Shown: positions 1 through 64,000 of the stretch, in pieces
How the letters are laid out: each line of letters begins with the position of its first letter
How positions within the stretch are numbered: the stretch's first letter is position 1
Source: Fibrobacter sp. UWR4
GTDB lineage: Bacteria; Fibrobacterota; Fibrobacteria; Fibrobacterales; Fibrobacteraceae
DNA length: 64,000 bases
NCBI RefSeq assembly: GCF_003149045.1
Contig: NZ_QGDU01000015.1
Location: forward strand, 1 to 64,000
Direction: 5' to 3'
Program-made: the position numbers and the translations under genes
The notes under the pieces: generated by a model
What the model was told of the DNA's origin: nothing
Databases searched by the model: none
The model's input: the letters and a program-made list of their open reading frames with translations, nothing else

Positions 1-141
1 TGTAGATGTAAAGATAGCCTACGAATGGGAATCGGAATCGAGAGAATCATCTAGCAAGGCTGCCTAAATGCTTCCACACATGTTGATGATGCCTCATTTT
101 TCATAAAAATTTTCATTTTACGAAAAAAAGGTGTTGATTAT

Positions 142-171
142 TTGTTGAATTAAAGTTATTTTATAGACAAT
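142..171 (+). promoter_or_regulatory. weak candidate promoter of the H1-like gene
   Basis: TTGTTG at 142-147 and GACAAT at 166-171 are 18 bp apart in an AT-rich stretch upstream of the start at 203. The -10 is poor, so this is only a possible sigma-70 promoter. Positions 1-140 show no gene or other feature I can support. Confidence 0.25.
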
Positions 172-202
172 AAATTCACAACAACCATAAGGAAGAAGAA
201 AA

Positions 203-613
203 ATGGCTACTGCAAAGAAGACCGTTGCTAAGAAGGCTGCACCTGCTAAGGCTGCTGCAAAACCCGCCGCTAAGAAGGCTCCTGCTAAGGCTGCTGCAAA
301 GCCGGCTGCTAAGAAGGCTGCCGCTAAGCCCGCTGCAAAGCCGGCTGCCAAGAAGGCTGCCGCTAAGCCCGCTGCAAAGCCGGCTGCTAAGAAGGCTGCC
401 GCTAAGCCCGCTGCAAAGCCGGTTGCCAAGAAGGCTGCCGCTAAGCCCGCTGCAAAGCCGGTCGCCAAGAAGGCTGCCGCTAAGCCCGCTGCAAAGCCGG
501 TTGCCAAGAAGGCTGCCGCTAAGCCCGCTGCAAAGCCGGTTGCTAAGAAGGCTGCCGCTAAGCCTGCTGCAAAGAAGCCCGCTGCTAAGAAGGCTCCTGC
601 TAAGAAGAAGTAA
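203..613 (+). CDS. histone H1-like Lys/Ala/Pro-rich DNA-binding protein
   Basis: This 136-residue protein is made almost only of Lys, Ala, Pro and Val and must be strongly basic. After an irregular N-terminal part, six 13-residue units of the type KKAAAKPAAKP[AV]A run from about residue 37 to 114, followed by a partial unit and a KKK end. It resembles the Lys/Ala-rich C-terminal tails of eukaryotic linker histones and bacterial H1-like proteins (for example Hc1/Hc2, AlgP). By that analogy it would bind DNA or RNA without sequence specificity; this is inference. An AAGGAAGAAG purine stretch precedes the ATG and a strong terminator follows the stop, so it is probably transcribed alone. Confidence 0.8.
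   Translation: MATAKKTVAKKAAPAKAAAKPAAKKAPAKAAAKPAAKKAAAKPAAKPAAKKAAAKPAAKPAAKKAAAKPAAKPVAKKAAAKPAAKPVAKKAAAKPAAKPVAKKAAAKPAAKPVAKKAAAKPAAKKPAAKKAPAKKK
311..544 (+). repeat. 39-bp coding tandem repeat, six copies
   Basis: Six in-frame copies of a 39-bp unit encode KKAAAKPAAKP[AV]A. Copies differ by only a few bases, mostly at the codon before the last Ala (gct/gtt/gtc). The near-identity suggests recent expansion, and copy number may vary between strains. Confidence 0.85.
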
Positions 614-645
614 TCTTCTTAACCAAGAATTCTCTCTTGTAAAAG

Positions 646-676
646 GTTCTCCGCATTGCGGAGAACTTTTTGTTTT
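646..676 (+). terminator. Rho-independent terminator after the H1-like gene
   Basis: A perfect 9-bp stem, GTTCTCCGC (646-654) and GCGGAGAAC (658-666) with loop ATT, is followed by a T-rich tract at 667-676. Confidence 0.85.
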
Positions 677-690
677 TCTATTTTTACGCC

Positions 691-1065
691 ATGATTTCTG
701 AAAAAGACCTTGCTGAACTTGAAAGCGTCCCTTACGAGGAACGCATTACCCGCGTCGAAAAACTTCTGGAAGGAAAATCCGAACCCCGAGCATTCGAATT
801 GGGCCTCCTTCTCGCCCTCAAGATGGGCCAGGAATTGCGCCAGGGCAAGGAACTTGGAAGCGAATCCGGAGACCTGGTCGCCAGCTGGGTGGGCAAGCAC
901 CCGGATTCCATCGTAGAAGAGGCCATTGCACTGGCCAAGGAATTTCTCACCAACCCCGCCTCCCTTGCCGAAAAGATCAAGGCGGGCGTCATAAAGAAGG
1001 CGGAAGAAAAAGCCGCCGACGCAAACGAGAATAAGGCCGAGGACAAGTCCGAAGATGAACAATAA
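691..1065 (+). CDS. small acidic protein, function unknown
   Basis: A 124-residue protein, mostly helical in appearance, with an acidic and Lys/Ala-rich tail ending in EDEQ. I do not recognise a family. The size and the position directly before an exopolyphosphatase-like gene suggest a small partner protein, but nothing shows its role. An upstream in-frame ATG at 670 lies in the T tract of the preceding terminator, so 691 is preferred. Its stop overlaps the next gene's start (1055) by 11 bp, which implies translational coupling. Confidence 0.7.
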   Translation: MISEKDLAELESVPYEERITRVEKLLEGKSEPRAFELGLLLALKMGQELRQGKELGSESGDLVASWVGKHPDSIVEEAIALAKEFLTNPASLAEKIKAGVIKKAEEKAADANENKAEDKSEDEQ

Positions 1066-2080
1066 GCTCATCGCCACCGTGGACATTGGAAGCCATAGCT
1101 GCATCATGCTGATTGCAGCTTTCGAAGACGCACCCAATCCACCCTCCCCTGCCCCAAATCAGGAAGCAACGACCGAATCCGCCGATGCTGCGGAACCCGC
1201 TATTGCACCAGCCCCCCGCCAGATCCTCGTCCCGAAACTTCAGAAAGTTGAGGTTTGCCGTCTGGGCGAAGACATTTACGAGACAGGTTCCATCAGCGAG
1301 AAGCGCATCGAGGAACTGACCCGCATTATGACCAAGTTCCGCATGGATCTTCACGCACTGGGCGCCGACCTGAAGGCTGCCGCCGCTACGGAAGCCATGC
1401 GCAAGGCGGAAAACTCCGAAGTAGTTCTTGACGCTATCGAGAAAGCCCTCTGGGTTCGCCCCCAGATCATCTCCGGCGAACAGGAAGGCAAGCTGACCTT
1501 CCGTTCCGTCCGCGAATGGCACGGCAAGGACATTGTCACTCTGGACATTGGCGGCGGATCTACGGAACTTTCCAATGGGGAAACAACCTTCTCCATTCCG
1601 GTGGGCGCCCTGAAGATGTTCAAGGAAATGGGTCCCATCCCCGGTCCCGAATACAAGAAGTTTGTAAAGGAAGCCTTTAAGGACGTTTCCTTCAAGGGCA
1701 TGACCAAGAAACAGGTCTACCTCATTGGCGGTACAGGCACAGCCCTCGCCATGGTCTACCTGAACAAGCAGGTCTTTGACTACAAGGCCATCGAAGGCCT
1801 GGAACTGACCATCCGTGATCTGGATGCAGTTACCACCCGCATTACCAATCTTTCCAAGGAATTGCGAGCCATGTTGCCCGGCCTGGAAAACGGCCGTCAC
1901 GACGTCATTATCTGCGGGCTGTTCTGGCTCAAGTCCCTTCTGGAAAAACTCCGTGTGGAATCCTTCCGCATCAGTACCGCCGGTCTGCGTTTTGGTTTAC
2001 TCTATCCCCCAGAGGCTGAACCCGAGGAAAAACCCAAGGCAAAACGAATCCCGCCCTGGATGAAAAAAGCGGAAACTTGA
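1055..2080 (+). CDS. Ppx/GppA family phosphatase
   Basis: A 341-residue protein of the exopolyphosphatase/pppGpp phosphatase family in the ASKHA fold. The N-terminal phosphate loop DIGSHSCIMLI is at residues 10-20 and the second loop DIGGGSTEL near residues 165-173; GGTGTA follows near residue 225. The family releases phosphate from polyphosphate or pppGpp, and sequence alone does not say which. It is the short, two-domain form without the C-terminal HD domain of longer Ppx proteins. A Pro/Ala-rich insert of about 30 residues (roughly 25-58) interrupts the first domain, which is unusual. The C-terminus is basic. Confidence 0.85.
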   Translation: MNNKLIATVDIGSHSCIMLIAAFEDAPNPPSPAPNQEATTESADAAEPAIAPAPRQILVPKLQKVEVCRLGEDIYETGSISEKRIEELTRIMTKFRMDLHALGADLKAAAATEAMRKAENSEVVLDAIEKALWVRPQIISGEQEGKLTFRSVREWHGKDIVTLDIGGGSTELSNGETTFSIPVGALKMFKEMGPIPGPEYKKFVKEAFKDVSFKGMTKKQVYLIGGTGTALAMVYLNKQVFDYKAIEGLELTIRDLDAVTTRITNLSKELRAMLPGLENGRHDVIICGLFWLKSLLEKLRVESFRISTAGLRFGLLYPPEAEPEEKPKAKRIPPWMKKAET

Positions 2081-2446
2081 AATTAGAGACTAGAAACTAG
2101 AAATTAGAGATTAGAGGTTTAAGGGTACAGGGTACAGGGTATAGGGTATAGAGATTAGAGATGTTGGGAATACTCCATATGAAAATTTCAAGACGAAACT
2201 ATCCAGAAATCAAAAGCATATACATCTTGACGCCCTAGCCCCTAGACCCTAGATCCTAGCCTCTAAAACCCCCTAGACCCTAGATTAGTGGTTAGTGATT
2301 AGTGGTCAGTGATTAGAGATGTCGGGAATACTCCATATGAAAATTTAAAGACGAACCTATCCAGAAATCAAAAGCATATACATCTTGACGCCCTAGACCC
2401 TAGACCCTAGACCCTAACCCCTAAAACCCCCTAGCCCCTAAAAAAT
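2081..2446. repeat. 366-bp gap filled by heptamer arrays and a 158-bp duplication
   Basis: No gene fits this gap. From 2081 to 2162 the strand reads as degenerate 7-bp units such as AATTAGAG/ACTAGAA, then AGGGTAC and AGGGTAT. A unique core (2163-2229) follows, then complementary-type units such as CCCTAGA (2230-2285). The pattern then repeats: TTAGTGG-type units (2281-2320), a near-identical core (2321-2387) and CCCTAGA/CCCTAAA units (2388-2441). The two cores are offset by exactly 158 bp and differ at only a few positions. The array runs from the stop of the phosphatase gene to the start of the next gene and leaves no clear ribosome-binding site there. Confidence 0.85.
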
Positions 2447-3166
2447 ATGCGCATCAATAAGTTCATCTCCCTCTGTGGAATCGCAAGCCGTCGCGCAGCA
2501 GAAGCACTGATCGAAGACGGCAAGGTCATGGTCAACGGCGAAGTCATTCGAGACTTGGGCCACCAGGTTGACGAAGACAAGGACCAGGTCATGGTAGACG
2601 GCAAGAAGGCTCGTCTCCCCAAGAAGACCACCACCATCATGTTCCACAAGCCCGCAGGCTGTGTATGCACCAAGGACGACCCCCAGGGTCGCCAGACAGT
2701 GTATGATTTTCTGCCGCCGGGATACCATAGCTTGAAATACGTAGGCCGTCTGGACTTGCAGAGCCGCGGTCTCTTGCTATTTACCGACGACGGGGAACTA
2801 CTCCACCGCCTCACCCACCCCAGCTTTGAAATTCCCCGTAGCTATTACGTGTGGACCGACCGTCCCCTCAGCGAGCACGCCTGCCAGCGCCTGGTAGATG
2901 GCGTCGACATTCGTGAGGAAGGTTCGGACCAGGAAGAAATCGCTTTCGCTACGGACATCTATCTGGAAAATGGCTTTGCGGAACTTGTCCTGATTGAAGG
3001 AAAGAACCGCGAAATCCGTCGTATGATGAGAGCCGTAGGTTACGAAATTCGCGACCTGAAGCGCGTCAGCTATTGCCGCATGACCTTGGGAGATCTCCCC
3101 GCAGGTGAATACCGCGAACTGACCGCCGACGAAATGAACAAACTCCGTCAGGCAGTCCACATCTAG
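2447..3166 (+). CDS. RsuA/RluB-type 23S/16S rRNA pseudouridine synthase
   Basis: A 239-residue enzyme that converts a specific rRNA uridine to pseudouridine. An S4 RNA-binding domain fills about residues 1-60 (RINKFISLCGIASRRAAE). The catalytic motif GRLDLQSRGLLLFT has the expected Asp at residue 103. The RsuA-family motif GKNREIRRM is near residue 185. An S4 domain plus this catalytic core is typical of RluB, RluF and RsuA; RluB is the most likely but is not proven. A second, S4-less paralogue lies at 19449. The ATG sits at the edge of the repeat array and has no visible Shine-Dalgarno sequence. The next gene starts 8 bp after the stop. Confidence 0.88.
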   Translation: MRINKFISLCGIASRRAAEALIEDGKVMVNGEVIRDLGHQVDEDKDQVMVDGKKARLPKKTTTIMFHKPAGCVCTKDDPQGRQTVYDFLPPGYHSLKYVGRLDLQSRGLLLFTDDGELLHRLTHPSFEIPRSYYVWTDRPLSEHACQRLVDGVDIREEGSDQEEIAFATDIYLENGFAELVLIEGKNREIRRMMRAVGYEIRDLKRVSYCRMTLGDLPAGEYRELTADEMNKLRQAVHI

Positions 3167-3174
3167 GAATCATC

Positions 3175-4005
3175 ATGAAGCGCACTCTTTATATCGGGGA
3201 CGTTCACGGCTGCGCCGACGAACTGGAACGCATCGTTGACGCATTCGGATTCGTTCGCGGTACAGACACTCTGTACCAGACAGGAGACATCATCAACAAA
3301 GGCCCCGACATGCTTCGCGCCCTGAAGTTTATTCAGGACAACGGAATCCTTGCAGTTCGAGGCAATCACGAGGAACATCTGATCCGCATGATGGCCACCG
3401 ACGAAAGCGAATGGACCGAAAAGCAGCGAGCCCGATTTGCAAAGCTTCCCCTGGAAGATTGGCGCTACATTCTGGACGAAGTCAAGACCTGGCCCCTCTG
3501 GCGCGACACGCCCCACGCCCTGCTGGTTCACGCAGGCCTGGAACCCGGCAAGACCCGCCTGGAAGACATGGACCCCAAGGTCATTCTCTCCATTCGTGAC
3601 TGGGATGGAAAACCCTGGTTTGAACAAGTGAAGTGGGAAAAGACCGTGGTCTTTGGACATTGGGCCAAGATGGGTTTTGTAGACAAGCGTCCTGGCTTTA
3701 TCGGACTGGATTCCGGCTGCGTCTACGGCAAGAGACTTACAGCCTGGTGTCCGGAAGAAGACAAGTTCTACGAAGTTCCAGCCGCTCGAATCTACTCCCC
3801 CGTCAAGGATAAGGCAAAGACCGCTATTGACGCCCCCTGTATGGTCCCCGGCGACAAGCTTCCGGAAAACGAGCGTCCTAAGGATTTCGCAGACATCAAG
3901 GCAAGAATTGCAAGTGGCGACATCGCCATCGCGGACGACTCTCCCGAAGCACAAAAAATCCGTAAGGCCAGTCCCAGCATCACCGCCGAGTGGAGCGGGT
4001 ATTAA
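3175..4005 (+). CDS. ApaH/PrpE-like metallophosphoesterase
   Basis: A 276-residue calcineurin-like phosphoesterase. All the metal-binding blocks are present: GDVHGC (residues 8-13), GDIINKGPD near 39-47, GNHEEH near 63-68, VHAGLEP near 120 and FGHW near 160. This set is typical of the PP2A-like group that includes symmetrical diadenosine tetraphosphatase (ApaH) and PrpE. The C-terminal 60 residues fall outside the core and are not recognised. The substrate could be dinucleoside polyphosphates or a phosphoprotein. It follows the pseudouridine synthase by 8 bp and is probably co-transcribed with it. Confidence 0.85.
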   Translation: MKRTLYIGDVHGCADELERIVDAFGFVRGTDTLYQTGDIINKGPDMLRALKFIQDNGILAVRGNHEEHLIRMMATDESEWTEKQRARFAKLPLEDWRYILDEVKTWPLWRDTPHALLVHAGLEPGKTRLEDMDPKVILSIRDWDGKPWFEQVKWEKTVVFGHWAKMGFVDKRPGFIGLDSGCVYGKRLTAWCPEEDKFYEVPAARIYSPVKDKAKTAIDAPCMVPGDKLPENERPKDFADIKARIASGDIAIADDSPEAQKIRKASPSITAEWSGY

Positions 4006-4055
4006 TGATGCAAAGGGGATTACCATCCCCTTTGGAACCCCCTACAAAAGAAGAC

Positions 4056-4091
4056 GGCTTTCCAAGCAGAGCTTGGTTAGCCTTTTCTTTT
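4056..4091 (+). terminator. terminator after the phosphoesterase gene
   Basis: The hairpin GGCT-tt-CCAAGC / GCTTGG-tt-AGCC (4056-4082) is followed by TTTTCTTTT. A second perfect hairpin without a T tract, AAAGGGGAT/ATCCCCTTT at 4012-4033, lies just after the stop codon. Confidence 0.65.
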
Positions 4092-4140
4092 GTGGTTGAG
4101 GGGAAGCGGAGCTTCCTCCTCAAGGGTTTCGGGATATAAA

Positions 4141-4170
4141 AAAGACCGACTCAAGGAGTCGGTCTTTTCT
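4141..4170. terminator. bidirectional terminator between convergent genes
   Basis: A perfect 12-bp stem, AAAGACCGACTC / GAGTCGGTCTTT (4141-4167), has T-rich flanks on the plus strand and A-rich flanks on the other side. It can end transcription from both the phosphoesterase side and the minus-strand lipoprotein gene. Confidence 0.85.
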
Positions 4171-4187
4171 AGATCTTTTAATTGTGA

Positions 4188-5429
4188 TTACTGGACACCG
4201 CAAGTAGCAGGAGCAGACAAATCAAAGTCAATCATGTCATCATCACACTGATCCACAGGCAACGATACGGTAACGTTAAAATCACCCGTAGCCTTAACAC
4301 CACCAACAGTCATATTCAGTTTGCCTTTCAATTCCTGAGTCCAAGTGGTTTCGCAGAAAATCACACAAGGCTGACCAGAAACAGGAACCTTAACATGAAC
4401 GGAGGTTGCTCCAGCAGGGATAGCAATCTTACCTGCGGCCTGATTTGCAAGAATTTCGTAATCAAGAATATTACTATCAATAGCCTTCACTTCGTCACAT
4501 TCAACGAGTTGAACAGTGTTATCGTCATTAGCAACGCTCACACTGGGCTTCAAGGTCTGACCCTTTTCGGTGAAGGTGTGAGAAGCACTTTCACCAGCAC
4601 CAGTAGCACCGGTCCAGGTGTAGCCAGTAATGTTAGCACCGACAGAAGTACAGCCCGCAACAGTCCAGCCAGCAATTCCACCATCAGCAACATCTGCAGT
4701 AGCTGCGGTAGCAGCACACTTACAACCAGTAATGGGAGCGCCATTCACCTGAAGGTCAGAGCAGGTCACGCTATAAGCAGCAGCACCCTTGGAAATGGAG
4801 ACAGTAGCCTTAGCCAAACCGGAATTCATGTAAGTGATCGCACCGGTTGGAGAAAGGCCTGTAATCACCTCAGAGGGTTTAGAGGCATTAGCATCGAAGT
4901 TCCAGGTAAAGTCGTAGCCGATAATATCCTTAGCGGTCAAGCCAGCGGAGTTCTTGTTATTGAAGGAGAACTTCCAGGTAGTGGAGCCTCCCTTGGAAAT
5001 AGGATTATCAACAGGAGCACAGGTACCGATATCGCCGGTACCACCCGGAACAACAGCGATGGAGCTAGAGGATGCGCCTCCCTGGGAGTCAGAGGAAGCA
5101 AAGACTATCTTACTGCTAGAAGATCTAAAAGTGGGCGCTGCTGCGGAGGAAGACGAGCCAACAACCGGCTGTTGCGGCTGCTGAGCAATAGAGGAGCTGG
5201 AAACAACGGGCGTTGAAGGAGCCTGGCCCATCAATCCGGCGCATGCGGGATCGCCCTTACAATCGTTAACGGCATTTACCATTATGGAGGTATCGTTGCT
5301 TTCAACGTAACCGAACATAATCGGGCCGTCATTACGTTCGTCGAATTCATAAACTTCGCCATCACCACAGGCAAGGAAAGTACCAGCAATAGCTAAAGAA
5401 GATAAACCAACAATAAACTTCTTATTCAT
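4188..5429 (-). CDS. secreted lipoprotein with Ser-rich linkers
   Basis: A 413-residue protein whose signal peptide ends in a lipobox, IAGTFLAC, with the acylated Cys at residue 21. After an N-terminal segment, Gln/Pro- and Ser-rich linkers (runs of SSSS and SSSK, about residues 75-125) lead to two or three beta-rich modules with paired cysteines that resemble Ig-like or PKD-like folds. This layout is common in Fibrobacter envelope proteins. It is probably a surface lipoprotein involved in adhesion or substrate contact, but no catalytic motif is visible. AGAGG precedes the ATG, and the gene has its own terminator. Confidence 0.75.
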   Translation of the reverse strand: MNKKFIVGLSSLAIAGTFLACGDGEVYEFDERNDGPIMFGYVESNDTSIMVNAVNDCKGDPACAGLMGQAPSTPVVSSSSIAQQPQQPVVGSSSSAAAPTFRSSSSKIVFASSDSQGGASSSSIAVVPGGTGDIGTCAPVDNPISKGGSTTWKFSFNNKNSAGLTAKDIIGYDFTWNFDANASKPSEVITGLSPTGAITYMNSGLAKATVSISKGAAAYSVTCSDLQVNGAPITGCKCAATAATADVADGGIAGWTVAGCTSVGANITGYTWTGATGAGESASHTFTEKGQTLKPSVSVANDDNTVQLVECDEVKAIDSNILDYEILANQAAGKIAIPAGATSVHVKVPVSGQPCVIFCETTWTQELKGKLNMTVGGVKATGDFNVTVSLPVDQCDDDMIDFDLSAPATCGVQ

Positions 5430-5534
5430 ATTAACCTCTTTGGGGCAAATCTAAATAATTCTTTTCAAAAACGAACACCTTGTTTTAATTTTTAGTGCGT
5501 CAAAACACTTAAAAACGCTTTTGTAAACTTTTAT

Positions 5535-6317
5535 TTATTCATCCACCGAAATTTTACGCTGACCCGTAATAAACTGATGCACATACGGGTTGCTCGTATT
5601 CTTGATTTCATCCACAGTGCCCACTTCAATGATACGTCCATTGTAAAGCATGGCAATACGGTCCGCTACCTTAAACGCACTCACCATATCATGGGTCACC
5701 ACCACAGATGTCACCCCAAGCTTGCTCTGCATATCCAGAATCAGGTCGTTAATCACGTCACTGGTAATGGGATCCAGACCGGTAGTGGGTTCATCGTACA
5801 GCAAAATTTCGGGATTTAGAGCGATTGCACGGGCAAGGGCCACACGTTTACGCATACCACCGGAAAGTTCAGAGGGCATCTTGGTGCGGAACTCCGGAAC
5901 CAGGTTGATCATCTGGAGTTTTTCAGTCACCACATCCTGGATCTGCTTTTCCGTCAGTTCCGGATGATGTTCACGGAGGGCAAAAGCGATATTTTCGCCA
6001 GTGTTCATGGAGTCGAACAGAGCGCCCATCTGGAACAGCATACCCATCTTTCTACGGATGGTATGAGTATCAAAGAACTTCGGGGTACTGATAGTCACGC
6101 CATCCACGGTCACCTCGCCACCATCCGGCTGAAGAAGTCCGATCATATGTTTCAGGATCACGGACTTACCGCCACCGGACTTACCAATAATCACCATGGT
6201 CTCGCCACGGCGAATATCCAAGTTCACATCGCAAAGAACATTCTGGGGACCGAAGGACTTCTTCAGGCCCTTCAGGCGAATGGCAATATCGTTTGGGTCA
6301 ATCTTTACGTTTGGCAT
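5535..6317 (-). CDS. mlaF: MlaF-like ABC transporter ATP-binding protein
   Basis: A 260-residue ATPase with Walker A GKSGGGKS (45-52), Q-loop region LFQMGALFDSM near 95, signature LSGGMRKRVALARA near 155 and Walker B LLYDEPTTGLDP. The signature and the FDSMN stretch match the MlaF/Ttg2A group, which drives phospholipid movement between inner and outer membranes. It starts 7 bp after the MlaE permease gene, and the two should form the membrane-bound core. No MlaD-type substrate-binding gene is adjacent, so that subunit must be encoded elsewhere or be absent. Confidence 0.9.
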   Translation of the reverse strand: MPNVKIDPNDIAIRLKGLKKSFGPQNVLCDVNLDIRRGETMVIIGKSGGGKSVILKHMIGLLQPDGGEVTVDGVTISTPKFFDTHTIRRKMGMLFQMGALFDSMNTGENIAFALREHHPELTEKQIQDVVTEKLQMINLVPEFRTKMPSELSGGMRKRVALARAIALNPEILLYDEPTTGLDPITSDVINDLILDMQSKLGVTSVVVTHDMVSAFKVADRIAMLYNGRIIEVGTVDEIKNTSNPYVHQFITGQRKISVDE

Positions 6318-6324
6318 AAGTTAC

Positions 6325-7107
6325 CTAGAAGAATAGAACTGCGTCTACGATAAAGTCCGAAATCAAAATCATCAAGCAGCAGGACACCACCACGCTCATG
6401 GTCGCAAGGCCCACACCGCGTGCACCAGCCTTGGCGTTGACGCCATGATAGTATCCCAGCAGGAAAATCAACGTACCGAACACGAAGGACTTAAGAACCC
6501 CGGACCACAGGTCCATAGGGTCAAACAGGTACTGCATGCCGGTTGTATAAGTATATGTGGTAATATCCAATCCCAGGACGCATACAATCCAGCCTCCAAT
6601 AAGGGCAAGGGCATTGGAAATAATGGTCAGGCAAGGAATCATGGTCACGAAAGCGACAAAACGGGGCAAAGCCAGATAGCGATAGGGTTCCAGTCCCAGC
6701 ACCGTATAGGCAGCCAGTTCTTCCTTTTCCTTCATGGAGCCAAGTTCAGCAGCAATGGCACTTCCCACACGTCCCGAAAGCACAATCGCGGTAAGCAGGG
6801 GGCCAAGTTCAATAAGCACCATCTTACAGGCAGCCGTTCCCACAAATTTATCTGCAACCAGATTGTGAAATTCGAATTCAGCACAAACCGTAGCCACCAT
6901 CCCCGTAAAGATGGAAGTGACGAACAGAAGAGGTAGGGAGGAAACACCCACAGAAATCATCTGCTTCACGATCAGGTTTGGATTCTTGTGAATATAGCGC
7001 AGCTGTTTCAAAGTATTCAAGAGGATACAGATCACTTCGCCCACACCGGAAATACCGGTGAAGATAATTTCACCAATCCAGGAAATAGGGCGTAGAATAA
7101 AAGACAT
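6325..7107 (-). CDS. mlaE: MlaE-family lipid transport permease
   Basis: A 260-residue integral membrane protein with five or six hydrophobic segments. It has the MlaE landmarks: a central GRVGSAIAAELGSM block near residues 130-145 and LGLEPYRYLALPR near 155-167. It forms the transmembrane channel for the ATPase encoded 7 bp downstream. It follows dnaB by 17 bp on the same strand, so the helicase and transporter may share a transcript, although the functions are unrelated. Confidence 0.9.
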   Translation of the reverse strand: MSFILRPISWIGEIIFTGISGVGEVICILLNTLKQLRYIHKNPNLIVKQMISVGVSSLPLLFVTSIFTGMVATVCAEFEFHNLVADKFVGTAACKMVLIELGPLLTAIVLSGRVGSAIAAELGSMKEKEELAAYTVLGLEPYRYLALPRFVAFVTMIPCLTIISNALALIGGWIVCVLGLDITTYTYTTGMQYLFDPMDLWSGVLKSFVFGTLIFLLGYYHGVNAKAGARGVGLATMSVVVSCCLMILISDFIVDAVLFF

Positions 7108-7124
7108 CTTATAATCCTCGAATA

Positions 7125-8540
7125 TTAACCAAAGTCTGCACCGCCGGGACCATCCTCAGCAAAATTGTATTCACCGCCATCCCCCTCGGAACCATAGCCG
7201 TCTTCAGGAGTATAATCGTAGAAGGTGGTGTATTCCGGAATGAAGGTCATAGGAATATCCTTCACGGAACCGTTACGGTGTTTTGCCACAATCAGTTCTG
7301 CGGAATGTTTGTCTTCTTCCTTATGGGTCTGGACAAACTTACGTTCCACAAACCACACCATGTCGGCATCCTGTTCGATAGAACCGGATTCACGAAGGTC
7401 TGAAAGCTGGGGACGTTCACGGCCCTTTTCTTCCACCTTACGGGAGAGCTGAGCCAGGGCAATCACAGGAATCTGCATTTCCTTGGCCAGAATCTTAAGG
7501 CCACGGGAAATAGCACCAATGGCCACGGCACGGTTTTCTTCCTTGCCAGTCTTCATCAACTGCAGGTAGTCAATGATCAGAAGGTCCAGCTTGCCCTTAC
7601 GCTTCAGCTGGCGGGCCTTGCTCATCAGTTCCATAATGCCAAGGTCGGCATTATCATCCACATACAGAGGAGCCTGGTTGATAGGGGTGACCGCGGCAAT
7701 CAGTCGGCGCTTTTCTTCGGCATTCAGGTAGCCGTTACGAAGTTTACTCTGGTCAATCTGGGCCTGGGAGCACAGAAGACGCTGGGCCAGCTGCACACCG
7801 TCCATTTCCAGGCTAAAGAAAGCCACATTCTGATTGTAGTTGATGGCTGCGTTTGCCGCAATGGTCAGGGCGAAAGATGTTTTACCCACACCAGGACGAG
7901 CAGCCAGGATAATAAGGTCGGAACGCTGGAGGCCGTTAGTCAATTCATCCAGTTCGGTAATACCCGTACGGATACCGGTAATACCATCCTTGCGTTCATT
8001 CAGGCGCTGAAGAAGGGGGGACACAAACTGGTCAATGGACTTGAGGGAGTCGCGGACCTGGTCATCCGCAATAGCGAACATGACCTTTTCCGCATCCTGG
8101 AGCACTTCGTCCGGAGCCGCAGCAGGATCCATCGCATTCTTGATAATGCCAGAGGACATCTTGATCAGCTTACGGAGGGTGGTCTTCTTTCGCAGAAGTT
8201 CAATATGCCAGGTCACATTAGCAGAAGAAGCCACCGTTTCCATAAGGGTAAATAGGTATTCACGACCGCCTACCAGGCTAAGTTTACCCATGGTTTCCAA
8301 TTCAGAAGCCAAAGTAACCAAGTCAATGGGGGTCACTGCCTTATTCAAATTACAGAGGGCAGTCCAAATAATCTGGTGCGCTTCCAGGTAGAAGAACGAC
8401 TCGTCCTTAATAATCATGATGGCTTCGCCCATCACTTCGGGATCACGAAGAATGCCGCCTAAAAGACAGCGTTCCGCGTCCAGGTCCATGGGGACCTGAC
8501 GGCCTTCATACTGGTTCTGCTGGTTATCAAAATCTGGCAT
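7125..8540 (-). CDS. dnaB: replicative DNA helicase DnaB
   Basis: A 471-residue hexameric helicase that unwinds DNA at the replication fork. The N-terminal helical domain (from PMDLDAERCLLGGIL) binds primase in this family. The RecA-like C-terminal domain carries Walker A ARPGVGKTSFAL near residue 215, Walker B LLIIDYLQLM near 320 and the SDLRESGSIEQDAD arm. The C-terminus has an acidic Gly-rich tail of about 30 residues. ATG at 8540 is chosen; an in-frame TTG at 8546 would add two residues and stands very close to AAGGG. Confidence 0.95.
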   Translation of the reverse strand: MPDFDNQQNQYEGRQVPMDLDAERCLLGGILRDPEVMGEAIMIIKDESFFYLEAHQIIWTALCNLNKAVTPIDLVTLASELETMGKLSLVGGREYLFTLMETVASSANVTWHIELLRKKTTLRKLIKMSSGIIKNAMDPAAAPDEVLQDAEKVMFAIADDQVRDSLKSIDQFVSPLLQRLNERKDGITGIRTGITELDELTNGLQRSDLIILAARPGVGKTSFALTIAANAAINYNQNVAFFSLEMDGVQLAQRLLCSQAQIDQSKLRNGYLNAEEKRRLIAAVTPINQAPLYVDDNADLGIMELMSKARQLKRKGKLDLLIIDYLQLMKTGKEENRAVAIGAISRGLKILAKEMQIPVIALAQLSRKVEEKGRERPQLSDLRESGSIEQDADMVWFVERKFVQTHKEEDKHSAELIVAKHRNGSVKDIPMTFIPEYTTFYDYTPEDGYGSEGDGGEYNFAEDGPGGADFG

Positions 8541-8635
8541 AGTCAATTACCCTTGAAATATAAATTATTGAATTGCGGTCTTTTGAAGACCACAACGTAT
8601 AATCGCCAATATCAAGGGCTTTGTAAAAATTGCGG

Positions 8636-9499
8636 TTATTTAGCTGTAAAATAGGCGTTGCGAGGAATATGAACCTTCCAGGTGAGCCACTTCAGCTGTT
8701 TATCGTTTACCATCTGGTACGGGTCTACCAGCGGGCAGGTCCTGGTTCCGGAGAAGTCCTGATCGGAGCCGGCCAGTTCGTCAAAGTTCTTTGCCTTACC
8801 GAACAGTTGATGGAATAGAGGCTGTCCAAAGCACACCATCATTTCCGGCTGGATGAAAGACAGCTCCTTCATAAGCATCTTCTTGAGGGCGGTTTCCAGC
8901 AAGGGAGACAAGGCTCGTTCGGTGGATTTGAAGAAGTAAGTCACGCCCATGGATTCCTGGCCGATGTTCAAGTTGGCGAACAGTCGGACCAGCATCTCAC
9001 CCACAGGGGACTGGAAAAATGCGGCAGGGGCCATTCCCGGTTTTGTCCCTGGAAGCAGGAACAGAAGTTTCGGATGTTCCGGACCCATATAGCGAACCAA
9101 GTTCGGCTCCTTGCTATAGAGCGCTTCATCCTTAATTTGTGTGTAGAATTCATCCAGGGAATTAGCGGATTCGAAAACAGAGGCGGAACGCTTTGCCACA
9201 CGGGGTGCGGGGGCATTTGCGACGGCAGCACTGCCAAACATGGATCCCTGATTTCCATTGAAGGATGCCGGCTGTGGCGGCGGAGTGGGAGCAGAGTTCT
9301 GCTGCAGTGGAGCAGGACGCTGAGGAATGGGCGCCGGGCGACTTGCAGGAGTTGGCGGAATAAAAGGACGGGCTGGTGCCGCCTGTTTCTTTTCCAAGGC
9401 CCAAGGTTCATCCAGATAGAATTCGTCCAAACCGGCACCAAGGTCTACTTGCCCCTGGAGGTAATTGCGCAGCTCGCTAAAATCAAATTCGTCAGCCAT
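8636..9499 (-). CDS. uracil-DNA-glycosylase-superfamily-like protein, degenerate
   Basis: A 287-residue protein. Residues 1-120 are Pro/Ala/Gln-rich and probably disordered. The rest has the layout of family 4-type uracil-DNA glycosylases: a PGTKPG loop, FQSPVGEMLVRLFANLNI in place of the usual FVGxAG helix, VTYFFKST, and a CFGQPLFHQLFG block. The usual GExPG start, the TNVVKCRPP strand and the HPSxxLR end are not preserved, so activity is doubtful. GAGG precedes the ATG, and the start overlaps the coaBC stop by 8 bp. It lies between coaBC and dnaB. A DNA repair or replication role is inference; the fold assignment itself is only moderately secure. Confidence 0.6.
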   Translation of the reverse strand: MADEFDFSELRNYLQGQVDLGAGLDEFYLDEPWALEKKQAAPARPFIPPTPASRPAPIPQRPAPLQQNSAPTPPPQPASFNGNQGSMFGSAAVANAPAPRVAKRSASVFESANSLDEFYTQIKDEALYSKEPNLVRYMGPEHPKLLFLLPGTKPGMAPAAFFQSPVGEMLVRLFANLNIGQESMGVTYFFKSTERALSPLLETALKKMLMKELSFIQPEMMVCFGQPLFHQLFGKAKNFDELAGSDQDFSGTRTCPLVDPYQMVNDKQLKWLTWKVHIPRNAYFTAK

Positions 9500-10814
9500 T
9501 CAAACCTCTATCAGCACAAAAACGAAGGATGGTTTCTGCCAGGGAAACCTTACTGCCCATAGTCAGCGGGGGAATAGGCTTGCCATGTTCCACCAGGGAG
9601 TAGCGCACGTTATCACGTCCAAACCCGCTATCGGCAGCCACGGGAGCATTCAGCAGCAGGGCATCTGCACCGGACTTTTCAAATTTTTCGGCAGCATGCT
9701 CCTCGAAATGATCCGTTTCCAGAGCAAAACCGATAAGCACCTGACCAGGCTTTGCACGTCCCTCCTTACGGGCAGCGGCACAACCTCTCAGAATATTAGG
9801 ATTGGGAACAAGCTCGATTGTCAATTGACTGCGGCTGTCCTTAATTTTTTCGTTGGCGGGTTTTGCAGGACGGTAATCAGCGACTGCAGCACAGTGGATG
9901 ACCACATCCGCAGAAGCCAAGCGTTCCATAACAGCATCGTGCATGTCACAGGCGCTACGAACCTTGGCGACCCTTACGCCACCCGGGAACTGGGCTTCCA
10001 TGGGGCCTGCAACAACTTCAACATCGTAGCCGTTGGCGAGGAAAACTGCGGACAGTGCAACCGCAGTTTTGCCGCTACTACGATTGGAAATGTAGCGGAC
10101 CGGGTCGATAGCTTCTTCGGTACGGCCTGCAGTAATCAGCACTCTACGGGGCGCGGCTTCGCTCCGAGCATACGCAGGCAAGTCCTGCAAAGCAGTTTCT
10201 TCAAGGAATCCTTGCGCCTCGGAAACAGGAACTGTACCCGTCCCATTTTTCTTCTCGTAATTCGTACTTAGTAATTCATAATTCTCTAAGTATTCCACAA
10301 TCTGCGCAGGCTCCAAGAGCCTTCCCTGCCCCACTTCGCCACAGGCCAAAAAGCCTGCAGGAGATTCTAGCACATGAGTGTGCTCAAATCCGCGAAGCAT
10401 TTCAAGATTGCGTTTTACTGCAGGGGAATTGTACATGGCCACATTCATTGCCGGAGCAACAAAACGTTCGCAATCACAACTCATGAAGCAAAGGCTTACT
10501 GGATCGTCGGCAATACCGAAGGCAAACTTGCCTATCACATTGGCGGTAGCGGGCACCACCAGGTACAAATCCGCCCAACGGGGAAAATCAATATGCTGGA
10601 AGGGGCGCGCCTCGGCGGCTCCATTCTTCAGGTACACCGGGCACTTGCTCAGGCTGGCGAAAGTCAGAGGCGCCACAAACTGCGTCGCCGCTTCCGTCAT
10701 GCACACGCGCACCTCAGCGCCCTTCTTTTGCAGCAGACGCAAAAGTTCGCAAGACTTGTAGGCGGCAATTCCACCAGAAACGCCAAGAAGGATGTGCTTA
10801 CCAGAAAGATTCAT
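9492..10814 (-). CDS. coaBC: bifunctional CoaBC (phosphopantothenoylcysteine synthetase/decarboxylase)
   Basis: A 440-residue enzyme of coenzyme A synthesis. It joins cysteine to 4-phosphopantothenate and then decarboxylates the product. The N-terminal flavoprotein domain (CoaC) begins HILLGVSGGIAAYKS and contains APAMNVAMYNSPA near residue 110. The C-terminal CoaB domain begins RRVLITAGRTEEAIDPVRYI and contains RSSGKTA and CAAVADYRP. The linker is enlarged (about residues 175-225), and part of it is encoded by a heptamer repeat. ATG at 10814 fits the family start; a TTG at 10826 overlaps the upstream stop. Confidence 0.93.
   Translation of the reverse strand: MNLSGKHILLGVSGGIAAYKSCELLRLLQKKGAEVRVCMTEAATQFVAPLTFASLSKCPVYLKNGAAEARPFQHIDFPRWADLYLVVPATANVIGKFAFGIADDPVSLCFMSCDCERFVAPAMNVAMYNSPAVKRNLEMLRGFEHTHVLESPAGFLACGEVGQGRLLEPAQIVEYLENYELLSTNYEKKNGTGTVPVSEAQGFLEETALQDLPAYARSEAAPRRVLITAGRTEEAIDPVRYISNRSSGKTAVALSAVFLANGYDVEVVAGPMEAQFPGGVRVAKVRSACDMHDAVMERLASADVVIHCAAVADYRPAKPANEKIKDSRSQLTIELVPNPNILRGCAAARKEGRAKPGQVLIGFALETDHFEEHAAEKFEKSGADALLLNAPVAADSGFGRDNVRYSLVEHGKPIPPLTMGSKVSLAETILRFCADRGLNG
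10254..10286. repeat. heptamer repeat arm inside coaBC
   Basis: On the plus strand this stretch reads as 7-bp units CGTAATT, CGTACTT, AGTAATT and CATAATT. It is the same type as the right arm of the array at 23212-23243. It lies in frame in the CoaC-CoaB linker and encodes NYELLSTNYE. Confidence 0.75.
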
Positions 10815-10822
10815 ACAGAAAC

Positions 10823-11902
10823 TCAAGATAGAAATTTGCTCTCGGCAAATTTCACAACCTTATCGGAAACCAACTTCAATACGTATGCGGCCACCAGAAT
10901 TACACCCAAAGTCGCGGCAAGAATCGCTAGGCAAAGCGGAGCACTAAATTCCACGGCGGGACGACCCAGGGCCTTTACAAAAGCCATTTGCAGCCACACG
11001 ATGGCGATATGCTGAATCAAGAAAACGCAATAAGTCAAAGGCGCCAGTTTCTGCACAGTTTTCCACACCAGTGAGGACTCCTTGACACGTCCGCCAAAAT
11101 TCAACACCCCAAGAAAAACGGCAATTCCTGCAACGGAACCAAGCAAGTCATTCTTAATGATTCCAACAGGAAGCATAACAAGGCTCAGTCCAAGAAACAC
11201 CACCAAGGAAACCCACTTGACTGAAGGGGAACGCAACCTGGGCAACAAATCCATCAGCAGAAATCCCAGAACGAACTTTAACATCAAAGTGGCGGGAAAA
11301 ACACTAATGTCCCATAGCCAACTGTTGGGCCAAACAAATTGCAAACCATAGCTGAAGCCCAGCACCACAAGTAAAGCAACCCTATTCTTCTTGTAAGCCC
11401 AGGCAAGGAACGGGAACAGCAGATAAAGCAAGATAATGGCCGCCACAAACCATTCACCACAGAAATAGTAGGACTCGTAGTCAAACAGTTTCAGATATCC
11501 GTCGACACCGGAAAAAGTCAGCAGCAATTTCAGTGGGTTTCCGGCAAAAAAGGGAGAACCATCAGAAATCCAGTGTCGCACCATGGCAAGCAGCACATAC
11601 AAATTCAAAATCCAGAAAGGAGGATAAATCGCCTTCGCCCGCTTAAAATAGAAGGCAGGCAGACCGCCCACATTGCCGTTCCCGTACTTTCGATAAAGTA
11701 ACGCACCGGAAAGCACCAGGAACATGGTAACGGCAACATTGCCAAAATCAAAATTGGGCGTTACGCAGAAAAAATTGACTATGGGAGAAAAAGGTCCGAA
11801 GCTATACTCGCAACCAAAGTGGTAAGTCACCACCCAGAACATGGCAAGCACACGGATGATATCAAATTCAAATATGCGGGATATCTTTGCGGAATGATCC
11901 AT
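10823..11902 (-). CDS. acyltransferase 3 family membrane protein
   Basis: A 359-residue protein with about ten hydrophobic segments and the family N-terminus FDIIRVLAMFWVVTYHFG, which carries the conserved His. Members (OafA, WecH and relatives) transfer acetyl or other acyl groups to sugars of surface polysaccharides; the substrate here cannot be told. The stop overlaps the possible TTG of coaBC. A longer form starting at 11950 would begin inside the rpsA terminator hairpin, so ATG 11902 is chosen. No clear Shine-Dalgarno sequence is visible. This gene may add acyl groups to the cell-surface glycans. Confidence 0.85.
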   Translation of the reverse strand: MDHSAKISRIFEFDIIRVLAMFWVVTYHFGCEYSFGPFSPIVNFFCVTPNFDFGNVAVTMFLVLSGALLYRKYGNGNVGGLPAFYFKRAKAIYPPFWILNLYVLLAMVRHWISDGSPFFAGNPLKLLLTFSGVDGYLKLFDYESYYFCGEWFVAAIILLYLLFPFLAWAYKKNRVALLVVLGFSYGLQFVWPNSWLWDISVFPATLMLKFVLGFLLMDLLPRLRSPSVKWVSLVVFLGLSLVMLPVGIIKNDLLGSVAGIAVFLGVLNFGGRVKESSLVWKTVQKLAPLTYCVFLIQHIAIVWLQMAFVKALGRPAVEFSAPLCLAILAATLGVILVAAYVLKLVSDKVVKFAESKFLS

Positions 11903-11929
11903 AAAACTAAAGTTAGCAAAAGCGGAAAC

Positions 11930-11964
11930 AAAAAAGAAACCCCGCGGCATTCACCACGGGATTC
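11930..11964 (-). terminator. Rho-independent terminator of rpsA
   Basis: On the minus strand CCCGTGG and CCGCGGG pair (one G-U) around TGAATG and run into TTTCTTTTTT. It lies 35 bp after the rpsA stop and separates rpsA from the acyltransferase gene. Confidence 0.8.
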
Positions 11965-11997
11965 CTTTAAGACCTTAAGGCCAGAAGCAAATTTTAA

Positions 11998-13746
11998 TTA
12001 AGCTTCCTTCTTAGCGGACTTCTTAGCCTTGGGAGCTGCGTCACCGATAGTGGTGCCGTTTTCGCCCGGCTTATGAGAGTCCATCCAAGCCTTCAGTTCT
12101 GCGGATTCGCGATTCTTGAAGTAGTCGACCACAGAGAGGAAGATCTTGCGGTTGTTCTGATCGATTTCGGTAACAACGGCCGGAACTTCGTCGCCAACCT
12201 TGAATGCATCAGCAGGAACCTTGATGTATTCAGCGGTGAGCTTGGAAACGGGCACGAAGCCTTCGATACCTTCAGCCAGTTCAACAACAACGCCACGGTC
12301 AAGCATACGAACGATCTTGCCCTTGACTTCTGCGTTTACCGGGTAGGTAGAATCGATGGAATCCCACGGATCTTCGGTGAGGTGCTTCATGGACAGAGAA
12401 ATGCGACGCTTTTCCTTATCGACAGCGAGAACGACGCATTCAACCTTGTCACCCTTCTTGACCATTTCGTTCGGATGGGTGATCTTCTTGGTCCAGGACA
12501 TGTCGGAAACGTGGATGAGGCCATCAACACCTTCCTTGATTTCGACGAATGCGCCGAAGGAAGCGATGTTGCGGATTTCACCAACCACGCGTGCGCCCGG
12601 GGGAAGTTCGGTTTCGATAGAATCCCACGGATCAGATTCGAGCTGCTTCATGCCGAGAGAGATGCGTTCAGCTTCTTCTTCGACCTTGAGAACGACAGCT
12701 TCAACTTCCTGACCAACAGCGAGGATCTTGGACGGGTGCTTGACGTGCTGAGTCCAGGACATTTCAGAAACGTGAATGAGGCCTTCAACGCCAGAATCCA
12801 GTTCGATGAATGCACCGTAATCGGTGATGGAAACAACCTTACCCTTAACGATTGCGCCTTCGGGGTAACGTTCAGCGATGTCCTTCCACGGATGCGGCTT
12901 AAGCTGCTTCATGCCGAGAGAGATGCGTTCCTTCTTGTCGTTGAAGTCGAGAACCATAACTTCGACTTCCTGACCCAGCTGAACCATTTCGGTCGGGTGG
13001 TTGATACGCTTGTAGCTCATGTCGGTGATGTGGAGGAGGCCATCTACGCCGCCCAGGTCAATGAATGCACCGAAGTCGGTAATGTTCTTGACGATACCCT
13101 TGCGAACCTGATTCTTTTCGAGGGTTTCGAGAACGTCGCCACGCTGCTTGTTGCGTTCTTCTTCGAGAACAACACGGCGAGAAACGACGATGTTGCGACG
13201 AGCCTTGTTGACCTTGATAACCTTGAGGTCGAAATCCTGGCCGATGAGAGCGTTGATGTCCGGGATCTGACGGAGGTCGATCTGAGAACCCGGGAGGAAG
13301 GCGTCAATACCGAACAGGTCGACAACTACGCCGCCCTTGATACGCTTGGTGAGGGTACCCTTGACAACTTCGTTGTTTTCGAATGCAGCATGGATGCGAT
13401 CCCATACGCGAACGAAGTCAGCCTTCTGCTTGGAGAGGATGAGACGGCCGTCTTCATCTTCGAGCTTTTCAACAAAAACTTCGATTTCGGAACCCAGTTC
13501 GAGAGAGTCAGAGTCCTTGAATTCTGCGCGATCGATCACGCCTTCGGACTTGTAGTTGACGTCAACGAGAACTTCCTGTTCGTTAACCTGGCTGATCTTA
13601 CCAGTAACGAGCTTGCCCTGTTCGAGGCAGCCCATGCCTGCATACACGTCAGCGTTAGCCTTGCGGAAGTCAGCGCCGCATTCAGCTTCTGCTGCAAGGA
13701 TTTCGTCGAGATCTGCCTGAGAACCGAATTTGAGATTATTTGCCAT
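11998..13746 (-). CDS. rpsA: 30S ribosomal protein S1
   Basis: A 582-residue protein with six S1 (OB-fold) RNA-binding domains starting at about residues 43, 128, 213, 299, 384 and 471. Repeated cores such as KNITDFGAFIDLGGVDGLLHITDMS show the S1 pattern. It binds mRNA and brings it to the small subunit. Length and six-domain layout match full-length S1 of Gram-negative bacteria. The C-terminal 25 residues are Lys/Ala-rich. It lies 36 bp downstream of cmk, a pairing conserved in many bacteria including E. coli. It has a strong terminator. Confidence 0.97.
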   Translation of the reverse strand: MANNLKFGSQADLDEILAAEAECGADFRKANADVYAGMGCLEQGKLVTGKISQVNEQEVLVDVNYKSEGVIDRAEFKDSDSLELGSEIEVFVEKLEDEDGRLILSKQKADFVRVWDRIHAAFENNEVVKGTLTKRIKGGVVVDLFGIDAFLPGSQIDLRQIPDINALIGQDFDLKVIKVNKARRNIVVSRRVVLEEERNKQRGDVLETLEKNQVRKGIVKNITDFGAFIDLGGVDGLLHITDMSYKRINHPTEMVQLGQEVEVMVLDFNDKKERISLGMKQLKPHPWKDIAERYPEGAIVKGKVVSITDYGAFIELDSGVEGLIHVSEMSWTQHVKHPSKILAVGQEVEAVVLKVEEEAERISLGMKQLESDPWDSIETELPPGARVVGEIRNIASFGAFVEIKEGVDGLIHVSDMSWTKKITHPNEMVKKGDKVECVVLAVDKEKRRISLSMKHLTEDPWDSIDSTYPVNAEVKGKIVRMLDRGVVVELAEGIEGFVPVSKLTAEYIKVPADAFKVGDEVPAVVTEIDQNNRKIFLSVVDYFKNRESAELKAWMDSHKPGENGTTIGDAAPKAKKSAKKEA

Positions 13747-13782
13747 ATTAGTTTGTTTTGGTTGCGGTTAAAAAAATTCAGG

Positions 13783-14451
13783 CTACGCCACTACACCTAC
13801 GTAGTCGAGAATTTTTTGAACCTGTTGTTCAATTGAGGTTTGTGTAGTGTCAATTTCAATAGCGTCGTCGGCCTTCTTGAGGGGGGCCGTTGCTCGGGAG
13901 GAATCCAGACGGTCACGTTCGACCAGGTTCTGAAGTACGGCCTCCAGAGTCACCTGTTCACCGCGTTCGAGAAGTTCCTTATAGCGGCGTTCCGCACGGA
14001 CCTTTACATCGGTGACCAGGAAAAACTTGTACTTGGCATTGGGGAAAACCACGGTTCCAATATCACGACCATCCAGGATGCAACTGGAGGTGGCGCCGAT
14101 TTCACGCTGCTTTTCAGTCATGGCACGGCGGACGGACGGCAGGGCGCAGTAGATGCTCACATTGCTGGAGACACGCATACCACGAATATCGGATTCGTAG
14201 GAAACACCGTCAATGAGGATATGGTTTTCAGAATCAAAGCTAAGCTTGAGGTTCTTGAGCAATTCGTCCATGGCAGGACCTTCTTCGGCCGGGATACCCT
14301 TTTCAAGAGCGGCAAAAGTCACTGCACGGTACATGGAACCGGTATCCAGGTAGGTAATATTAAGCTTCTTGGCAATAATCTTTGCCGTTGTGCTCTTACC
14401 GGTACCGCTACCGCCATCCAGGGCGATCACAAAGTTTTCAGAATTACTCAT
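13783..14451 (-). CDS. cmk: cytidylate kinase
   Basis: A 222-residue P-loop kinase that phosphorylates CMP and dCMP to the diphosphates. The Walker A motif DGGSGTGKSTTAK starts near residue 12. The TYLDTGSMYRAVT block, the DGRDIGTVVFPNA motif and RAERRYKEL are all typical of Cmk. ATG 14451 places the P-loop where the family has it; ATG 14475, 12 bp after the preceding stop, would add eight residues and cannot be ruled out. It is followed by rpsA and may share its transcript. Confidence 0.94.
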   Translation of the reverse strand: MSNSENFVIALDGGSGTGKSTTAKIIAKKLNITYLDTGSMYRAVTFAALEKGIPAEEGPAMDELLKNLKLSFDSENHILIDGVSYESDIRGMRVSSNVSIYCALPSVRRAMTEKQREIGATSSCILDGRDIGTVVFPNAKYKFFLVTDVKVRAERRYKELLERGEQVTLEAVLQNLVERDRLDSSRATAPLKKADDAIEIDTTQTSIEQQVQKILDYVGVVA

Positions 14452-14487
14452 AAGTGGGGCGAAATTTAGAAACATTCTTTCAATCGG

Positions 14488-14913
14488 TCACCACATTTCG
14501 TAGGAATAGATGGTGGCAACATGGTTTTCCAGGTCCCAGATAATCATTTCCGAGCCATCCTTATAGATGGTAAGCCCGCTACCAGCGTCATAAAAGTCAA
14601 AATAGCCGCCATGGCGATCCCAATCTTCATCGTAGGTCCCGTTCTCGAAATAGTACCCGTGGCCATCCAGATTTAGAGTCGCGTCACCAAACCCGTCAAT
14701 ACGAATGTGAACGACGTAAGCAGGACTTAGAGGTTCCACACGGCTGCAATCATGGAACCAGTCTCCGTCAACCAGGCATTCCTGTTCATAATAGTAGCGG
14801 AACGTCCGACTAAAGTGAGCGTCACTTAGAATGGGATCTCCCCCTAGATCGCCGCAACCACAGAACAAGAGGCAAGTGGCAGCCACGAAAAAAAACGGCA
14901 CTTGAAAAAGCAC
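14488..14913 (-). CDS. putative small lipoprotein, start uncertain
   Basis: The C-terminal 110 residues form a compact beta-rich domain with many Tyr, Trp and Asp residues, after a hydrophobic stretch ending in a possible lipobox, LLFCGC. I do not recognise the family. The open frame extends to an ATG at 15072, but that would overlap the upstream gene by 131 bp and read through its terminator. GTG at 14913 or 14901 gives a short signal peptide and is preferred. The signal lacks the usual N-terminal positive charges with the second choice. The stop lies 12 bp before a possible cmk start. Confidence 0.5.
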   Translation of the reverse strand: MLFQVPFFFVAATCLLFCGCGDLGGDPILSDAHFSRTFRYYYEQECLVDGDWFHDCSRVEPLSPAYVVHIRIDGFGDATLNLDGHGYYFENGTYDEDWDRHGGYFDFYDAGSGLTIYKDGSEMIIWDLENHVATIYSYEMW

Positions 14914-14924
14914 CGTTCTTAACA
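14891..14924 (-). terminator. terminator after the 207-residue lipoprotein gene
   Basis: On the minus strand AACGGTGC and GTGCCGTT pair (two G-U pairs) and are followed by TTTTTTTT. It lies 18 bp after the stop at 14942 and overlaps the proposed start of the next lipoprotein gene. Confidence 0.7.
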
Positions 14925-14941
14925 GACTTGATGTAGGTTTC

Positions 14942-15565
14942 TTAATCGTCTTCGCCACCCACAGCACCGCCGTCAAAAGCTTCCTGAGCTTCGCGAACAG
15001 CTTCGTCGGTTTCGGAAAGTTCTTCCGGAGCCATGAGGTCACGAGTGCTGCCGTACTTACGCTTTTCTTCATCGGTCAGCTTGTTGGAGAATACGATTTC
15101 TTCCTGTTCCTGATTTGCAGCAGCTTCTTCTTCCTGCATAATCTTCTGACCCTGTTCCAGACGGCGCTTGATGCGTTCGTCTTCCATCTGCTTTAGGTTG
15201 GTACCAACCTTAGCCTGGTCAGCGGACATCTTGTTACGTTCGTTAGCTTCGTCCATAGCGGCCTTGATACCGACCAGACGACCACGGCCATCTACTTCCA
15301 GGCCCTGCTTACGAAGAACGGAAAGAGGCAGGCGGCGAGCTGCCAACATATATTCTTCCTTAAATTCGTAACCATCGGAAGTGCCGATTTCGTCAGCTTC
15401 ATCCGGGGTGACGTATTCCAGAGCTTCCTGCCAGCGAGCGCCCTGCACGCAAGAGGTAAAGGCAACGAGAGCGTTGTCCAGAGCTTCAGGATCGTCAGAC
15501 TTGGTTCCACCACATCCAATCAGAACCAAGGACATTAAAGAAAGATACACCAACAGTTTTTTCAT
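14942..15565 (-). CDS. lipoprotein with coiled-coil, function unknown
   Basis: A 207-residue protein with a lipoprotein signal (MKKLLVYL ... SLVLIGC, Cys at residue 18). The mature part starts with a helical domain resembling small stress- or nutrient-type lipoprotein domains (ALVAFTSCVQGARWQEALEYVT). A long charged coiled-coil rich in Glu, Gln and Lys follows (about residues 100-165), then an acidic tail. ATG 15565 is chosen because GGAGG lies 7 bp upstream; the longer frame to 15619 has no such site. A good minus-strand promoter and a terminator frame the gene, so it is probably monocistronic. Confidence 0.75.
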   Translation of the reverse strand: MKKLLVYLSLMSLVLIGCGGTKSDDPEALDNALVAFTSCVQGARWQEALEYVTPDEADEIGTSDGYEFKEEYMLAARRLPLSVLRKQGLEVDGRGRLVGIKAAMDEANERNKMSADQAKVGTNLKQMEDERIKRRLEQGQKIMQEEEAAANQEQEEIVFSNKLTDEEKRKYGSTRDLMAPEELSETDEAVREAQEAFDGGAVGGEDD

Positions 15566-15609
15566 AGGATTAACCTCCGAAAAATGAATCCCACGTAAAA
15601 TATAACCAT

Positions 15610-15639
15610 ATTTTAGCATTTTTCCACATTATTGTACAA
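15610..15639 (-). promoter_or_regulatory. sigma-70-type promoter of the lipoprotein gene
   Basis: On the minus strand TTGTAC (15639-15634) and TAAAAT (15615-15610) are 18 bp apart, about 45 bp upstream of the ATG at 15565. Confidence 0.55.
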
Positions 15640-15686
15640 TTTTTTACCTAACTTGTTGTTGTTCAATACAATCTACAGCGCAAAAC

Positions 15687-16856
15687 ATGACCGAAAACGC
15701 AGACATTTACCGAATCAAGAAAGACAACCGCGAAATTATTCTCGTGGGTACGGCCCACATCTCGCAGGCATCCAAGGAACTGGTTCGGCAGACCATCGAA
15801 ACTGAAGCACCGGATACCGTCTGTGTTGAACTTGACGAAGGCCGTCTCGCTTCCATCAAGGACCCGGACCGCTGGAAAAAGACCGATTTACGCCAAATTA
15901 TCAAGAACAAGCAGTTGGGGACCCTCATCGCCAACTTGGTACTGGGTTCCTACCAGAAGCGTATGGGCGACCAAACCGGGGTAAAGCCCGGAGCGGAACT
16001 GAAGGAAGCCGTAGACGTAGCCGAGGCCGCCGGTCACGAACTGGTCTTGGCAGACCGCGACATCAAGATCACCCTGAAACGCACCTGGGCATGCACCCCC
16101 TGGTACCGCAAGATGTCCCTCCTGGGAGGACTTTTCGGAAGCATTTTTGACAAGACCGAAGTCAGCGAAGAAGAGCTGGCCAAGATCAAGGAACAGGATG
16201 CGCTGAACTCCATGATGCAGGAGTTCGGCAAGACCTTCCCCGAAGTAAAGCAGGTTCTCATCGACGAGCGCGACCAGTTCCTGGCAAGCAAGATCAAGAA
16301 CGCCCCTGGTGACAAGATCGTAGCCGTGGTCGGCGCAGGCCACATGCGCGGCATCGCAAGCATTATTGAAGAAGACAAGGAACTTCCGTCCGAGGAATCC
16401 ATCTGTCTCATCCCCAAGGGAGCCCCCATCTGGAAGATTATAGGCTGGGCCATTCCCATCGCCATTATCGCAAGCATTATTGCCGTTGGCGTACACGCCG
16501 GTGCCGAAAAGGCTGGCGCACTTTCCCTCCAGTGGGCAATGCTCACCGGCGGCGGAGCCATGCTGGGAACGATTATCGCAGGCGGCCACCCATTGACAAT
16601 TCTTGTAGCGCTGGTCGCAGCACCCTTTACGGGTCTTACGCCGCTTATTGGCGTCGGTTTCTTTACAGCCCTCACCCAGGTTTACATGCGGCCGCCCCGC
16701 GTTTCCGAAATGGAAACGCTCTCCGATGATATCTGGCAGGTGAAGCGTTGGTGGAAGAACCGTGTCACCCGAGTGATTCTCTGCTTCCTGTGCCCAGGCA
16801 TTCCCGCCATCGTCGGAAAGATTCTCGCTATATTCAACATTTACCAGGCCCTTTAA
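15687..16856 (+). CDS. TraB/PrgY-family membrane protein
   Basis: A 389-residue protein with the TraB motifs: GTAHISQASKELV near residues 22-34, a VELDEGR block near 55, and GAGHMRGI near 217. Hydrophobic segments follow in the C-terminal third (about residues 250-330 and 360-389). The family is related to the Tiki/GumN erythromycin-esterase-like fold and is thought to act as metal-dependent membrane proteases that inhibit or process peptides; the target here is unknown. No clear Shine-Dalgarno sequence precedes the ATG. The next gene begins 12 bp after the stop. Confidence 0.85.
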   Translation: MTENADIYRIKKDNREIILVGTAHISQASKELVRQTIETEAPDTVCVELDEGRLASIKDPDRWKKTDLRQIIKNKQLGTLIANLVLGSYQKRMGDQTGVKPGAELKEAVDVAEAAGHELVLADRDIKITLKRTWACTPWYRKMSLLGGLFGSIFDKTEVSEEELAKIKEQDALNSMMQEFGKTFPEVKQVLIDERDQFLASKIKNAPGDKIVAVVGAGHMRGIASIIEEDKELPSEESICLIPKGAPIWKIIGWAIPIAIIASIIAVGVHAGAEKAGALSLQWAMLTGGGAMLGTIIAGGHPLTILVALVAAPFTGLTPLIGVGFFTALTQVYMRPPRVSEMETLSDDIWQVKRWWKNRVTRVILCFLCPGIPAIVGKILAIFNIYQAL

Positions 16857-16868
16857 TCAGGAGTCCTC

Positions 16869-17369
16869 ATGAAGCTGAACATCAAGGATTTCAAGATTGA
16901 TCCCGACCAGGAAACCTTCGTTGAATTGAACTGCTTCGAAGTGAACCAGACCACGACGCTGACCTGCAACAACGACTTCATTTCCTGTCGAATGAATTCC
17001 TTTGGAAGCAAGGTCCTGCAGACAGTCCCCCTGAAATCCATTACCGGAATTTTCCTGCAGTTCCAACGCGACACCAAGTTCCTGGCAGCTTTCTGTTGCT
17101 TCATAGCAACAGCCATCGCACTTCTGGTCATTGGAATTTGCGTGGGTTCCAGCAGTGCCGGTCTATTCATCATGGCAAGCGTGAGCCTGGTCCTCAGCCT
17201 GACCTGTCTTCTGATTTTCTTCCTGAGCAAGACTATCCTTCTAGGTGTGCAGAACGGATCTAGCGATTTCGCTATTAAGATTTTCTGTAAGCCTACTGCA
17301 GAAAACGGACAGAAGAAATTCGAGGAAGCCATAGAGCTCATCCAAAACAAGATGTTCATGACCAAATAA
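16869..17369 (+). CDS. two-helix membrane protein, unknown function
   Basis: A 166-residue protein. The N-terminal 65 residues look like a beta-rich domain (VELNCFEVNQTTTLTCNND). Two adjacent transmembrane helices (about residues 72-95 and 98-122) follow, then a short C-terminal domain resembling a PH-like edge. This suggests a cytoplasmic domain split by a helical hairpin, as in some bacterial PH-domain proteins; this is a weak guess. AGGAG lies 5 bp before the ATG. It is probably co-transcribed with the TraB-like gene. Confidence 0.65.
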   Translation: MKLNIKDFKIDPDQETFVELNCFEVNQTTTLTCNNDFISCRMNSFGSKVLQTVPLKSITGIFLQFQRDTKFLAAFCCFIATAIALLVIGICVGSSSAGLFIMASVSLVLSLTCLLIFFLSKTILLGVQNGSSDFAIKIFCKPTAENGQKKFEEAIELIQNKMFMTK

Positions 17370-17391
17370 ACGGTCCGCCAAAGTAAAACAA

Positions 17392-17415
17392 AACTTTTGA
17401 GAACAAGCAAAACTA
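17392..17415 (+). promoter_or_regulatory. TTTTGAGAACA motif, copy 1
   Basis: AACTTTTGAGAACA with downstream AAAACTA is repeated almost exactly at 17513-17536. One copy lies upstream of the pectate lyase promoter and one in its leader. A related TTTGAGAACA occurs at 24547-24556 before the GH9 operon. This may be a regulator site. Confidence 0.35.
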
Positions 17416-17440
17416 CTCTTTTAGGGGTAGTTTTCTTTAT
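17409..17440 (+). terminator. terminator after the two-helix membrane protein gene
   Basis: AAAACTAC (17409-17416) pairs perfectly with GTAGTTTT (17427-17434), followed by a T-rich stretch. Confidence 0.65.
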
Positions 17441-17477
17441 TTTTACAAATTTTTATAAAAATTCTCGTATTTACCTA

Positions 17478-17506
17478 TTGACTCAGTTCATTTTTTAGCA
17501 TATATT
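17478..17506 (+). promoter_or_regulatory. strong sigma-70-type promoter of the pectate lyase gene
   Basis: TTGACT (17478-17483) and TATATT (17501-17506) are separated by 17 bp in AT-rich DNA. The predicted leader of about 40 bases contains the second TTTTTGAGAACA copy. Confidence 0.75.
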
Positions 17507-17512
17507 TTGAGA

Positions 17513-17536
17513 AAGTTTTTGAGAACATCAAAACTA
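17513..17536 (+). promoter_or_regulatory. TTTTTGAGAACA motif, copy 2
   Basis: A near-copy of 17392-17415, placed between the -10 box and the ribosome-binding site of the pectate lyase gene. A protein bound there would block transcription start or elongation. Confidence 0.35.
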
Positions 17537-17550
17537 AAAGGGATGTGAGT

Positions 17551-19371
17551 ATGAAAAATTTGACTAAAATCGCAGCAGGCGTGGTTCTGGGAACCCTCTT
17601 CGCAACTTCAGCCATGGCCTATGGCCCCGCACTTCCGCTAAGCGGTTGGGCAACACAGAACGGCGGCACCACTGGTGGAGCCAACTACGGCACTGTCACC
17701 GTGGACAATGTGAACGACCTGAAGTCTTACGCCAAGGCCGGCAACAAGACCATCTACATCAAGCCGGGTACTTACGCAGGAACCATCGAAGTGGGCAGCA
17801 ACGTCACCCTCTACGGCTATCCGGGCGTCGTCATTACCCAGCCTTCCAAGGGCAGCGGCATCAAGATTTCCGGTTCCAAGAACGTCATCATCCGTAACGT
17901 TTCCGTACAGGGTGTAGGCGCCGTGGACGAAGATGACGAAGACTGCCTCCAGATCAACCACGAATCCAAGAACGTGTGGATCGACCACGTCCATGTCTAC
18001 GACGGTCACGACGGAAACATGGATATCGTGAACCAGTCCGACTACATTACCGTTTCCTGGAGCAAGTTCACCTACACTTCCAAGTCTAAGAACCATCAGT
18101 TTTCCAACCTCTTCGGCAATAGCGACTCCAAGACTGCAGACGCAAACGCCCTGAAGATTACAGCACATCATAACTGGTGGGGCGACGGTGTGAAGGAACG
18201 CATGCCCCGAGTTCGTTTCGGTCAGGTTCATGTGGTGAACAACCTCTATACCAGCAGCGCCGCCAGCTATTGCGTCCGCGCCGGCATGAAGGCAAACATC
18301 CGCGTGGAAAACAATGTGTTCATCGGCGTCAAGAATCCCCTGGATTACAACAATCAGTCCAAGGAAGATGCCAAGGTATCCATGATTGGAAACTACTACG
18401 AAAAGACTTCCGGAAACACCACGGGCCAGGGCACCGCTTTTACCCCGGCTTACAAGATGAGCATTACCGACGTCAGTACCCAGGCAAAGGCCTACGCTCT
18501 CCGCGATTCCATCCAGGCATACGCAGGCCCCACCCTCCCCGCTCCGGGTTCTAGTGAAGTCACCCCCATGTCCTCTAGCGCAACGCCTAAGAGTTCCTCC
18601 TCCGTTGTCGTTCCCGTCGCAAGTTCCAGCTCTGTAAAGTCCTCCAGCTCCAGCGCAAAGTCTTCCAGTTCCACCGCTCCCGTTACTGGCGAAGCTACCC
18701 TCACCAAGCACGGCGTGGGCAGTTCCACACAGACCGTTGCTGCAGGCGCTGCCATTGACGAATTCTACTTCACTATCGCAGGTGCTACTGGCGCAACCGT
18801 CAAAGGCCTCCCCGAAGGTGTAAGCGGCACCTTGAAGGGTTCCGACTTCTACATCTCCGGAACTGTTTCTGCAAACGCTCCCGCAGGCGATTACAAGTGG
18901 ACCATCACCACAACCGGCGGAAACAATACCGCAACAAAGAGCGGGACCTTTACTGTTACGAACGATTCTGCACCTGCAGCATCCTCCAGCAGCGTCACTC
19001 CCGAAAGCAGTTCCGCAAGCGTTCCTGCCAGCTCCAGCGATGTACAGCCAGCATCCAGCAGCACTCCGGAAAACGAGCCCGTAATCGAATCCAGCAGTTC
19101 TGCAGAAGAACCTTCTGTTGAATCCAGTTCTTCCGTAGAAGAAGACCAGGCAATTCGCCAGGTTGCAGCCATCAACTTCAAAGTTTCCATCACCGGCCTC
19201 ACCCTGGTCGTGCATGGGGCTGCCGGCAGCACCCTCCACATTATGGACATGCAGGGCCGCCACATTTTCGGACGCTACATCCAGACAAACAACTTTGATG
19301 TAACCCTCCCCCATGCAGGCTCCTACCTAGTCCGTGTGGGCAAAACAACCAAGAGAATTTCTCTCAAGTAA
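17551..19371 (+). CDS. secreted pectate lyase (PL1) with Ser-rich linkers and C-terminal sorting-type domain
   Basis: A 606-residue protein with a signal peptide (about 1-24, ending AMA). The PL1 beta-helix spans about residues 25-330. Visible motifs are VWIDHVHVYDGHDGNMDIV near 144-162, NHQFSNLFGN, and the catalytic-type RMPRVRFGQVHVVNN near 215. It cleaves pectate by beta-elimination with Ca2+. Poly-Ser linkers flank an Ig-like domain (about 390-470). The last 65 residues (GLTLVVHGAAG ... KRISLK) resemble a type IX secretion sorting domain. ATG 17551 is preferred over GTG 17545 because AAGGG then has normal spacing. Confidence 0.9.
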   Translation: MKNLTKIAAGVVLGTLFATSAMAYGPALPLSGWATQNGGTTGGANYGTVTVDNVNDLKSYAKAGNKTIYIKPGTYAGTIEVGSNVTLYGYPGVVITQPSKGSGIKISGSKNVIIRNVSVQGVGAVDEDDEDCLQINHESKNVWIDHVHVYDGHDGNMDIVNQSDYITVSWSKFTYTSKSKNHQFSNLFGNSDSKTADANALKITAHHNWWGDGVKERMPRVRFGQVHVVNNLYTSSAASYCVRAGMKANIRVENNVFIGVKNPLDYNNQSKEDAKVSMIGNYYEKTSGNTTGQGTAFTPAYKMSITDVSTQAKAYALRDSIQAYAGPTLPAPGSSEVTPMSSSATPKSSSSVVVPVASSSSVKSSSSSAKSSSSTAPVTGEATLTKHGVGSSTQTVAAGAAIDEFYFTIAGATGATVKGLPEGVSGTLKGSDFYISGTVSANAPAGDYKWTITTTGGNNTATKSGTFTVTNDSAPAASSSSVTPESSSASVPASSSDVQPASSSTPENEPVIESSSSAEEPSVESSSSVEEDQAIRQVAAINFKVSITGLTLVVHGAAGSTLHIMDMQGRHIFGRYIQTNNFDVTLPHAGSYLVRVGKTTKRISLK

Positions 19372-19400
19372 GAAAATTCCAACAACCAAAATCAAAATTC

Positions 19401-19433
19401 GGCTCCACCCCTAATAAGGTGGAGTCTTTTTTT
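19401..19433 (+). terminator. terminator after the pectate lyase gene
   Basis: GGCTCCACC (19401-19409) pairs with GGTGGAGTC (19418-19426), followed by TTTTTTT. Confidence 0.85.
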
Positions 19434-19448
19434 ATATTGTCACCAGCC

Positions 19449-20000
19449 ATGTCCAAGGTCATTCTGTTCAACAAGCCTTTTGGCGTATTAAGCCAGTTTA
19501 CGCCGGAGTCGGGCCACCCCGCTCTGGACACCTTCGGCTTTCCGCCGGGAGTGTACGCCGCAGGCCGCCTGGATCATGACAGCGAAGGGGCTCTCCTGTT
19601 GACCGACAATGGGAAGCTCATCAAGAAATTGCTGGATCCAAAATTCGAACACCCCCGAACATACCTCGCCCAGGTCGATGGACAAATTACGGAAGAAGCC
19701 GTGGGCAAGCTCTGCAAAGGCGTAGACATCAAGGGGTATCACACCAAGCCCTGCCGCGCGCGAATCGTGCCCGCCCCCGATTGGATTTGGGACCGCAATC
19801 CGCCGGTTCGCTTCCGCGCAAACATTCCCACCAGTTGGGTGGAGCTCACCCTCATCGAAGGCAAGAACCGCCAGGTCCGCCATATGACAGCCGCCGTGGG
19901 ATTCCCCACCCTTCGCCTGGTCCGCGTAAAAATCGGCAACATCCCCCTGGGTGATTTGCTGCCAGGTGAATGGCGGGTTGTAACGGAGAAAGTGATTTAA
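19449..20000 (+). CDS. RluE-like pseudouridine synthase, no S4 domain
   Basis: A 183-residue RsuA-family enzyme that modifies a uridine in rRNA. It starts directly with the catalytic fold (MSKVILFNKPFGVLSQFT), has the catalytic Asp at residue 42 (AAGRLDHDSEGALL) and GKNRQVRHMTAAVG near 140. The missing S4 domain and the short length fit RluE, which acts on 23S rRNA. A start further upstream at 19419 would lie in the terminator hairpin, so ATG 19449 is used. The gene stands alone between the pectate lyase and Fic genes. Confidence 0.85.
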   Translation: MSKVILFNKPFGVLSQFTPESGHPALDTFGFPPGVYAAGRLDHDSEGALLLTDNGKLIKKLLDPKFEHPRTYLAQVDGQITEEAVGKLCKGVDIKGYHTKPCRARIVPAPDWIWDRNPPVRFRANIPTSWVELTLIEGKNRQVRHMTAAVGFPTLRLVRVKIGNIPLGDLLPGEWRVVTEKVI

Positions 20001-20067
20001 TCCATTTGCGGAGAATGTTACAAATATCCACCGCATTTTTGCGGCGAATATTTTATATATTTACCGC

Positions 20068-21168
20068 ATGCGAGTGTGTCCGAAATATATCTATCAGTAC
20101 AAAAGTTGGCCAAACTTCACCTGGGATAATTCAAAAATACAGGTTTTACTTGGGAATGTAAGGCACCTGCAAGGGAAGATTTTCGGACAGCTTAGCGCCC
20201 TCGGATTTTCACTTCAAGACGAAGCTTTACTCAAAAGCCTGACCGAAGACGTGGTTCGCTCCTCAGAAATTGAAGGGATCGCCCTAAACTATGAGCAGGT
20301 TCGTTCGTCCATTGCAAGGCAACTAGGTCTAGAATTCGCAGGCATGGTCAATTCAGACAGAAGCATCGACGGCATCGTCGCCATGCTCCTTGACGCAACA
20401 CAAAACTTCAAGAAAGCGCTTACCGCCAAAAGATTATTCGGATGGCACGCTTCCCTCTTCCCCACTGGTTTCAGCGGCATCTACAAGATTGACGTAGGCA
20501 AGTACCGCAAACACGAGATGCAGGTGGTTTCCGGAGGCATCGGCAGAGAACGAGTCCATTACGAAGCCCCTATGCCAAGCGTCATCAAAGCCGAGATGGA
20601 CGTATTTCTAAAATGGCTAAACGCAAACAACATGGATTTGACTTTGAAGTCAGGCATAGCTCATTTTTGGTTTGTAGTCATCCACCCTTTTGACGATGGT
20701 AACGGACGCATTGCACGAGCCCTGTCAGACTATCTGCTAGCACAATCCGATAACTCCGAAAAACGCTTTTACAGCCTGTCGGCGCAAATTCTCACCGAGA
20801 AAAAAGAATACTATCGAGTTCTTGAGCTAACTCAGCAAAACGATGCGGACATCACCGAATGGCTTGTCTGGTATTTGAATTGTCTGAAGCACGCCCTGGA
20901 AAATAGCGAGAATAGCATCGCCAAAATACTTAATAAAACCCACTTCTGGGACCGCATCAAAGACGTGCCTATCAACGAACGCCAGCGCCTAATGATTAAC
21001 AAACTGTTAGAAGGTTTTGATGGAAAATTAAAATCATCCAAGTGGGCAAAAATCACAAAATGCTCCGAGGACACTGCCCTCCGCGACATCAAGGATCTTG
21101 TCTCAAAAAGTATCCTGAAGCAGGAAGACGCTGGCGGCAGAAGCACCAGCTATATGCTGGTAGAATAA
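20068..21168 (+). CDS. Fic-domain protein (class II) with C-terminal winged-helix region
   Basis: A 366-residue Fic protein. These transfer AMP (or another nucleotide part) from a nucleotide to protein side chains. The active-site motif HPFDDGNGRIAR begins at His206. The inhibitory motif S-x-x-x-E-G is at residues 65-70 (SSEIEG), N-terminal to the Fic core, which defines class II and suggests the enzyme is held off until Glu69 moves. The N-terminal 60 residues match the DUF4172-type start found in many such proteins. The C-terminal 75 residues look like a winged helix-turn-helix. No antitoxin gene is adjacent. The target is unknown. Confidence 0.88.
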   Translation: MRVCPKYIYQYKSWPNFTWDNSKIQVLLGNVRHLQGKIFGQLSALGFSLQDEALLKSLTEDVVRSSEIEGIALNYEQVRSSIARQLGLEFAGMVNSDRSIDGIVAMLLDATQNFKKALTAKRLFGWHASLFPTGFSGIYKIDVGKYRKHEMQVVSGGIGRERVHYEAPMPSVIKAEMDVFLKWLNANNMDLTLKSGIAHFWFVVIHPFDDGNGRIARALSDYLLAQSDNSEKRFYSLSAQILTEKKEYYRVLELTQQNDADITEWLVWYLNCLKHALENSENSIAKILNKTHFWDRIKDVPINERQRLMINKLLEGFDGKLKSSKWAKITKCSEDTALRDIKDLVSKSILKQEDAGGRSTSYMLVE

Positions 21169-21230
21169 GGCCCCTTCCGGGAAACGCCAGAAATGACCTT
21201 GTCGCTAATGAAAACGATTCTGTCTATGCA

Positions 21231-21266
21231 AAAAAGCCCCGCCGGTGCAAACACGAACCGACGGGG
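21231..21266 (-). terminator. terminator of the fumarase transcript
   Basis: Read on the minus strand, CCCCGTCGGT pairs with ACCGGCGGGG (one mismatch; 21266-21237) and is followed by a run of Ts (21236-21231). The orientation fits the minus-strand fumarase gene best. Confidence 0.7.
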
Positions 21267-21275
21267 TTAATTTTA

Positions 21276-21310
21276 CTGGATCCTTCGCGACTTCGTCGCT
21301 CAGGATGACG
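21276..21310. repeat. dispersed repeat, GGATCCTTCGCG...CAGGATGACG type
   Basis: This 35-bp sequence occurs again in inverted orientation at 56810-56844, where it reads CGTCATCCTGAGCG...CGCGAAGGATCC. Both copies lie just outside gene ends and contain a small central hairpin. Confidence 0.75.
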
Positions 21311-21345
21311 CTGTATTAATCAATTACAGCAAGCCCAACGACTAC

Positions 21346-21375
21346 TAAAGGAGACCCTTAAAGAAGTCGTTGCCC
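21346..21375 (-). repeat. duplicate of the fumarase 3' end
   Basis: Thirty bases identical to 21491-21520, which encode the fumarase C-terminus GNDFFKGLL and its stop. The offset is 145 bp, and the neighbouring base turns the stop from TAA to TAG. Confidence 0.8.
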
Positions 21376-21489
21376 AACAAAGACTCCACACTTGATTATC
21401 GCAAATAGGAACATGTGTCATCAAGTGTTCCGCGCTTCAACGACTCGTTAATACGAGTCGCTTACGCTTGGCGACGGGCACTTTGTTCT

Positions 21490-23127
21490 TTAAAGGAGAC
21501 CCTTAAAGAAGTCGTTGCCCTTGTCATCAACGAGGATGAAGGCGGGGAAGTTCTTGATGGTGATCTTGCGGATTGCTTCCATGCCCAGTTCCGGGAAGGC
21601 CACGATGTCGTTGGACAGGATGTTCTGTTCAGCAAGGATTGCAGCCGGACCGCCGATGGAGCCCAGGTAGAAGCCGCCAAACTTCTGGCAAGCGTCGGTA
21701 ACATCCTGAGAGCGGTTGCCCTTAGCCACCATGATCATGGAGTGGCCCTTGCTCTGGAAGCGCATTACATACGGGTCCATACGGCCAGCAGTTGTCGGGC
21801 CGAAGGAACCAGTGGGCATGCCTTCCGGAGTCTTAGCCGGACCGGCGTAGTAGATCGGATGGTTGGAGACAACTTCCAGCACCTTCTTTTCGATGTCGGA
21901 GAGTTCCTGGCCAGCTTCCTGCTTGTCGAGGATTTCAGCAATCTTTGCGTGAGCCATGTCGCGAGCCACAATCATGGTGCCCTTCAGGTTCAGGCGAGTT
22001 GCAACCGGATACTTGGTCAGGTCTGCGCAGACATCCTTCATGGGGCGGTCCAGATCAATTTCCACAGGATCAGCAATCTTCACAGCTTCGCCCTTGGGCA
22101 GGTACTGTTCCGGATTGTGTTCCATCTTTTCGAGCCAGAGACCGTTTTCGTCGATCTTAGCCTTGATGTTACGGTCAGCAGAGCAGCTAACACCGATGGA
22201 AACCGGGCAGCTAGCAGCGTGGCGGGGGCAGCGGATCACGCGAACGTCGTGAACCAGGTACTTGCCGCCGAACTGAGCGCCGATGCCAGTCTTCTGGCAG
22301 ATGTGGAGAACCTTTTCTTCCATTTCCACGTCGCGGAACATACGGCCGCCTTCGGAACCTGTGGTCGGAAGGTCATCGTAGTAACCGCAGCTAGCCAGCT
22401 TAACGGTATGGGTGTTCATTTCAGCAGAAGTACCGCCGATGACGATAGCCAGGTGGTACGGCGGGCAAGCTGCAGTACCGAGAGTCTTCACCTTTTCGGA
22501 GATGAACTTTTCCAGGTTCTTCGGGGTGAGGAGGGCCTTGGTCATGGGCCAGTAGTAAGTCTTGTTGGCAGAGCCACCGCCCTTGGCAACGAAGAGGAAC
22601 TTCATGTCGGCACCTTCTTCGGCGTGGATGTCGATCTGTGCCGGCAGGTTGCAGGCGGTGTTCTTTTCTTCGTACATGGTCAGAGGAGCGATCTGGCTGT
22701 AGCGGAGGTTCTTGGTAGTATAGGCGTTGAAGATACCTTCGGAAATTGCTTCGAAGTCATCGCAGCCGGTCCAGACTTGCTGGCCCTTGTGGGCAACGCA
22801 GATAGCGGTACCGGTGTCCTGGCAGAACGGGAGCACGCCCTTTGCAGCGACGCAAGCGTTCTTCAAAAGGGTGAGGGCGACAAACTTGTCGTTGTCGGAA
22901 GCTTCGGGATCCTGGAGGATCTTAGCCACCTTGGCGGTGTGAGCCGGGCGAAGGCGGAAGCTGACTTCTTCGAAAGCAGCCTGAGCGATCTTGGTGAGGG
23001 CTTCCTTAGAAACCTTCAGGATCTTCTTGCCTTCGAATTCGGTTACGGAAACGCCTTCCTTGCCGAGATTTACGTATTCAGTGGTGTCACCCGTGTGCTG
23101 GACGGTTGCTTCGTACTTGAATTCCAT
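21490..23127 (-). CDS. fumarate hydratase, class I (Fe-S)
   Basis: A 545-residue single-chain class I fumarase that interconverts fumarate and malate with a [4Fe-4S] cluster. The N-terminal alpha-type domain contains [10 protein letters not shown] near residue 120. The C-terminal beta-type domain contains [26 protein letters not shown] near residue 415, typical of FumA/FumB. In a Fibrobacter-like fermenter it would run in the malate-to-fumarate direction, feeding fumarate reductase and succinate production; this is inference. The codon use is that of a highly expressed gene. It is alone on the minus strand and divergent from the repeat protein at 23530. Confidence 0.95.
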
Positions 23128-23529
23128 ATGAGCCTCTTGAAATCGGCAATTATAAATTACGAGTTATGAATTACAAGATCTAACCAGGCGGCATAGCCGC
23201 GATTATTCTTCTCATAATTCATACTTTATAATTCGTAATTACCCGTAGGGTTAAAGTTACATGGGCAAAATTACATAATATTAGCTTAAAGCGGAAAGAA
23301 ATATCTTAAACCTTTAACATATTCGCTCTTTCCATCTTAGACCGGCATTTCAGGATAAACCACACATTTTGGGCGACAAATGCTCATTTTTAGGGGATGA
23401 ACAGGCTGTTATCGCATTTTCGCCACACTTTTCACCCTTTTTTTTCACTTTTTTCTTATTTTTTGTTTCTGTTTTGTCAAAGAGAATTTATTTTTTGGCA
23501 GGAAAAATTTTAAATCAAAGAGGAATACT
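23128..23529. other. 402-bp divergent gap with heptamer inverted array
   Basis: An AT-rich region between divergent genes. It contains the heptamer array at 23148-23243. The remaining part to 23529 has no recognisable gene and must hold the promoters of both genes; I cannot place the -35/-10 boxes convincingly. AGAGGAATACT before 23530 is a good ribosome-binding site. Confidence 0.6.
23148..23243. repeat. inverted heptamer array with GC-rich hairpin core
   Basis: The left arm (23148-23175) reads AATTACG, AGTTATG, AATTACA. The right arm (23212-23243) reads TAATTCA, TACTTTA, TAATTCG, TAATTAC, roughly its reverse complement. The core holds a small perfect hairpin GCGGC-ATA-GCCGC (23188-23200). 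The arms could pair into a long imperfect stem. Confidence 0.75.
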
Positions 23530-24309
23530 ATGAATATAAAGAACCTGATGCTGGCTACCATGCTCGCCTCCGCAGTTGTTTTCGCAGCACCGGCCGCCAA
23601 GAAGGGCGCCGCTCCTGCTAAGAAGAAGCCTGCTGCCGCTGCTCCTGCTCCGGCTCCTGCCGAAGCTCCGAAGGCTGAAGTTGCCGCACCGGCTCCTGCT
23701 ACTGAAGCAGCTGCTCCGGCCCCTGCCGCTGAAGCTGCTGCCGCTCCGGCTCCTGCCGCTGAAGCTGCCGCTGCTCCGGCTCCTGCCGCTGAAGCTGCCG
23801 CCGCTCCGGCTCCTGCCACTGAAGCTGCCGCCGCTCCGGCTCCTGCCGCTGAAGCTGCTGCCGCTCCGGCTCCTGCTGCTGAAGCTGCTGCCGCTCCGGC
23901 TCCTGCTGCTGAAGCCGCTCCGGCTCCGGCTGAACAGGCTGCTGCTCCTGCAGACTCTGCTGCAGCTCCTGCCGCTGAACAGGCTGCCGCTCCTGCTGAT
24001 TCTGCCGCAGCTCCCGTTGCTGAACAGGCTGCCGCCGAAACCGCTGCAGTAGACACAGCAAAGACCGAAGTTCTCGAAGCAAAGGCTGAAGAAGCTCCTG
24101 TTGATTCTGCCGCCCTCGCTAAGTCTGAAGAAGAAAAGAAGGCTGCTGAAGCTGAAGCAAAGGCCAAGGCAGAAGAAGAAGCTAAGGTTGCTAGCGAAGC
24201 TAACGGCGCTGCCAAGACCTCCGTCATGGAAAACCCCTGGGAATTCCTGATTGTGTCCGTGGCATTCGTTGCCTCCGTTCTCGCCATCATCTTCACAGGC
24301 AAGGATTAA
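23530..24309 (+). CDS. Ala/Pro/Glu-repeat protein with C-terminal membrane helix
   Basis: A 259-residue protein with a signal peptide (about 1-19, ending VFA). A short KK-rich stretch follows, then about seven 10-residue units of the type APAPAAEAAA (roughly residues 55-130), two units with AEQAAAPADSAA, and a Glu/Lys/Ala helix (about 175-225). It ends in one hydrophobic helix (WEFLIVSVAFVASVLAIIF) and GKD. The build suggests an extended envelope-spanning or anchored protein, similar to Pro/Ala spacers of TonB-like proteins but without a TonB domain. The function is unknown. It has a strong ribosome-binding site and a terminator. Confidence 0.75.
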   Translation: MNIKNLMLATMLASAVVFAAPAAKKGAAPAKKKPAAAAPAPAPAEAPKAEVAAPAPATEAAAPAPAAEAAAAPAPAAEAAAAPAPAAEAAAAPAPATEAAAAPAPAAEAAAAPAPAAEAAAAPAPAAEAAPAPAEQAAAPADSAAAPAAEQAAAPADSAAAPVAEQAAAETAAVDTAKTEVLEAKAEEAPVDSAALAKSEEEKKAAEAEAKAKAEEEAKVASEANGAAKTSVMENPWEFLIVSVAFVASVLAIIFTGKD

Positions 24310-24370
24310 TGACCGCTCGTGTAAACCGCCTGGCTATGAACCTCCGGTCACACTCGCTCTCTTAAAAAAA

Positions 24371-24394
24371 GCTCCGCTAATGCGGAGCTTTTTT
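24371..24394 (+). terminator. terminator after the repeat protein gene
   Basis: GCTCCGC (24371-24377) pairs with GCGGAGC (24382-24388), followed by TTTTTT. Confidence 0.9.
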
Positions 24395-24547
24395 ATTCAC
24401 TGGATGGCATCTCAGGGAATCCATATGGCAAAGCCCCGCGGGTACACCTTGAAAATTTTTGAAAATAAGAACAGAGTTTGTTACTTTTTTCTTACTTCGA
24501 GAGAATAGTCTTCGACTCCCGTAGGATTTTTAAAGGCTGTTGTCAGT

Positions 24548-24576
24548 TTGAGAACATTTATAGAACGTTTTATGGT
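24548..24576 (+). promoter_or_regulatory. candidate promoter of the GH9-signalling operon
   Basis: TTGAGA (24548-24553) and TATGGT (24571-24576) with 17 bp between them. The -10 is weak. The -35 coincides with a TTTGAGAACA motif shared with the pectate lyase upstream region. Confidence 0.35.
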
Positions 24577-24641
24577 TTACCCGAGAAACTTTTTCCACGG
24601 ATAAATCTATTTTAGCTTGGAACGTGTTTGGATGTTAGGTT

Positions 24642-24658
24642 GAGTGCATCGTGTACTC
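24642..24658. promoter_or_regulatory. inverted repeat upstream of the first GH9 gene
   Basis: GAGTGCA-TCG-TGTACTC is an inverted repeat with one mismatch, 33 bp upstream of the GTG start. It could be an operator or simply a small leader hairpin. Confidence 0.3.
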
Positions 24659-24690
24659 ATCTATTTTGTTGCGTATAAAAAGGAGGCCCT

Positions 24691-27600
24691 GTGCCGTTGA
24701 AGAAGAATCTTGCAGCCGTTTTGATGGCAGCCACGACAATTGTGGCAGCCGCTACTCAAGAGCAGCCCACTCCTTATGATCTGATAAGACCTGTCTGGCC
24801 TTTGACTTGGGACGAATCCGTCTTTGACCGTTATGATACTACGGTAACCACAAAGCATAACATGGTGCCCAAGAAGCGTACCCCGGCATCTTTCTTGCCA
24901 AACACCTTCATTCCGGACACACTGAACCAGGCCTATCTTGATGCCATGAACGTCAAGATGTCTCCCATCCGTGTAAACCAGGCTGGTTACATGGAAAGCG
25001 ACATGGAACGCCAGTTCTATTATGTGGGATCCGCCACCACGTTCGAAATCGTGGACATTGACGGTAATTCTCTTTCACCAAAAGTTACTGGCAACTTTAA
25101 GTCATCTGGTCAGAGCATTTCTTCCGACTGGACCATTATTGCGGGTACCAACGCAGCAACCAACGACCAGAAGCGCTACCAGGTCGACATCACCGGTCAA
25201 TCGGGCATGGTCCAAATAGGCAACATCCCGACAGCAGGACTTGCTACCGACACCCGTTACCGCATCAAAGTAGGAAACGATATTTCCAGCACCTTTATTA
25301 TTAGTAACCGCGTTTATTCCATGGTCCGCTCCGCTGCGCTGAGATTCTACGGAATCAACCGTAGTGGTAACGGAGAATCCTGGTTCCATGGTCCCAGCCA
25401 CACCTTGGACGGAGGCGGTCCCGTTGTAACCGGTGCGGATGATGTCCGCGGTCCCTTCAACCAGTCTCTGGCAGGAACTCTGGAAGGCGGTTATTACGAC
25501 TGCGGTGACCACCTGAAGGAATCCCAAACCCAGATGTACGCTTTCATGGTGGCAGCCGTCATGGCAGCCGCCAATCCCGACGCTGACGAAGACGTTTATG
25601 CCTACAACCAGGGAGAAACCGTTAATACCGACGGTATTCCCGATATGCTCCGCGAAGCCAAACACGGTGCGGATTTCGTTCTCCGTGCCTACAATCGAGC
25701 CAAGGGTGTCATTGACGACATGGCCCTTTCTGTAGGTAACTTTGGTTCCGACCACGGCTGGTGGGGCCGTCCTGAAAACCAAGACAAGCTTCCTATTGAT
25801 AATTCTGCAGCGGCAACGGACCGTGGCGGCCCGTCGTCCAGAACCGTCCGTCTTGGAGAAATCGGCGCAAACATCGGTGGTGAAACCGCCGCAGGTCTTG
25901 CAATTCTCTCCAAGAACTACCGCGAATTCGACGCTGCATTTGCCGATTCCTGCTTGATGGTCGCCGAAAAGATGTACGACTTTGCCAAGGCTCTTGCAAC
26001 AGGCAAGTCCACCTATGACGGTGGTAAACCCTTTGTAAACAACAAGGAAGCCGCCGGTTGGAGCTCTCCCGCCTATAACGGCAACAACGAATACTTCGAC
26101 GACATGGCACTTGCTTCTGTAGCCCTCTGGTATGCTACCGGCAAGAAGGAATACGCAGACGACGCCATCCGTTCCCGCACCCTTGGAACCACCGTTCCCC
26201 AGTCCTTTATGGAGAACTGCGTAGGCTGCTTTGAAGGAGGCTGGTTCGTAACCGACAATAAGGGCTTCTTGAAGAACCACAAGAATACCAGCTGGGCAAA
26301 CGCCTATGCTTATGCAACCTATGCACTCTATAAGTTGATTCTCGCAGACAAGAACAAGGCTCTGACCGAATACGGACTCACCGAAAAGGAATGGCAGGAT
26401 GCTATTGAAGACTGTGTCATGAGCATGATCCACAATCTGAACGACGTCAGCGCCGGTACAGCGACAATTACCCTCCCCAGCAAGGATCCTGCAAACTACA
26501 TGGTCCAGAGTATTGGCTGGAAGGGCAACTCCGTGAGCTATGACCCGCTGTGGTACTCCATGCAGACGGACCAGACCTGGATTTACAACCGTTACCAGGC
26601 AGGTAACATCTTTGAAGTTCTCGCTTATGCAGACGTAGCAAAAGACATCCAGGAGAAAGGCATAGTCCTTCCGAATCTGGGTTCTCCCGACTGGAAGGCA
26701 GACGAAATGCACCAGTTGGGTATCAACCAGCTGAATTACCTCCTCGGTGTGAACCCCTGGGATGTATCCTACATTTTGGGCATTGGCGATAAGAACGATA
26801 ACCATCCCCACCATCGTGCAGCCAACCCGGAAGGAAAGAATCAGCCCGGCGCAAACTACAAGTACAATCCTCCAGTAGGCGCTCTCTACGGTGGTGTCAC
26901 TCCGGGTCTTACCAACTCCATGGTTCCCGACAACAAGAGCTGGGAAGACTACCACAAGTCAGAAACCTGTATCGACGCAGCAGCAACTTTGGTTAGCTCC
27001 GGCGCTCTTGCCGCAGCCAAGTTTGACCGAACCGAAGCCCCCAAGGTGAACGTGGAAATCCGCCATGTAAGCATGGACTCCGCCATTGTCATGGTAAAGC
27101 TTTCCAACCGCGGAACAGCAACGATTGTCTATGGTACAGCTGAAGGCTCCTACACCATGACAGCTTCCGATGACGAAAAGGGAATGCAGCACGAAATCAT
27201 TCTGCGAGGTCTCGATAACGGAACCACCTATTACTTCTACGCCATTGGCGTTAATGCATACGTAGAAACCAACTACACAGAAAAGTTCATGGTGGATAGC
27301 ACTAAGGCTCCTTACACCTTTACCACGCTGAACACTGTTGAAGCAGCAGAAATCAACAATGTAACTGTCTGTAACCTTCAGGGTGACAGTGCCGAAATTA
27401 TGTGGTACACTCCCAACGGCGAATACGAATCCAAGATTTACTGGGATACCGTAGCTCATGCCACCCCAAGTGAATTCGCTTTCAATTCTGGAAACCGCAA
27501 TGCAGATGTTTCTGGATTGCCCACCAAGTTCCATTATGTAAAGATTGGCGGCCTTAAGGAAAAAACTACCTACTACTACATGGTAGAAAGTAACGGTGTT

Positions 27601-30600
27601 TCCACCAACGTAAACGACAAGGGCGAACTGCTGAAGTTCACCACCCCCGTGGGCTGGTACGACTTTAGCGTCCGTACCTACCAGTACGTATTTGGTGGAA
27701 TGGACTTCCTGGATGCAAATGTCTATAACAACGAAGCCCGTCCCTTTGACAGCTTGACCTTGCGTCTGTACTTTACTGCTAAACCAGAGCAGGTCGAAAA
27801 GTGTGCCACATTGATTGACTCCGACATCTGCCAAGCTTACGACGAAGCAGGCTTCAATAAGCCCTGCGAAAATGACCGTGAACTTCGCGACCTGCTGAGA
27901 GCCGCCCTGCCGGTCCGTTTGGACGACACCTACAATCCCAAGGACGGAACGTACTCCTACTACTTCCCGGCCCCCCTCGGTTCAACAACCATCAAGTCCC
28001 AGTCCCGTATGCGTGTTGACTTCGGATTCTCTTCAGGTATGTCCAACGATGGTTACAAGACTTGCGAGACCCAGCGTCAGCCGGGTAAGAAACGCTTTAC
28101 CAAGGAATCTGGCGACTGGTCCTGGTCACCCCATGAATTCCTGGTTGACGGAGCAGACTACGACGGTATGCCCATCGAAGACAAGGACTACGGTGATATC
28201 GACAATGAAATTGCAATTAACCAGTTCATTACCGTTTACCGCAAGGACGAATTCATTTGGGGATATAGCCCCTCCAAGCAGGAAATGGGCACCAAGCGCG
28301 CCCACTACGAAATGAGCGTGGAATTCGACGCACCGTTTAATGTTTCCGAAGGAAGTTACGTCGAGCTGGACCAGACCAGCAGTACCGTATACGTAAAGGG
28401 CCATGCCTCTATTACGGAACAGGGTTACATCACCAAGATTTGGGCTAACGGCGTTCAGCTAAAGACCACCACCCAGCGCATTGGTGACGAAATTCTCATG
28501 TACAACACAGAAGGCGTTATTGTCGCCCACTACAATGTAGAACGCGGTGACGGTCCCATTGACTCTACCGGCCTCTGGACTTTGAATATTCCTGTGAAGA
28601 TGGCTATTGGCAGCAACAAGGTGGACATCACCCTGTTTGCCGGTCCGGATCCGGAATGCGAAGCCTGTTCGGAAAACGGTGGCTGCGCCTTCGTGAACCG
28701 TAACTACTATGTACAGTTCTCTCGTGGAAACATGACCGCATCAGCCTTGACCATCAAGGACATGGCAGGTAACCCTGTTGCAAGTCCCGCAGATCCGAAC
28801 AACACAAGCTTCAACATCTTCCTCGTCGATAGGGACAAGGCTAATTACAGCGGAGCACTCAACGTCCTGGTCATCAACAACAAGAAGAGCGACACTCTGA
28901 AAGTTGCCATGGGTGAAGACCCCAATAGTCCGGGTTCCTTCACCAGCAAGTTCACCGTGAATGCAGTATCCGTTGCAAAGAACCAGCGTAAGGGAGACCA
29001 GATTTCCTTCTTCGCAGGCGATACCATCCAGGTCATCTACCTGGATCCGGATGACGATGAAGACGTTTCCAAGCAAAGCTTCTACGCTGAAGCCACCTAC
29101 CCCACTCCGCTGAAGGTCCTGGCACAGGACACCGACTGCGATAACGTGGCAGACCAGTTGCTGGTGCAGTTCTCCAGCGAATTGGACGATAACGTTCAGT
29201 TCCAGAGCATACGTTTCTACATTAACGGCATGTCCGATACCATGGACGTTTCCCTCGCCGGAATCAAAACCTCCGGAGAAAGAGACGTGGTGATAAAGAT
29301 CCCTGCAGGAATTGTCATCCCCGAAACCGCAGCACCCACTGGTGTAGCAGAGCTCTTCCTGAAAGCCGATGGCGAAATCAGCAAGGAGCGTCTGGCCATT
29401 AGCGATGGCATTCTTCCCCAGCTGATCAGTGTCACCCTTCTGGAAAATCCGGACCGTCAGTATCCTGAAGATACCTTGATGGTAGGCTTCAACGAGCCGG
29501 TCCTGCTGGCTTCTAACACGGTATGGCCCATTGAAGTTCAGGGTGTTACTGGGGCAGTTATCAACGTCGTCGGCAAGGCTACCACCTCTAACAATGGCAA
29601 GAGCTGGATGTTTGCTGTTACCGGGAACACCGACGGACAAATTCTGAAGGAAGGTGCCTTTGTTCATATGTTGGCCAATATGGCTACCGACAATGCATTC
29701 AACGCTCTTGATCCTGTAAGTGCCTGTTATAATGTGCAGATTGCCGAAACCCCCAGACCTGTGGCCATCACCTTGGCAGAAATGCGAGACCTGCAGGGAG
29801 ATGGTTATCCGGATGAACTTTACATGAAGTTCGAAAAGCAGCTTCGTGAAAAGGACATGCTGGACAGTTTCGTGGTCGTATGGGGCCTGAACGCAACAAC
29901 AGTAAGCTTTAAGCCCAGCTCCTGGACTCACACCGTTGAAGAACAGACCCGTGACGAAGAAATCATCGACAAGGATTCCTCCAGCGCAACCTACGGCCAG
30001 GTCATCGGAACTCAACCTGTTACAGAAACCGTTTCCGTCATTTTAATCCAGATGGATGCCACCAACGGATTCCCCAAGGGAGCTACCAGTGGACCTAACG
30101 ATGGTATCGGCGGCCGAGTGACTCCGCGTCTGGGACCGGAAGGTGGATTCTTCGACACCCACTATTCTATCGTCGACAAGTGTCCGCCCATTATTCTGAG
30201 CGCCATCAAGGAAAATCGCGGCGACAACGCATACCTTTCTGTAAAAATGTCCGAACCGCTGAATTCAAGCAAGGATATGCTCACCAGCTATATCGAACGT
30301 AAGCGTACCGGCAATGTCCCTGCCAACGCCTTCCTGAATCCTTTAGGCGTTATTGACGCCGATAGTAGGTACACGTTCTCCTATAAGGATGACGCCGATG
30401 ACGCAATCCGTGTCGGTGACCAGATCAGGCTCGTTTATGCAGGCCAGGACCCAGCACCTCGTTTCAGCGACAAGACTGGTAACTTTGCAACGGATCAGAA
30501 CCCCTGGGTCTCTGTATCGGGTAATTCTTCTGAAAAGACCCGCTTTATCGTGACCATGAATCAAAACATTGGAAACGAGGCAGATGTACAACCCTCCATG

Positions 30601-31173
30601 GTACCGCTCCAGTTCCAGGACTATCCTTTTGTCTTGACCGTCGCCAACAGCGAAGGCAACCGTACGTACCTGGAAAATCACAATGGATCCTGGTCCGTAG
30701 GTAACGTAACCTCCGCCATGCCGACTAGTTTCACAAGCCCGGTATTCAACATTACCGTCGTGATTCCGTCGGCAAGCTTGACAGGTAACACAAAGCCGTA
30801 CTTCTACGATTACGAGATGAACATTGCCGCCGATGTCTATGACAATCTAGGCCAGTTCATCAACAATCAAAAAATCAAGATTAACGCGGCAAGTTTCAAC
30901 GTCCTCCGTAATTACATCAACGAGAACGGCGAAATCAGGCTGAGCCTGGAATGGGTTGCAAAGGATGGCGAAGCCCCTGTATCCGTTGACGGTAGAAAAA
31001 TCGGTACCGGTCCCTATATCGCCAAGTTTGATTTCAAGGCAACCTCCTACTGCACCGAAACCGTAGATGGCAAGCTTCGTGACGACGGTCTCAGCTGCAC
31101 TCAGGGCGTACGCAAGAAGGAAACTGACTCCAAGACAAGGACCTTCGGCTTTAAGAGATCCAAGAGACGTTAA
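24691..31173 (+). CDS. giant secreted GH9 cellulase-like protein (first of tandem pair)
   Basis: A 2160-residue protein with a signal peptide (about 1-21). An Ig-like domain of the CelD_N type starts at SPIRVNQAGY (91-100). The GH9 catalytic domain follows (about 215-775), with the DxxD pair at Asp270 and Asp273 (YYDCGDH; Asp273 is the expected base), the PHHRA His/Arg site near 710, and the acid Glu758 in KSETCID. GH9 enzymes cut beta-1,4-glucans. Two fibronectin III-like domains (about 785-990) and at least four beta-rich modules follow, ending in a basic tail TFGFKRSKRR. The start is GTG with AGGAGG 4 bp upstream. It is five times longer than a plain GH9 domain needs. Confidence 0.9.
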   Translation: MPLKKNLAAVLMAATTIVAAATQEQPTPYDLIRPVWPLTWDESVFDRYDTTVTTKHNMVPKKRTPASFLPNTFIPDTLNQAYLDAMNVKMSPIRVNQAGYMESDMERQFYYVGSATTFEIVDIDGNSLSPKVTGNFKSSGQSISSDWTIIAGTNAATNDQKRYQVDITGQSGMVQIGNIPTAGLATDTRYRIKVGNDISSTFIISNRVYSMVRSAALRFYGINRSGNGESWFHGPSHTLDGGGPVVTGADDVRGPFNQSLAGTLEGGYYDCGDHLKESQTQMYAFMVAAVMAAANPDADEDVYAYNQGETVNTDGIPDMLREAKHGADFVLRAYNRAKGVIDDMALSVGNFGSDHGWWGRPENQDKLPIDNSAAATDRGGPSSRTVRLGEIGANIGGETAAGLAILSKNYREFDAAFADSCLMVAEKMYDFAKALATGKSTYDGGKPFVNNKEAAGWSSPAYNGNNEYFDDMALASVALWYATGKKEYADDAIRSRTLGTTVPQSFMENCVGCFEGGWFVTDNKGFLKNHKNTSWANAYAYATYALYKLILADKNKALTEYGLTEKEWQDAIEDCVMSMIHNLNDVSAGTATITLPSKDPANYMVQSIGWKGNSVSYDPLWYSMQTDQTWIYNRYQAGNIFEVLAYADVAKDIQEKGIVLPNLGSPDWKADEMHQLGINQLNYLLGVNPWDVSYILGIGDKNDNHPHHRAANPEGKNQPGANYKYNPPVGALYGGVTPGLTNSMVPDNKSWEDYHKSETCIDAAATLVSSGALAAAKFDRTEAPKVNVEIRHVSMDSAIVMVKLSNRGTATIVYGTAEGSYTMTASDDEKGMQHEIILRGLDNGTTYYFYAIGVNAYVETNYTEKFMVDSTKAPYTFTTLNTVEAAEINNVTVCNLQGDSAEIMWYTPNGEYESKIYWDTVAHATPSEFAFNSGNRNADVSGLPTKFHYVKIGGLKEKTTYYYMVESNGVSTNVNDKGELLKFTTPVGWYDFSVRTYQYVFGGMDFLDANVYNNEARPFDSLTLRLYFTAKPEQVEKCATLIDSDICQAYDEAGFNKPCENDRELRDLLRAALPVRLDDTYNPKDGTYSYYFPAPLGSTTIKSQSRMRVDFGFSSGMSNDGYKTCETQRQPGKKRFTKESGDWSWSPHEFLVDGADYDGMPIEDKDYGDIDNEIAINQFITVYRKDEFIWGYSPSKQEMGTKRAHYEMSVEFDAPFNVSEGSYVELDQTSSTVYVKGHASITEQGYITKIWANGVQLKTTTQRIGDEILMYNTEGVIVAHYNVERGDGPIDSTGLWTLNIPVKMAIGSNKVDITLFAGPDPECEACSENGGCAFVNRNYYVQFSRGNMTASALTIKDMAGNPVASPADPNNTSFNIFLVDRDKANYSGALNVLVINNKKSDTLKVAMGEDPNSPGSFTSKFTVNAVSVAKNQRKGDQISFFAGDTIQVIYLDPDDDEDVSKQSFYAEATYPTPLKVLAQDTDCDNVADQLLVQFSSELDDNVQFQSIRFYINGMSDTMDVSLAGIKTSGERDVVIKIPAGIVIPETAAPTGVAELFLKADGEISKERLAISDGILPQLISVTLLENPDRQYPEDTLMVGFNEPVLLASNTVWPIEVQGVTGAVINVVGKATTSNNGKSWMFAVTGNTDGQILKEGAFVHMLANMATDNAFNALDPVSACYNVQIAETPRPVAITLAEMRDLQGDGYPDELYMKFEKQLREKDMLDSFVVVWGLNATTVSFKPSSWTHTVEEQTRDEEIIDKDSSSATYGQVIGTQPVTETVSVILIQMDATNGFPKGATSGPNDGIGGRVTPRLGPEGGFFDTHYSIVDKCPPIILSAIKENRGDNAYLSVKMSEPLNSSKDMLTSYIERKRTGNVPANAFLNPLGVIDADSRYTFSYKDDADDAIRVGDQIRLVYAGQDPAPRFSDKTGNFATDQNPWVSVSGNSSEKTRFIVTMNQNIGNEADVQPSMVPLQFQDYPFVLTVANSEGNRTYLENHNGSWSVGNVTSAMPTSFTSPVFNITVVIPSASLTGNTKPYFYDYEMNIAADVYDNLGQFINNQKIKINAASFNVLRNYINENGEIRLSLEWVAKDGEAPVSVDGRKIGTGPYIAKFDFKATSYCTETVDGKLRDDGLSCTQGVRKKETDSKTRTFGFKRSKRR

Positions 31174-31194
31174 TTTCTAATTCTAAAAATCCCT

Positions 31195-34100
31195 ATGATG
31201 AAACTGATTAAGACAGCACTTTTTTTAGGCATGACCATCGTCACTGCAGCAACCGCTGCAGACGATTTTCCAAACATCGACCGCACCGACAAGGTCAGCG
31301 AGCGACGCTATTTGGATTCATTGAACGTCTATAATAGGCGTCCTATTCGAGTGAATCAAAGCGGATTTAGGCCACAGGACCACAAGTACGCTTACGTGGC
31401 TGATCCCTCCGTCAAGACATTCAAGGTGATTGACGCCAACACAGGCAAGCAAGTGGATGCCGGGAACACAAACCTGACCTTGCTGGATGCAAACGCCCCA
31501 AAGCCAAACATCTGGGTAAATGGATCATTCAACTCTCTTGACGTTCTTTACGAATTCGGGAAAAATGATTCCCTCACTACAGCAACGGAAGCGCTATACA
31601 AGGCAGACTTTACCGGTCTTACCACCATGGGTGAATATTACATCGTAGTTGGTAACGACACCTCCGCCACCTTCTATGTGCATCCCTCCATCTTCAACGC
31701 CATTCTTGAAAACTCCTTGAAGTTCTTCGGCATCCAGCGCTGTGGCAATACCAAGTCCCACATGCACGCTGCTTGCCACTTGAAGGATGGTTCTGCCATA
31801 GGTCACGACTTGACCGGTGGCTGGCACGACTGTGGTGACCATTTCAAGCCTTCCGAAACCATCGGCTACACAGCCTATGCACTAGCAACCACCTACCTCG
31901 TCTATAAGGACAAGGCGGAAGACCGCTATGGCAATTCCTACGCAGATACCACCATTACGGATGGTATTCCTGATATCCTTTACGAAGCAAAGGTCGGCGC
32001 AGACTATATCTTTAAGCTTTACAAGGCATCCAAGGCAGATGGTCTCATTGCCAAGAACGATATGTACCACACGGTGGGTAGTGAACTGGACCATCAATTT
32101 TGGGACGTTCCCGAAAAGCAGGATGCCCAGGCATACACAAAGGGCGGTCCCGATCGCGATGTGACTGCTGAAGTGGGAACTTACTCTGGCGCATTTGCCG
32201 CTGCCCTGGCCTACTTCGCCGCAGGTTGGGAACCTTATGACCCCGTTTATGCAGACTCCCTTCTGGAAGCAGCAAGAGACATCTACACAAACGTCACTTT
32301 CCCCCATACCACCGCAGGACAATATGGTTTAACCAAGTCCACAATCCCCAGCGATCTCTATCCCGGTGGTAGTAACCCCTCCAACATGAATGACGATGCT
32401 GCAGCAGCCGCATTGGCATTGTGGTACGCCACCAAGGATACCATATATCAGTACGATCTTTACAAGAACACGAAAATTCATGACAATCCGGACAACTACA
32501 GATTCAACAACGAACCCAATGATGCAGGTCCGTACTTTAGAGGCGGGTACCTAGGCCAGATTAGCGGTTTCTATCCCGGCGGCTGGATGACCGACTATGA
32601 AAATGTTCATGCCTATGTGCTGTTTTCCTTCGTCAAGCTTATTCTCGAAAACAAGGAAGTGGCCCTGAGCTACAATGTAGGCGAACTGGAAAGAGATACT
32701 TTGCTCCAGCGCGCCACCAACTCACTGCGTCGTTTGACCGATGACGGGTCCCAAGGTTCCAATAAGATCTATGAAAATCGATTCGGTAGCGTCAAGGCAG
32801 TTCCTCCCTACAATCTTGTCTGGACATCCAGCGACTGGGGTTTCAACCGTTATAACATGGGTGCCGCAAACGCAATCTTCATGCTTTCTGAAATCACCAC
32901 AGGCGCAGAACATGAAGCCTACCTGAACCTGGCTCTAGACAACATCTACTACAACCTGGGCGCAAACCCCTGGGATATTTCCTTCATTATGGGTGCTGGC
33001 GACAAGAACCAGAATCACCCCCATAACCGTACTGCAAACCCCGATGGTTATAATGCAGGTGGCATGCCTTACGAATACCGTTGCCCCCGAGGAGCCTTGA
33101 TGGGAGGTGCAGCCCCCACTAGAACCTTGCTGGAAGACTGGAAAGATTATACCGCCACGGAAACCTGTATTGACTTCTCCGTCCAGCTCTTGATGCCGGC
33201 CCAGAGTTTGGCAGCAACACTTCCCATCGATGCCGAAGGACCTCTATTCAGTAACATCGCAGGAACCCCCATTACGGAAACTTCCGCTATCGTTAGCTGG
33301 GATGCCAATGAAGTTGCGCTGGTAACCGTATTCTACAACACCACACCTTCTGCATCCGGCGCAAAATCAGTCCAGCAGACCACAGCAAGCAAAGGCGGTG
33401 CAGTGACTCTTGAAGGCCTTGTGATGGGAGAAACCTATTACTTCTTCCTGGAAGGCATGGACACCAAACGCAATATTTCTACGGACGACAATCATGGTCA
33501 GTGGTATCAGTTTACCATGACCCCTTCCACCACCACCATTAGCGGTGTTACCATCTGCCAGGTGGACAACCGTAGTGCAAAGATTTTCTGGTGGAGTGGC
33601 GACCGTATGAACGGCATCGTAAACTACGGTACGTCCATGACCGCTCTTAATGAGGCCCAGGCGGCAGAAGGCGGCGCAGTTCTGTTCCATCAGGCAACGC
33701 TCACCAACCTGAAGCCCGGTACCACTTACTACTTCAACGTTTCTTCCGGCGCAACGACCGACGACAACGGTGGTAAGGGTTACTCCTTCACCACGGACGC
33801 CTACTCTACCTACGCCAACCTGGACATTTCCATTAAGCCCAGCTCTTACCAGGACAATGCAGTCTGTTCCGACTGGAAGGATTGTAAGCAATTTATCATC
33901 AACATTACCAACAACGATACCATTCCCTTTGAAGACTTCGAACTTCGTCTGTACCTGAACAATCCCAACCTTTCAGCATTGTGCAATATCAAACAGAACT
34001 TTGGCGGTAGCGGTCTTGCCGGGCCTCCCATCTCCATTGATTTTGGTACGGCTCAGCCCGATGGATTTGGCGGGTACTATTTACCCATCAAGGCCAATGG

Positions 34101-37059
34101 TGTCCTGGAAGTTTCCGGTCGTCTGGTATTCCAGGTTCTGCTCCATGACTACAACCCCAACAACAAGACAACAAACTTCGGAGAACTTGTAGGTTCCTGG
34201 TCTCTGCGAGCCCATACCAGCGAAGACGATCCTGTACAGTTCAATGGTATTGACCTGACTAAGGGTCCCTACTACACGGGATCGGAAACAACCTTCCTGG
34301 AAACCGTCAACGGAGTCAAGGAAGTTGCATTCACTCGCGACCCCTACGTTACCGTATACTATCACGGAAGACACATCTACGGTTACGGCCCCGACTATAC
34401 TCCGGAAAACGGTCCTCAGGTCCACCGCGTTGTCAATCTTGCATTTGAAAGTCCCTTTGTTTCACCGGTTTCCTCCGTGGAAAAAGAAGAATACCAGACT
34501 TCCTATATTGCAACATCTGCCGTATCCCCCACCGGTATGCTGGACGACTTCGAAATGAACGGCAACTCCCGTATGGGTAACACCATGTACCTGTCCAGCA
34601 ACCGCAAGGACTCCCTGTTGTTCAGAATGGATACCACTTTGGGCTATTCCAACAACTACATGGAATTTGTAAGCTGGCATAACCACGCCGCAAACCTCAA
34701 CGGAAGCTACGATTGCGCCTGCGCTGTTGTTCGCAGCAACGTGGAGATCGACACCATTACCGTACCTCCAGAACAGCGTTACCTTGTCTTTACGGTAGAT
34801 ACGGTCAGGGCCTACATTCTGGGTTCCCCCACAGAGGTCCATGTCAAGCTTTTGGACAGCGCCCACACCCCCATTACCAACGAGCGCATTACCATCATTC
34901 TCGGTTCCGAAGCGGGTCTTGCAAAGTTCTACGCCTCTGCGGAAGCAACCATTTCCACCGCGGAAGACTTCAAGGTGGACGTGGTCAATGGCGAAGCAGT
35001 CTTTTACGTGAAGGCAGATCAGGTTCTGGAAACCAACCTGACCGTTCTAGGTCCCAACACGTCCAAGGTAGTCTATGCAAGTTCCACGGCACATCTTTCC
35101 GTGGCAGATCTTCCCCCATGGCCTCTAATTGAAACAGCAGTGATGGTGGATACGGATTGTGACAACAAACCGGATGCCATGAATATCGTCCTGTTCAACG
35201 ACTATACAGAAGGACAGACCTTCAAGTCCATCAAGTACGTCTACAACAATGACACCTTGACCGCCACCAACGTTATCAGTAAGGATGGCTTGAACATGGT
35301 GATCGCCCTGGACATTCAGGACACGTCCGTCAATACCAATCCCTCCGGCTACGTAGCCCTCGTGACTAACGACAAGGGAACCATCAGGACCGAGTCCACA
35401 TTCTACAAGGACGGCATCGCACCGACACTGCTTTCCGTATCTGTCCTGGAACGACTGGACACCGCAACAACAGACCATGTCTACTTCCAGTTCAGCGAGC
35501 CCATTGCCGATCCGGGAATTGAATGGCCCGTACAGCTATTCGCAGGCGATCAGATTACCGCAGGCGCCACCCCCGTGATCATTGAAGCAAAGGAATACAA
35601 CCCGGCTCTGAATATTTGGGAATACGAAATCGCCTTTGATGCAGGTGGAGGATCCCTGGTAAAAGAAGGCATGTTCGCCCAGTTACTGAGCACAAGCACA
35701 ATCCAGGACAAGAACGGTAACGGAATCGCTGCACTTTGCGGCCAGCCCAAGCTACCGATCACCCTGAAGCTAATTCCGATTCCCATGATCTACGCCTTCA
35801 TCTCCGATAACGATGAAGACGGCCTTGCAGAACATGTGGAAGTTGAATTTGCCCGTCCTATGGACACAAGACATATACCGGATAGCATATCCATTGACTT
35901 CGGTCTCTCCGAGGAAGAATCCATCAGGATTCCTGGCACAGACGCAATAATCGCCCCGGACGGAATGACAGCTGTCATTAACTTGAAAACGCCCTTTGCC
36001 CTGGGTAACACCAGCGGCAAGCACAGCGGGACAGTCAAGGGTATAGAAATCGAAGGCGCAGGTCTCGTTACCGAGCATCTTGGTTCCGGAGCCTCCTACA
36101 CCACTTCCAGCACCCTTGCTGAAGACATGGTGGGCCCGGTCATTACTTCCGCGGTCATGAGCAATAACAATTCCAGCAACCTCCAGTTCTTGCTGATTAG
36201 CTTGAGTGAACCCTGCAACAACCGGGACGCTTCCCTGGTACTTTACCGTCAAAAGCAGGATGGTCACGATACCACTATCTTCGAATCGGATCTTGCAACA
36301 GCGAATACACCGTCTAGAAGTTCTATCATGACTGTTGGCTACGATAAGGAAAGCCCGCTTTCCGTAAACGACGGAGACTACGTTCGTCTGCAGCCCAAGG
36401 AAATGAGCGCTATCATCGACATGAAGGGAAATCTCCCCTCCCTCAATAGTCCCTGGGTTCCCATTTCCGGAGTAGGAAAGCCTAGAATCAAGTTCAACGT
36501 AAAGATGGCTCAGCACCTGGTAAGCTCTGGCAACACCCAGCTTTCCGCACAGATGGGCGACAAGAATATCCGCTACTACGTAATGAACCCCACCACCAAG
36601 AAGCTAGATCTTATTGTAGGCGGCAAGGCTGTTCCCACCGTCCTCGATTCTGCAGCGTTAAGTGGTGCCGTATGGAAAATCGAGTTGAACGTACCTCGCG
36701 GAGCACCTTCTTCCGAAGAAGCCGCCTGGGACACCCTGAAGGTTCACTACAATATTCCCATCTACACGAACCTGGGTAGCTACGTAAATCGTCTTGCTGG
36801 CACCTTCAAGGTACTTCCCAACCAGCACTTCTCCTCTGCAGGCAAGGTCATATTCTTTGCAGAATGGGCCAATATGCCAGAAACCGGTATCCAGACGGAA
36901 TCTGGTCGTGCCGCAGGTACAGGCGCTTACGTCTACAAGGCAGAATTTGATTGCAAGTTCATCCCCAACAAGAATAAGGATGCGGCAACAATCAAACGAT
37001 TCGAAACTACCAATAGTTACGAAAAGACGGAAACCTTCGGTATCAAGAGAATCAAGTAA
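31195..37059 (+). CDS. giant secreted GH9 cellulase-like protein (second of tandem pair)
   Basis: A 1954-residue paralogue of the preceding protein. A signal peptide (about 1-21) and RPIRVNQSGF Ig-like domain (49-160) precede a GH9 domain (about 165-675) with Asp212 and Asp215 (WHDCGDH), PHNRTA near 610 and acid Glu656 in TATETCID. Fibronectin-like domains and beta-rich modules follow in the same order as in the first protein, including the DTDCDN segment and the SVSVLERLD/FSEP segment, and the same end motif TFGIKRIK. The two proteins are clearly divergent, so the duplication is old. It begins 21 bp after the first gene with no visible Shine-Dalgarno sequence, implying coupling. Confidence 0.9.
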   Translation: MMKLIKTALFLGMTIVTAATAADDFPNIDRTDKVSERRYLDSLNVYNRRPIRVNQSGFRPQDHKYAYVADPSVKTFKVIDANTGKQVDAGNTNLTLLDANAPKPNIWVNGSFNSLDVLYEFGKNDSLTTATEALYKADFTGLTTMGEYYIVVGNDTSATFYVHPSIFNAILENSLKFFGIQRCGNTKSHMHAACHLKDGSAIGHDLTGGWHDCGDHFKPSETIGYTAYALATTYLVYKDKAEDRYGNSYADTTITDGIPDILYEAKVGADYIFKLYKASKADGLIAKNDMYHTVGSELDHQFWDVPEKQDAQAYTKGGPDRDVTAEVGTYSGAFAAALAYFAAGWEPYDPVYADSLLEAARDIYTNVTFPHTTAGQYGLTKSTIPSDLYPGGSNPSNMNDDAAAAALALWYATKDTIYQYDLYKNTKIHDNPDNYRFNNEPNDAGPYFRGGYLGQISGFYPGGWMTDYENVHAYVLFSFVKLILENKEVALSYNVGELERDTLLQRATNSLRRLTDDGSQGSNKIYENRFGSVKAVPPYNLVWTSSDWGFNRYNMGAANAIFMLSEITTGAEHEAYLNLALDNIYYNLGANPWDISFIMGAGDKNQNHPHNRTANPDGYNAGGMPYEYRCPRGALMGGAAPTRTLLEDWKDYTATETCIDFSVQLLMPAQSLAATLPIDAEGPLFSNIAGTPITETSAIVSWDANEVALVTVFYNTTPSASGAKSVQQTTASKGGAVTLEGLVMGETYYFFLEGMDTKRNISTDDNHGQWYQFTMTPSTTTISGVTICQVDNRSAKIFWWSGDRMNGIVNYGTSMTALNEAQAAEGGAVLFHQATLTNLKPGTTYYFNVSSGATTDDNGGKGYSFTTDAYSTYANLDISIKPSSYQDNAVCSDWKDCKQFIINITNNDTIPFEDFELRLYLNNPNLSALCNIKQNFGGSGLAGPPISIDFGTAQPDGFGGYYLPIKANGVLEVSGRLVFQVLLHDYNPNNKTTNFGELVGSWSLRAHTSEDDPVQFNGIDLTKGPYYTGSETTFLETVNGVKEVAFTRDPYVTVYYHGRHIYGYGPDYTPENGPQVHRVVNLAFESPFVSPVSSVEKEEYQTSYIATSAVSPTGMLDDFEMNGNSRMGNTMYLSSNRKDSLLFRMDTTLGYSNNYMEFVSWHNHAANLNGSYDCACAVVRSNVEIDTITVPPEQRYLVFTVDTVRAYILGSPTEVHVKLLDSAHTPITNERITIILGSEAGLAKFYASAEATISTAEDFKVDVVNGEAVFYVKADQVLETNLTVLGPNTSKVVYASSTAHLSVADLPPWPLIETAVMVDTDCDNKPDAMNIVLFNDYTEGQTFKSIKYVYNNDTLTATNVISKDGLNMVIALDIQDTSVNTNPSGYVALVTNDKGTIRTESTFYKDGIAPTLLSVSVLERLDTATTDHVYFQFSEPIADPGIEWPVQLFAGDQITAGATPVIIEAKEYNPALNIWEYEIAFDAGGGSLVKEGMFAQLLSTSTIQDKNGNGIAALCGQPKLPITLKLIPIPMIYAFISDNDEDGLAEHVEVEFARPMDTRHIPDSISIDFGLSEEESIRIPGTDAIIAPDGMTAVINLKTPFALGNTSGKHSGTVKGIEIEGAGLVTEHLGSGASYTTSSTLAEDMVGPVITSAVMSNNNSSNLQFLLISLSEPCNNRDASLVLYRQKQDGHDTTIFESDLATANTPSRSSIMTVGYDKESPLSVNDGDYVRLQPKEMSAIIDMKGNLPSLNSPWVPISGVGKPRIKFNVKMAQHLVSSGNTQLSAQMGDKNIRYYVMNPTTKKLDLIVGGKAVPTVLDSAALSGAVWKIELNVPRGAPSSEEAAWDTLKVHYNIPIYTNLGSYVNRLAGTFKVLPNQHFSSAGKVIFFAEWANMPETGIQTESGRAAGTGAYVYKAEFDCKFIPNKNKDAATIKRFETTNSYEKTETFGIKRIK

Positions 37060-37074
37060 GAGGGAACTCCTTTC

Positions 37075-39429
37075 ATGGCAGAGTGCTTATACTCCGATTC
37101 TCTCTACCTTCAGTTCATCACGCTTCTAACGCTATTTACCGTAATAGCGTTCCCCATGCTGATGAAAAAGAAGATCGAAGTTAAGCACACGCCCTCTATT
37201 TTATCGAGATTCGTCTTCATCTGTGCCGTATGGAGTATCTGTAGCTTTGTCGGAAACACGTTCTTTAGCGGTTTCATGGAAATCGGTTCCGATCAATATA
37301 TCGGTCGTCAGATAGTTTTCGGAATTCAGTCCATTGCCTGGGTCCAGCTAGGTATCCAGGCAATCCGTATGGGAGACCTTCTCGCTCTCCAGAAAAAGAC
37401 GACTTCCTTTGATAGTGTCAGGATTATTGCAATCATTGCGGCCATATCCCTGAACACACTGCTGATCATCGCCCCAAACGCCATCACAAGCATTTCCATT
37501 GGTGGTTTCACGCCCTTTGCCGAGCAGCCCATTGCCATCAGCTTTGCATGTCTGTTCCTGATATTTGTATCGCCGTTTCTCATAGGAGCAAGTTTCTTAC
37601 TGTTGAAACAGGCAATGAACAGCACACGCAGTTCATTCAACAGCACCTCCATCCATATGGCCGCTGTATTTTCCTTTGTGGTTGCAACCGCATTTTTCTT
37701 TGACTTCATCATCCCTATTTTCATCGGTAACCGTTCGGGACTTACACTCAACCAGTATATGATTTGGCACCAGTACTTTACCGTCATGATCACCATTATG
37801 AGCGGACAATACTACACCTCCACCTCCATGAAGAACAAGGGGGCCTCCTGGTTCCTGAGCAAGCTGATCAGCAAGATGGAGGAAGGAATCATCTACTTTG
37901 ATGATTTTGGAAAGATCGATTTCGTAAACGGGGGAGCCTGCAAGTTGCTGGGATTGAAAGCCGAAGATATCCGAGGAAAATCCATCCGAAGCTTATTCCC
38001 TCCCAACCTGGACTTTTTCCGCGAAGTGGTCTACAACAACATCAAGATGAACATCAATGGCGAACCCCACTCCTTCAAGATTCATTTCTTCAAGAGTAGG
38101 CAGACACTGACCACGGTGATCAACATCGCCTACTTTACGGACCTTTCCAAGACCATGCTGCTCCAGCAGAACCTAAAAACACTGAACGCACAGTACGTGG
38201 AGTACACCCATGATCTAGTTCGTTACCAGGACCGTCTGAATAAGGAAGCCAGCATTAAGGCCGAAAAGGAAAACGTTCTGAACACCTTGATTAACGCACT
38301 TCCCTTTAGAGTTTGGTACAAGAGCGAAAAGGGCGTGTACCAGAAGCAGAACCAGCAGGATCTGGACAGGCAGGGATCTCTGGAAGGAATCATCGATCCT
38401 CCGGACAAAGTTTCCATTTACGAGTCCACCGCCCGCGAAACCGGTGAAGTCGGGACGTACACTTCCTACGAAGACAAGGACGGCACCGAGATCTCCCTGG
38501 ACGAAGCGAACAAACTAACAAAGGACGGGGAACCGGTTTCCACATTCGACATCATGTATATTCCCATTGTGCAGGGAAAGCCTCCTTTCAAGACACTCTG
38601 CATCATGGTGGACATGACAAAGCAGCGAAGGCTGGAACAGGAGCGAAATATGCTGCGCGAGCAGAAGTTCATCCATAGCCGTCTTGAAGAACTGGGCACC
38701 ATGTGCGGAGCCTTCGCTCACGACTACAACAATATTCTCGGCTCCCAGATCGGATTCTGCCAGCTGGCCCAGGAAATGCTCCCCAAGGACCATCAGGCCT
38801 ACATGTTCATTTCCGAAGCATTGAAGGCTGCAGAACGCGGCAAGACCTCCCTGAACGAACTGCTGGATACGATCCGTGGCAAGGCAAGTTCTGCAACACC
38901 CGCAATCGTATTTGCTCCCTACATGATTATCGAAGACGTGGTGAAGAAGATTTCCCTCACCTTGCCGCCCACCATTACAGTCCACAGTGAAGAGCTGGAT
39001 CGATCCTTGAAGATTAGCGGTATCGTAGCCTCACTGGACCGTGTCATCAGCAACCTGGCAAACAACGCCATCTTTGCCATGAAGGAAAAGGGAGGAAGCC
39101 TTACCTTCAAGTTGGATTCCACCGAGCTTAAGGAACAGTTGGTGGTACCTTATGTCCCCCCGATTCCTCCAGGAACATACGCCAGGATTTCCGTCGCCGA
39201 CACAGGCACCGGAATGGACTCTGGCACCCTGGAACGCATCTTTGCACCCTTTTTCACCACAAAAGCACCGGGCGAAGGCCTTGGTTTAGGCCTCTCTTCC
39301 GCATTAAGACTGCTAAAAGAGGGCAATGCCTACTTTACAGTGCAGACCACATTGGGAAAAGGAACTACATTTAATCTGTATTGGCCATTGGTAAATGAAA
39401 ATAAGGAGGACTCATGTCCACAATCCTGA
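37075..39429 (+). CDS. membrane histidine kinase with PAS domain
   Basis: A 784-residue kinase. About seven transmembrane helices occupy residues 10-250. A PAS domain follows (about 262-370; MEEGIIYFDDFGKIDFVNGG), then a coiled-coil and a second PAS-like region (about 400-515). The phospho-accepting His is probably His549 in FAHDYNNILG, the AHDxNN type. The ATPase domain has N (NLANNAIFAM), G1 (VADTGTGMD) and G2 (GEGLGLGLSS) boxes. It lies 15 bp after the second GH9 gene, with AGAGGGAAC before the ATG, and overlaps the receiver gene by 16 bp. It should phosphorylate that receiver. The signal sensed by the 7TM part is unknown. Confidence 0.88.
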   Translation: MAECLYSDSLYLQFITLLTLFTVIAFPMLMKKKIEVKHTPSILSRFVFICAVWSICSFVGNTFFSGFMEIGSDQYIGRQIVFGIQSIAWVQLGIQAIRMGDLLALQKKTTSFDSVRIIAIIAAISLNTLLIIAPNAITSISIGGFTPFAEQPIAISFACLFLIFVSPFLIGASFLLLKQAMNSTRSSFNSTSIHMAAVFSFVVATAFFFDFIIPIFIGNRSGLTLNQYMIWHQYFTVMITIMSGQYYTSTSMKNKGASWFLSKLISKMEEGIIYFDDFGKIDFVNGGACKLLGLKAEDIRGKSIRSLFPPNLDFFREVVYNNIKMNINGEPHSFKIHFFKSRQTLTTVINIAYFTDLSKTMLLQQNLKTLNAQYVEYTHDLVRYQDRLNKEASIKAEKENVLNTLINALPFRVWYKSEKGVYQKQNQQDLDRQGSLEGIIDPPDKVSIYESTARETGEVGTYTSYEDKDGTEISLDEANKLTKDGEPVSTFDIMYIPIVQGKPPFKTLCIMVDMTKQRRLEQERNMLREQKFIHSRLEELGTMCGAFAHDYNNILGSQIGFCQLAQEMLPKDHQAYMFISEALKAAERGKTSLNELLDTIRGKASSATPAIVFAPYMIIEDVVKKISLTLPPTITVHSEELDRSLKISGIVASLDRVISNLANNAIFAMKEKGGSLTFKLDSTELKEQLVVPYVPPIPPGTYARISVADTGTGMDSGTLERIFAPFFTTKAPGEGLGLGLSSALRLLKEGNAYFTVQTTLGKGTTFNLYWPLVNENKEDSCPQS

Positions 39430-39788
39430 TTATTGACGACGACGAACAGTTTAACCTGATGCTGAAATCCGCCCTTGAAATCAAGGGTTACGAAGTTGAA
39501 ACCGCCAGCAGTGGAAAGTCCGCTCGTACCATGTATCAGAACAAGAAGTATGATGTAGTCATTACCGACATCATCATGCCGGATGGAGATGGCTTTGAAG
39601 TTATTTTGGACCTGCGTCGCATGAACATGATCGACCGTACCATCGCAGTGAGCGGTGGTGGCCGTACCGCTGCAGACGACTACCTGGTCACTGCAGAACA
39701 CTTCGACGTAGCAGCCGTATTCAACAAGCCGGTGGACCTGCAGGGTCTCCGCGCCAAGGTTGAAGAAATTATCCAGAAGCACGCCTAA
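39414..39788 (+). CDS. stand-alone response regulator receiver protein
   Basis: A 124-residue CheY-like protein with only a receiver domain. The acidic pocket is Asp8-Asp9 (IIDDDEQ), the phospho-accepting residue Asp52 (VVITDIIMPDGDG), the switch Ser is in AVSGGG and the Lys in FNKPVD. It has the full set of residues for phosphorylation. The start overlaps the kinase gene by 16 bp and AAGGAGG precedes it within that gene. With no output domain, it must pass the signal by protein contact, possibly to the sigma-54 activator encoded 24 bp downstream. Confidence 0.9.
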   Translation: MSTILIIDDDEQFNLMLKSALEIKGYEVETASSGKSARTMYQNKKYDVVITDIIMPDGDGFEVILDLRRMNMIDRTIAVSGGGRTAADDYLVTAEHFDVAAVFNKPVDLQGLRAKVEEIIQKHA

Positions 39789-39812
39789 TAGGTTGTTTCA
39801 ATCGTTCGAACA

Positions 39813-41288
39813 ATGAACATTCTTATCGCTGATCAGGATCAGAAGTTCCTCAGCGACATCCAGCGCTCTTGGTCCGTCGGGGACACGGAGTTGTTGTGCT
39901 GTCATGAAGAACGGGATCTCCTAACGCTTGTCAAAAAGACCTCCCTGGACCTCGCCTTTGTCGAGGTTCCTTTCCTCATGCAGGAAAACATCGACATGGT
40001 GAGCTTTTTGAAGGAGCATCATCCGGGGATCGAAATTTTTGTTCTTTGCGATGACCGAAACTGGCAGGGTGCCGCCAGTGCCATTACCCGCGGCGCCAAC
40101 AGTTTCTTAAAGAAGCCCATTACCATCTCCCAGTTGGAGAGCACCGCCCAGAAAATCCAGGCGCAACTCCACAACAAGTCCAACAACCAGCTCATGGAAT
40201 CCCAGGTGCTGGACAGCCTGTTGGGCAACACTCCGGAGATGCGCAAGATTCTCAAGACCGTCTACAAGATTGCCCCCACCAACAGTACCGTACTCATTAC
40301 GGGCGAATCCGGTTCCGGCAAGGAATTCCTGGCAAATGTGGTCCACCGCTACAGCAAGCGCGCAGGCGAGCCATTCGTCGCAGTGAACTGCGGGGCCATT
40401 CCGGAAAACCTGGTGGAAAGCGAATTGTTCGGTAGCAAGAAGGGCGCCTATACCGGTTCTACGGGCGACAAGAAAGGTCTTTTTGAATCCGCCAATGGCG
40501 GAACCCTTTTCCTGGACGAAGTGGGCGAACTCTCCCCCGCAACCCAGGTCAAGCTGCTGCGCTTCCTGCAGAGTCACGAGATCCGCAGAGTGGGCGAAAC
40601 GGAGCCCCGTTATTTGGACGTACGCATTATTGCAGCCACCAACAGAAACCTTCAGGAACGAATGGTCAGCGGGAACTTCCGCGAGGACTTGTACTACCGC
40701 CTGAACACATTCCACCTGCAGTTGCCGCCCCTCCGTGAACGCAAGCCCGCACTTCCCAACCTGATCAAGTACTTCATTCTCAAGAATAAGGAATCCCAAG
40801 GCAAGGACATTGTGGACCTGGAACCGGCAGCGCTTTATGCCCTGACCAAGTATCCCTACCCCGGCAACATCCGCGAACTGGAAAATATTATCGAGCATGC
40901 CATCGTGCTTTCCGAAAACGGTATTATCCGCCTGGAAGACCTACCGGAGAACGTCCAGCAGGAAGCCAAGGAAAAGACCATGGCCATCTGCCACACCCCC
41001 AGTTCCAAGGCAGCCAGCGTCGATGTAACGGAATCTGCAGCGTCTGCGGAACCTTGCGTCATCGAGTTTTCCAAGCCGGCAGCAGCGACTACGGCAGCAC
41101 CTGCAGTTACCGCTTCTACAGACGACGACATTCTTTCCCTGGAAGAAATGGAACGCCGTCACATTCTGCATGCCCTCAGCATCTGCAACAACAACAAGAC
41201 CAAGGTCTGCGAAAAGCTGGGCATTAGCCGAGCCACTCTCTGGCGCAAGCTGAAGGAACTGAAAATCGAAATGGAAGGGGAAGACTAA
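39813..41288 (+). CDS. NtrC-type sigma-54 activator with atypical receiver
   Basis: A 491-residue transcription activator. The receiver-like N-terminus (1-115) has the acidic residues Asp7 and Asp9 and Lys in FLKKPI, but the phospho-accepting Asp is replaced by Glu51 (AFVEVPF) and the switch Thr/Ser by Cys. The AAA+ domain (about 135-375) has Walker A GESGSGKE, GAYTGS in place of the usual GAFTGA loop, LFLDEVGEL and an Arg finger region. A Pro/Ala linker leads to a Fis-type helix-turn-helix (LGISRATLWRKLKEL) at the end. It should open sigma-54 promoters without needing phosphorylation of itself. It is the last gene of the GH9 cluster. Confidence 0.9.
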   Translation: MNILIADQDQKFLSDIQRSWSVGDTELLCCHEERDLLTLVKKTSLDLAFVEVPFLMQENIDMVSFLKEHHPGIEIFVLCDDRNWQGAASAITRGANSFLKKPITISQLESTAQKIQAQLHNKSNNQLMESQVLDSLLGNTPEMRKILKTVYKIAPTNSTVLITGESGSGKEFLANVVHRYSKRAGEPFVAVNCGAIPENLVESELFGSKKGAYTGSTGDKKGLFESANGGTLFLDEVGELSPATQVKLLRFLQSHEIRRVGETEPRYLDVRIIAATNRNLQERMVSGNFREDLYYRLNTFHLQLPPLRERKPALPNLIKYFILKNKESQGKDIVDLEPAALYALTKYPYPGNIRELENIIEHAIVLSENGIIRLEDLPENVQQEAKEKTMAICHTPSSKAASVDVTESAASAEPCVIEFSKPAAATTAAPAVTASTDDDILSLEEMERRHILHALSICNNNKTKVCEKLGISRATLWRKLKELKIEMEGED

Positions 41289-41304
41289 CTAGACGCCGTC
41301 GGCC

Positions 41305-42258
41305 CTAGACTTCCACAAGGGTTGCCACCAGGCAGGAATCCTTAGAGCTTCCGCTGGCAACAAAGTCAATATCCTGGGATTTCTTCCAGGATGTTTTTGC
41401 ATCGGGATGAACCGCGCCCACGGCATCACGGACACTACGTGCAAAGCGATTCAACTCAAATTCGCTATAGTTGGAACTGACCATAAAGAAGCCGCCCTGA
41501 TTCAGGAGCGTGGCACAGTCTGAAACCAACGGCATCAGGTGTTCACGAACGTTGAAGTTGGTTCCCTTAAAGCGAGCGAAGCTTGGGGGATCCAGGACGA
41601 TACCATCAAACTTCAGGCCTTTCTTCTGGGCCCAATGGACATACTCCACGGCGTTTCCCTTGAAGAATTCACCCGGGCGTAAATCCAGATGGTTCAATGC
41701 GAAATTCGCACGGCCCTTGTCCAGAATCTTTCCGCTAATGTCTGCGTTAGTTGCCTGTACGGCACCGCCCAGGCGGGCATGAACCGAGAAGGAGCAAGTG
41801 TAACTGAACAAGTTCAGGAAACGCTTGCCTTCGCAACGAGTCCCCACTTCCAAGCGGATGGCTCGCATATCCAGGAACAGGCCCGGATTCACCGTATCCA
41901 GCAGGTCAATATTGAATTTGGCGGGTCCTTCAAAGACTGTTCCCGTGGAGTCCGCCTCACTGCCGATCAGAACTTCCATAGGCGCGTTTTCCAGGGACTT
42001 TCCGGAACTGGAAAGACGTTCCTTCACCACCAGGCAAGCCGGAGAGAAAACTTCACCTACGGCAGCTACAACAGCGGATTTCTGACGGAGAAGTTCGTGG
42101 CCGAAATACTGGATCTGGTAGCGGTCGCCAAAGCGGTCCAAGGTAAGGCCGGGAAAACCATCAGCAGCGCCGTTCACCACACGATAGGCATTCGTGATTT
42201 CAAAAAGAGGTTCACGCTTTTCGTGGGCTTGCTGCAGGAGGTTCTTTAAGTCGGCCAT
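41305..42258 (-). CDS. RlmI-like SAM-dependent rRNA methyltransferase
   Basis: A 317-residue methyltransferase. The C-terminal Rossmann part carries KRFLNLFSYTCSFSVHARLGG (motif I region), NADISGKIL and the catalytic-type DGIVLDPPSFAR, as in RlmI/YccW and related 23S rRNA m5C methyltransferases. The N-terminal part (EITNAYRVVNGAADGFPGLTLDRFG) matches the central domain of RlmI, but the N-terminal PUA domain is absent. ATG 42258 opens at MADLKNLLQQ; the longer frame to 42684 overlaps the sigma factor gene on the other strand and is not used. The exact target base is not known. Confidence 0.83.
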   Translation of the reverse strand: MADLKNLLQQAHEKREPLFEITNAYRVVNGAADGFPGLTLDRFGDRYQIQYFGHELLRQKSAVVAAVGEVFSPACLVVKERLSSSGKSLENAPMEVLIGSEADSTGTVFEGPAKFNIDLLDTVNPGLFLDMRAIRLEVGTRCEGKRFLNLFSYTCSFSVHARLGGAVQATNADISGKILDKGRANFALNHLDLRPGEFFKGNAVEYVHWAQKKGLKFDGIVLDPPSFARFKGTNFNVREHLMPLVSDCATLLNQGGFFMVSSNYSEFELNRFARSVRDAVGAVHPDAKTSWKKSQDIDFVASGSSKDSCLVATLVEV

Positions 42259-42339
42259 AAAACAAAAATAAAAAATGTGGAGCGAAACTTCAACAAAGTC
42301 CGTATTAAGAGGTAAACCTCTTTCCAAAAGGAATCTATC

Positions 42340-43068
42340 ATGAAGAGGATCAAAGAAAAGTTCAAGTCCGACCGTCTCCTCACCCGCGAAGAAGAAGAAA
42401 TTCTTTTCCATCTGGCCAAGAAAGGCAATCACGCAGCCAAGGAAAAAATCCTTCGATCCAACATGCGCTTCGTCATCCAGGTAGCACACAACTACAGCAA
42501 CCAGACCCTCTCCCTGGAGGAGCTGATCAATGAAGGCGCCATCGGACTGTGGAATTCCATTGACTACTACGACCCCAGCAGAGGAGTCCGCTTTATCACC
42601 TATGCAGTCTGGTGGATCAAGGCCAGCATCACCCGCGCCATCAGCGAGAAGGGAAACCTCATTCGCATTCCCCTCAACCAGCAACTACTCCTGAAAAAAG
42701 CAAAAAAAGAATGCCGCTGCGGAGCGGAACTTAATCCAGAAATGAAGCTTCTGGACACCGTCATGAGTCGCCCTTCCTTCCCCCTGGACGAAATCATTCG
42801 GGACACCAGGAGTACTCCTGTAGACCAAGGAATGGAGCAGGAACTCAAGAGCAAGTTTTTAAACAAGATTCTAAATAAACTACCGCTCAAGGAACAAATG
42901 GTCACCAAGGACCTGAATGGAATCGGATCGGATTACGCCCGAAGCGTCCGGGAGGAAAGCAAAATCCTAAAAGTGTCCCGGGAAAGAATCCGCCAACTAA
43001 GGGACCAGGCATTGACCCGGATCCGCAACATGAATCACGATGGCTACCTTACCGCTGAACTAGGATAA
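42340..43068 (+). CDS. short sigma-70 family RNA polymerase sigma factor
   Basis: A 242-residue group 2/3-type sigma factor without region 1.1. Region 2 is clear (NMRFVIQVAHNYSNQTLS, EGAIGLWNSIDYYDPSRGVRF, TYAVWWIKASITRAI near residues 43-105). A shortened region 3 follows (SEKGNLIRIPLNQQ), then region 4 with a helix-turn-helix (LKVSRERIRQLRDQALTRIR). It resembles primary sigma factors in region 2.4 and could read related promoters. No anti-sigma gene is adjacent. AAGGAA precedes the ATG and a good terminator follows. It could be a stress or stationary sigma factor; nothing here shows which. Confidence 0.87.
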   Translation: MKRIKEKFKSDRLLTREEEEILFHLAKKGNHAAKEKILRSNMRFVIQVAHNYSNQTLSLEELINEGAIGLWNSIDYYDPSRGVRFITYAVWWIKASITRAISEKGNLIRIPLNQQLLLKKAKKECRCGAELNPEMKLLDTVMSRPSFPLDEIIRDTRSTPVDQGMEQELKSKFLNKILNKLPLKEQMVTKDLNGIGSDYARSVREESKILKVSRERIRQLRDQALTRIRNMNHDGYLTAELG

Positions 43069-43073
43069 AAAAA

Positions 43074-43095
43074 GGAGCCTTACGGCTCCTCTTTT
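43074..43095. terminator. terminator between the sigma factor and nrdR genes
   Basis: GGAGCC (43074-43079) and GGCTCC (43084-43089) pair around TTAC, followed by TCTTTT; the other strand has AAAAAA, so it may act for both convergent genes. Confidence 0.8.
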
Positions 43096-43115
43096 CGTCA
43101 TGCTGATGCTCAGCT

Positions 43116-43559
43116 TTATTTTTCCATGATCTTGATCTGGTTCACAAATTCGTCCACTTCCTTGAATTCGCGGTAAATGGAAGCGAATCGGACGTAAGCC
43201 ACAGCGTCCAGCTTTTTCAGTTCCTGCATGACCAGATTGCCGATTTGATCGTAGGACACTTCAAAGTTTTCAGTAACCGTCAAGGCGTTTTCCACATTGA
43301 CGGCCAGCTGTTCCATATCTGCAACGGAAACGGGACGTTTCTTGCAGGAGTTGATGACACCGCGAAGCAACTTTTCGCGCTGAAAAGGCTCATGTTCCCC
43401 ATTGCGCTTAATAACGGTCAGGGGCTGAAGTTCCACGTACTCGCGGGTTGAAAAACGACGACCGCACTCCACGCATTCGCGACGGCGCCTAATGTAGGAA
43501 CCGATAGCGCGGCTATCGACTACCTTGTCGTTATCTTTCTTGCAAAACGGACAAATCAT
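43116..43559 (-). CDS. nrdR: NrdR transcriptional repressor
   Basis: A 147-residue repressor of ribonucleotide reductase genes. The zinc ribbon uses Cys3, Cys6, Cys29 and Cys32 (MICPFCKKDNDKVVDSRA ... RRRRECVECGRRF). The ATP-cone domain starts at TVIKRNGEHEPF near residue 48. It senses dATP/ATP and binds NrdR boxes upstream of nrd genes, none of which lie nearby. Length is normal. It follows transketolase on the same strand, separated by a heptamer array. Confidence 0.95.
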   Translation of the reverse strand: MICPFCKKDNDKVVDSRAIGSYIRRRRECVECGRRFSTREYVELQPLTVIKRNGEHEPFQREKLLRGVINSCKKRPVSVADMEQLAVNVENALTVTENFEVSYDQIGNLVMQELKKLDAVAYVRFASIYREFKEVDEFVNQIKIMEK

Positions 43560-43561
43560 AA

Positions 43562-43636
43562 TTAGTAGGAAGTAGGAAGTAGGAAGTAGGAAGTGAGATG
43601 CATTCTGTCTACTTCCTACCGTCTACTGTCTACTAT
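43562..43636. repeat. inverted heptamer array between tkt and nrdR
   Basis: The left arm repeats TAGGAAG about four times (43564-43594). After a 12-bp core the right arm reads CTGTCTA, CTTCCTA, CCGTCTA, CTGTCTA (43606-43636). The two arms are of complementary type. The tkt stop codon (TAG) lies in the right arm. Confidence 0.8.
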
Positions 43637-45717
43637 GCGTTATTCTTCTTGAAGTCCTCGATGTTTGCCTTGTATTCAGCCAGGTATTCCTTAGCGGCTG
43701 CCACAACAGCTTCCGGAGTGTAACCGAATTCCTTTTCAAGCACACCTGCCGGAGCGGAAGCGCCGAAGCGTTCCAGACCGGAAACCTTGCCGAAGCCACC
43801 CACAACCTGGGCGAACAAGAGCGGGAGGCCGCTGGACTTTGCAAACACCGGAGTCCAAGGAGTGATGATAGAATCGCGGTATTCCTTGCTCTGGCTCATG
43901 AAGAGGGCCGGGCTAATCATGGAAACCACGCGGACCTTGAGGCCTTCTGCGCGGAGAACTTCTGCAGCGTCGTGAGTCAAGAGAACGTCGGAACCGTTGG
44001 AAACGAAAGTGAGATCCGGACGGTCGGAACCGCAGTTGTCGCTGACGACGTAGGCACCCTTACGGCACTTGGCAGCTTCTGCCTTGCGGTCGCCGGGGAG
44101 TGTCTTCACGTTCTGGCGGGTCAGGATAATGGTGGTGGGGCTGTCGTTATTTTCGAAAGCCATTTCCCAGGCAGCCACAGTTTCGAAGGCGTCGGCCGGG
44201 CGGAGCACCAGCATTTCGGACTTGCCCTTGTTGGGGCCGTGGGTCTTCTTGAGACCTTCCAGAAGACGGATCTGGGTTTCGTGTTCGATAGGTTCGTGGG
44301 TCGGACCGTCTTCGCCAACGCGGAAGCTGTCGTGAGTGTACATGAACTTCACAGGCAGGCCCATGAGGGCAGCCATACGGAGAATGGGCTTCATGTAGTC
44401 GCTGAACACGAAGAAGGTTGCGCAAATCGGATAAAGACCGCCGTGAAGGGCGATACCGCAGCAAATAGCACCCATGGTCAGTTCTGCAACGCCAACCTGA
44501 ACAAAGCCGCCCTTGAAGTCGTTAGCACGGAAGATGCCGGTCTTGTTGAGGAAGGCCTGGGTGTTATCGGAGTTGGAAAGGTCAGCAGAAGAGCAAATGC
44601 AGTTCTTGACGTTTTCTGCAAGGTGGCCGAGAATGGTACCGGAAGTAACGCGGGTTGCAACCCCTTCCTTCAGTTCCAGACCGGAGAGGTCGATCTTCGG
44701 AGCGTTGCCGGAGAGCCAATCCTTGAGGGTTGCAGCCTTTTCGGGATTTGCAGCATCCCAGGCAGCCTTGGCCTTCTTCCAGGCTTCAACTTCCTTGCGG
44801 AGTTCGGCCTTGCGAGCTTCGAAAGCTTCTGCAACTTCCGAGAAAATCTTGAAGGGATCAGCCGGATCGCCACCGAGATTCTTGACGGTAGCATCGGTAG
44901 AAGCGCCTGCTGCGTTCAGCGGCTGACCGTGAGTGGAGACAGCGCCTTCGAAGGACTTGCCGTCTTCGGCGATGGCGCCCTTGGCCATGGTGGTATGACC
45001 GATGACGATAGTGGGCTTTTCTGTTTCTGCCCATGCAGCCTTGAAGGCTTCACGGAGAGAGGCGATGTCAGAACCGTCAGCCACGTCGATAACACGGAAG
45101 CCCCATGCTTCGTACTGCTTCTTGAAGTCGTGGCTCATCACGTCTTCGCAACGGCAGGACAGCTGGACCTGGTTTGCATCGTAGAAGAAAATCAAGTTAG
45201 AGAGTTTGAGATGACCAGCAACGCGACCCACACCGTAGGCGATTTCTTCTTCGAGACCGCCGTCGGAAACCAGGCAGACCACCTTGTGGTTCAGGATGTC
45301 GCCGAAACGTTCCACCATGAAGCGTTCTGCAATGGCGTTACCCAGGGCTACAGCATGACCGATGCCCAGAGGACCACTGGAGTTTTCGATGCCCAGAGCA
45401 AAGTCCACTTCGGGGTGACCCGGAGTACGGCTGTTAAGCTGGCGGAAGTTCTTCAGGTCTTCCATGTTGAGCTTGCCCTGGATGGCAAGTTCGGAATAAA
45501 GAAGCGCAGACATATGGCCCGGATCCATGAAGAAACGGTCACGGGCTTCCCAGTTGGGGTTTTCAGGGTCAAAACGAAGGAATTCTGCGAAAAGCAGGGT
45601 GATGGCGTCTGCTGCACCCATAGCTCCACCCGGATGACCGGACTTAGCCTTCTGCACCATGGCAGCGGAAAGAATTCGAACGTTGTCGGCCGCTTTAGTA
45701 ACGATCGCGTCTTGCAC
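43633..45717 (-). CDS. tkt: transketolase
   Basis: A 694-residue thiamine-diphosphate enzyme that moves two-carbon units between sugar phosphates in the pentose phosphate pathway. The N-terminal domain has KSGHPGGAMGAAD near residue 25 and the ThDP-binding block SDGGLEEEIAYGVG near 145. The Pyr domain contains TYTHDSFRVGEDGPTHEPIEH near 460, and the end is a typical transketolase C-domain. The start is GTG 45717, with GAGAGAGG upstream at normal spacing and family-like VQDAIVTKAADNVRIL; an ATG 57 bp further upstream is less likely. The codon use is that of a highly expressed gene. Confidence 0.95.
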   Translation of the reverse strand: MQDAIVTKAADNVRILSAAMVQKAKSGHPGGAMGAADAITLLFAEFLRFDPENPNWEARDRFFMDPGHMSALLYSELAIQGKLNMEDLKNFRQLNSRTPGHPEVDFALGIENSSGPLGIGHAVALGNAIAERFMVERFGDILNHKVVCLVSDGGLEEEIAYGVGRVAGHLKLSNLIFFYDANQVQLSCRCEDVMSHDFKKQYEAWGFRVIDVADGSDIASLREAFKAAWAETEKPTIVIGHTTMAKGAIAEDGKSFEGAVSTHGQPLNAAGASTDATVKNLGGDPADPFKIFSEVAEAFEARKAELRKEVEAWKKAKAAWDAANPEKAATLKDWLSGNAPKIDLSGLELKEGVATRVTSGTILGHLAENVKNCICSSADLSNSDNTQAFLNKTGIFRANDFKGGFVQVGVAELTMGAICCGIALHGGLYPICATFFVFSDYMKPILRMAALMGLPVKFMYTHDSFRVGEDGPTHEPIEHETQIRLLEGLKKTHGPNKGKSEMLVLRPADAFETVAAWEMAFENNDSPTTIILTRQNVKTLPGDRKAEAAKCRKGAYVVSDNCGSDRPDLTFVSNGSDVLLTHDAAEVLRAEGLKVRVVSMISPALFMSQSKEYRDSIITPWTPVFAKSSGLPLLFAQVVGGFGKVSGLERFGASAPAGVLEKEFGYTPEAVVAAAKEYLAEYKANIEDFKKNNA

Positions 45718-45898
45718 TTTTTTACCTCTCTCTAGATATAAGGCGATGAGCCGCCTATAAAAATTCCGTGCCAAATGTAGCTTTTTTATACTAGGCGCTC
45801 AAGTCGAAAAGGAGAAAAACGCACTTTCCAATGAAAAACGGGTATTTTTACTGAACATCAGTGCAGTTTCCGTGTTTTCAGCAGACCTATTCAATGGG

Positions 45899-46711
45899 CT
45901 AAAAAAGAAGGTAGGAAACCCCAAGGACGATTCCAACGGAATGAAAATTATAAACATGCGCGGCAAAATCCTTGTTAAACGACTCACTCATCTGCACGTT
46001 CCATCTCAAGTCCAGATTAAAATGATCCGCCAAAATAACACACATACCAAAAATAAGGTCGTAATCCACAGATGACCGAAGATTCTTTTTAATCAAATTT
46101 TCCGATCCTAAACTAGCCGTTAATGGAATGTTTACCTGAGCGCCTACATCAAACATTACATTCCACCGAGCGCCCTTGAAGGCTAGCAACATCGGAATGG
46201 CCAAGCGAGTCTGTTCCAGATCTCGACGTTCCTCCACAAGCTCATCCTTTTCTCTTCTTAAAAAGCTTTCTGAATTTTTCGAAAACGAGTACTCATACAA
46301 CACTCCCAGCCGTAAGGCGACATCGTTATACACCCCAATGGGAATTTGAGCAACGATTCCTACCGAAAAAGAGATCCCATTAAATTTCCCTGTAGTATCG
46401 CTTCTTTCCCTATAATCCTGAATTTCGTAATCCGCACTCGCTAAGTCCATATACCCCAGCGTTATGCCAAGTCCTAAATTCCAATCCAGAGGCACCACCC
46501 TCATCTTGGCTTCCTCTACCGTGATTTCCGTGTGGGTAACACTATCCATCACATAATGTTGCGCATGATAAACGCTATCCTTGTAAGCTTTCGTCTCTTC
46601 CGGTCTAATGCGTATAATACGATAGCCCTCGAGAGTCCGTTCCGGCAAGGAATCTTCAGCGAAGGAGAAAACAGTAAGAAAAAGGAACAAGCAGCAACAT
46701 AAATGTTTCAT
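45899..46711 (-). CDS. predicted outer-membrane beta-barrel protein
   Basis: A 270-residue protein with a signal peptide (about 1-18, ending FSFA). The mature part shows alternating hydrophobic strands (LGLGITLGYMDLA, GISFSVGIVAQIPIGVY, FNLDLRWNVQ) and ends in Phe (VSYLLF), which is typical of outer-membrane barrels of about eight strands. I recognise no specific family. GGAGAGGG lies just before the ATG. It follows a lipoprotein gene by 10 bp, and the two probably act together in the envelope. Confidence 0.65.
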   Translation of the reverse strand: MKHLCCCLFLFLTVFSFAEDSLPERTLEGYRIIRIRPEETKAYKDSVYHAQHYVMDSVTHTEITVEEAKMRVVPLDWNLGLGITLGYMDLASADYEIQDYRERSDTTGKFNGISFSVGIVAQIPIGVYNDVALRLGVLYEYSFSKNSESFLRREKDELVEERRDLEQTRLAIPMLLAFKGARWNVMFDVGAQVNIPLTASLGSENLIKKNLRSSVDYDLIFGMCVILADHFNLDLRWNVQMSESFNKDFAAHVYNFHSVGIVLGVSYLLF

Positions 46712-46721
46712 GTTCCCTCTC

Positions 46722-47402
46722 CTAATAACACTTGTTGTCGTTCAACAAAGCAACCAATTCAGACTCGGATAAATACTCATCGCACCGATACGCTTCATCT
46801 TCTACGGGCTTGTCCATATTAGGCGCTCCGTCCACAAGCAGTCCAATGGACGCCCCAATTCCAGCTCCGATAGCTGCACCAAGCGCAATCATCTGCCCCC
46901 AAACAGCGCCGTCCTGAGCCATGAAGGCGGCGATCCATCCACCAGCAAGCCCCGAAAAACCCAATACGATTCCTCCCGTCAACGCCCCCCAAACAATACC
47001 ATGCAACGGATGGTTCCTACTTAAATAGGAGTTATTCTTAAAACCTTTCTTGCATATTGTGATGCTATCTTTCGGGATAATTGTAAATAGGCCTTTATTA
47101 AGAGAATCGTCATAGAACCAGCGATCTGTCGAATAACCCTGAGCGCTGGGTAAAACGATATAATCATTCTGGGGATCGTAACAGAACCGGTCTATCATAA
47201 ATAAAGTTGTATCCGTTTCCGTCCGAGATTCATAAGCAAGCTCTCTAGACTGGGTCTTGGGAATAACGCCCTCGTACTTGACAACTTCCGCCTTACTTTT
47301 TTCCGGCTTATCCAGAGGATGATATATGCGGGACTCCGTAGGATTTGCACATCCCGTCAAAAGCAGAAAAAACAGAAACAGCAGAAACAATAAACGCTTC
47401 AC
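46722..47402 (-). CDS. lipoprotein with glycine-zipper-like membrane segment
   Basis: A 226-residue protein with a lipoprotein signal (LLLTGC, Cys at residue 18). The first 100 residues are polar with several Tyr and Asp residues. A Gly/Ala-rich hydrophobic region follows (about 133-190; GIVWGALTGGIVLGF and IALGAAIGAGIGASIGLLVDG), like glycine-zipper segments in outer-membrane lipoproteins. A short polar tail ends the protein. The start is GTG with AAGG upstream. It is encoded 10 bp before a predicted barrel protein. The function is unknown. Confidence 0.65.
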   Translation of the reverse strand: MKRLLFLLFLFFLLLTGCANPTESRIYHPLDKPEKSKAEVVKYEGVIPKTQSRELAYESRTETDTTLFMIDRFCYDPQNDYIVLPSAQGYSTDRWFYDDSLNKGLFTIIPKDSITICKKGFKNNSYLSRNHPLHGIVWGALTGGIVLGFSGLAGGWIAAFMAQDGAVWGQMIALGAAIGAGIGASIGLLVDGAPNMDKPVEDEAYRCDEYLSESELVALLNDNKCY

Positions 47403-47426
47403 ATTAACCTTCAGGAAATACCATCC

Positions 47427-47456
47427 TTGAATATATACAAATCTTTTATCTATATT
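47427..47456 (+). promoter_or_regulatory. candidate promoter of the glycosyltransferase-NPCBM gene
   Basis: TTGAAT (47427-47432) and TATATT (47451-47456) lie 18 bp apart, about 22 bp before the ATG, just outside the divergent lipoprotein gene. Confidence 0.55.
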
Positions 47457-47477
47457 TCGGGCACTTAGGAGTTTTTG

Positions 47478-50042
47478 ATGAAAGCGACTGTTTTACGTAT
47501 TTTGAAGAACCTCGCCCACCCGGGAACCATCATAGGCATTATCGCATCTATGGCGATTCCCTTTCTGGTATATCTCGCCCCCAATATTGGCCACAAGGAT
47601 ATCATCCAGCAGCTGGATCTGTACCTTCCCTTCCCCTTGTTTGCGATCCAGTTCATTGCCTCCATCGTACTCTTCGTACTGTTGCAGAAGGATTTCAGGA
47701 ACTGGATCAAGACCATCCTGCCGGAAAAGAAGTTCACCATCCTCATGGTCCTTTTCACTCTGGCAGTCACCATTTTTGCAGCTACCCAGATCGAAGCCCG
47801 TCACCGCGTTCAGAGTGACGAAAGCGTATTCATGTCTGTAGCCCAGAACATGTATTACAACCAGGAATCTGGCACTTGCAACCAGGGCTATTTCGAGGAT
47901 GGAAAACTCACTTGCGTTTCCAAGTCCAACAGTTTCAAGACCAAGGGACTTTCCTTCCTGTACACCTTAGGCATCCCCCTGCTGGGCACGGACCTCCACT
48001 GGATTTTCAACTTCGAGCTGTTGCTGTTGCCTTTGGCAGTTCTCCTCATGTTCCTGGCGGTGGTCGCCTGGACAAGGCAGCCTCTCCTGGCGTTTTTCGC
48101 AGCGCTCCTTACTGCACTGCAGCCCACCGTACTTTTCCAGTTCCGCTCCATGTCCGTGGAGCCTCTCTATGTTTTCCTTTCCGCACTTTCTGTACTGACC
48201 TTCCGTTACGCATATGATCGCAATACAGTAAAACACTGGGCCCTGTTCGCCCTGATTCTCGCCTTCTTTGCACAGACCCGTCAGGAAACAGTCTTCTGTT
48301 TCGCGCCTTTCATTCTGGTTTCCCTGCCGAAACTTCTGGACCAGAAGAGCGCCAAGGCACCTACCTTCTTCGTTCTTTTGTCCCTGTTCTCCGTGCCGGT
48401 GCTTTTAACCATCAGCTATTTCCAGGGTTTCGGATTCCAGGGCGGTGAATTTGAAGCTCACGGTCACTTCCTGGAAGATGTTTCCAGGAACTGGGAAGTC
48501 ATGACCAAGCCCCTGAACGACAAGGGCGAACTGGTCAACCCCTTCCTCACCTATTTTAACTACCTGTTTGCCGTAGGCGGAATCTGCCTGATTCTCAAGG
48601 CGATCTTTGACGCATTCACCCGCAAGGACAGGTACCGTTTCTTCTTCCTGGAATTTCTGGTCTTCCTGGTCCTTTACCACCTGCAGACCTACGTCATCCT
48701 GGAAAACGTCTCCGGCGACTTTACCATCGAAATTAACCAGCGCTACAGTCTGGTCATGCTGCCCTCCATGGCAATCCTTGGTGCAATTCCTGTATCCTAC
48801 CTGATTCTATTCGCAGCAAAGCTAGTCAGTTCCAAGCGCACCACAACAGTAGCCTGCATTCTCGGACTCCTTGTAGGCGCAGGCTTTACCGCCTGGACAT
48901 TCCACTACAAGGATGATTTCAACAAGAACATTATGTACAACCGTAACCACCTGACCATGGAAGAATCCGAAATTCTCCACTGGCTGGGAACGTTGTCCCA
49001 GAAGAATAGGCTCTTCATTTACGGTAGACCTTGGCACTTTATCGGTTACGGAGTATCCTCCATCCATTACGACCGAGCCCGTCTGATGTCCAACGAGGAA
49101 CTGAAAAAGCTGGTGGACAAATACCAGGGCGAAGTCTACTACATCCGCGGCCTGGATTGCTGGGACAGCCAGACCTACCACAAGAAAGCTGTGGAACACA
49201 GAATTCCTACCACCTGCGACGTCTTTGAACGAGAAATGGACATGGAAGGAGTGGCAAACTTCCTGATTACCAACAATTACTGGGTCCAGATCGCTAAATT
49301 CAACGGACGCAGGGACTATAATCCCGTAAATATTATTGCCGTAAACGACCCCGTCTTTGAAGTTCCTACAGACACTCTGGCCGGTAAACCGGGTCTCCGC
49401 ATTTCCTTTAGCCTGAACGAAAGAGGGAACGCCATTAACGACTGGTCCTACGCAATCTTCGTCAATGGCGAAAAAAGCAACGACGGTCCGTACATCCGTG
49501 GCGACATCCAGATGAACTATTCCGCAAGCAAGCTGAAACAGGGCTACAACACCATCCGCTATGTGGTATACGACAACCTGAAGCGTAAGGCAATCGCAGA
49601 TATCCAGAGGTTCTATTTCCACAAGGACGGAGGCGTTCTCCCGTTAGTAGACGTGCCCTACGAAAGTCACCAGCAGGGCTGGGGCAGCATCCAGAAAAAC
49701 AAGAGCATTGACGGAAACGCATTCAGGATTGCCGGAAAGCAGTACGTCTATGGTCTCGGCATCCACACCCCGTCTTCCACCGTCTACCATGTGGACGGCA
49801 AGTTCAAGACCATTCAGGCCTCCTTCGGGCTGGACGAGGAATCCCTCTGTGGCGACGGCGCAAGACTTCAGGTTATCGGTGATGGAAAGGTCCTCTACGA
49901 AAGCGAAGCCTTTACCGCAGGAACCTTGAACAACCTGGACGTGAACATCGAAGGCGTCAAGCAGCTTACGCTGGCCACTCTCCAGCTTGAGTCCAACAAC
50001 TGCGACCATGTGGACATCATCAATCCCGTTCTCATTCCGTAA
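47478..50042 (+). CDS. multi-pass membrane glycosyltransferase-like protein fused to an NPCBM domain
   Basis: An 854-residue protein. Residues 1-480 hold about eleven hydrophobic helices with the shape of GT39/ArnT-like (GT-C) lipid-linked glycosyltransferases, including an early exposed acidic loop (HRVQSDESVFM). A soluble domain follows. The last 130 residues (from about 722; KSIDGNAFRIAGKQYVYGLGIH) match the NPCBM carbohydrate-binding module with its conserved GLGIH. A GT-C enzyme with a C-terminal NPCBM is unusual. The next gene, a GT2 of the GtrB/DPM type, could make its lipid-linked sugar donor. AGGAG lies before ATG 47478. Confidence 0.75.
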   Translation: MKATVLRILKNLAHPGTIIGIIASMAIPFLVYLAPNIGHKDIIQQLDLYLPFPLFAIQFIASIVLFVLLQKDFRNWIKTILPEKKFTILMVLFTLAVTIFAATQIEARHRVQSDESVFMSVAQNMYYNQESGTCNQGYFEDGKLTCVSKSNSFKTKGLSFLYTLGIPLLGTDLHWIFNFELLLLPLAVLLMFLAVVAWTRQPLLAFFAALLTALQPTVLFQFRSMSVEPLYVFLSALSVLTFRYAYDRNTVKHWALFALILAFFAQTRQETVFCFAPFILVSLPKLLDQKSAKAPTFFVLLSLFSVPVLLTISYFQGFGFQGGEFEAHGHFLEDVSRNWEVMTKPLNDKGELVNPFLTYFNYLFAVGGICLILKAIFDAFTRKDRYRFFFLEFLVFLVLYHLQTYVILENVSGDFTIEINQRYSLVMLPSMAILGAIPVSYLILFAAKLVSSKRTTTVACILGLLVGAGFTAWTFHYKDDFNKNIMYNRNHLTMEESEILHWLGTLSQKNRLFIYGRPWHFIGYGVSSIHYDRARLMSNEELKKLVDKYQGEVYYIRGLDCWDSQTYHKKAVEHRIPTTCDVFEREMDMEGVANFLITNNYWVQIAKFNGRRDYNPVNIIAVNDPVFEVPTDTLAGKPGLRISFSLNERGNAINDWSYAIFVNGEKSNDGPYIRGDIQMNYSASKLKQGYNTIRYVVYDNLKRKAIADIQRFYFHKDGGVLPLVDVPYESHQQGWGSIQKNKSIDGNAFRIAGKQYVYGLGIHTPSSTVYHVDGKFKTIQASFGLDEESLCGDGARLQVIGDGKVLYESEAFTAGTLNNLDVNIEGVKQLTLATLQLESNNCDHVDIINPVLIP

Positions 50043-50055
50043 CAGAGACTGACCT

Positions 50056-50970
50056 ATGCTATTATCCGTAATTATCCCCGTATTTAACGAAGAAGAAATC
50101 GTAGCAAAGACCTACGAAGTACTGGAAAATGTCCTGAAGGATGTGGAACACGAACTGATTTTCGTGAATGATGGTTCCAGAGATCGCACCCGTGAAATCG
50201 TGGAAGGACTGCTCCCCGGCAATCCCAACAACAAGATTGTGAATTTCAGCCGAAACTTCGGTCACCAGGCAGCCTTTAGCGCAGGCCTGGACCACGCCCA
50301 GGGCGACGCAGTCGTCATTATTGACGGCGACCTGCAGGATCCGCCGGAACTGATTCATGAAATGCTGGAAAAGTGGCGCGAAGGCTACCAGGTAGTCTAC
50401 GCCCAGCGTAACAAGCGTGCCGGCGAAACCATCTTCAAGCGTTTTACCGCATTTGCCTTCTACCGCATTATCGGACGCTTGACCAGCATCGACATTCCCC
50501 CTGACACCGGTGACTACCGCCTGATGGACCGCTGCGTCGTGGACCAGCTGAAGAACCTTCCGGAACGTAGCCGATTCCTTCGTGGTCTCGTCTGCTGGGT
50601 TGGCTTCAAGAAAATCGGCGTCAAGTACGATCGCGCGGAACGTACCGCAGGCACTTCCAAGTACCCCCTGAAGAAGATGATCCGCCTGGCTGTCGACGGC
50701 ATTACAGGCTTTAGCACTTCCCCGCTGAAGATCAGTTTCTACATGGGCTTGTTCGCTGCCATCGTCGGCTTCGCCGTTTTCGTATGGTCCATCGTGGAAA
50801 AGATCGTCAATCCCGCTACGACCGTACCGGGCTGGGCCTCCCTCATGACCGCCATCGTATTTTTCTCCGGCGTGCAGCTCATTACCATCGGTATTCTGGG
50901 TGCCTACATCGGACGAATCTATGAAGAAGTAAAGCAGCGTCCGTTATATATTGAGGATAAGAAGAAATAA
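50056..50970 (+). CDS. GT2-family polyprenyl-phosphate glycosyltransferase
   Basis: A 304-residue GtrB/dolichol-phosphate-mannose-synthase-like enzyme. It moves a sugar from a nucleotide donor to polyprenyl phosphate. The GT-A domain starts with LSVIIPVFNEEE and contains VNDGSRD, the metal-binding DGDLQDPPELI near residue 95, and DTGDYRLMDR near 155. Two C-terminal transmembrane helices (about 230-255 and 265-290) anchor it. It starts 13 bp after the membrane GT-C gene, which suggests a donor-maker and a transferase acting in one pathway for surface glycan or protein glycosylation. Confidence 0.9.
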   Translation: MLLSVIIPVFNEEEIVAKTYEVLENVLKDVEHELIFVNDGSRDRTREIVEGLLPGNPNNKIVNFSRNFGHQAAFSAGLDHAQGDAVVIIDGDLQDPPELIHEMLEKWREGYQVVYAQRNKRAGETIFKRFTAFAFYRIIGRLTSIDIPPDTGDYRLMDRCVVDQLKNLPERSRFLRGLVCWVGFKKIGVKYDRAERTAGTSKYPLKKMIRLAVDGITGFSTSPLKISFYMGLFAAIVGFAVFVWSIVEKIVNPATTVPGWASLMTAIVFFSGVQLITIGILGAYIGRIYEEVKQRPLYIEDKKK

Positions 50971-50984
50971 TTTTTGGAGTGTTT

Positions 50985-51542
50985 ATGAAGAACAAACTTT
51001 TCGTCATGAGTTCCGCCAGTGGCGCAGGAAAGTCCACCTTGCAGAAGATGGTCCTCCCCGACTTTCCCGACATCAAGTATTCCATTTCCGCTACCACCCG
51101 CAAGCCTCGTGAAGGTGAAGTAGACGGCGTCCACTATTTCTTCAAGACCCGCGAAGAATTTGAAGAACTGATCAAGAGCGACGGTCTCATCGAATACAAC
51201 GAAGTCCACGGGAACTATTATGGCACTCCCAAGAGCTTTGTAGAAAAAACTCTGGCAGAAGGCAATCGCGTCCTGTTCGACCTGGACGTATTCGGCAAGG
51301 TGAACTTCGACAAGGTCTATCCCGACGCAACCGGTATTTTGATTCTCCCCCCCAGCGACGAAGAACTGGAACGTCGCCTCCGTGGCCGTGGTACTGATTC
51401 CGAGGAAGTGATCCAGCTCCGTCTTGCAAACGCCAAGAAGGAAGTGGAATTCGCCAAGACCCAGGGCAAGTACGAATACACCATTGTCAATGACGACGTG
51501 GAAAAAGCTGCCGAAGAACTCCGCGCCATCTTGAAAAAATAA
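50985..51542 (+). CDS. gmk: guanylate kinase
   Basis: A 185-residue enzyme that phosphorylates GMP to GDP. The P-loop SSASGAGKSTL is at residues 8-18. The GMP-binding block ISATTRKPREGEVDGVHYFF is near 30-50 and EYNEVHGNYYGTP near 67-79. ATG 50985 with GGAG 5 bp upstream is preferred over GTG 50979. Length is normal. It follows the GT2 gene by 14 bp and may be co-transcribed. Confidence 0.95.
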   Translation: MKNKLFVMSSASGAGKSTLQKMVLPDFPDIKYSISATTRKPREGEVDGVHYFFKTREEFEELIKSDGLIEYNEVHGNYYGTPKSFVEKTLAEGNRVLFDLDVFGKVNFDKVYPDATGILILPPSDEELERRLRGRGTDSEEVIQLRLANAKKEVEFAKTQGKYEYTIVNDDVEKAAEELRAILKK

Positions 51543-51610
51543 AACGGACGGACAAAGCATCCTCTGAGTAGGCGAAGCCTATGATAGCGCAGTCGTTTTT
51601 TGGGGGTTCT

Positions 51611-51629
51611 AAGGGGGCAACGCCCCCTT
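51611..51629. terminator. GC-rich hairpin between gmk and priA
   Basis: A perfect stem AAGGGGGC (51611-51618) and GCCCCCTT (51622-51629) with a 3-base loop. It lies between convergent genes but has no T tract on either strand, so it is a possible rather than a clear terminator. An A/T-flanked TTTTTT lies at 51595-51600. Confidence 0.45.
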
Positions 51630-51635
51630 ACGTCA

Positions 51636-53774
51636 TTAGTCTATTTCCACCTTAATATCTACGCCCGGGGCCCATGGCTTCGGGGCGTTTACGATTGGGC
51701 TTAAGATGCGGCGGACAAGGACCAGGTCCTTGGTCTTGACATAAAGTTTCGCCCAACGGACATTCTGGACCATAGAGATAAAGGCATCCACAGGCCCTAA
51801 GACGAGTAGGGATTTTTCAGCTCGTAAGATTTGTTCCAGACGATTGACCGTAGCAGTCAGGAGAGATTCATCCTTACTGCCGCAACTGATTTCCACCAGT
51901 TTGCAGAACGGCGGATAGAATGCGTCCTGACGGTCCTGAACTTCCTTGGCCGCAAACCCTTCGAAATCGTGATGAACCGCAAACTGCATGACAGGTTCAG
52001 TCGGTTTCAATGTCTGGATGAAAACTTGTCCAGGAACATCTCCCGCGCGCCCCGCACGACCCGCCGTCTGGCTCAGCAACTGGTACATTTTCTCGCCGGA
52101 GCGGAAATCCGGAATTCCCAGGCCAGAGTCAGCGCCTACCACACCCACCAGGCGGACGCCCGGAAAGTCATGGCCCTTCGCCACCATCTGAGTCCCTATA
52201 AGGATATTGTATTCCCGATTGCGGAAAGAGTCCAGAATCTTCTCGCTGGCCCCCACGTTCTGGGTAGTGTCACGGTCCATACGGATTACCTTGGCGCCGG
52301 CCACCCACTCCTGGATTTCGTCTTCCAGCATTTCGATGGCACCGCCTACGAACTCATAAGTTTCCGCCCCACAGCTATGGCAGGGAGAATTCACCGGGTA
52401 AAGTCTCCCGCAGTAATGGCACATCAGGGAGCTGTACTGTTTGTGGTAAACCAGCGGGACATGGCAATCCTTACAGTAAAGAGTTTCGCCACATTCAGAA
52501 CAAACTCTTATTTTGGAATAACCGCGACGGTTCATCAGCACAATGGCCTGACCTCCTGCGGCAACACAATCCGTCAAGGCCTCTCGAAGTTGCGGAGACA
52601 GCATGATGCCCTTCTGCTGGCGCATCTTGCACATATCCAGGATGCTCACCTGAGGCATAGGGGCCTGGGTTGCACGCTCCTTCAAGGTCAGGACTTTCAG
52701 GTTTCCAGCCTTGGCATTATTGTACGTCTCAAGACTTGGGGTAGCGCTACCTAAAACCACAAGCGCCCCGTGCCTGTAAGCCAGATGGAAAGCCAAGTCC
52801 CGGGTGTGGTACCGAGGCGCCGGATCCTGCTGCTTGAAGGAAGAGTCATGTTCCTCGTCAACAATCACCAGGTCAAAATCGAAGGGAGCGAGAATGGCAC
52901 TGCGGGTTCCCAGCACCACCTGGGCGGAACCATCCATAATGGACACGTAGCCAGCACGTTTCTTCGGGCTGGACAAAGCCGAATGGAGCACCACTACGGG
53001 AACCTGCAGGAAATTTTCAAATCGGGAAGCCGTCTGCGGTGTAAGGCCAATTTCCGGAACAAGAATGAGGACCCTTTTCCCGCGGGAAAGAGCCTCGTAG
53101 GCAAGTTCCTGATAGACACGGGTCTTGCCCGAGCCCGTCACACCGTGGAGCAATGTCCCGCGGAAACCGGTACCATCCAGATCAGCAACCAGGGATTGCA
53201 GTGCATTCTTTTGTTCTAAAGTCAAGGGAGGCAAATCCTCAGGACGAGGCGGCAACCCACACGTCATGCCGGACCTTGTCATGCCGAACTCGTTTCGGCA
53301 TCGGCTCTCTTGTGCAAGGGCAGTCTCTGCGTCAGCAATGTTTTGGCATCGGCAGTCCTGTTCCGCGTTCTCTCTAGCGGCATACGCTTCCAGAAACCTT
53401 TCGAAATCTGCCGGCCAGAAGACAAAGAGCGCCTTCATGGGAGTGCTTATATAATAACTGGCAGTCCATTCCAGATTCTCCATATACCTTTCGGAAAAAG
53501 AAAACCCGGACTGATGGGGCATCGCCAATCGCACGTCAAAACTGGGACGTTCCCAATGGACCTTGGAAACGACGGCAAGGGCAGGCTTTTTACGGGTTGC
53601 AAACTGAACCCACACCAGATTGCCTCGTCGCATCTCCACCCCCTGGGGCACCCCATAGGTGTAAACCGCAGGCGCCATGGGGATATAGACTTCGCAAAAC
53701 TGCGTGAGAGTCGCAGACTTTACCTTCGTCTTTATTTCCTCCGGCGGAATGATTTTGGGGATGCGTTTTGCCAT
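51636..53774 (-). CDS. priA: primosomal protein N' (PriA helicase)
   Basis: A 712-residue helicase that restarts stalled replication forks. The 3'-DNA-end-binding domain opens the protein. Walker A LLHGVTGSGKTRVY is near residue 210 and the DEEH box (VIVDEEHDSSFKQ) near 305. Eight zinc-binding Cys residues lie between about 433 and 480 (CSECGETLYCKDC to CHSCG). TAGRAGRAG near 570 is motif VI. An insert of about 38 residues (roughly 134-171) before the helicase core is encoded by a dispersed repeat. Otherwise the length is normal. Confidence 0.93.
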   Translation of the reverse strand: MAKRIPKIIPPEEIKTKVKSATLTQFCEVYIPMAPAVYTYGVPQGVEMRRGNLVWVQFATRKKPALAVVSKVHWERPSFDVRLAMPHQSGFSFSERYMENLEWTASYYISTPMKALFVFWPADFERFLEAYAARENAEQDCRCQNIADAETALAQESRCRNEFGMTRSGMTCGLPPRPEDLPPLTLEQKNALQSLVADLDGTGFRGTLLHGVTGSGKTRVYQELAYEALSRGKRVLILVPEIGLTPQTASRFENFLQVPVVVLHSALSSPKKRAGYVSIMDGSAQVVLGTRSAILAPFDFDLVIVDEEHDSSFKQQDPAPRYHTRDLAFHLAYRHGALVVLGSATPSLETYNNAKAGNLKVLTLKERATQAPMPQVSILDMCKMRQQKGIMLSPQLREALTDCVAAGGQAIVLMNRRGYSKIRVCSECGETLYCKDCHVPLVYHKQYSSLMCHYCGRLYPVNSPCHSCGAETYEFVGGAIEMLEDEIQEWVAGAKVIRMDRDTTQNVGASEKILDSFRNREYNILIGTQMVAKGHDFPGVRLVGVVGADSGLGIPDFRSGEKMYQLLSQTAGRAGRAGDVPGQVFIQTLKPTEPVMQFAVHHDFEGFAAKEVQDRQDAFYPPFCKLVEISCGSKDESLLTATVNRLEQILRAEKSLLVLGPVDAFISMVQNVRWAKLYVKTKDLVLVRRILSPIVNAPKPWAPGVDIKVEID
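53263..53352. repeat. dispersed GTCATGCC repeat inserted in frame in priA
   Basis: The plus strand reads GTCATGCC at 53263-53270 and again at 53278-53285. A hairpin ATGCCGAA/TTCGGCAT spans 53281-53301, and a further GGCATCGG lies at 53345-53352. Such sequence normally lies between genes. Here it encodes a Cys/Arg-rich stretch within PriA without breaking the frame. Confidence 0.7.
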
Positions 53775-53832
53775 AGGGGCAAAGATAGTTAAACCCGCCC
53801 CCCAAATTCCCCTAAAAACCGATTTTTTTTGG

Positions 53833-53863
53833 TTGACAAAATATTTTTTAATTAGATTATGTT
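53833..53863 (+). promoter_or_regulatory. candidate promoter of the DUF349 gene
   Basis: A perfect -35 TTGACA (53833-53838) is followed by very AT-rich DNA. TATGTT at 53858-53863 gives 19-bp spacing and GATTAT at 53855-53860 gives 16-bp spacing; I cannot choose between them. Confidence 0.55.
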
Positions 53864-53908
53864 ATATAGACCTGATACCATGGTCTACCTACCTATTGGA
53901 GATTTTTT

Positions 53909-56809
53909 ATGAGCCTTTTTGATTTTGTGAAACCGAACTGGAAAAAGTCCGACCCCTCCGTACGTGCTGCCGCCGTAGAAAAGGAAGTCAGCGATCAGAG
54001 TATCATCGAAACTCTGGCCAGTTCCGATCCTGATGTAAAAGTTCGTACCGCAGCCGTCAAGAAAGTTGCAAGCCTCAAGGTGCTGAAGGCAATTTCCTCC
54101 AACGACAGCGACGAAAGCGTCAAGACCCTGGCCAAGAACCGCTACCAGGATGAAGCATACAAGAAGCTCAAGAACCTTAAGGACGTCGCCGGCGAAGACC
54201 TGGACCTGCTGAACGACCTGAAGGAAACCCATTTTGCAGATGACCTGCTGAAGAACAACACTACTTGCGAAGCAATCCGCAAGGTCCTGGTTGAAGCATG
54301 CAAGAAGGCTAGCATCCTGGCAGGTGTTGCCACCCGTGACGCAAGCGAAGCAATCGCAACCATCGCCGCAAAGAAGGTGGACTCCGATGCTCTGATGGCC
54401 GACATCGCCAAGAATTCCAAGCACATTTCCGTACGTAAGCTGGTCTCCGACAAGATCCGCGCCAAGAAGGAAGCAGAAGACGGCGGCAAGAAGGCCGCAG
54501 CCCTCCTGGCAGGCAAGCAGGACGCACTTCTCGGTCAGGCACACCACCTGGCAGCCCAGAAGGATCCCCTCGCAGTAAAGGACCAGTTCGACAACCTCAT
54601 GGCAGAAGCCCGCGCTCTCGGCATGGGCGACAAGCAGGCTGCACTGGACGAAGTTTACGCAAGCTTTAACAAGTTCTGCGACGAAGCAAACGCAGAAAAG
54701 ATTGCAGCCGAAAAGGCTGCTGCAGAAAAGGCCGCAAAGATTGCCGCCATGACTGCAGGTCTGGAAGAACTGGAACAGCTCATTTCCGATAGCAAGGTGG
54801 CCGACAACGCCCAGCGCGTTGACGAAATCGTCGCACTCTGGAATGACGGCAAGTCCATCATGGACGCAAGCCTGATCAAGCGCTACAACAACGCCTTCTT
54901 CAAGGTTCAGGAAATCCAGAAGCCCGTAGTCGTAGAAGTTTCCGAAGGCGAAACCGCCGATGAATCCGCCCGTCCGGAACTGCTGGAACGTCTGCAGACT
55001 CTGGCCGATACCGACGTCAACGAAAGCACCGGCAAGTATCTCCACGCCATCGTCCGCGAATGGGAAAAGCTTCCCCTGCTGGAAGGCGAAGATCCGACCC
55101 TCCAGAGCTACAACGCCATTAGGAACAAACTATCCGAAAAGATTGCAGCCTTTACCGAAAGAGCCCAGAAGCTGGTGGAAGAAAATTCCGCGAAGCTCCG
55201 CGCCATCATCGACAAGGTCAAATCCTTCGACGAAAACGAAGACTTCCGCGAACTGAACAAGAAGGTTCGTGAATGCTACAACCAGTGGAAGGAAATCGTT
55301 GGCGAACAGAAGTTCAAGTATCACGACCTGTGGCAGGAATACAAGGCTGCCACTAGCCGCTTCCAGGAAATGCAGCAGTGGGAAAACTGGCGTAACGAAC
55401 AGGCCCGCGACGAACTGCTTGCAGAAATGGATTCCATGACTAAGGAAGAACCCAGCCAGGCTCTTCTGAACAAGCTCCGTGAAATTTCCAACCGCTGGAA
55501 GGAAATCGGTCCTATCTCCGCTGCAAAGCTCCAGGAATACCGCGACCACTTCCAGGGCAACTACGAAAAGATTAAGGAAAAGTGCGCACCCTTCATTGAA
55601 GAAATGAACGCCGAACGCATCAAGAACCTCGCCGACAAGGAAGCCATCTGCGCCAAGATCGAAGAACTGGTCAACAATGCAGAAATCTTCTGGAAGGACA
55701 AGTTCAAGACCATGCAGGAACTCCAGGAAAGCTGGAAGAACATCGGCATGGTTCCTAAGGAAAATGTCGCCGCCCTGACGGAACGTTTCAAGGCAGCAGC
55801 AAACGCATTCTACGCCCAGCACAAGGAAAACCTGAAGGCCGAAGATGTTTCCCGCGAAGCCAACTACGAAAAGAAGGTGGCTCTCTGCATGGAAGCCGAA
55901 GCCATTCAGGAATCCAGCGACTGGAACGCAACTTCCAGCAAGCTGAAGCAGCTCCAGGACGCATGGAAGGCAACGGGTCCCGTACCCAAGAGCAAGTCCG
56001 ACGAAATCTGGACTCGTTTCCGTACCGCTTGCGACGCCTTCTTCGAAAAGAAGCGCGCCCACTTCGAAGAAATGGACGCCTCCAAGCAGAAGAATCTGGA
56101 CGCCAAGAATGAAGTCTGCGCCAAGTTGGAAGCCATGGAAGCAGCAGCCCAGGGTTCCCTCGAAGAACTCAAGGCCATGGAATCCGAATTCAAGTCCCTG
56201 GGCATGGTCCCCAAGGAAGCCATCGAAACCGTTAGCGAACGCTTCAACACCATCTACAACAAGATTCTCGCCCGCCTTGCCAGCGCAGACGCAGCCTTGA
56301 CTGCTGCACTTGCCGAAGTGAAGACCAAGAAGCTTGAAATGATCGACAAGGTCAAGGAATTTGCAGAAAGCGCCGGCTCCAACCAGCTGGCTGATGCCGT
56401 CCGCGAAATCCAGAAGGAATGGCGCGAAATCGGTTCCTGCGGTGCAGAAGATTCCGCACTCTACAAGACCTTCCGCGAAGCCTGCGATGACTTCTTTACC
56501 CGCCGTCGCGACCAGCTGGACATTCAGGAACAGGCCCGCCAGAACAACCTTCAGAAGAAGCTTTTGCTCTGCGAACAGGCTGAAGAACTGCTGAACGACC
56601 TGAGCGAAGCTACTGTAGGCGCTTCCATGAACAAGGTGAAGCATCTGCGTCGCCTCTGGAAGGAAGTGGGCGCAGTTCCTCGTGAACATTCCGAAAAGAC
56701 CTGGCAGCGCTTCAACACCGCCTGCGACAAGGTTTTCGCATTCGGCCGCAAGGACGAACCCAAGCCCGCCGAAACGGAGGCTCCTGCCGAAGCACCGGCT
56801 GCAGAATAA
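53909..56809 (+). CDS. large DUF349 repeat protein
   Basis: A 966-residue, almost fully helical protein. The first 100 residues look like short HEAT-like repeats (SSDPDVKVRTAAVKKVA). From about 290 onward there are roughly eight DUF349 repeats, each about 70-75 residues and recognised by W[KR]xIGxV/P, such as WKEIGPISAAKLQEY, WKNIGMVPKENVAAL, WKATGPVPKSKSDEI and WREIGSCGAEDSALY. The C-terminus is Pro/Ala/Glu-rich. DUF349 proteins are found in several Gram-negative groups; the function is not settled. No signal peptide, so probably cytoplasmic. GGAG lies before the ATG. The codon use suggests high expression. Confidence 0.85.
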   Translation: MSLFDFVKPNWKKSDPSVRAAAVEKEVSDQSIIETLASSDPDVKVRTAAVKKVASLKVLKAISSNDSDESVKTLAKNRYQDEAYKKLKNLKDVAGEDLDLLNDLKETHFADDLLKNNTTCEAIRKVLVEACKKASILAGVATRDASEAIATIAAKKVDSDALMADIAKNSKHISVRKLVSDKIRAKKEAEDGGKKAAALLAGKQDALLGQAHHLAAQKDPLAVKDQFDNLMAEARALGMGDKQAALDEVYASFNKFCDEANAEKIAAEKAAAEKAAKIAAMTAGLEELEQLISDSKVADNAQRVDEIVALWNDGKSIMDASLIKRYNNAFFKVQEIQKPVVVEVSEGETADESARPELLERLQTLADTDVNESTGKYLHAIVREWEKLPLLEGEDPTLQSYNAIRNKLSEKIAAFTERAQKLVEENSAKLRAIIDKVKSFDENEDFRELNKKVRECYNQWKEIVGEQKFKYHDLWQEYKAATSRFQEMQQWENWRNEQARDELLAEMDSMTKEEPSQALLNKLREISNRWKEIGPISAAKLQEYRDHFQGNYEKIKEKCAPFIEEMNAERIKNLADKEAICAKIEELVNNAEIFWKDKFKTMQELQESWKNIGMVPKENVAALTERFKAAANAFYAQHKENLKAEDVSREANYEKKVALCMEAEAIQESSDWNATSSKLKQLQDAWKATGPVPKSKSDEIWTRFRTACDAFFEKKRAHFEEMDASKQKNLDAKNEVCAKLEAMEAAAQGSLEELKAMESEFKSLGMVPKEAIETVSERFNTIYNKILARLASADAALTAALAEVKTKKLEMIDKVKEFAESAGSNQLADAVREIQKEWREIGSCGAEDSALYKTFREACDDFFTRRRDQLDIQEQARQNNLQKKLLLCEQAEELLNDLSEATVGASMNKVKHLRRLWKEVGAVPREHSEKTWQRFNTACDKVFAFGRKDEPKPAETEAPAEAPAAE

Positions 56810-56844
56810 CGTCATCCTGAGCGGCAACGCCGCGAAGGATCCAG
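56810..56844. repeat. dispersed repeat, GTCATCCTGAGCG type
   Basis: The inverted counterpart of 21276-21310. It begins 1 base after the stop of the DUF349 gene and holds the small hairpin GCGGC-AAC-GCCGC (56821-56833). Confidence 0.75.
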
Positions 56845-56862
56845 GGACGATCTAATAAACGA

Positions 56863-56892
56863 AATACGTTCTTTTTAAGAACGTATTTTTTT
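56863..56892 (+). terminator. terminator after the DUF349 gene
   Basis: A perfect 11-bp stem AATACGTTCTT (56863-56873) and AAGAACGTATT (56877-56887) is followed by TTTTT. Confidence 0.85.
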
Positions 56893-56904
56893 ATCTTTAG
56901 CGTC

Positions 56905-57867
56905 ATGAAATTTCCTCCTTGGACATCGGTTGACGAAGCGGCCCGCTTACTTGCGGACGGCCAGGTTGTGGCAATCCCTACAGAAACAGTTTATGGCCTT
57001 GCAGGTAACGCCTACGAGCCTAAGGCACTGGCTCAGATTTTCGCCATCAAGGAACGTCCCACGTTCGACCCCCTGATTGTCCATATCTGCCATATTGACC
57101 AGCTAAAGGACATCGCCAAGGATATTCCCGAAGCCGCCTACAAGTTGGCGGAAGCCTACTGGCCCGGCCCCATGACGCTGATCCTTCCCAAGAAGGACTG
57201 CATCCCGGACCTGTGTACCAGCGCATTGCCCTCCGTGGCAGTACGTTTCCCGGCACACCCTGTAGCTCAGGAAATCATCCGCAAGGCAGGCGTCCCTCTG
57301 GCAGCCCCCAGCGCAAACCTCTTTAAGCACGTAAGTCCCACAACAGCCAAGCATGTCGCCGACCAGCTGGCAGACCGCGGGCTTGCAGGCATTGTAGATG
57401 GCGGCCCCTGCGATGTAGGTGTGGAAAGTTCCATCATCTCTCTTACGGGCGAAATTCCCACGGTGCTTCGCCCCGGTGCAATTACCCCCGAAATGGTAGA
57501 GAAGGTTCTTGGTCAGGTGGCTATCAAGGAATCAACCTCTAAGCCGGGCCAGCCCATGGCCGCCCCCGGCCAGTGCGACACCCACTATCGCCCTCAGGTA
57601 CCTTTGTATTACGGAGTCGTTCCCGAAGGAACAAAGCTGCCGGAAAACACCGTCCGTATCGCCTTTGGCAAAACGGAAGGCCCTGTTCCCGCTACGTTGA
57701 ATCTTTCTGAATCGGGCGACATGCTGGAAGCAACCGCCAAGCTGTACGCCTACATGCACGACCTGGACCTCCCTCAGTATCAGCTGATCCTGGTGGACCC
57801 AATCCCCAATGTGGGCGTGGGCATGGCCCTGAATGACCGCCTCAAGAGAGCAAGCATCAAGCTATAA
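56905..57867 (+). CDS. threonylcarbamoyl-AMP synthase (Sua5/TsaC family)
   Basis: A 320-residue enzyme that makes threonylcarbamoyl-AMP from threonine, bicarbonate and ATP for the t6A modification of tRNAs. The YrdC fold covers about residues 1-205, with PTETVYGLAGNAYEP near 28, IKERP near 51 and SANLFKHVSPTTAKHV near 138. The C-terminal Sua5 domain (about 220-320) is present, so it is the long Sua5-type form rather than the short TsaC. It stands alone between two unrelated genes. No clear Shine-Dalgarno sequence precedes the ATG. Confidence 0.92.
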   Translation: MKFPPWTSVDEAARLLADGQVVAIPTETVYGLAGNAYEPKALAQIFAIKERPTFDPLIVHICHIDQLKDIAKDIPEAAYKLAEAYWPGPMTLILPKKDCIPDLCTSALPSVAVRFPAHPVAQEIIRKAGVPLAAPSANLFKHVSPTTAKHVADQLADRGLAGIVDGGPCDVGVESSIISLTGEIPTVLRPGAITPEMVEKVLGQVAIKESTSKPGQPMAAPGQCDTHYRPQVPLYYGVVPEGTKLPENTVRIAFGKTEGPVPATLNLSESGDMLEATAKLYAYMHDLDLPQYQLILVDPIPNVGVGMALNDRLKRASIKL

Positions 57868-58002
57868 TTGCACATTCGTGCACCAAATTTTTGTTATATT
57901 TTATTTCAGTGGCTTCATGACACAAAAGTGACATGAAAAAATTGTACTTTTGTGGAAAATTTTTGATTTGTTGAATAAGCAACCTAAAGAGTTCTGATTT
58001 TT

Positions 58003-59847
58003 ATGGCAGCTAGCAATTATACAGACGACAGCATTAGAACACTGGAATGGAACGAACATATCCGCGAACGTCCGGGTATGTACATCGGTAAGCTTGGCGA
58101 TGGCCAGAGCCCCGACGACGGTATTTACGTTCTCGTCAAGGAAATTATCGACAACTCCATCGACGAATTCGTCATGGGCGCCGGTAAGAAAGTCATTATC
58201 GATATTGAAGATCACTTTGCCCGCATCCGCGACTTCGGCCGTGGCATTCCTCTGGGCAAGGTCATTGACTGCGTCAGCAAGATTAACACCGGTGGTAAGT
58301 ACGACTCCGACGCCTTCCAGAAGTCCGTGGGTATGAACGGTGTGGGTACCAAGGCGGTAAACGCCCTTTCCACCAAGTTCATCGTCAAGAGTTTCCGTGA
58401 CGGCCGTTGCAAGGAAGCCGAATTCAGCAAGGGCGTCCTGGTCCGCGAAGAAAAGGAATGCAACACCACCGAAAAGAACGGTACCGAAATCTACTTCGAA
58501 CCGGACGCAAACATTTTCAAGAACTTCAGGTTCCTTCCTGCCTATATGGAAGAAAAGGTGTGGAACTACGCCTACCTGAACAACGGTCTTTCCCTCATCA
58601 TGAACGGCAAGACCTACGTGAGCCCCAACGGTCTTCTGGATTTGCTCCAGAAGCATGTGGATGATTCCATCCGCTACCCGGTGGCACACTTCAAGCAGAA
58701 CGACATTGAAATCGCATTTACCCACGGAAACCAGTACGGCGAACATTACTACAGCTTCGTCAACGGCCAGTACACCACACAGGGTGGTACTCACCAGCAG
58801 GCTTTCCGCGAAGGTATCGTCAAGGGCGCCCGCGACTTCTTCAAGAAGGACCTGGACCCCTCCGACGTTCGCAACTGCATTATCGGCGCCATTTCCGTCC
58901 GTATTCAGGAACCGGTGTTCGAATCCCAGACCAAGACCAAGCTGGGTAGCACCACCACTGCACCGGGCGGCGCTCAGCTCCGTACCTGGATCGTGGATTA
59001 CGTTTCCCGCGAAATGGACAACTACCTCCATAAGAATCCGGAAACCGCCAAGGCCCTTCAGGATCGCATTACCCAGAACGAACGTGAACGCAAGGAAATT
59101 GCGGGCATCAAGAAACTGGCTAACGAACGTGCCAAGAAGGCAAACCTTCACAACCGCAAGCTTCGCGACTGCAAGATCCACCTGACCGACGTAAAGAATC
59201 CCCTGAACAAGGAATCCATGATCTTTATTACCGAAGGTGACTCTGCATCCGGTTCCATCACCAAGGCACGTAACGTGCAGACCCAGGCGGTGTTCAGCCT
59301 TCGCGGTAAGCCGCTGAACAGTTTCGGCCTCACCAAGAAGGTGGTTTACGAAAACGAAGAATTCAACCTGTTGCAGAGCGCCCTGGATATCGAAAACGGT
59401 CTGGAAGACTTGCGCTACGACAAGGTGATTATCGCAACCGATGCCGATGTGGACGGCATGCATATCCGTCTGCTTCTCATGACCTTCTTCCTGCAGTTCT
59501 TCCCGGAACTGGTGGAACAGAAGCACCTGTTCATCCTTCAGACTCCGCTGTTCCGTGTCCGCAACAAGCAGGTCACCAAGTACTGCTACGACGAAGTGGA
59601 ACGTGACAAGGCCGCCAAGGAAATCGGAAAAACCGGTCTGGAAATCACCCGATTCAAAGGTCTTGGCGAAATCAGTCCGGAAGAATTCGGACAGTTCATT
59701 GGCGAAGACATGCGTCTGGAAACGGTCATCCTCCCGCCGGATGCAAACTTCAGCAAGATGCTTGCCTACTACATGGGAGCCAACACTCCCCAGCGTCAGG
59801 ACCACATCGTGGCAAACCTCCGCGCAGAGGCAGTAGAAGAACTGTAA
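58003..59847 (+). CDS. parE: DNA topoisomerase IV subunit B-like (ParE/GyrB)
   Basis: A 614-residue type IIA topoisomerase ATPase subunit. The GHKL ATPase has EIIDNSIDE near residue 47, GRGIP and [11 protein letters not shown] near 113. The TOPRIM domain has [10 protein letters not shown] near 410 and [10 protein letters not shown] near 482. Total length and the lack of a GyrB-type insert favour ParE of the Bacteroidetes/Fibrobacter type, but the gyrA/parC partner is not adjacent, so GyrB cannot be excluded. It decatenates or relaxes DNA with ATP. A terminator follows the gene at once. Confidence 0.87.
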
Positions 59848-59896
59848 TCCGGCAGAGAGATTGGTCTTGTTAGGCCATCCCGCAATTTTATATTTT

Positions 59897-59928
59897 CCCT
59901 TAAGAACAGCGTTCTTGAGGGATTTTTT
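59897..59928 (+). terminator. terminator after parE that overlaps the next gene's ribosome-binding site
   Basis: CCCTTAAGAAC (59897-59907) pairs with GTTCTTGAGGG (59911-59921; one G-U), followed by ATTTTTT. The GAGGG of the 3' arm is also the only Shine-Dalgarno-like sequence for the ATG at 59929. Confidence 0.8.
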
Positions 59929-61485
59929 ATGGCCTTTGACAAAATCAAGCAGTATCCGCTACAGCTCTCCACTGCTTTCAAGCGATTCCCCGTAACCATC
60001 GGCTTCCTGGTATTCATTACACTCCTGTCCATCGGAGTCACCCAGATTGCCGAACGCAATCCGTTTCTACTGGAAAGTCATTTTAAGTTCATTAGCTGGG
60101 CACTCACATTCTCCGCCATGTCCGCAAGCCTGAGCGAGATGCTGGAATTTTACCAGGAACGCTACAGACCCATTAACGCCTGCAAACAATTGATTTTGCA
60201 CGGGATCATCGCCGCCACCACGGGCGTCCTGATATTCGGGTCCTTTAAGTACGCACCGCTCTATCTTTCTTCCATCGCCATTGCCCTCATTTGTTCAATC
60301 CTGCTGGTTCCCTCCCTCAAAGGAAAGACGGACATTTTCCTCTGGAACTTTATCGGACGGACCATCAAGGCAATCTTTATCGCCTTAATCATCACAGGAC
60401 TATTTGTCGGTGCAGTAGCCTTGCTCCTTTTCTGCTGCGAAATCCTATTCGGAATAGACGTCGAGAAAATCTTTATGCAGTTCGTCATGGAAATCTGCTG
60501 GGAATTTATGGCGCCAGTCATCGTCCTGGCAGGCATGCCCAACATGAAGGAACTAGAAGAGCAAAAGCCTCTCCACAAATTTATTTCCGGAGCCCTGCAC
60601 TTCCTTTTTATGCCTGTACTGGCGATTTACCTGGTGCTCCTTTACGTCTATGGAATCCGATCTTTTTCCAGCACCCACATTTCCAGCTATGAGCCCACCA
60701 TCTTTGTCATCATCGCAGCCGTCGCCGTAATTCTCGTGAGTCTATTGCTCTACCCCGCACACCTCCAGCAGAAAAAATCCTTCGACAAAGTCCTGCTAAA
60801 AATTTTTCCCATCGCAGTTCTCCCCCTGCTGCCCCTCATGACAAAAGACTTGTTCCAGGCCTTAAGTTCCTCTTATGTAGAGTCCTCCGACGTCTACCTG
60901 ATCGTGCTGAATTTCTGGTTCTTCGGCGCCATGGCAATACTTCTCATCAAGAAAATCAAGAAGAAAATCTGGTGGATTATCGCCAGCCTCTGCATCACCA
61001 ACCTGGCCATTTCCATCAGCCCCTTCAACGTTCCTTACATCACCGAAAGGATTAAACTTCACAACATCATACACGAATCCACCGTGAGTGACGAAAGCCC
61101 GGAATTTAATTGCACCGAATGCGAAAAACCAGAGCCTGATTACAAGGAATACACATTCCGCATCAGCAAGCAGAAAGCCATCGCAATCCCCCAGGGCAGC
61201 AAGGACATGTTCCTCCAGGAATACCGACACATTCCCGATAATCTAATAAGCGTCAGGAACGATACGCTCGTATTTAGCGTAAACTATAGAGATTCCCTGA
61301 CAGAAACATTCTCCATAGCCCTAGCCGACATTCAAGTTCCCGACGGAGTCCATACCGACACCCTCTCCCCGCTGGAGCTGAACAATCCCAATGCTACCCT
61401 AGTGCTCCACAGGATCGAAGCCACCTTATACCCCGACACCACCCGCGATTACATCACCCTATCCGGATACCTATTCCTGAAATAA
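59929..61485 (+). CDS. DUF4153-like membrane protein
   Basis: A 518-residue protein with about ten transmembrane helices in residues 20-370, then a soluble C-terminal domain (about 380-518) with two nearby Cys residues (NCTECEKPEPD). The helical part and the FKRFPVTIGFLV start resemble DUF4153 proteins, whose function is unknown. The assignment is moderate. It begins right at the end of the parE terminator. A repeat pair follows the stop. Confidence 0.6.
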   Translation: MAFDKIKQYPLQLSTAFKRFPVTIGFLVFITLLSIGVTQIAERNPFLLESHFKFISWALTFSAMSASLSEMLEFYQERYRPINACKQLILHGIIAATTGVLIFGSFKYAPLYLSSIAIALICSILLVPSLKGKTDIFLWNFIGRTIKAIFIALIITGLFVGAVALLLFCCEILFGIDVEKIFMQFVMEICWEFMAPVIVLAGMPNMKELEEQKPLHKFISGALHFLFMPVLAIYLVLLYVYGIRSFSSTHISSYEPTIFVIIAAVAVILVSLLLYPAHLQQKKSFDKVLLKIFPIAVLPLLPLMTKDLFQALSSSYVESSDVYLIVLNFWFFGAMAILLIKKIKKKIWWIIASLCITNLAISISPFNVPYITERIKLHNIIHESTVSDESPEFNCTECEKPEPDYKEYTFRISKQKAIAIPQGSKDMFLQEYRHIPDNLISVRNDTLVFSVNYRDSLTETFSIALADIQVPDGVHTDTLSPLELNNPNATLVLHRIEATLYPDTTRDYITLSGYLFLK

Positions 61486-61497
61486 CCCGAAACAAAC

Positions 61498-61714
61498 TGA
61501 AGGAGTCCGGCGAAGCCGGGTGGAGCCGTAGGCGGAGCCTCGTGAACGAACAATGCCCAGCCCGAAGCCAACACCCGACGGGAACGAAACATCCCGATGC
61601 ATCCCTACATTCCGGAAACGAAAAACGCCCGCGAGTACGGGCGGAGGGACAGGCGTTGTTTAGTGAAGGAGTCCGGCGAAGCCGGGTGGAGCCGAAGGCG
61701 GAGCCTCCTGAACG
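61498..61714. repeat. pair of 51-bp direct repeats between two convergent genes
   Basis: TGAAGGAGTCCGGCGAAGCC-type sequence at 61498-61548 recurs at 61664-61714 (offset 166 bp) with about four differences. Each copy has a small hairpin (CCGGC-GAA-GCCGG). The spacer holds another hairpin, CGCCCG/CGGGCG (61626-61643). No convincing gene lies here. Confidence 0.8.
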
Positions 61715-61748
61715 CACAACCCCTGCCCGGAGCCCCCTGCGGCCATCC

Positions 61749-63086
61749 CTACACAATCTTGAATGCCTGTGTGCGGGGAGCGCTTTTAGGCTTTGCCTTG
61801 CCCGGCTGAATCATTAGAACCTTCTCCATGCGGGTGCCGTCCATCTTGAGTACTCTAAAGGTATACCCCTTAATGACGACTTCCGCACCGGGGGACGGAA
61901 TAATCCCCAAGGTAGCCTGAATCAAACCGGAAAGAGTTTCCACATGGGAATTTTCCGGTGCTTCCAGTTCCACACCCAGTTCGTATTCCAGGTCAGACAA
62001 TGTCATCAGCGGATCCAGGATGTAGCGGCCATCCTTCAGCTTCTGCACATCCTCGTCTTCATCCACGTCGTCTTCGTCGCGAATTTCACCGACGATTTCT
62101 TCCAGGATATCTTCCAGAGTGACAAGACCAGCAGTTCCACCGTACTCATCCACCACAATAGCCAACTGGTTGCCCGTCTTGCGGAGTTCCGTAAGCATAT
62201 CGTCGATCTTCTTGTGGTATGGTACAAATACAGGCGGCATGACCAGCTTCATAATATCAAAAGCTTCATTCTCGTGACGCTCCGTATACCACTGGAGGAA
62301 ATCACGGTTCGAAAGAATACCCACAATATTATCCACCGTCTCCTTATAGACAGGCAGTCGGGAATGACGTTCGCTGTTCAGGACCTTCACCAGATCGTCC
62401 AGGGAAGTGTCCACGTCGATAGCGCACATGTCCACGCGAGGCGTCATGATTTCACGGACGGGAGTTTCCACGAAGTCAAAGATGTTCAGGATCATCTGGC
62501 GTTCTTCCTTTTCCAGGCCTTCCCCGTCTTGACCATTATCGTCAGACAAGTCCGCCTGCACCGCATCGCGGCGCTCTTCCGGAAGGAAGCTCAGCTTGGA
62601 ATCGTAACCCATTCCCTTCAGGGATGTCACAAACAGGGAGTGGCAAATCTTTGCGGGAATAATAAAGGGCAAGCGGATATAGCGATACAGCGGAATCAAA
62701 ACCACGGCCAGGGTGTCCGGCTTCAGGTTTCCCAGCAGGTTTGCAAAGAACACGGTGAAGGTGTAGATAATGATGCAAGCCACGACGATATATGCCGCAA
62801 AAGCCAGGATCCAGTATTGCTGAATCCAGTCCCAGGGAATCATCTCGAACAGGTAGAAGCCAAGAACGCCACTACCTACGTTGCAGAAAATTCGACCGAT
62901 GGAAATGGTCTCGTTGAAGCCGCCCAGTTCTACCAGGGCAGCCACTTTTTCTTCACGTCCTTCACGGTCCTTGGCGTCGCGCTTTGCATAGATAGCGCTG
63001 AAGGAGGCCTTCACCAGGGAGAAGGAGAAAGAGACAATCAAAAAGAGAGCGAGAAAGGCTATCGCCCAACTATCGGCATTTTCCAT
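61749..63086 (-). CDS. CNNM/CorC-type membrane protein with CBS domains
   Basis: A 445-residue protein. Four hydrophobic helices occupy residues 5-160 (CNNM domain). Two CBS domains follow (about 215-335; EIMTPRVDMCAIDVDT begins the first), then a CorC/HlyC C-terminal domain (about 350-435). This is the classic layout of magnesium/cobalt efflux or hemolysin C-type proteins. The ATG overlaps the ybeY stop by one base pair pattern (TAATG), so the two are translated together. The last residues are basic. Confidence 0.9.
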   Translation of the reverse strand: MENADSWAIAFLALFLIVSFSFSLVKASFSAIYAKRDAKDREGREEKVAALVELGGFNETISIGRIFCNVGSGVLGFYLFEMIPWDWIQQYWILAFAAYIVVACIIIYTFTVFFANLLGNLKPDTLAVVLIPLYRYIRLPFIIPAKICHSLFVTSLKGMGYDSKLSFLPEERRDAVQADLSDDNGQDGEGLEKEERQMILNIFDFVETPVREIMTPRVDMCAIDVDTSLDDLVKVLNSERHSRLPVYKETVDNIVGILSNRDFLQWYTERHENEAFDIMKLVMPPVFVPYHKKIDDMLTELRKTGNQLAIVVDEYGGTAGLVTLEDILEEIVGEIRDEDDVDEDEDVQKLKDGRYILDPLMTLSDLEYELGVELEAPENSHVETLSGLIQATLGIIPSPGAEVVIKGYTFRVLKMDGTRMEKVLMIQPGKAKPKSAPRTQAFKIV

Positions 63087-63610
63087 TAGTCTTTCTCCTT
63101 GTAGGGATCAAGACCCAGGAATTCGCATTCACGGGCGCGCATGACCTTACGGTCGGCGGCCTTGATATGGTCGTATCCGGACAGATGGAGAAGGCCATGA
63201 ACAATCACTCGCTTCATTTCGGCAAAGAACGTATTGCCGTATTCCGGAGCCTGGCGCTTTACCTGCTCCTTGGCGATATAGATTTCGCCAAGCATTTCCG
63301 GTTCGCCGGGGAATTCCGCATGCCATTCGAAGGAAAGCACGTCGGTCACCTTGTCCAGACCGCGGTAGTTCTTGTTCATTTCACGAACAAATTCATCGGA
63401 GCACAGGACGATGTTCACATCCTTCTCCTTGCCTTCTTCGGCAAGAAGCTTCCTGGCCATCTTTTCGAACTTGTCCTTATACGGGAAAACATCGATGTCC
63501 CCTTCCAGGAGGAAATCGATGTTGTATTCGGGAGCGGCAACCTTCTTGGCTGCCTTAGGGGCTACCTTCTGGGTAGCTTTCTTAGTAACCTTTTTACTAG
63601 CAGGGTCCAT
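63086..63610 (-). CDS. ybeY: endoribonuclease YbeY with basic N-terminal extension
   Basis: A 174-residue rRNA-maturation RNase. The zinc motif HGLLHLSGYDH is present (H-x3-H-x5-H), together with VTDVLSFEWHAEFPG and GEIYIAKEQV. Before the core there is a Lys/Ala/Val-rich tail of about 27 residues (SKKVTKKATQKVAPKAAKK), not usual for YbeY and similar to H1-like tails; it may help RNA binding. ATG 63610 overlaps the preceding stop in TAATG. A start five codons upstream is possible but unnecessary. Confidence 0.92.
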   Translation of the reverse strand: MDPASKKVTKKATQKVAPKAAKKVAAPEYNIDFLLEGDIDVFPYKDKFEKMARKLLAEEGKEKDVNIVLCSDEFVREMNKNYRGLDKVTDVLSFEWHAEFPGEPEMLGEIYIAKEQVKRQAPEYGNTFFAEMKRVIVHGLLHLSGYDHIKAADRKVMRARECEFLGLDPYKEKD

Positions 63611-63894
63611 TAGATATTGTACCACTTCTTGAGAACTTCGATGATTGCTTCGGCCTGGGCCTTTCCAGTAATCTTGAACTTGCCCTGTGCCTTGAAGTTG
63701 CCATTCATCTTGCGGTAACGGCGGAGACTCACCTTAGGTTCACCGAAATCACCAGTCTTGGGATCCTTTTCCTGATAGTGGAACATGACAGTAGGCCATG
63801 CACCCTTGGAAAGGATTTCCTTACCCAGTTCCTTGATAACTTCTTCGCCAGAGTCTTCGTCGCTAAAGGCAACGGTCAATTCTTCAACTTCCAT
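63610..63894 (-). CDS. small conserved-looking protein upstream of ybeY
   Basis: A 94-residue protein with an acidic start (MEVEELTVAFSDEDSGEE) and a basic second half (KVSLRRYRKMNGNFKAQGKF), ending in a helix. I do not recognise the family. AGGA lies just before ATG 63894; an ATG 36 bp upstream lacks such a site. Its stop and the ybeY start share TAATG, so it is the first gene of a three-gene operon with ybeY and the CNNM gene. Nothing is seen in the remaining bases to 64000 apart from a likely promoter region. Confidence 0.75.
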   Translation of the reverse strand: MEVEELTVAFSDEDSGEEVIKELGKEILSKGAWPTVMFHYQEKDPKTGDFGEPKVSLRRYRKMNGNFKAQGKFKITGKAQAEAIIEVLKKWYNI

Positions 63895-64000
63895 AATTAT
63901 CCTTTGGGTTGCAAAACGAACTTCTTTCAATTTGCTTTGAAAAAAGTCGCGTTTTTCTTACCTTCCGAGACTACGACTGCCTCGGGTGTGTAAAGAAAAA

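Follow-up and report, generated by a model that had tools for sequence, protein, structure and literature searches.

Facing heptamer arrays around a dispersed core in intergenic DNA of Fibrobacter

A duplicated block between two genes

In the stretch of 64,000 nucleotides of Fibrobacter sp. UWR4 DNA analysed here (the window), the entire gap from a stop codon at 2080 to an ATG at 2447 (ORF calls), positions 2081-2446, is made of degenerate 7-bp units arranged around a core. The upstream ORF (1055..2080, + strand) belongs to the Ppx/GppA phosphatase family (Pfam PF02541, E 1.5e-36), and the downstream ORF (2447..3166, + strand) carries an S4 domain and an RNA pseudouridine synthase domain (PF00849, PF01479).

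Block 1 opens with a left arm (2081..2158, + strand) of TAG-type heptamers such as TTAGAGA and CTAGAAA together with a GGGTACA/GGGTATA stretch, continues with a core (2159..2233, + strand; nhmmer family match 2157-2237) and closes with a right arm (2234..2282, - strand) of the CTA-type heptamers CCCTAGA and CCCCTAG, both arms being visible in the sequence, in TRF and in the lag-7 signal. Self-comparison and TRF place the left arm of block 2, with TTAGTGG/TTAGTGA heptamers, at 2283..2316 (+ strand); its core, from self-comparison and the nhmmer family, occupies 2317..2391 (+ strand; family match 2315-2395), and its right arm of CCCTAGA/CCCTAAA heptamers (2392..2440, - strand; sequence and TRF) ends 6 nt 5' of the ATG at 2447. 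The lag-7 self-match reaches 0.54 in 2081-2446 against 0.24 across the whole window, and TRF returned 7-bp arrays at 2084-2116, 2122-2148, 2233-2284, 2283-2320 and 2391-2420. Moreover, positions 2150-2282 are repeated at 2308-2440 with 93% identity over 133 nt at an offset of 158. These data bear out the first-pass annotation, which had described degenerate 7-bp units of TAG type on the left (TTAGAGA, CTAGAAA, TTAGTGG) and of CTA type on the right (CCCTAGA), in a block occurring twice at a 158-bp offset; the core that it had proposed is also present, but is about 70-80 bp long (~81 nt in the family alignment) and not 67 bp. The 158-bp offset is probably the result of the tandem duplication of a single copy. 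A dedicated regulatory role of the element at 2081-2446 is probably absent, and the case is a caution against taking heptamer arrays for conserved regulatory elements.

The window contains two relatives of this sequence, neither of them assigned to a strand. One, found by TRF and by the array scan at 43560..43632, is nearly core-less, with four AGTAGGA units facing CTGTCTA/CTTCCTA, and occupies all of the space between two genes on the minus strand (start 43559, stop 43633), which we take from their sequences to be nrdR-like and transketolase-like, respectively. The other is weaker, lies at about 23147..23241 and consists of AATTACGAGTTATGAATTA words, a GGCGGCATAGCCGCG hairpin and CATAATTC words, part of which exceeds the lag-7 threshold; it sits in the divergent gap 23128-23529, and G052 also has an array at the same site.

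Abundance, orientation and spread of period-7 arrays

We sampled 864 kb, about a quarter of the genome, with genes delimited approximately by a purpose-written simple codon-based caller, and found period-7 arrays in 33 of the 405 regions between genes. For the remaining periods in the range 4-13 the count lay between 0 and 7, the harmonic 14 gave 30, and Markov shuffles gave about 4.4 (1-7) period-7 arrays; only 4 were present in all the coding sequence of the sample. In six Fibrobacter genomes, a count that includes some G014 stretches picked near known matches, 104 of 1133 sampled intergenic regions had such an array, and none of the other periods between 4 and 13 exceeded 19. The average lag profile of all intergenic DNA rises only slightly at 7 because the arrays sit in a minority of regions, so that the local-window count is the informative measure. 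The lag-7 excess for which the first-pass annotation had proposed to search intergenic DNA is therefore present, and the arms are, as it had described, mostly of opposite type: among neighbouring array pairs, 20 face each other (TAG type, then CTA type), only 1 shows the reverse, facing-away arrangement and 17 run in the same direction.

The orientation of the arrays also follows the genes. Within 40 nt of a start codon, 50 of 55 arrays showed the CTA/TCA type when read on the sense strand (2 of the other type, 3 tied), and within 40 nt of a stop they were of TAG/TGA type in 30 of 41 (8 of the other type, 3 tied). Purine content, a measure correlated with TAG/TGA word orientation, gave the same picture as the TAG/TGA versus CTA/TCA scoring. 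As opposite types stand at starts and stops, it is the TAG strand that leads outward from a gene at either end. A stop codon lay in register with the array at only 11 of 31 stop-abutting arrays. By gap type, arrays were present in 48 of the 408 gaps between co-directional genes, 14 of the 164 between divergent genes and 4 of the 105 between convergent genes, so that the under-represented class is the convergent one, whereas in Xanthomonas it is the divergent one (PMC4692102). Their scarcity between convergent genes is evidence against a terminator role, and at C11:20607 a separate terminator-like hairpin lies before the element.

At many starts in G000, G003, G008, G014 and G016 we also noticed a TATATTTG/TATCTTTG box ~10-25 nt 5' of the ATG, often immediately 3' of an array, which has the appearance of the genus's -10 promoter element.

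Four consecutive TAGNNNN units were found in 60 of 61 Fibrobacter genomes (the relatives being mostly metagenome-assembled), with a maximum of 578 matches in one genome, against few matches in most of the 61 for the reversed control, GATNNNN x4. Among other Fibrobacterota, TAGNNNN x4 is present in some, in a patchy way. The words themselves are species-specific: TAG followed by TTAC/TTAT, by AACT/AGCT/TTGG or by GAAG/ACAG, as well as GTGAGCN, ATGAATT, ATTGATG and others. In G011, G012 and G015, GATNNNN x4 is itself abundant, that is, these genomes have GAT-based heptamer arrays.

Dispersal and turnover of arm-core-arm units

The arm-core-arm units are dispersed with their arms facing each other, their orthologous sites are filled, differently worded or empty, and their turnover is rapid. 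The 133-nt block occurs at 45 places in its own genome, ~15 of them over more than 100 nt, and a profile search returned 54 places, which reduce to 45 distinct copies of the ~81-nt core in the two species G000 and G011. Core identity was 0.71 and 0.73 within the species and 0.71 between them; the family is therefore older than the split of G000 and G011. At unrelated loci the match extends through arms and core, with 87-92% over 129-158 nt, and G008 has similar dispersed units. Phage carriage of the core was rejected, as a search of viral contigs gave no match to it. Many arrays have no shared core, and these could have grown in place.

The gap between the Ppx/GppA and pseudouridine synthase genes carries single blocks with differing cores in G052 and G011, ATGAAAA/TTCATTG arms in G009 and no array in many species. 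Just 3' of a stop codon at C4:11252 of G000, the insert of G011 is a 167-bp arm-core-arm unit, G052 has a core-less inverted array of ~64 bp, and in G056 the alignment breaks, with ~100 extra bases; the alignment is uninterrupted in G000, G073, G041, G024, G057, G071 and G003. The simplest reading of these alignments would be three independent gains with different inserts. The element at C14:74101 of G000 (~150 bp) is present in G000 and G011, with 5 bp in G052 and 25-50 bp in several others; as G052 is the nearer to G000 in protein identity, it has probably lost the element precisely. Comparison of 90 orthologous gaps between G000 and G052 gave arrays in both species at 3 and in only one at 8. 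Between trpE and trpG the junction is tight (TAATG or TAAGATG) in many species and holds differing inserts between stop and start in others, with the ancestral state uncertain because several inserted species share a leader just 5' of trpG; the greA-tatD junction is likewise tight in some species and filled with differently worded inserts in others.

Several smaller observations concern these junctions and other repeats. At trpE-trpG (L259-L288), tight-junction species end trpE with TAA and most insert species with TAG, a pattern as if the insert had given the stop codon of trpE its last base. A second dispersed palindromic repeat, GGAGCGAAGCTCCGACCTCATACCTCAAGCGAAGCGTACCTC, with its own 7-bp rhythm (GAGGTAT/GAGGTCG), is identical over 50 nt in two intergenic regions, L016 and L019 (G000 C1 ~32485 and C5 ~96500). 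In other species (L051 of G008; L274, L277, L279 and L280), REP-like hairpins of the forms ATTGCTTCAGG..CTTCGCAATGACAA and ATCACGCACTTCGTGCGTC...GACGGCGAAGCCGTGAT are embedded between the same heptamer arms or lie at the same junctions.

Origin of the arrays and related systems

We favour, with modest confidence, the reading that 2081-2446 consists of copies of a dispersed, fast-turnover, non-coding intergenic element with inward-facing, slippage-prone arms of degenerate heptamers around a core. Copies would arise between genes by insertion or gene conversion and would later be lost, and their arms would lengthen, shorten and homogenise in each genome through 7-nt slippage and conversion, which could explain the species-specific words. 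Selection would mainly purge the copies that break genes or signals, so that the survivors would lie between a stop codon and a promoter or start codon, and the fixed facing of the arms would be the inverted-repeat structure of the element itself. Such an element resembles the MITE class in its size (~130-200 bp), its dispersal, its non-coding nature, its inverted-repeat arms and its presence or absence at orthologous sites, whole units being either there or missing at C4:11252 and C14:74101. Unlike MITEs, it has arms of heptamers without a fixed terminal repeat, and neither a target duplication nor a partner transposase was found. Several results count against the dispersed element: we saw no pair of copies above ~93% identity, neither a clean duplication of a target site nor a defined end of the element came to light, and the repeated gain at C4:11252 within one 10-bp spot is unusual for random insertion. 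At the one empty site that could be read, no clear duplication was seen, and no partner transposon was found.

An intercistronic RNA element setting the expression of the downstream gene seems improbable to us. The purine-rich arm after the stop would then pair in the mRNA with the pyrimidine-rich arm before the start, or the pyrimidine-rich leader would recruit ribosomes without a Shine-Dalgarno sequence; the strict orientation at gene edges (50/55 near starts, 30/41 near stops) would fit this, as would the scarcity of Shine-Dalgarno-like sequences, present at 17 of the 61 starts that abut an array and at 984 of 1907 starts overall, and facing arms can indeed pair, for example at 43560-43632 (fold z -5.5). 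The whole interval 2081-2446 also folds better than its dinucleotide shuffles (z -5.1 and -4.6), a result to which the duplication contributes: block 1 beats its shuffles on the + strand (z -3.6), and block 2 alone is weak (z -1.9 on the + and +0.4 on the - strand). However, array-bearing intergenic regions as a class show no advantage in folding over array-free ones (mean z -2.24, n=78, vs -2.62, n=120), and the pairing of a left arm with its own right arm is no stronger than with right arms taken from other loci (p=0.73). The alignment of the cores yields a weak consensus fold with few compensating changes, and relatives lack the element at the same junction. Taken together, the missing class-wide excess of folding, the arm-swap result and the weak core fold lead us not to regard an RNA stem as a selected feature, and the long, specially stable stem suggested by the first-pass annotation finds no support here. 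A search of Rfam gave nothing above the gathering score, the only hit being MIR2118 with 18.8 bits against a cut-off of 85.

Growth in place is a more serious competitor, although we consider it unlikely. Simple heptanucleotide repeats (STRR/SSR-like) would have been extended by polymerase slippage without moving, one arm being copied onto the other by hairpin template switching. In its favour, arrays made of arms alone are frequent, single-base changes separate the units, each species has its own words, and slippage is discussed for heptamers in the literature; furthermore, an arm is slightly more alike to its own partner than to the arms of other loci (10.7 vs 9.1, p=0.002, in what is the weaker test). 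Slippage in place does not account, however, for the shared 81-nt core and the arm-core-arm matches of 129-158 nt at unrelated loci, nor for the presence or absence of whole units at C4:11252 and C14:74101. The enrichment of TAG on the gene-outward strand over column-permuted units (391 vs 155, z 12.7) could point to a frame-independent stop cassette, in which TAG/TGA at 7-nt spacing gives stops in three frames from either end and is selected so that insertion at a gene end is harmless, but TAA is depleted in the same comparison (72 vs 138), which selection for stops as such would not yield, and this explanation is very unlikely. Telomere-like healing, in which an enzyme would add TAG-type heptamers to both inward 3' ends of a DNA break or stall between genes before the ends are joined, sometimes with a captured hairpin or core, is an extremely long shot; if true, it would account for a TAG strand directed outward from the gene on either side of the gap, for the differing words at one and the same junction across species and for the recurrence of the rule in Xanthomonas and Nostoc. 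We give almost no credence to a REP/REPIN-type element moved by a RAYT or IS200-like Y1 transposase. Other species often have hairpin cores such as GGCGGC-TTC-GCCGCG, and TAG beside small GC hairpins resembles the foot tetranucleotide of REP elements; nevertheless, a Y1/RAYT gene (PF01797) is present in only 20 of 61 genomes and is missing from the array-rich G006, G008, G016, G022, G067 and G076, a distribution that excludes this transposase as a general mover.

With regard to known systems, the first-pass annotation knew of no description of the inverted form, but convergent inverted GGGAATC pairs have been published for Xanthomonas, 70 in Xcc and 75 in Xac (PMC4692102), and Nostoc P6b is a further case (PMC4476775). 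Rehm et al. (2015) reported heptamer arrays of GGGAATC in Xanthomonas and GGGGA(C/T)T in Nostoc, with strong variation between close relatives and no known function (PMC4692102). The Fibrobacter arrays resemble these in being degenerate 7-nt units, intergenic and dispersed, with the same orientation rule relative to genes (PMC4692102): tandem 7-nt units are far above chance between genes, pairs face each other 20:1 and the purine-rich strand runs outward from genes. They depart from the GGGAATC/GGGGAYT consensus, which is G-quadruplex-capable, as the Fibrobacter words are TAG+NNNN and others, with G-runs in some only (GGGTCTA type), and, unlike the Xanthomonas study with its one word family per genome, we find many TAG-based families, often not G-rich, and a dispersed 81-nt core. 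We read the Fibrobacter element as a variant of the inverted heptamer form already published for Xanthomonas.

Heptanucleotide repeats of cyanobacteria are named STRR. These are named heptamers in direct tandem, and the Fibrobacter words differ from the STRR words. The likening to cyanobacterial repeats made in the first-pass annotation is apt. The P6b stem of the Nostoc tRNA-Leu(UAA) intron has degenerate 7-nt words (TDNGATT, NNTGAGT) on both sides, with gains and losses in units of 7 and the replacement of one word class by another (PMC4476775). P6b is, however, a structural part of an intron (PMC4476775), whereas the Fibrobacter arms lie between genes, with no clear sign that they are selected to pair. 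The TAACTGA direct repeats of Beggiatoaceae are abundant, intergenic and mostly located just upstream of starts, where canonical ribosome-binding sites are rare, and they contain stops in all frames (MacGregor 2015; PMC4679880); unlike the Fibrobacter arrays, they consist of one fixed word in direct repeats, with a sole inverted case reported (PMC4679880). Intergenic repeats go unmentioned in the main text of the F. succinogenes S85 genome paper, and among the open-licence papers searched we found none on such arrays in Fibrobacter. Facing imperfect heptamer arrays that obey the same strand rule are known for Xanthomonas and Nostoc from the literature, and Fibrobacter now adds a third distant phylum. 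Their near-universal presence in the genus, the species-specific words and the repeated gain at the same junctions make Fibrobacter a good system for studying how such arrays originate, spread and are excluded from genes, a question that earlier reports left open.

Finally, the window holds two repeats of another kind. A short Lys/Ala/Pro-rich ORF (MATAKKTVAKK...) at 203-613 contains about ten 39-bp repeats and has a histone-H1-like look, and positions 23682-24035 contain Ala/Pro-rich repeats of 30 and 45 bp that look like coding sequence.

Follow-up and report, generated by a model that had tools for sequence, protein, structure and literature searches.

The element upstream of a fumarase gene

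Within the window (the whole stretch of 64,000 nucleotides of Fibrobacter DNA that was analysed), a short non-coding element sits between two protein genes and not in a 23S rRNA gene. It lies upstream of a class I fumarase gene, and an Ala/Pro-rich reading frame made of 30-bp repeats (23530-24309), without a Pfam match, adjoins it on the other side. The gene for an IVP/S23 protein that its longer relatives encode is absent from this copy. The locus is organised as follows:

21490-23127, minus strand: class I fumarase gene (Pfam PF05681, PF05683), with its start codon 20 bp from the element
23148-23175, plus strand: left arm, four degenerate heptamers AATTATA-AATTACG-AGTTATG-AATTACA, recognised by period and inverted match against shuffles
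23176-23185, plus strand: linker between left arm and core; the stretch just 5' of the core is partly kept among copies
23186-23205, plus strand: conserved 20-nt core AGGCGGCATAGCCGCGATTA, that is AGGCGGC-ATA-GCCGCGATTA, found in 47 of 80 genomes of the genus
23188-23200, plus strand: hairpin GCGGC-ATA-GCCGC inside the core, with a free 3-nt loop and a stem changed on both sides in orthologues
23206-23213, plus strand: linker between core and right arm
23214-23241, plus strand: right arm, four heptamers ATAATTC-ATACTTT-ATAATTC-GTAATTA, complementary in type to the left arm and also recognised against shuffles

Folding and a shuffle test indicate that the two ends of the element, which carry inverted repeats, are able to pair, and the RNA folds well from either strand (z of -4.75 and -3.50). 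The element has the period of 7 expected of heptameric simple repeats (STRR-like), but its heptamers are degenerate and stand in inverted orientation on either side of a core. The sequence 3' of the hairpin is GATTATTCTTCTC, with no run of T, so that it does not qualify as an intrinsic terminator.

Period and symmetry against shuffled sequence

In slightly wider stretches of the two arms the lag-7 identity was 15/24 and 17/27, and the best inverted match between these stretches was 16. We scored each intergenic region with a joint statistic that combines two period-7 tracts with their inverted complementarity. The region 23128-23529 reached 46, whereas the maximum of 1000 dinucleotide shuffles was 36 and none (0/1000) attained the observed value, which confirms the inverted heptamer array with a perfect GCGGC/GCCGC hairpin core that the initial annotation had placed at 23148-23243. 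The shuffle-controlled search for inverted 7-periodic pairs that it had proposed gave a positive outcome also across the genome of the target, where the statistic was at least 38 in 10 of 205 sampled intergenic regions and in 0 of 205 when each was shuffled once. Under a looser count (14 of 21 matches), period 7 was found in 19 of 211 intergenic regions for a shuffle mean of 7.6, and periods 9, 10, 12 and 14 were raised too (14, 12, 13 and 16 regions, respectively); outside repetitive genes, long period-7 tracts are prominent among the periods across the window. Two further elements of the window ranked at the top of the 205 regions with the joint statistic:

2081-2446, no strand assigned: compound element whose heptamer arrays enclose two copies of another core, of ~70 nt (rank 2 of 205)
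43560-43632, no strand assigned: AGTAGGA array, core of ~15 nt and inverted array of complementary type (rank 1 of 205)

The plan that the target had been said to share with the array at 2081 is real, but the latter is not a single array pair around one core. Its ~70-nt core (2163-2235 and 2318-2391), unrelated to the GGCGGC hairpin, also stands between heptamer arrays at 32265-32345 and 32395-32470 of contig C1 of genome G000.

The hairpin core is dispersed among Fibrobacter genomes

Going beyond the initial annotation, we found that the core of the target is conserved across the genus and that similar arms enclose IVP genes in several phyla. The core was searched with the pattern AGGCGGC-nnn-GCCGCGATTA, leaving the loop free (1-31 nt), and occurs in the genus genomes as a short extragenic palindrome with many copies; the reversed pattern, used as a control, gave 0 matches in the same 80 Fibrobacter genomes. 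Nearly all of the loops listed for these genomes are exactly 3 nt long, of any sequence. A scan of genome contigs returned the core in at least 119 stretches, and among the matches listed Fibrobacter is the source of most. Around the 22 matches in named non-Fibrobacter records there is no 7-periodicity, the lag-7 identity never exceeding 0.43 on either flank.

For the comparison of arms, 92 copies were reduced to 63 non-redundant ones by removing near-copies. Both arms proved strongly 7-periodic: their lag-7 identity was 0.52 on the left and 0.59 on the right, and shuffling brought these values down to 0.28 and 0.30. Each arm also matched its own partner (11.2) better than swapped arms matched (7.35, sd 0.43, maximum 8.86; 5000 permutations). 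RNA folding agreed, with -33.9 kcal/mol for own right arms vs -27.5 kcal/mol for swapped ones (67 of 98 copies with clear arms), and the GC skew, considered in view of Rho sites, was +0.39 for left arms and -0.58 for right arms. The arms are of many kinds, yet match within each element, and the family to which the target belongs is a class defined by period and symmetry, as the initial annotation had suggested.

The set of 98 copies includes loci after L247, a few of which may not be Fibrobacter. Co-directional genes flank 72 of these copies (48 and 24 in the two orientations), convergent genes 12 and divergent genes 2; a further 5 are inside genes, 4 of them with low lag-7 scores in both arms, and the remaining 7 are incomplete. 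In many copies the element fills the gap from a stop codon to the next start codon. Some copies (L110, L113, L217, L219) carry a second hairpin, such as CACGTGCTTCGCACGTC, just before the GGCGGC hairpin, so that the core can be double.

REP and BIME sequences are likewise short intergenic hairpins, present in many copies and rare between divergent genes. One could accordingly see the target as an element of the REP/BIME or MITE type whose movement depends on a transposase of a known kind (e.g. Y1), with the heptamers as incidental decoration, and the asymmetric conserved core with its GC-rich hairpin, the number of copies and their preference for co-directional over divergent gaps would all suit this explanation. 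Nevertheless, Y1_Tnp was detected in only 27 of the 80 genus genomes, one of its genes being in the genome of the target; it is absent from core-rich genomes such as G017, G029, G033 and G038 and does not track the arrays, leaving the family without the consistent Y1 transposase of REPs. Moreover, heptamer arms also flank quite different cores and IVP genes, making the arms, and not the hairpin core, the common part; to our knowledge, REPs have no counterpart of these period-7 arms. We consider a REP-like or MITE-like origin unlikely. Reverse transcriptase (18/80 genus genomes) does not track the arrays either, and both enzymes were rejected as general drivers.

Variation at the fumarase locus

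The position of the element 20 bp upstream of the fumarase start codon and its good RNA folding raise the question of a locus-specific cis-regulatory RNA, that is a 5' leader hairpin or an attenuator of this gene. The orthologous locus carries the same element in G031, a close one in G037, and in G033 and G035 a target-type element together with an additional GAGACGA array; the core is missing in G030, the arms are different in G040, and in many species the arrays are unrelated or absent. Where the stem differs among orthologues it is altered on both sides (GCGGC/GCCGC to GCAGC/GCTGC). Such variation among species argues against a leader dedicated to fumarase, as do the occurrence of the same core beside many other genes and the lack of any Rfam match above the gathering score in the window, where weak chance-like matches below it were obtained for two arrays. 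This explanation therefore appears very improbable to us.

Inverted heptamer arrays on the flanks of IVP genes

Of 167 genomes examined in the phylum, 116 contain AGT-kind arrays of period 7 and 100 contain the IVP family (PF05635), which is present in 53 of the 80 genus genomes. A first pass had dropped 13 of 30 IVP loci: a motif filter removed 12, and L338 had a short flank. After this filter was replaced by a profile search, 28 Fibrobacterota IVP genes with full flanks were retained (L336 and L338 being omitted for short flanks). Period-7 tracts were present on both sides of 23 of the 28, compared with 0 of 340 control genes, and complementary flanks in 26 of the 28, compared with 3 of 340, all controls coming from one genome, G000. 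A second set of 17 loci, in two of which (L400, L412) the gene is broken or truncated, gave period 7 on both flanks in 10 and complementary flanks in 12.

The arrangement extends to other phyla. From 34 plasmid records with an IVP match, 20 were examined (cyanobacteria, Azospirillum, Gemmatirosa, Riemerella), with period 7 on both flanks in 14 and period 8 in 4. Among the 29 loci from other phyla, a set in which L439 had no IVP match, the two flanks share period 7 in 13 cases, period 8 in 2 and period 9 in 1; the remaining 13 have no period in common. Over 94 IVP loci (Fibrobacterota, mostly cyanobacterial plasmids, other phyla), both flanks have period 7 in 60, period 8 in 8 and period 9 in 1, and the flanks are complementary in 69. 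When the windows were moved 200 bp outward at the same loci the signal was gone (period 7 shared in 0/92, complementary flanks in 1/92). Loci without a shared period are 11 of 46 in Fibrobacterota, 13 of 29 in the other phyla and 1 of 20 on plasmids.

Period 8 on both flanks (L350, L354, L359, L361 and L424 are examples; L414 has period 9) is clustered on the IVP tree, requiring 5 changes against a shuffled mean of 7.8, with 1 of 500 shuffles as low. A period fixed by the lineage of the IVP protein was rejected, since L350, with period-8 arms, sits among period-7 IVPs.

On plasmids, the two neighbours of an IVP gene are in some cases cas6 and cas4, two type III CRISPR genes or two ribonucleotide reductase genes; at one cas6/cas4 locus, on a cyanobacterial plasmid (L346), the long heptamer arrays are direct and not inverted. 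The Myxococcota genome G175 contains many short IVP-family genes without heptamer flanks (L420, L427, L433, L437, L440). Phage records gave no IVP match at E 1e-3, and PADLOC no match for the IVP of the target's own genome.

At the scale of whole genomes, genus genomes with IVP have a median of 58 AGT-type arrays vs 7 in those without, about eightfold, and a median of 2 hairpin cores vs 0, both with kinship ignored; the difference between genomes with and without IVP persists among those at least 90% complete. Arrays also occur in some genomes where IVP was not detected (51 in G045).

Probable insertion and exchange of cores, and arm growth by slippage as an alternative

Comparison of orthologous junctions brought further information. 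At one of them, G002, G003 and G043 have an empty site, with the stop codon joined directly to the ribosome-binding site of the next gene, and G000 carries an array-IVP-array insert of about 460 bp; G029 (L365) has another hairpin sequence there, TGTCATTCTCGCGAAAGCGAGAATC and more. A second junction is occupied by an IVP element in G049 and by a hairpin-core element in G005, and at yet another the IVPs of different species are only 40% identical. These sequence comparisons support insertion of the elements and point to an interchange of their cores.

Orthologous copies also differ by whole 7-nt units, which, together with degenerate units and arms that are alike in kind and not base by base, is what neutral tandem growth would produce by 7-nt slippage and hairpin-templated correction between the arms, with IVP as a bystander. 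Other features do not fit this scenario: arm length is narrow (median 4.4 units), unlike the product of free slippage; both arms switched kind together at the junction represented by L066 and L167; the arrays are strongly linked to a single protein family and to whether a genome contains it; and the insert at the empty site is clean. We thus regard slippage with a bystander IVP as rather unlikely.

We propose instead that the target belongs, as a short non-coding copy, to a family of dispersed bacterial elements that is linked to IVP, probably mobile, and made of inverted arrays of ~4-5 heptamers around a variable core, and give this reading a probability of roughly 0.75. As core, the target has a small hairpin, and other members have a sequence of ~70 nt or the gene for IVP/S23, a four-helix-bundle protein. 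The reading builds on what was observed, namely the anatomy of the element, its copies, the association with IVP genes in several phyla, the IVP junction at which relatives have an empty site and the preferred location between co-directional genes.

IVP protein and proposed mechanism

The IVP of the target's own genome matches PF05635 (1.9e-40) and the bAvd family just below its cut-off (8.9e-10). The structures solved for two of its relatives, 2GSC and 2RLD, each contain five chains. A previous report (PMC4990558) calls the X. campestris protein a toroidal homopentamer, and PF05635 has been noted as Avd-like in earlier work; a literature search on Avd and pentamer gave no match. Five-chain relatives, a toroidal pentamer and arms of this length suggest that a ring of five subunits would contact about five units. 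As a possible mechanism for these presumably mobile elements, the IVP ring may bind the arms as RNA or single-stranded DNA, with approximately one repeat unit per subunit, and could act in trans on short copies such as the target. By analogy with the intervening sequences of 23S rRNA, and as folding predicts, the transcribed arms would form a long hairpin that RNase III could cleave, and an insert inside an operon, between two of its genes, would thus do little harm.

A broader proposal, possible in our view but not probable, is that of a transposase-free family in which a toroidal pentamer of IVP/S23, related to the Avd protein of diversity-generating retroelements, would read inverted arrays with one unit of 7 (8, 9) nt per subunit, and of which the heptamer repeats of Fibrobacterota, cyanobacteria and Xanthomonas and the rRNA intervening sequences would all be traces. 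If one unit were indeed read by each subunit, the element would be recognised by its period and symmetry, leaving its sequence free to drift. The independence of the period from IVP lineage speaks against a rigid form of this idea.

Relation to known systems and significance

The nearest known system is the intervening sequence of 23S rRNA with its IVP/S23 gene, as in Coxiella burnetii. The report on it (PMC4990558) describes terminal inverted repeats that pair in a 28-bp stem, cleavage of this stem by RNase III, two to three GACAGAT heptamers at its end, before S23p, and the IVP/S23 gene inside, as in the longer relatives found here. The elements studied here differ in standing between protein genes, in their degenerate heptamer arrays on both sides and in including short copies without a gene.

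The inverted GGGAATC array pairs of Xanthomonas (PMC4692102), of which 70 and 75 convergent pairs were counted in the genomes studied, are similar in having mostly four units and in lying mostly between co-directional and seldom between divergent genes. They differ in having one kind of heptamer; no conserved hairpin core is reported for them, and the text of the paper mentions S23 0 times. The TAACTGA repeats of Beggiatoaceae, cyanobacteria and Bacteroidetes, as far as covered by the text available (PMC4679880), are also intergenic heptamer arrays that change in steps of 7 nt between close strains, but they are direct and not inverted around a core, and no link to IVP was found in that text. 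In a search that covered few subscription papers, we found no paper that connects IVP genes of several phyla with inverted heptamer arrays.

IVP/S23 proteins and bacterial heptamer repeats have both long been known, and the literature that we found holds no agreed function for either. The presence of IVP genes of several phyla inside heptamer arrays, together with short copies devoid of the gene in the same genomes, gives each of these puzzles a partner, and the pairing of the IVP ring with the repeat turns into a question that can be directly tested, namely whether the ring binds the repeat.
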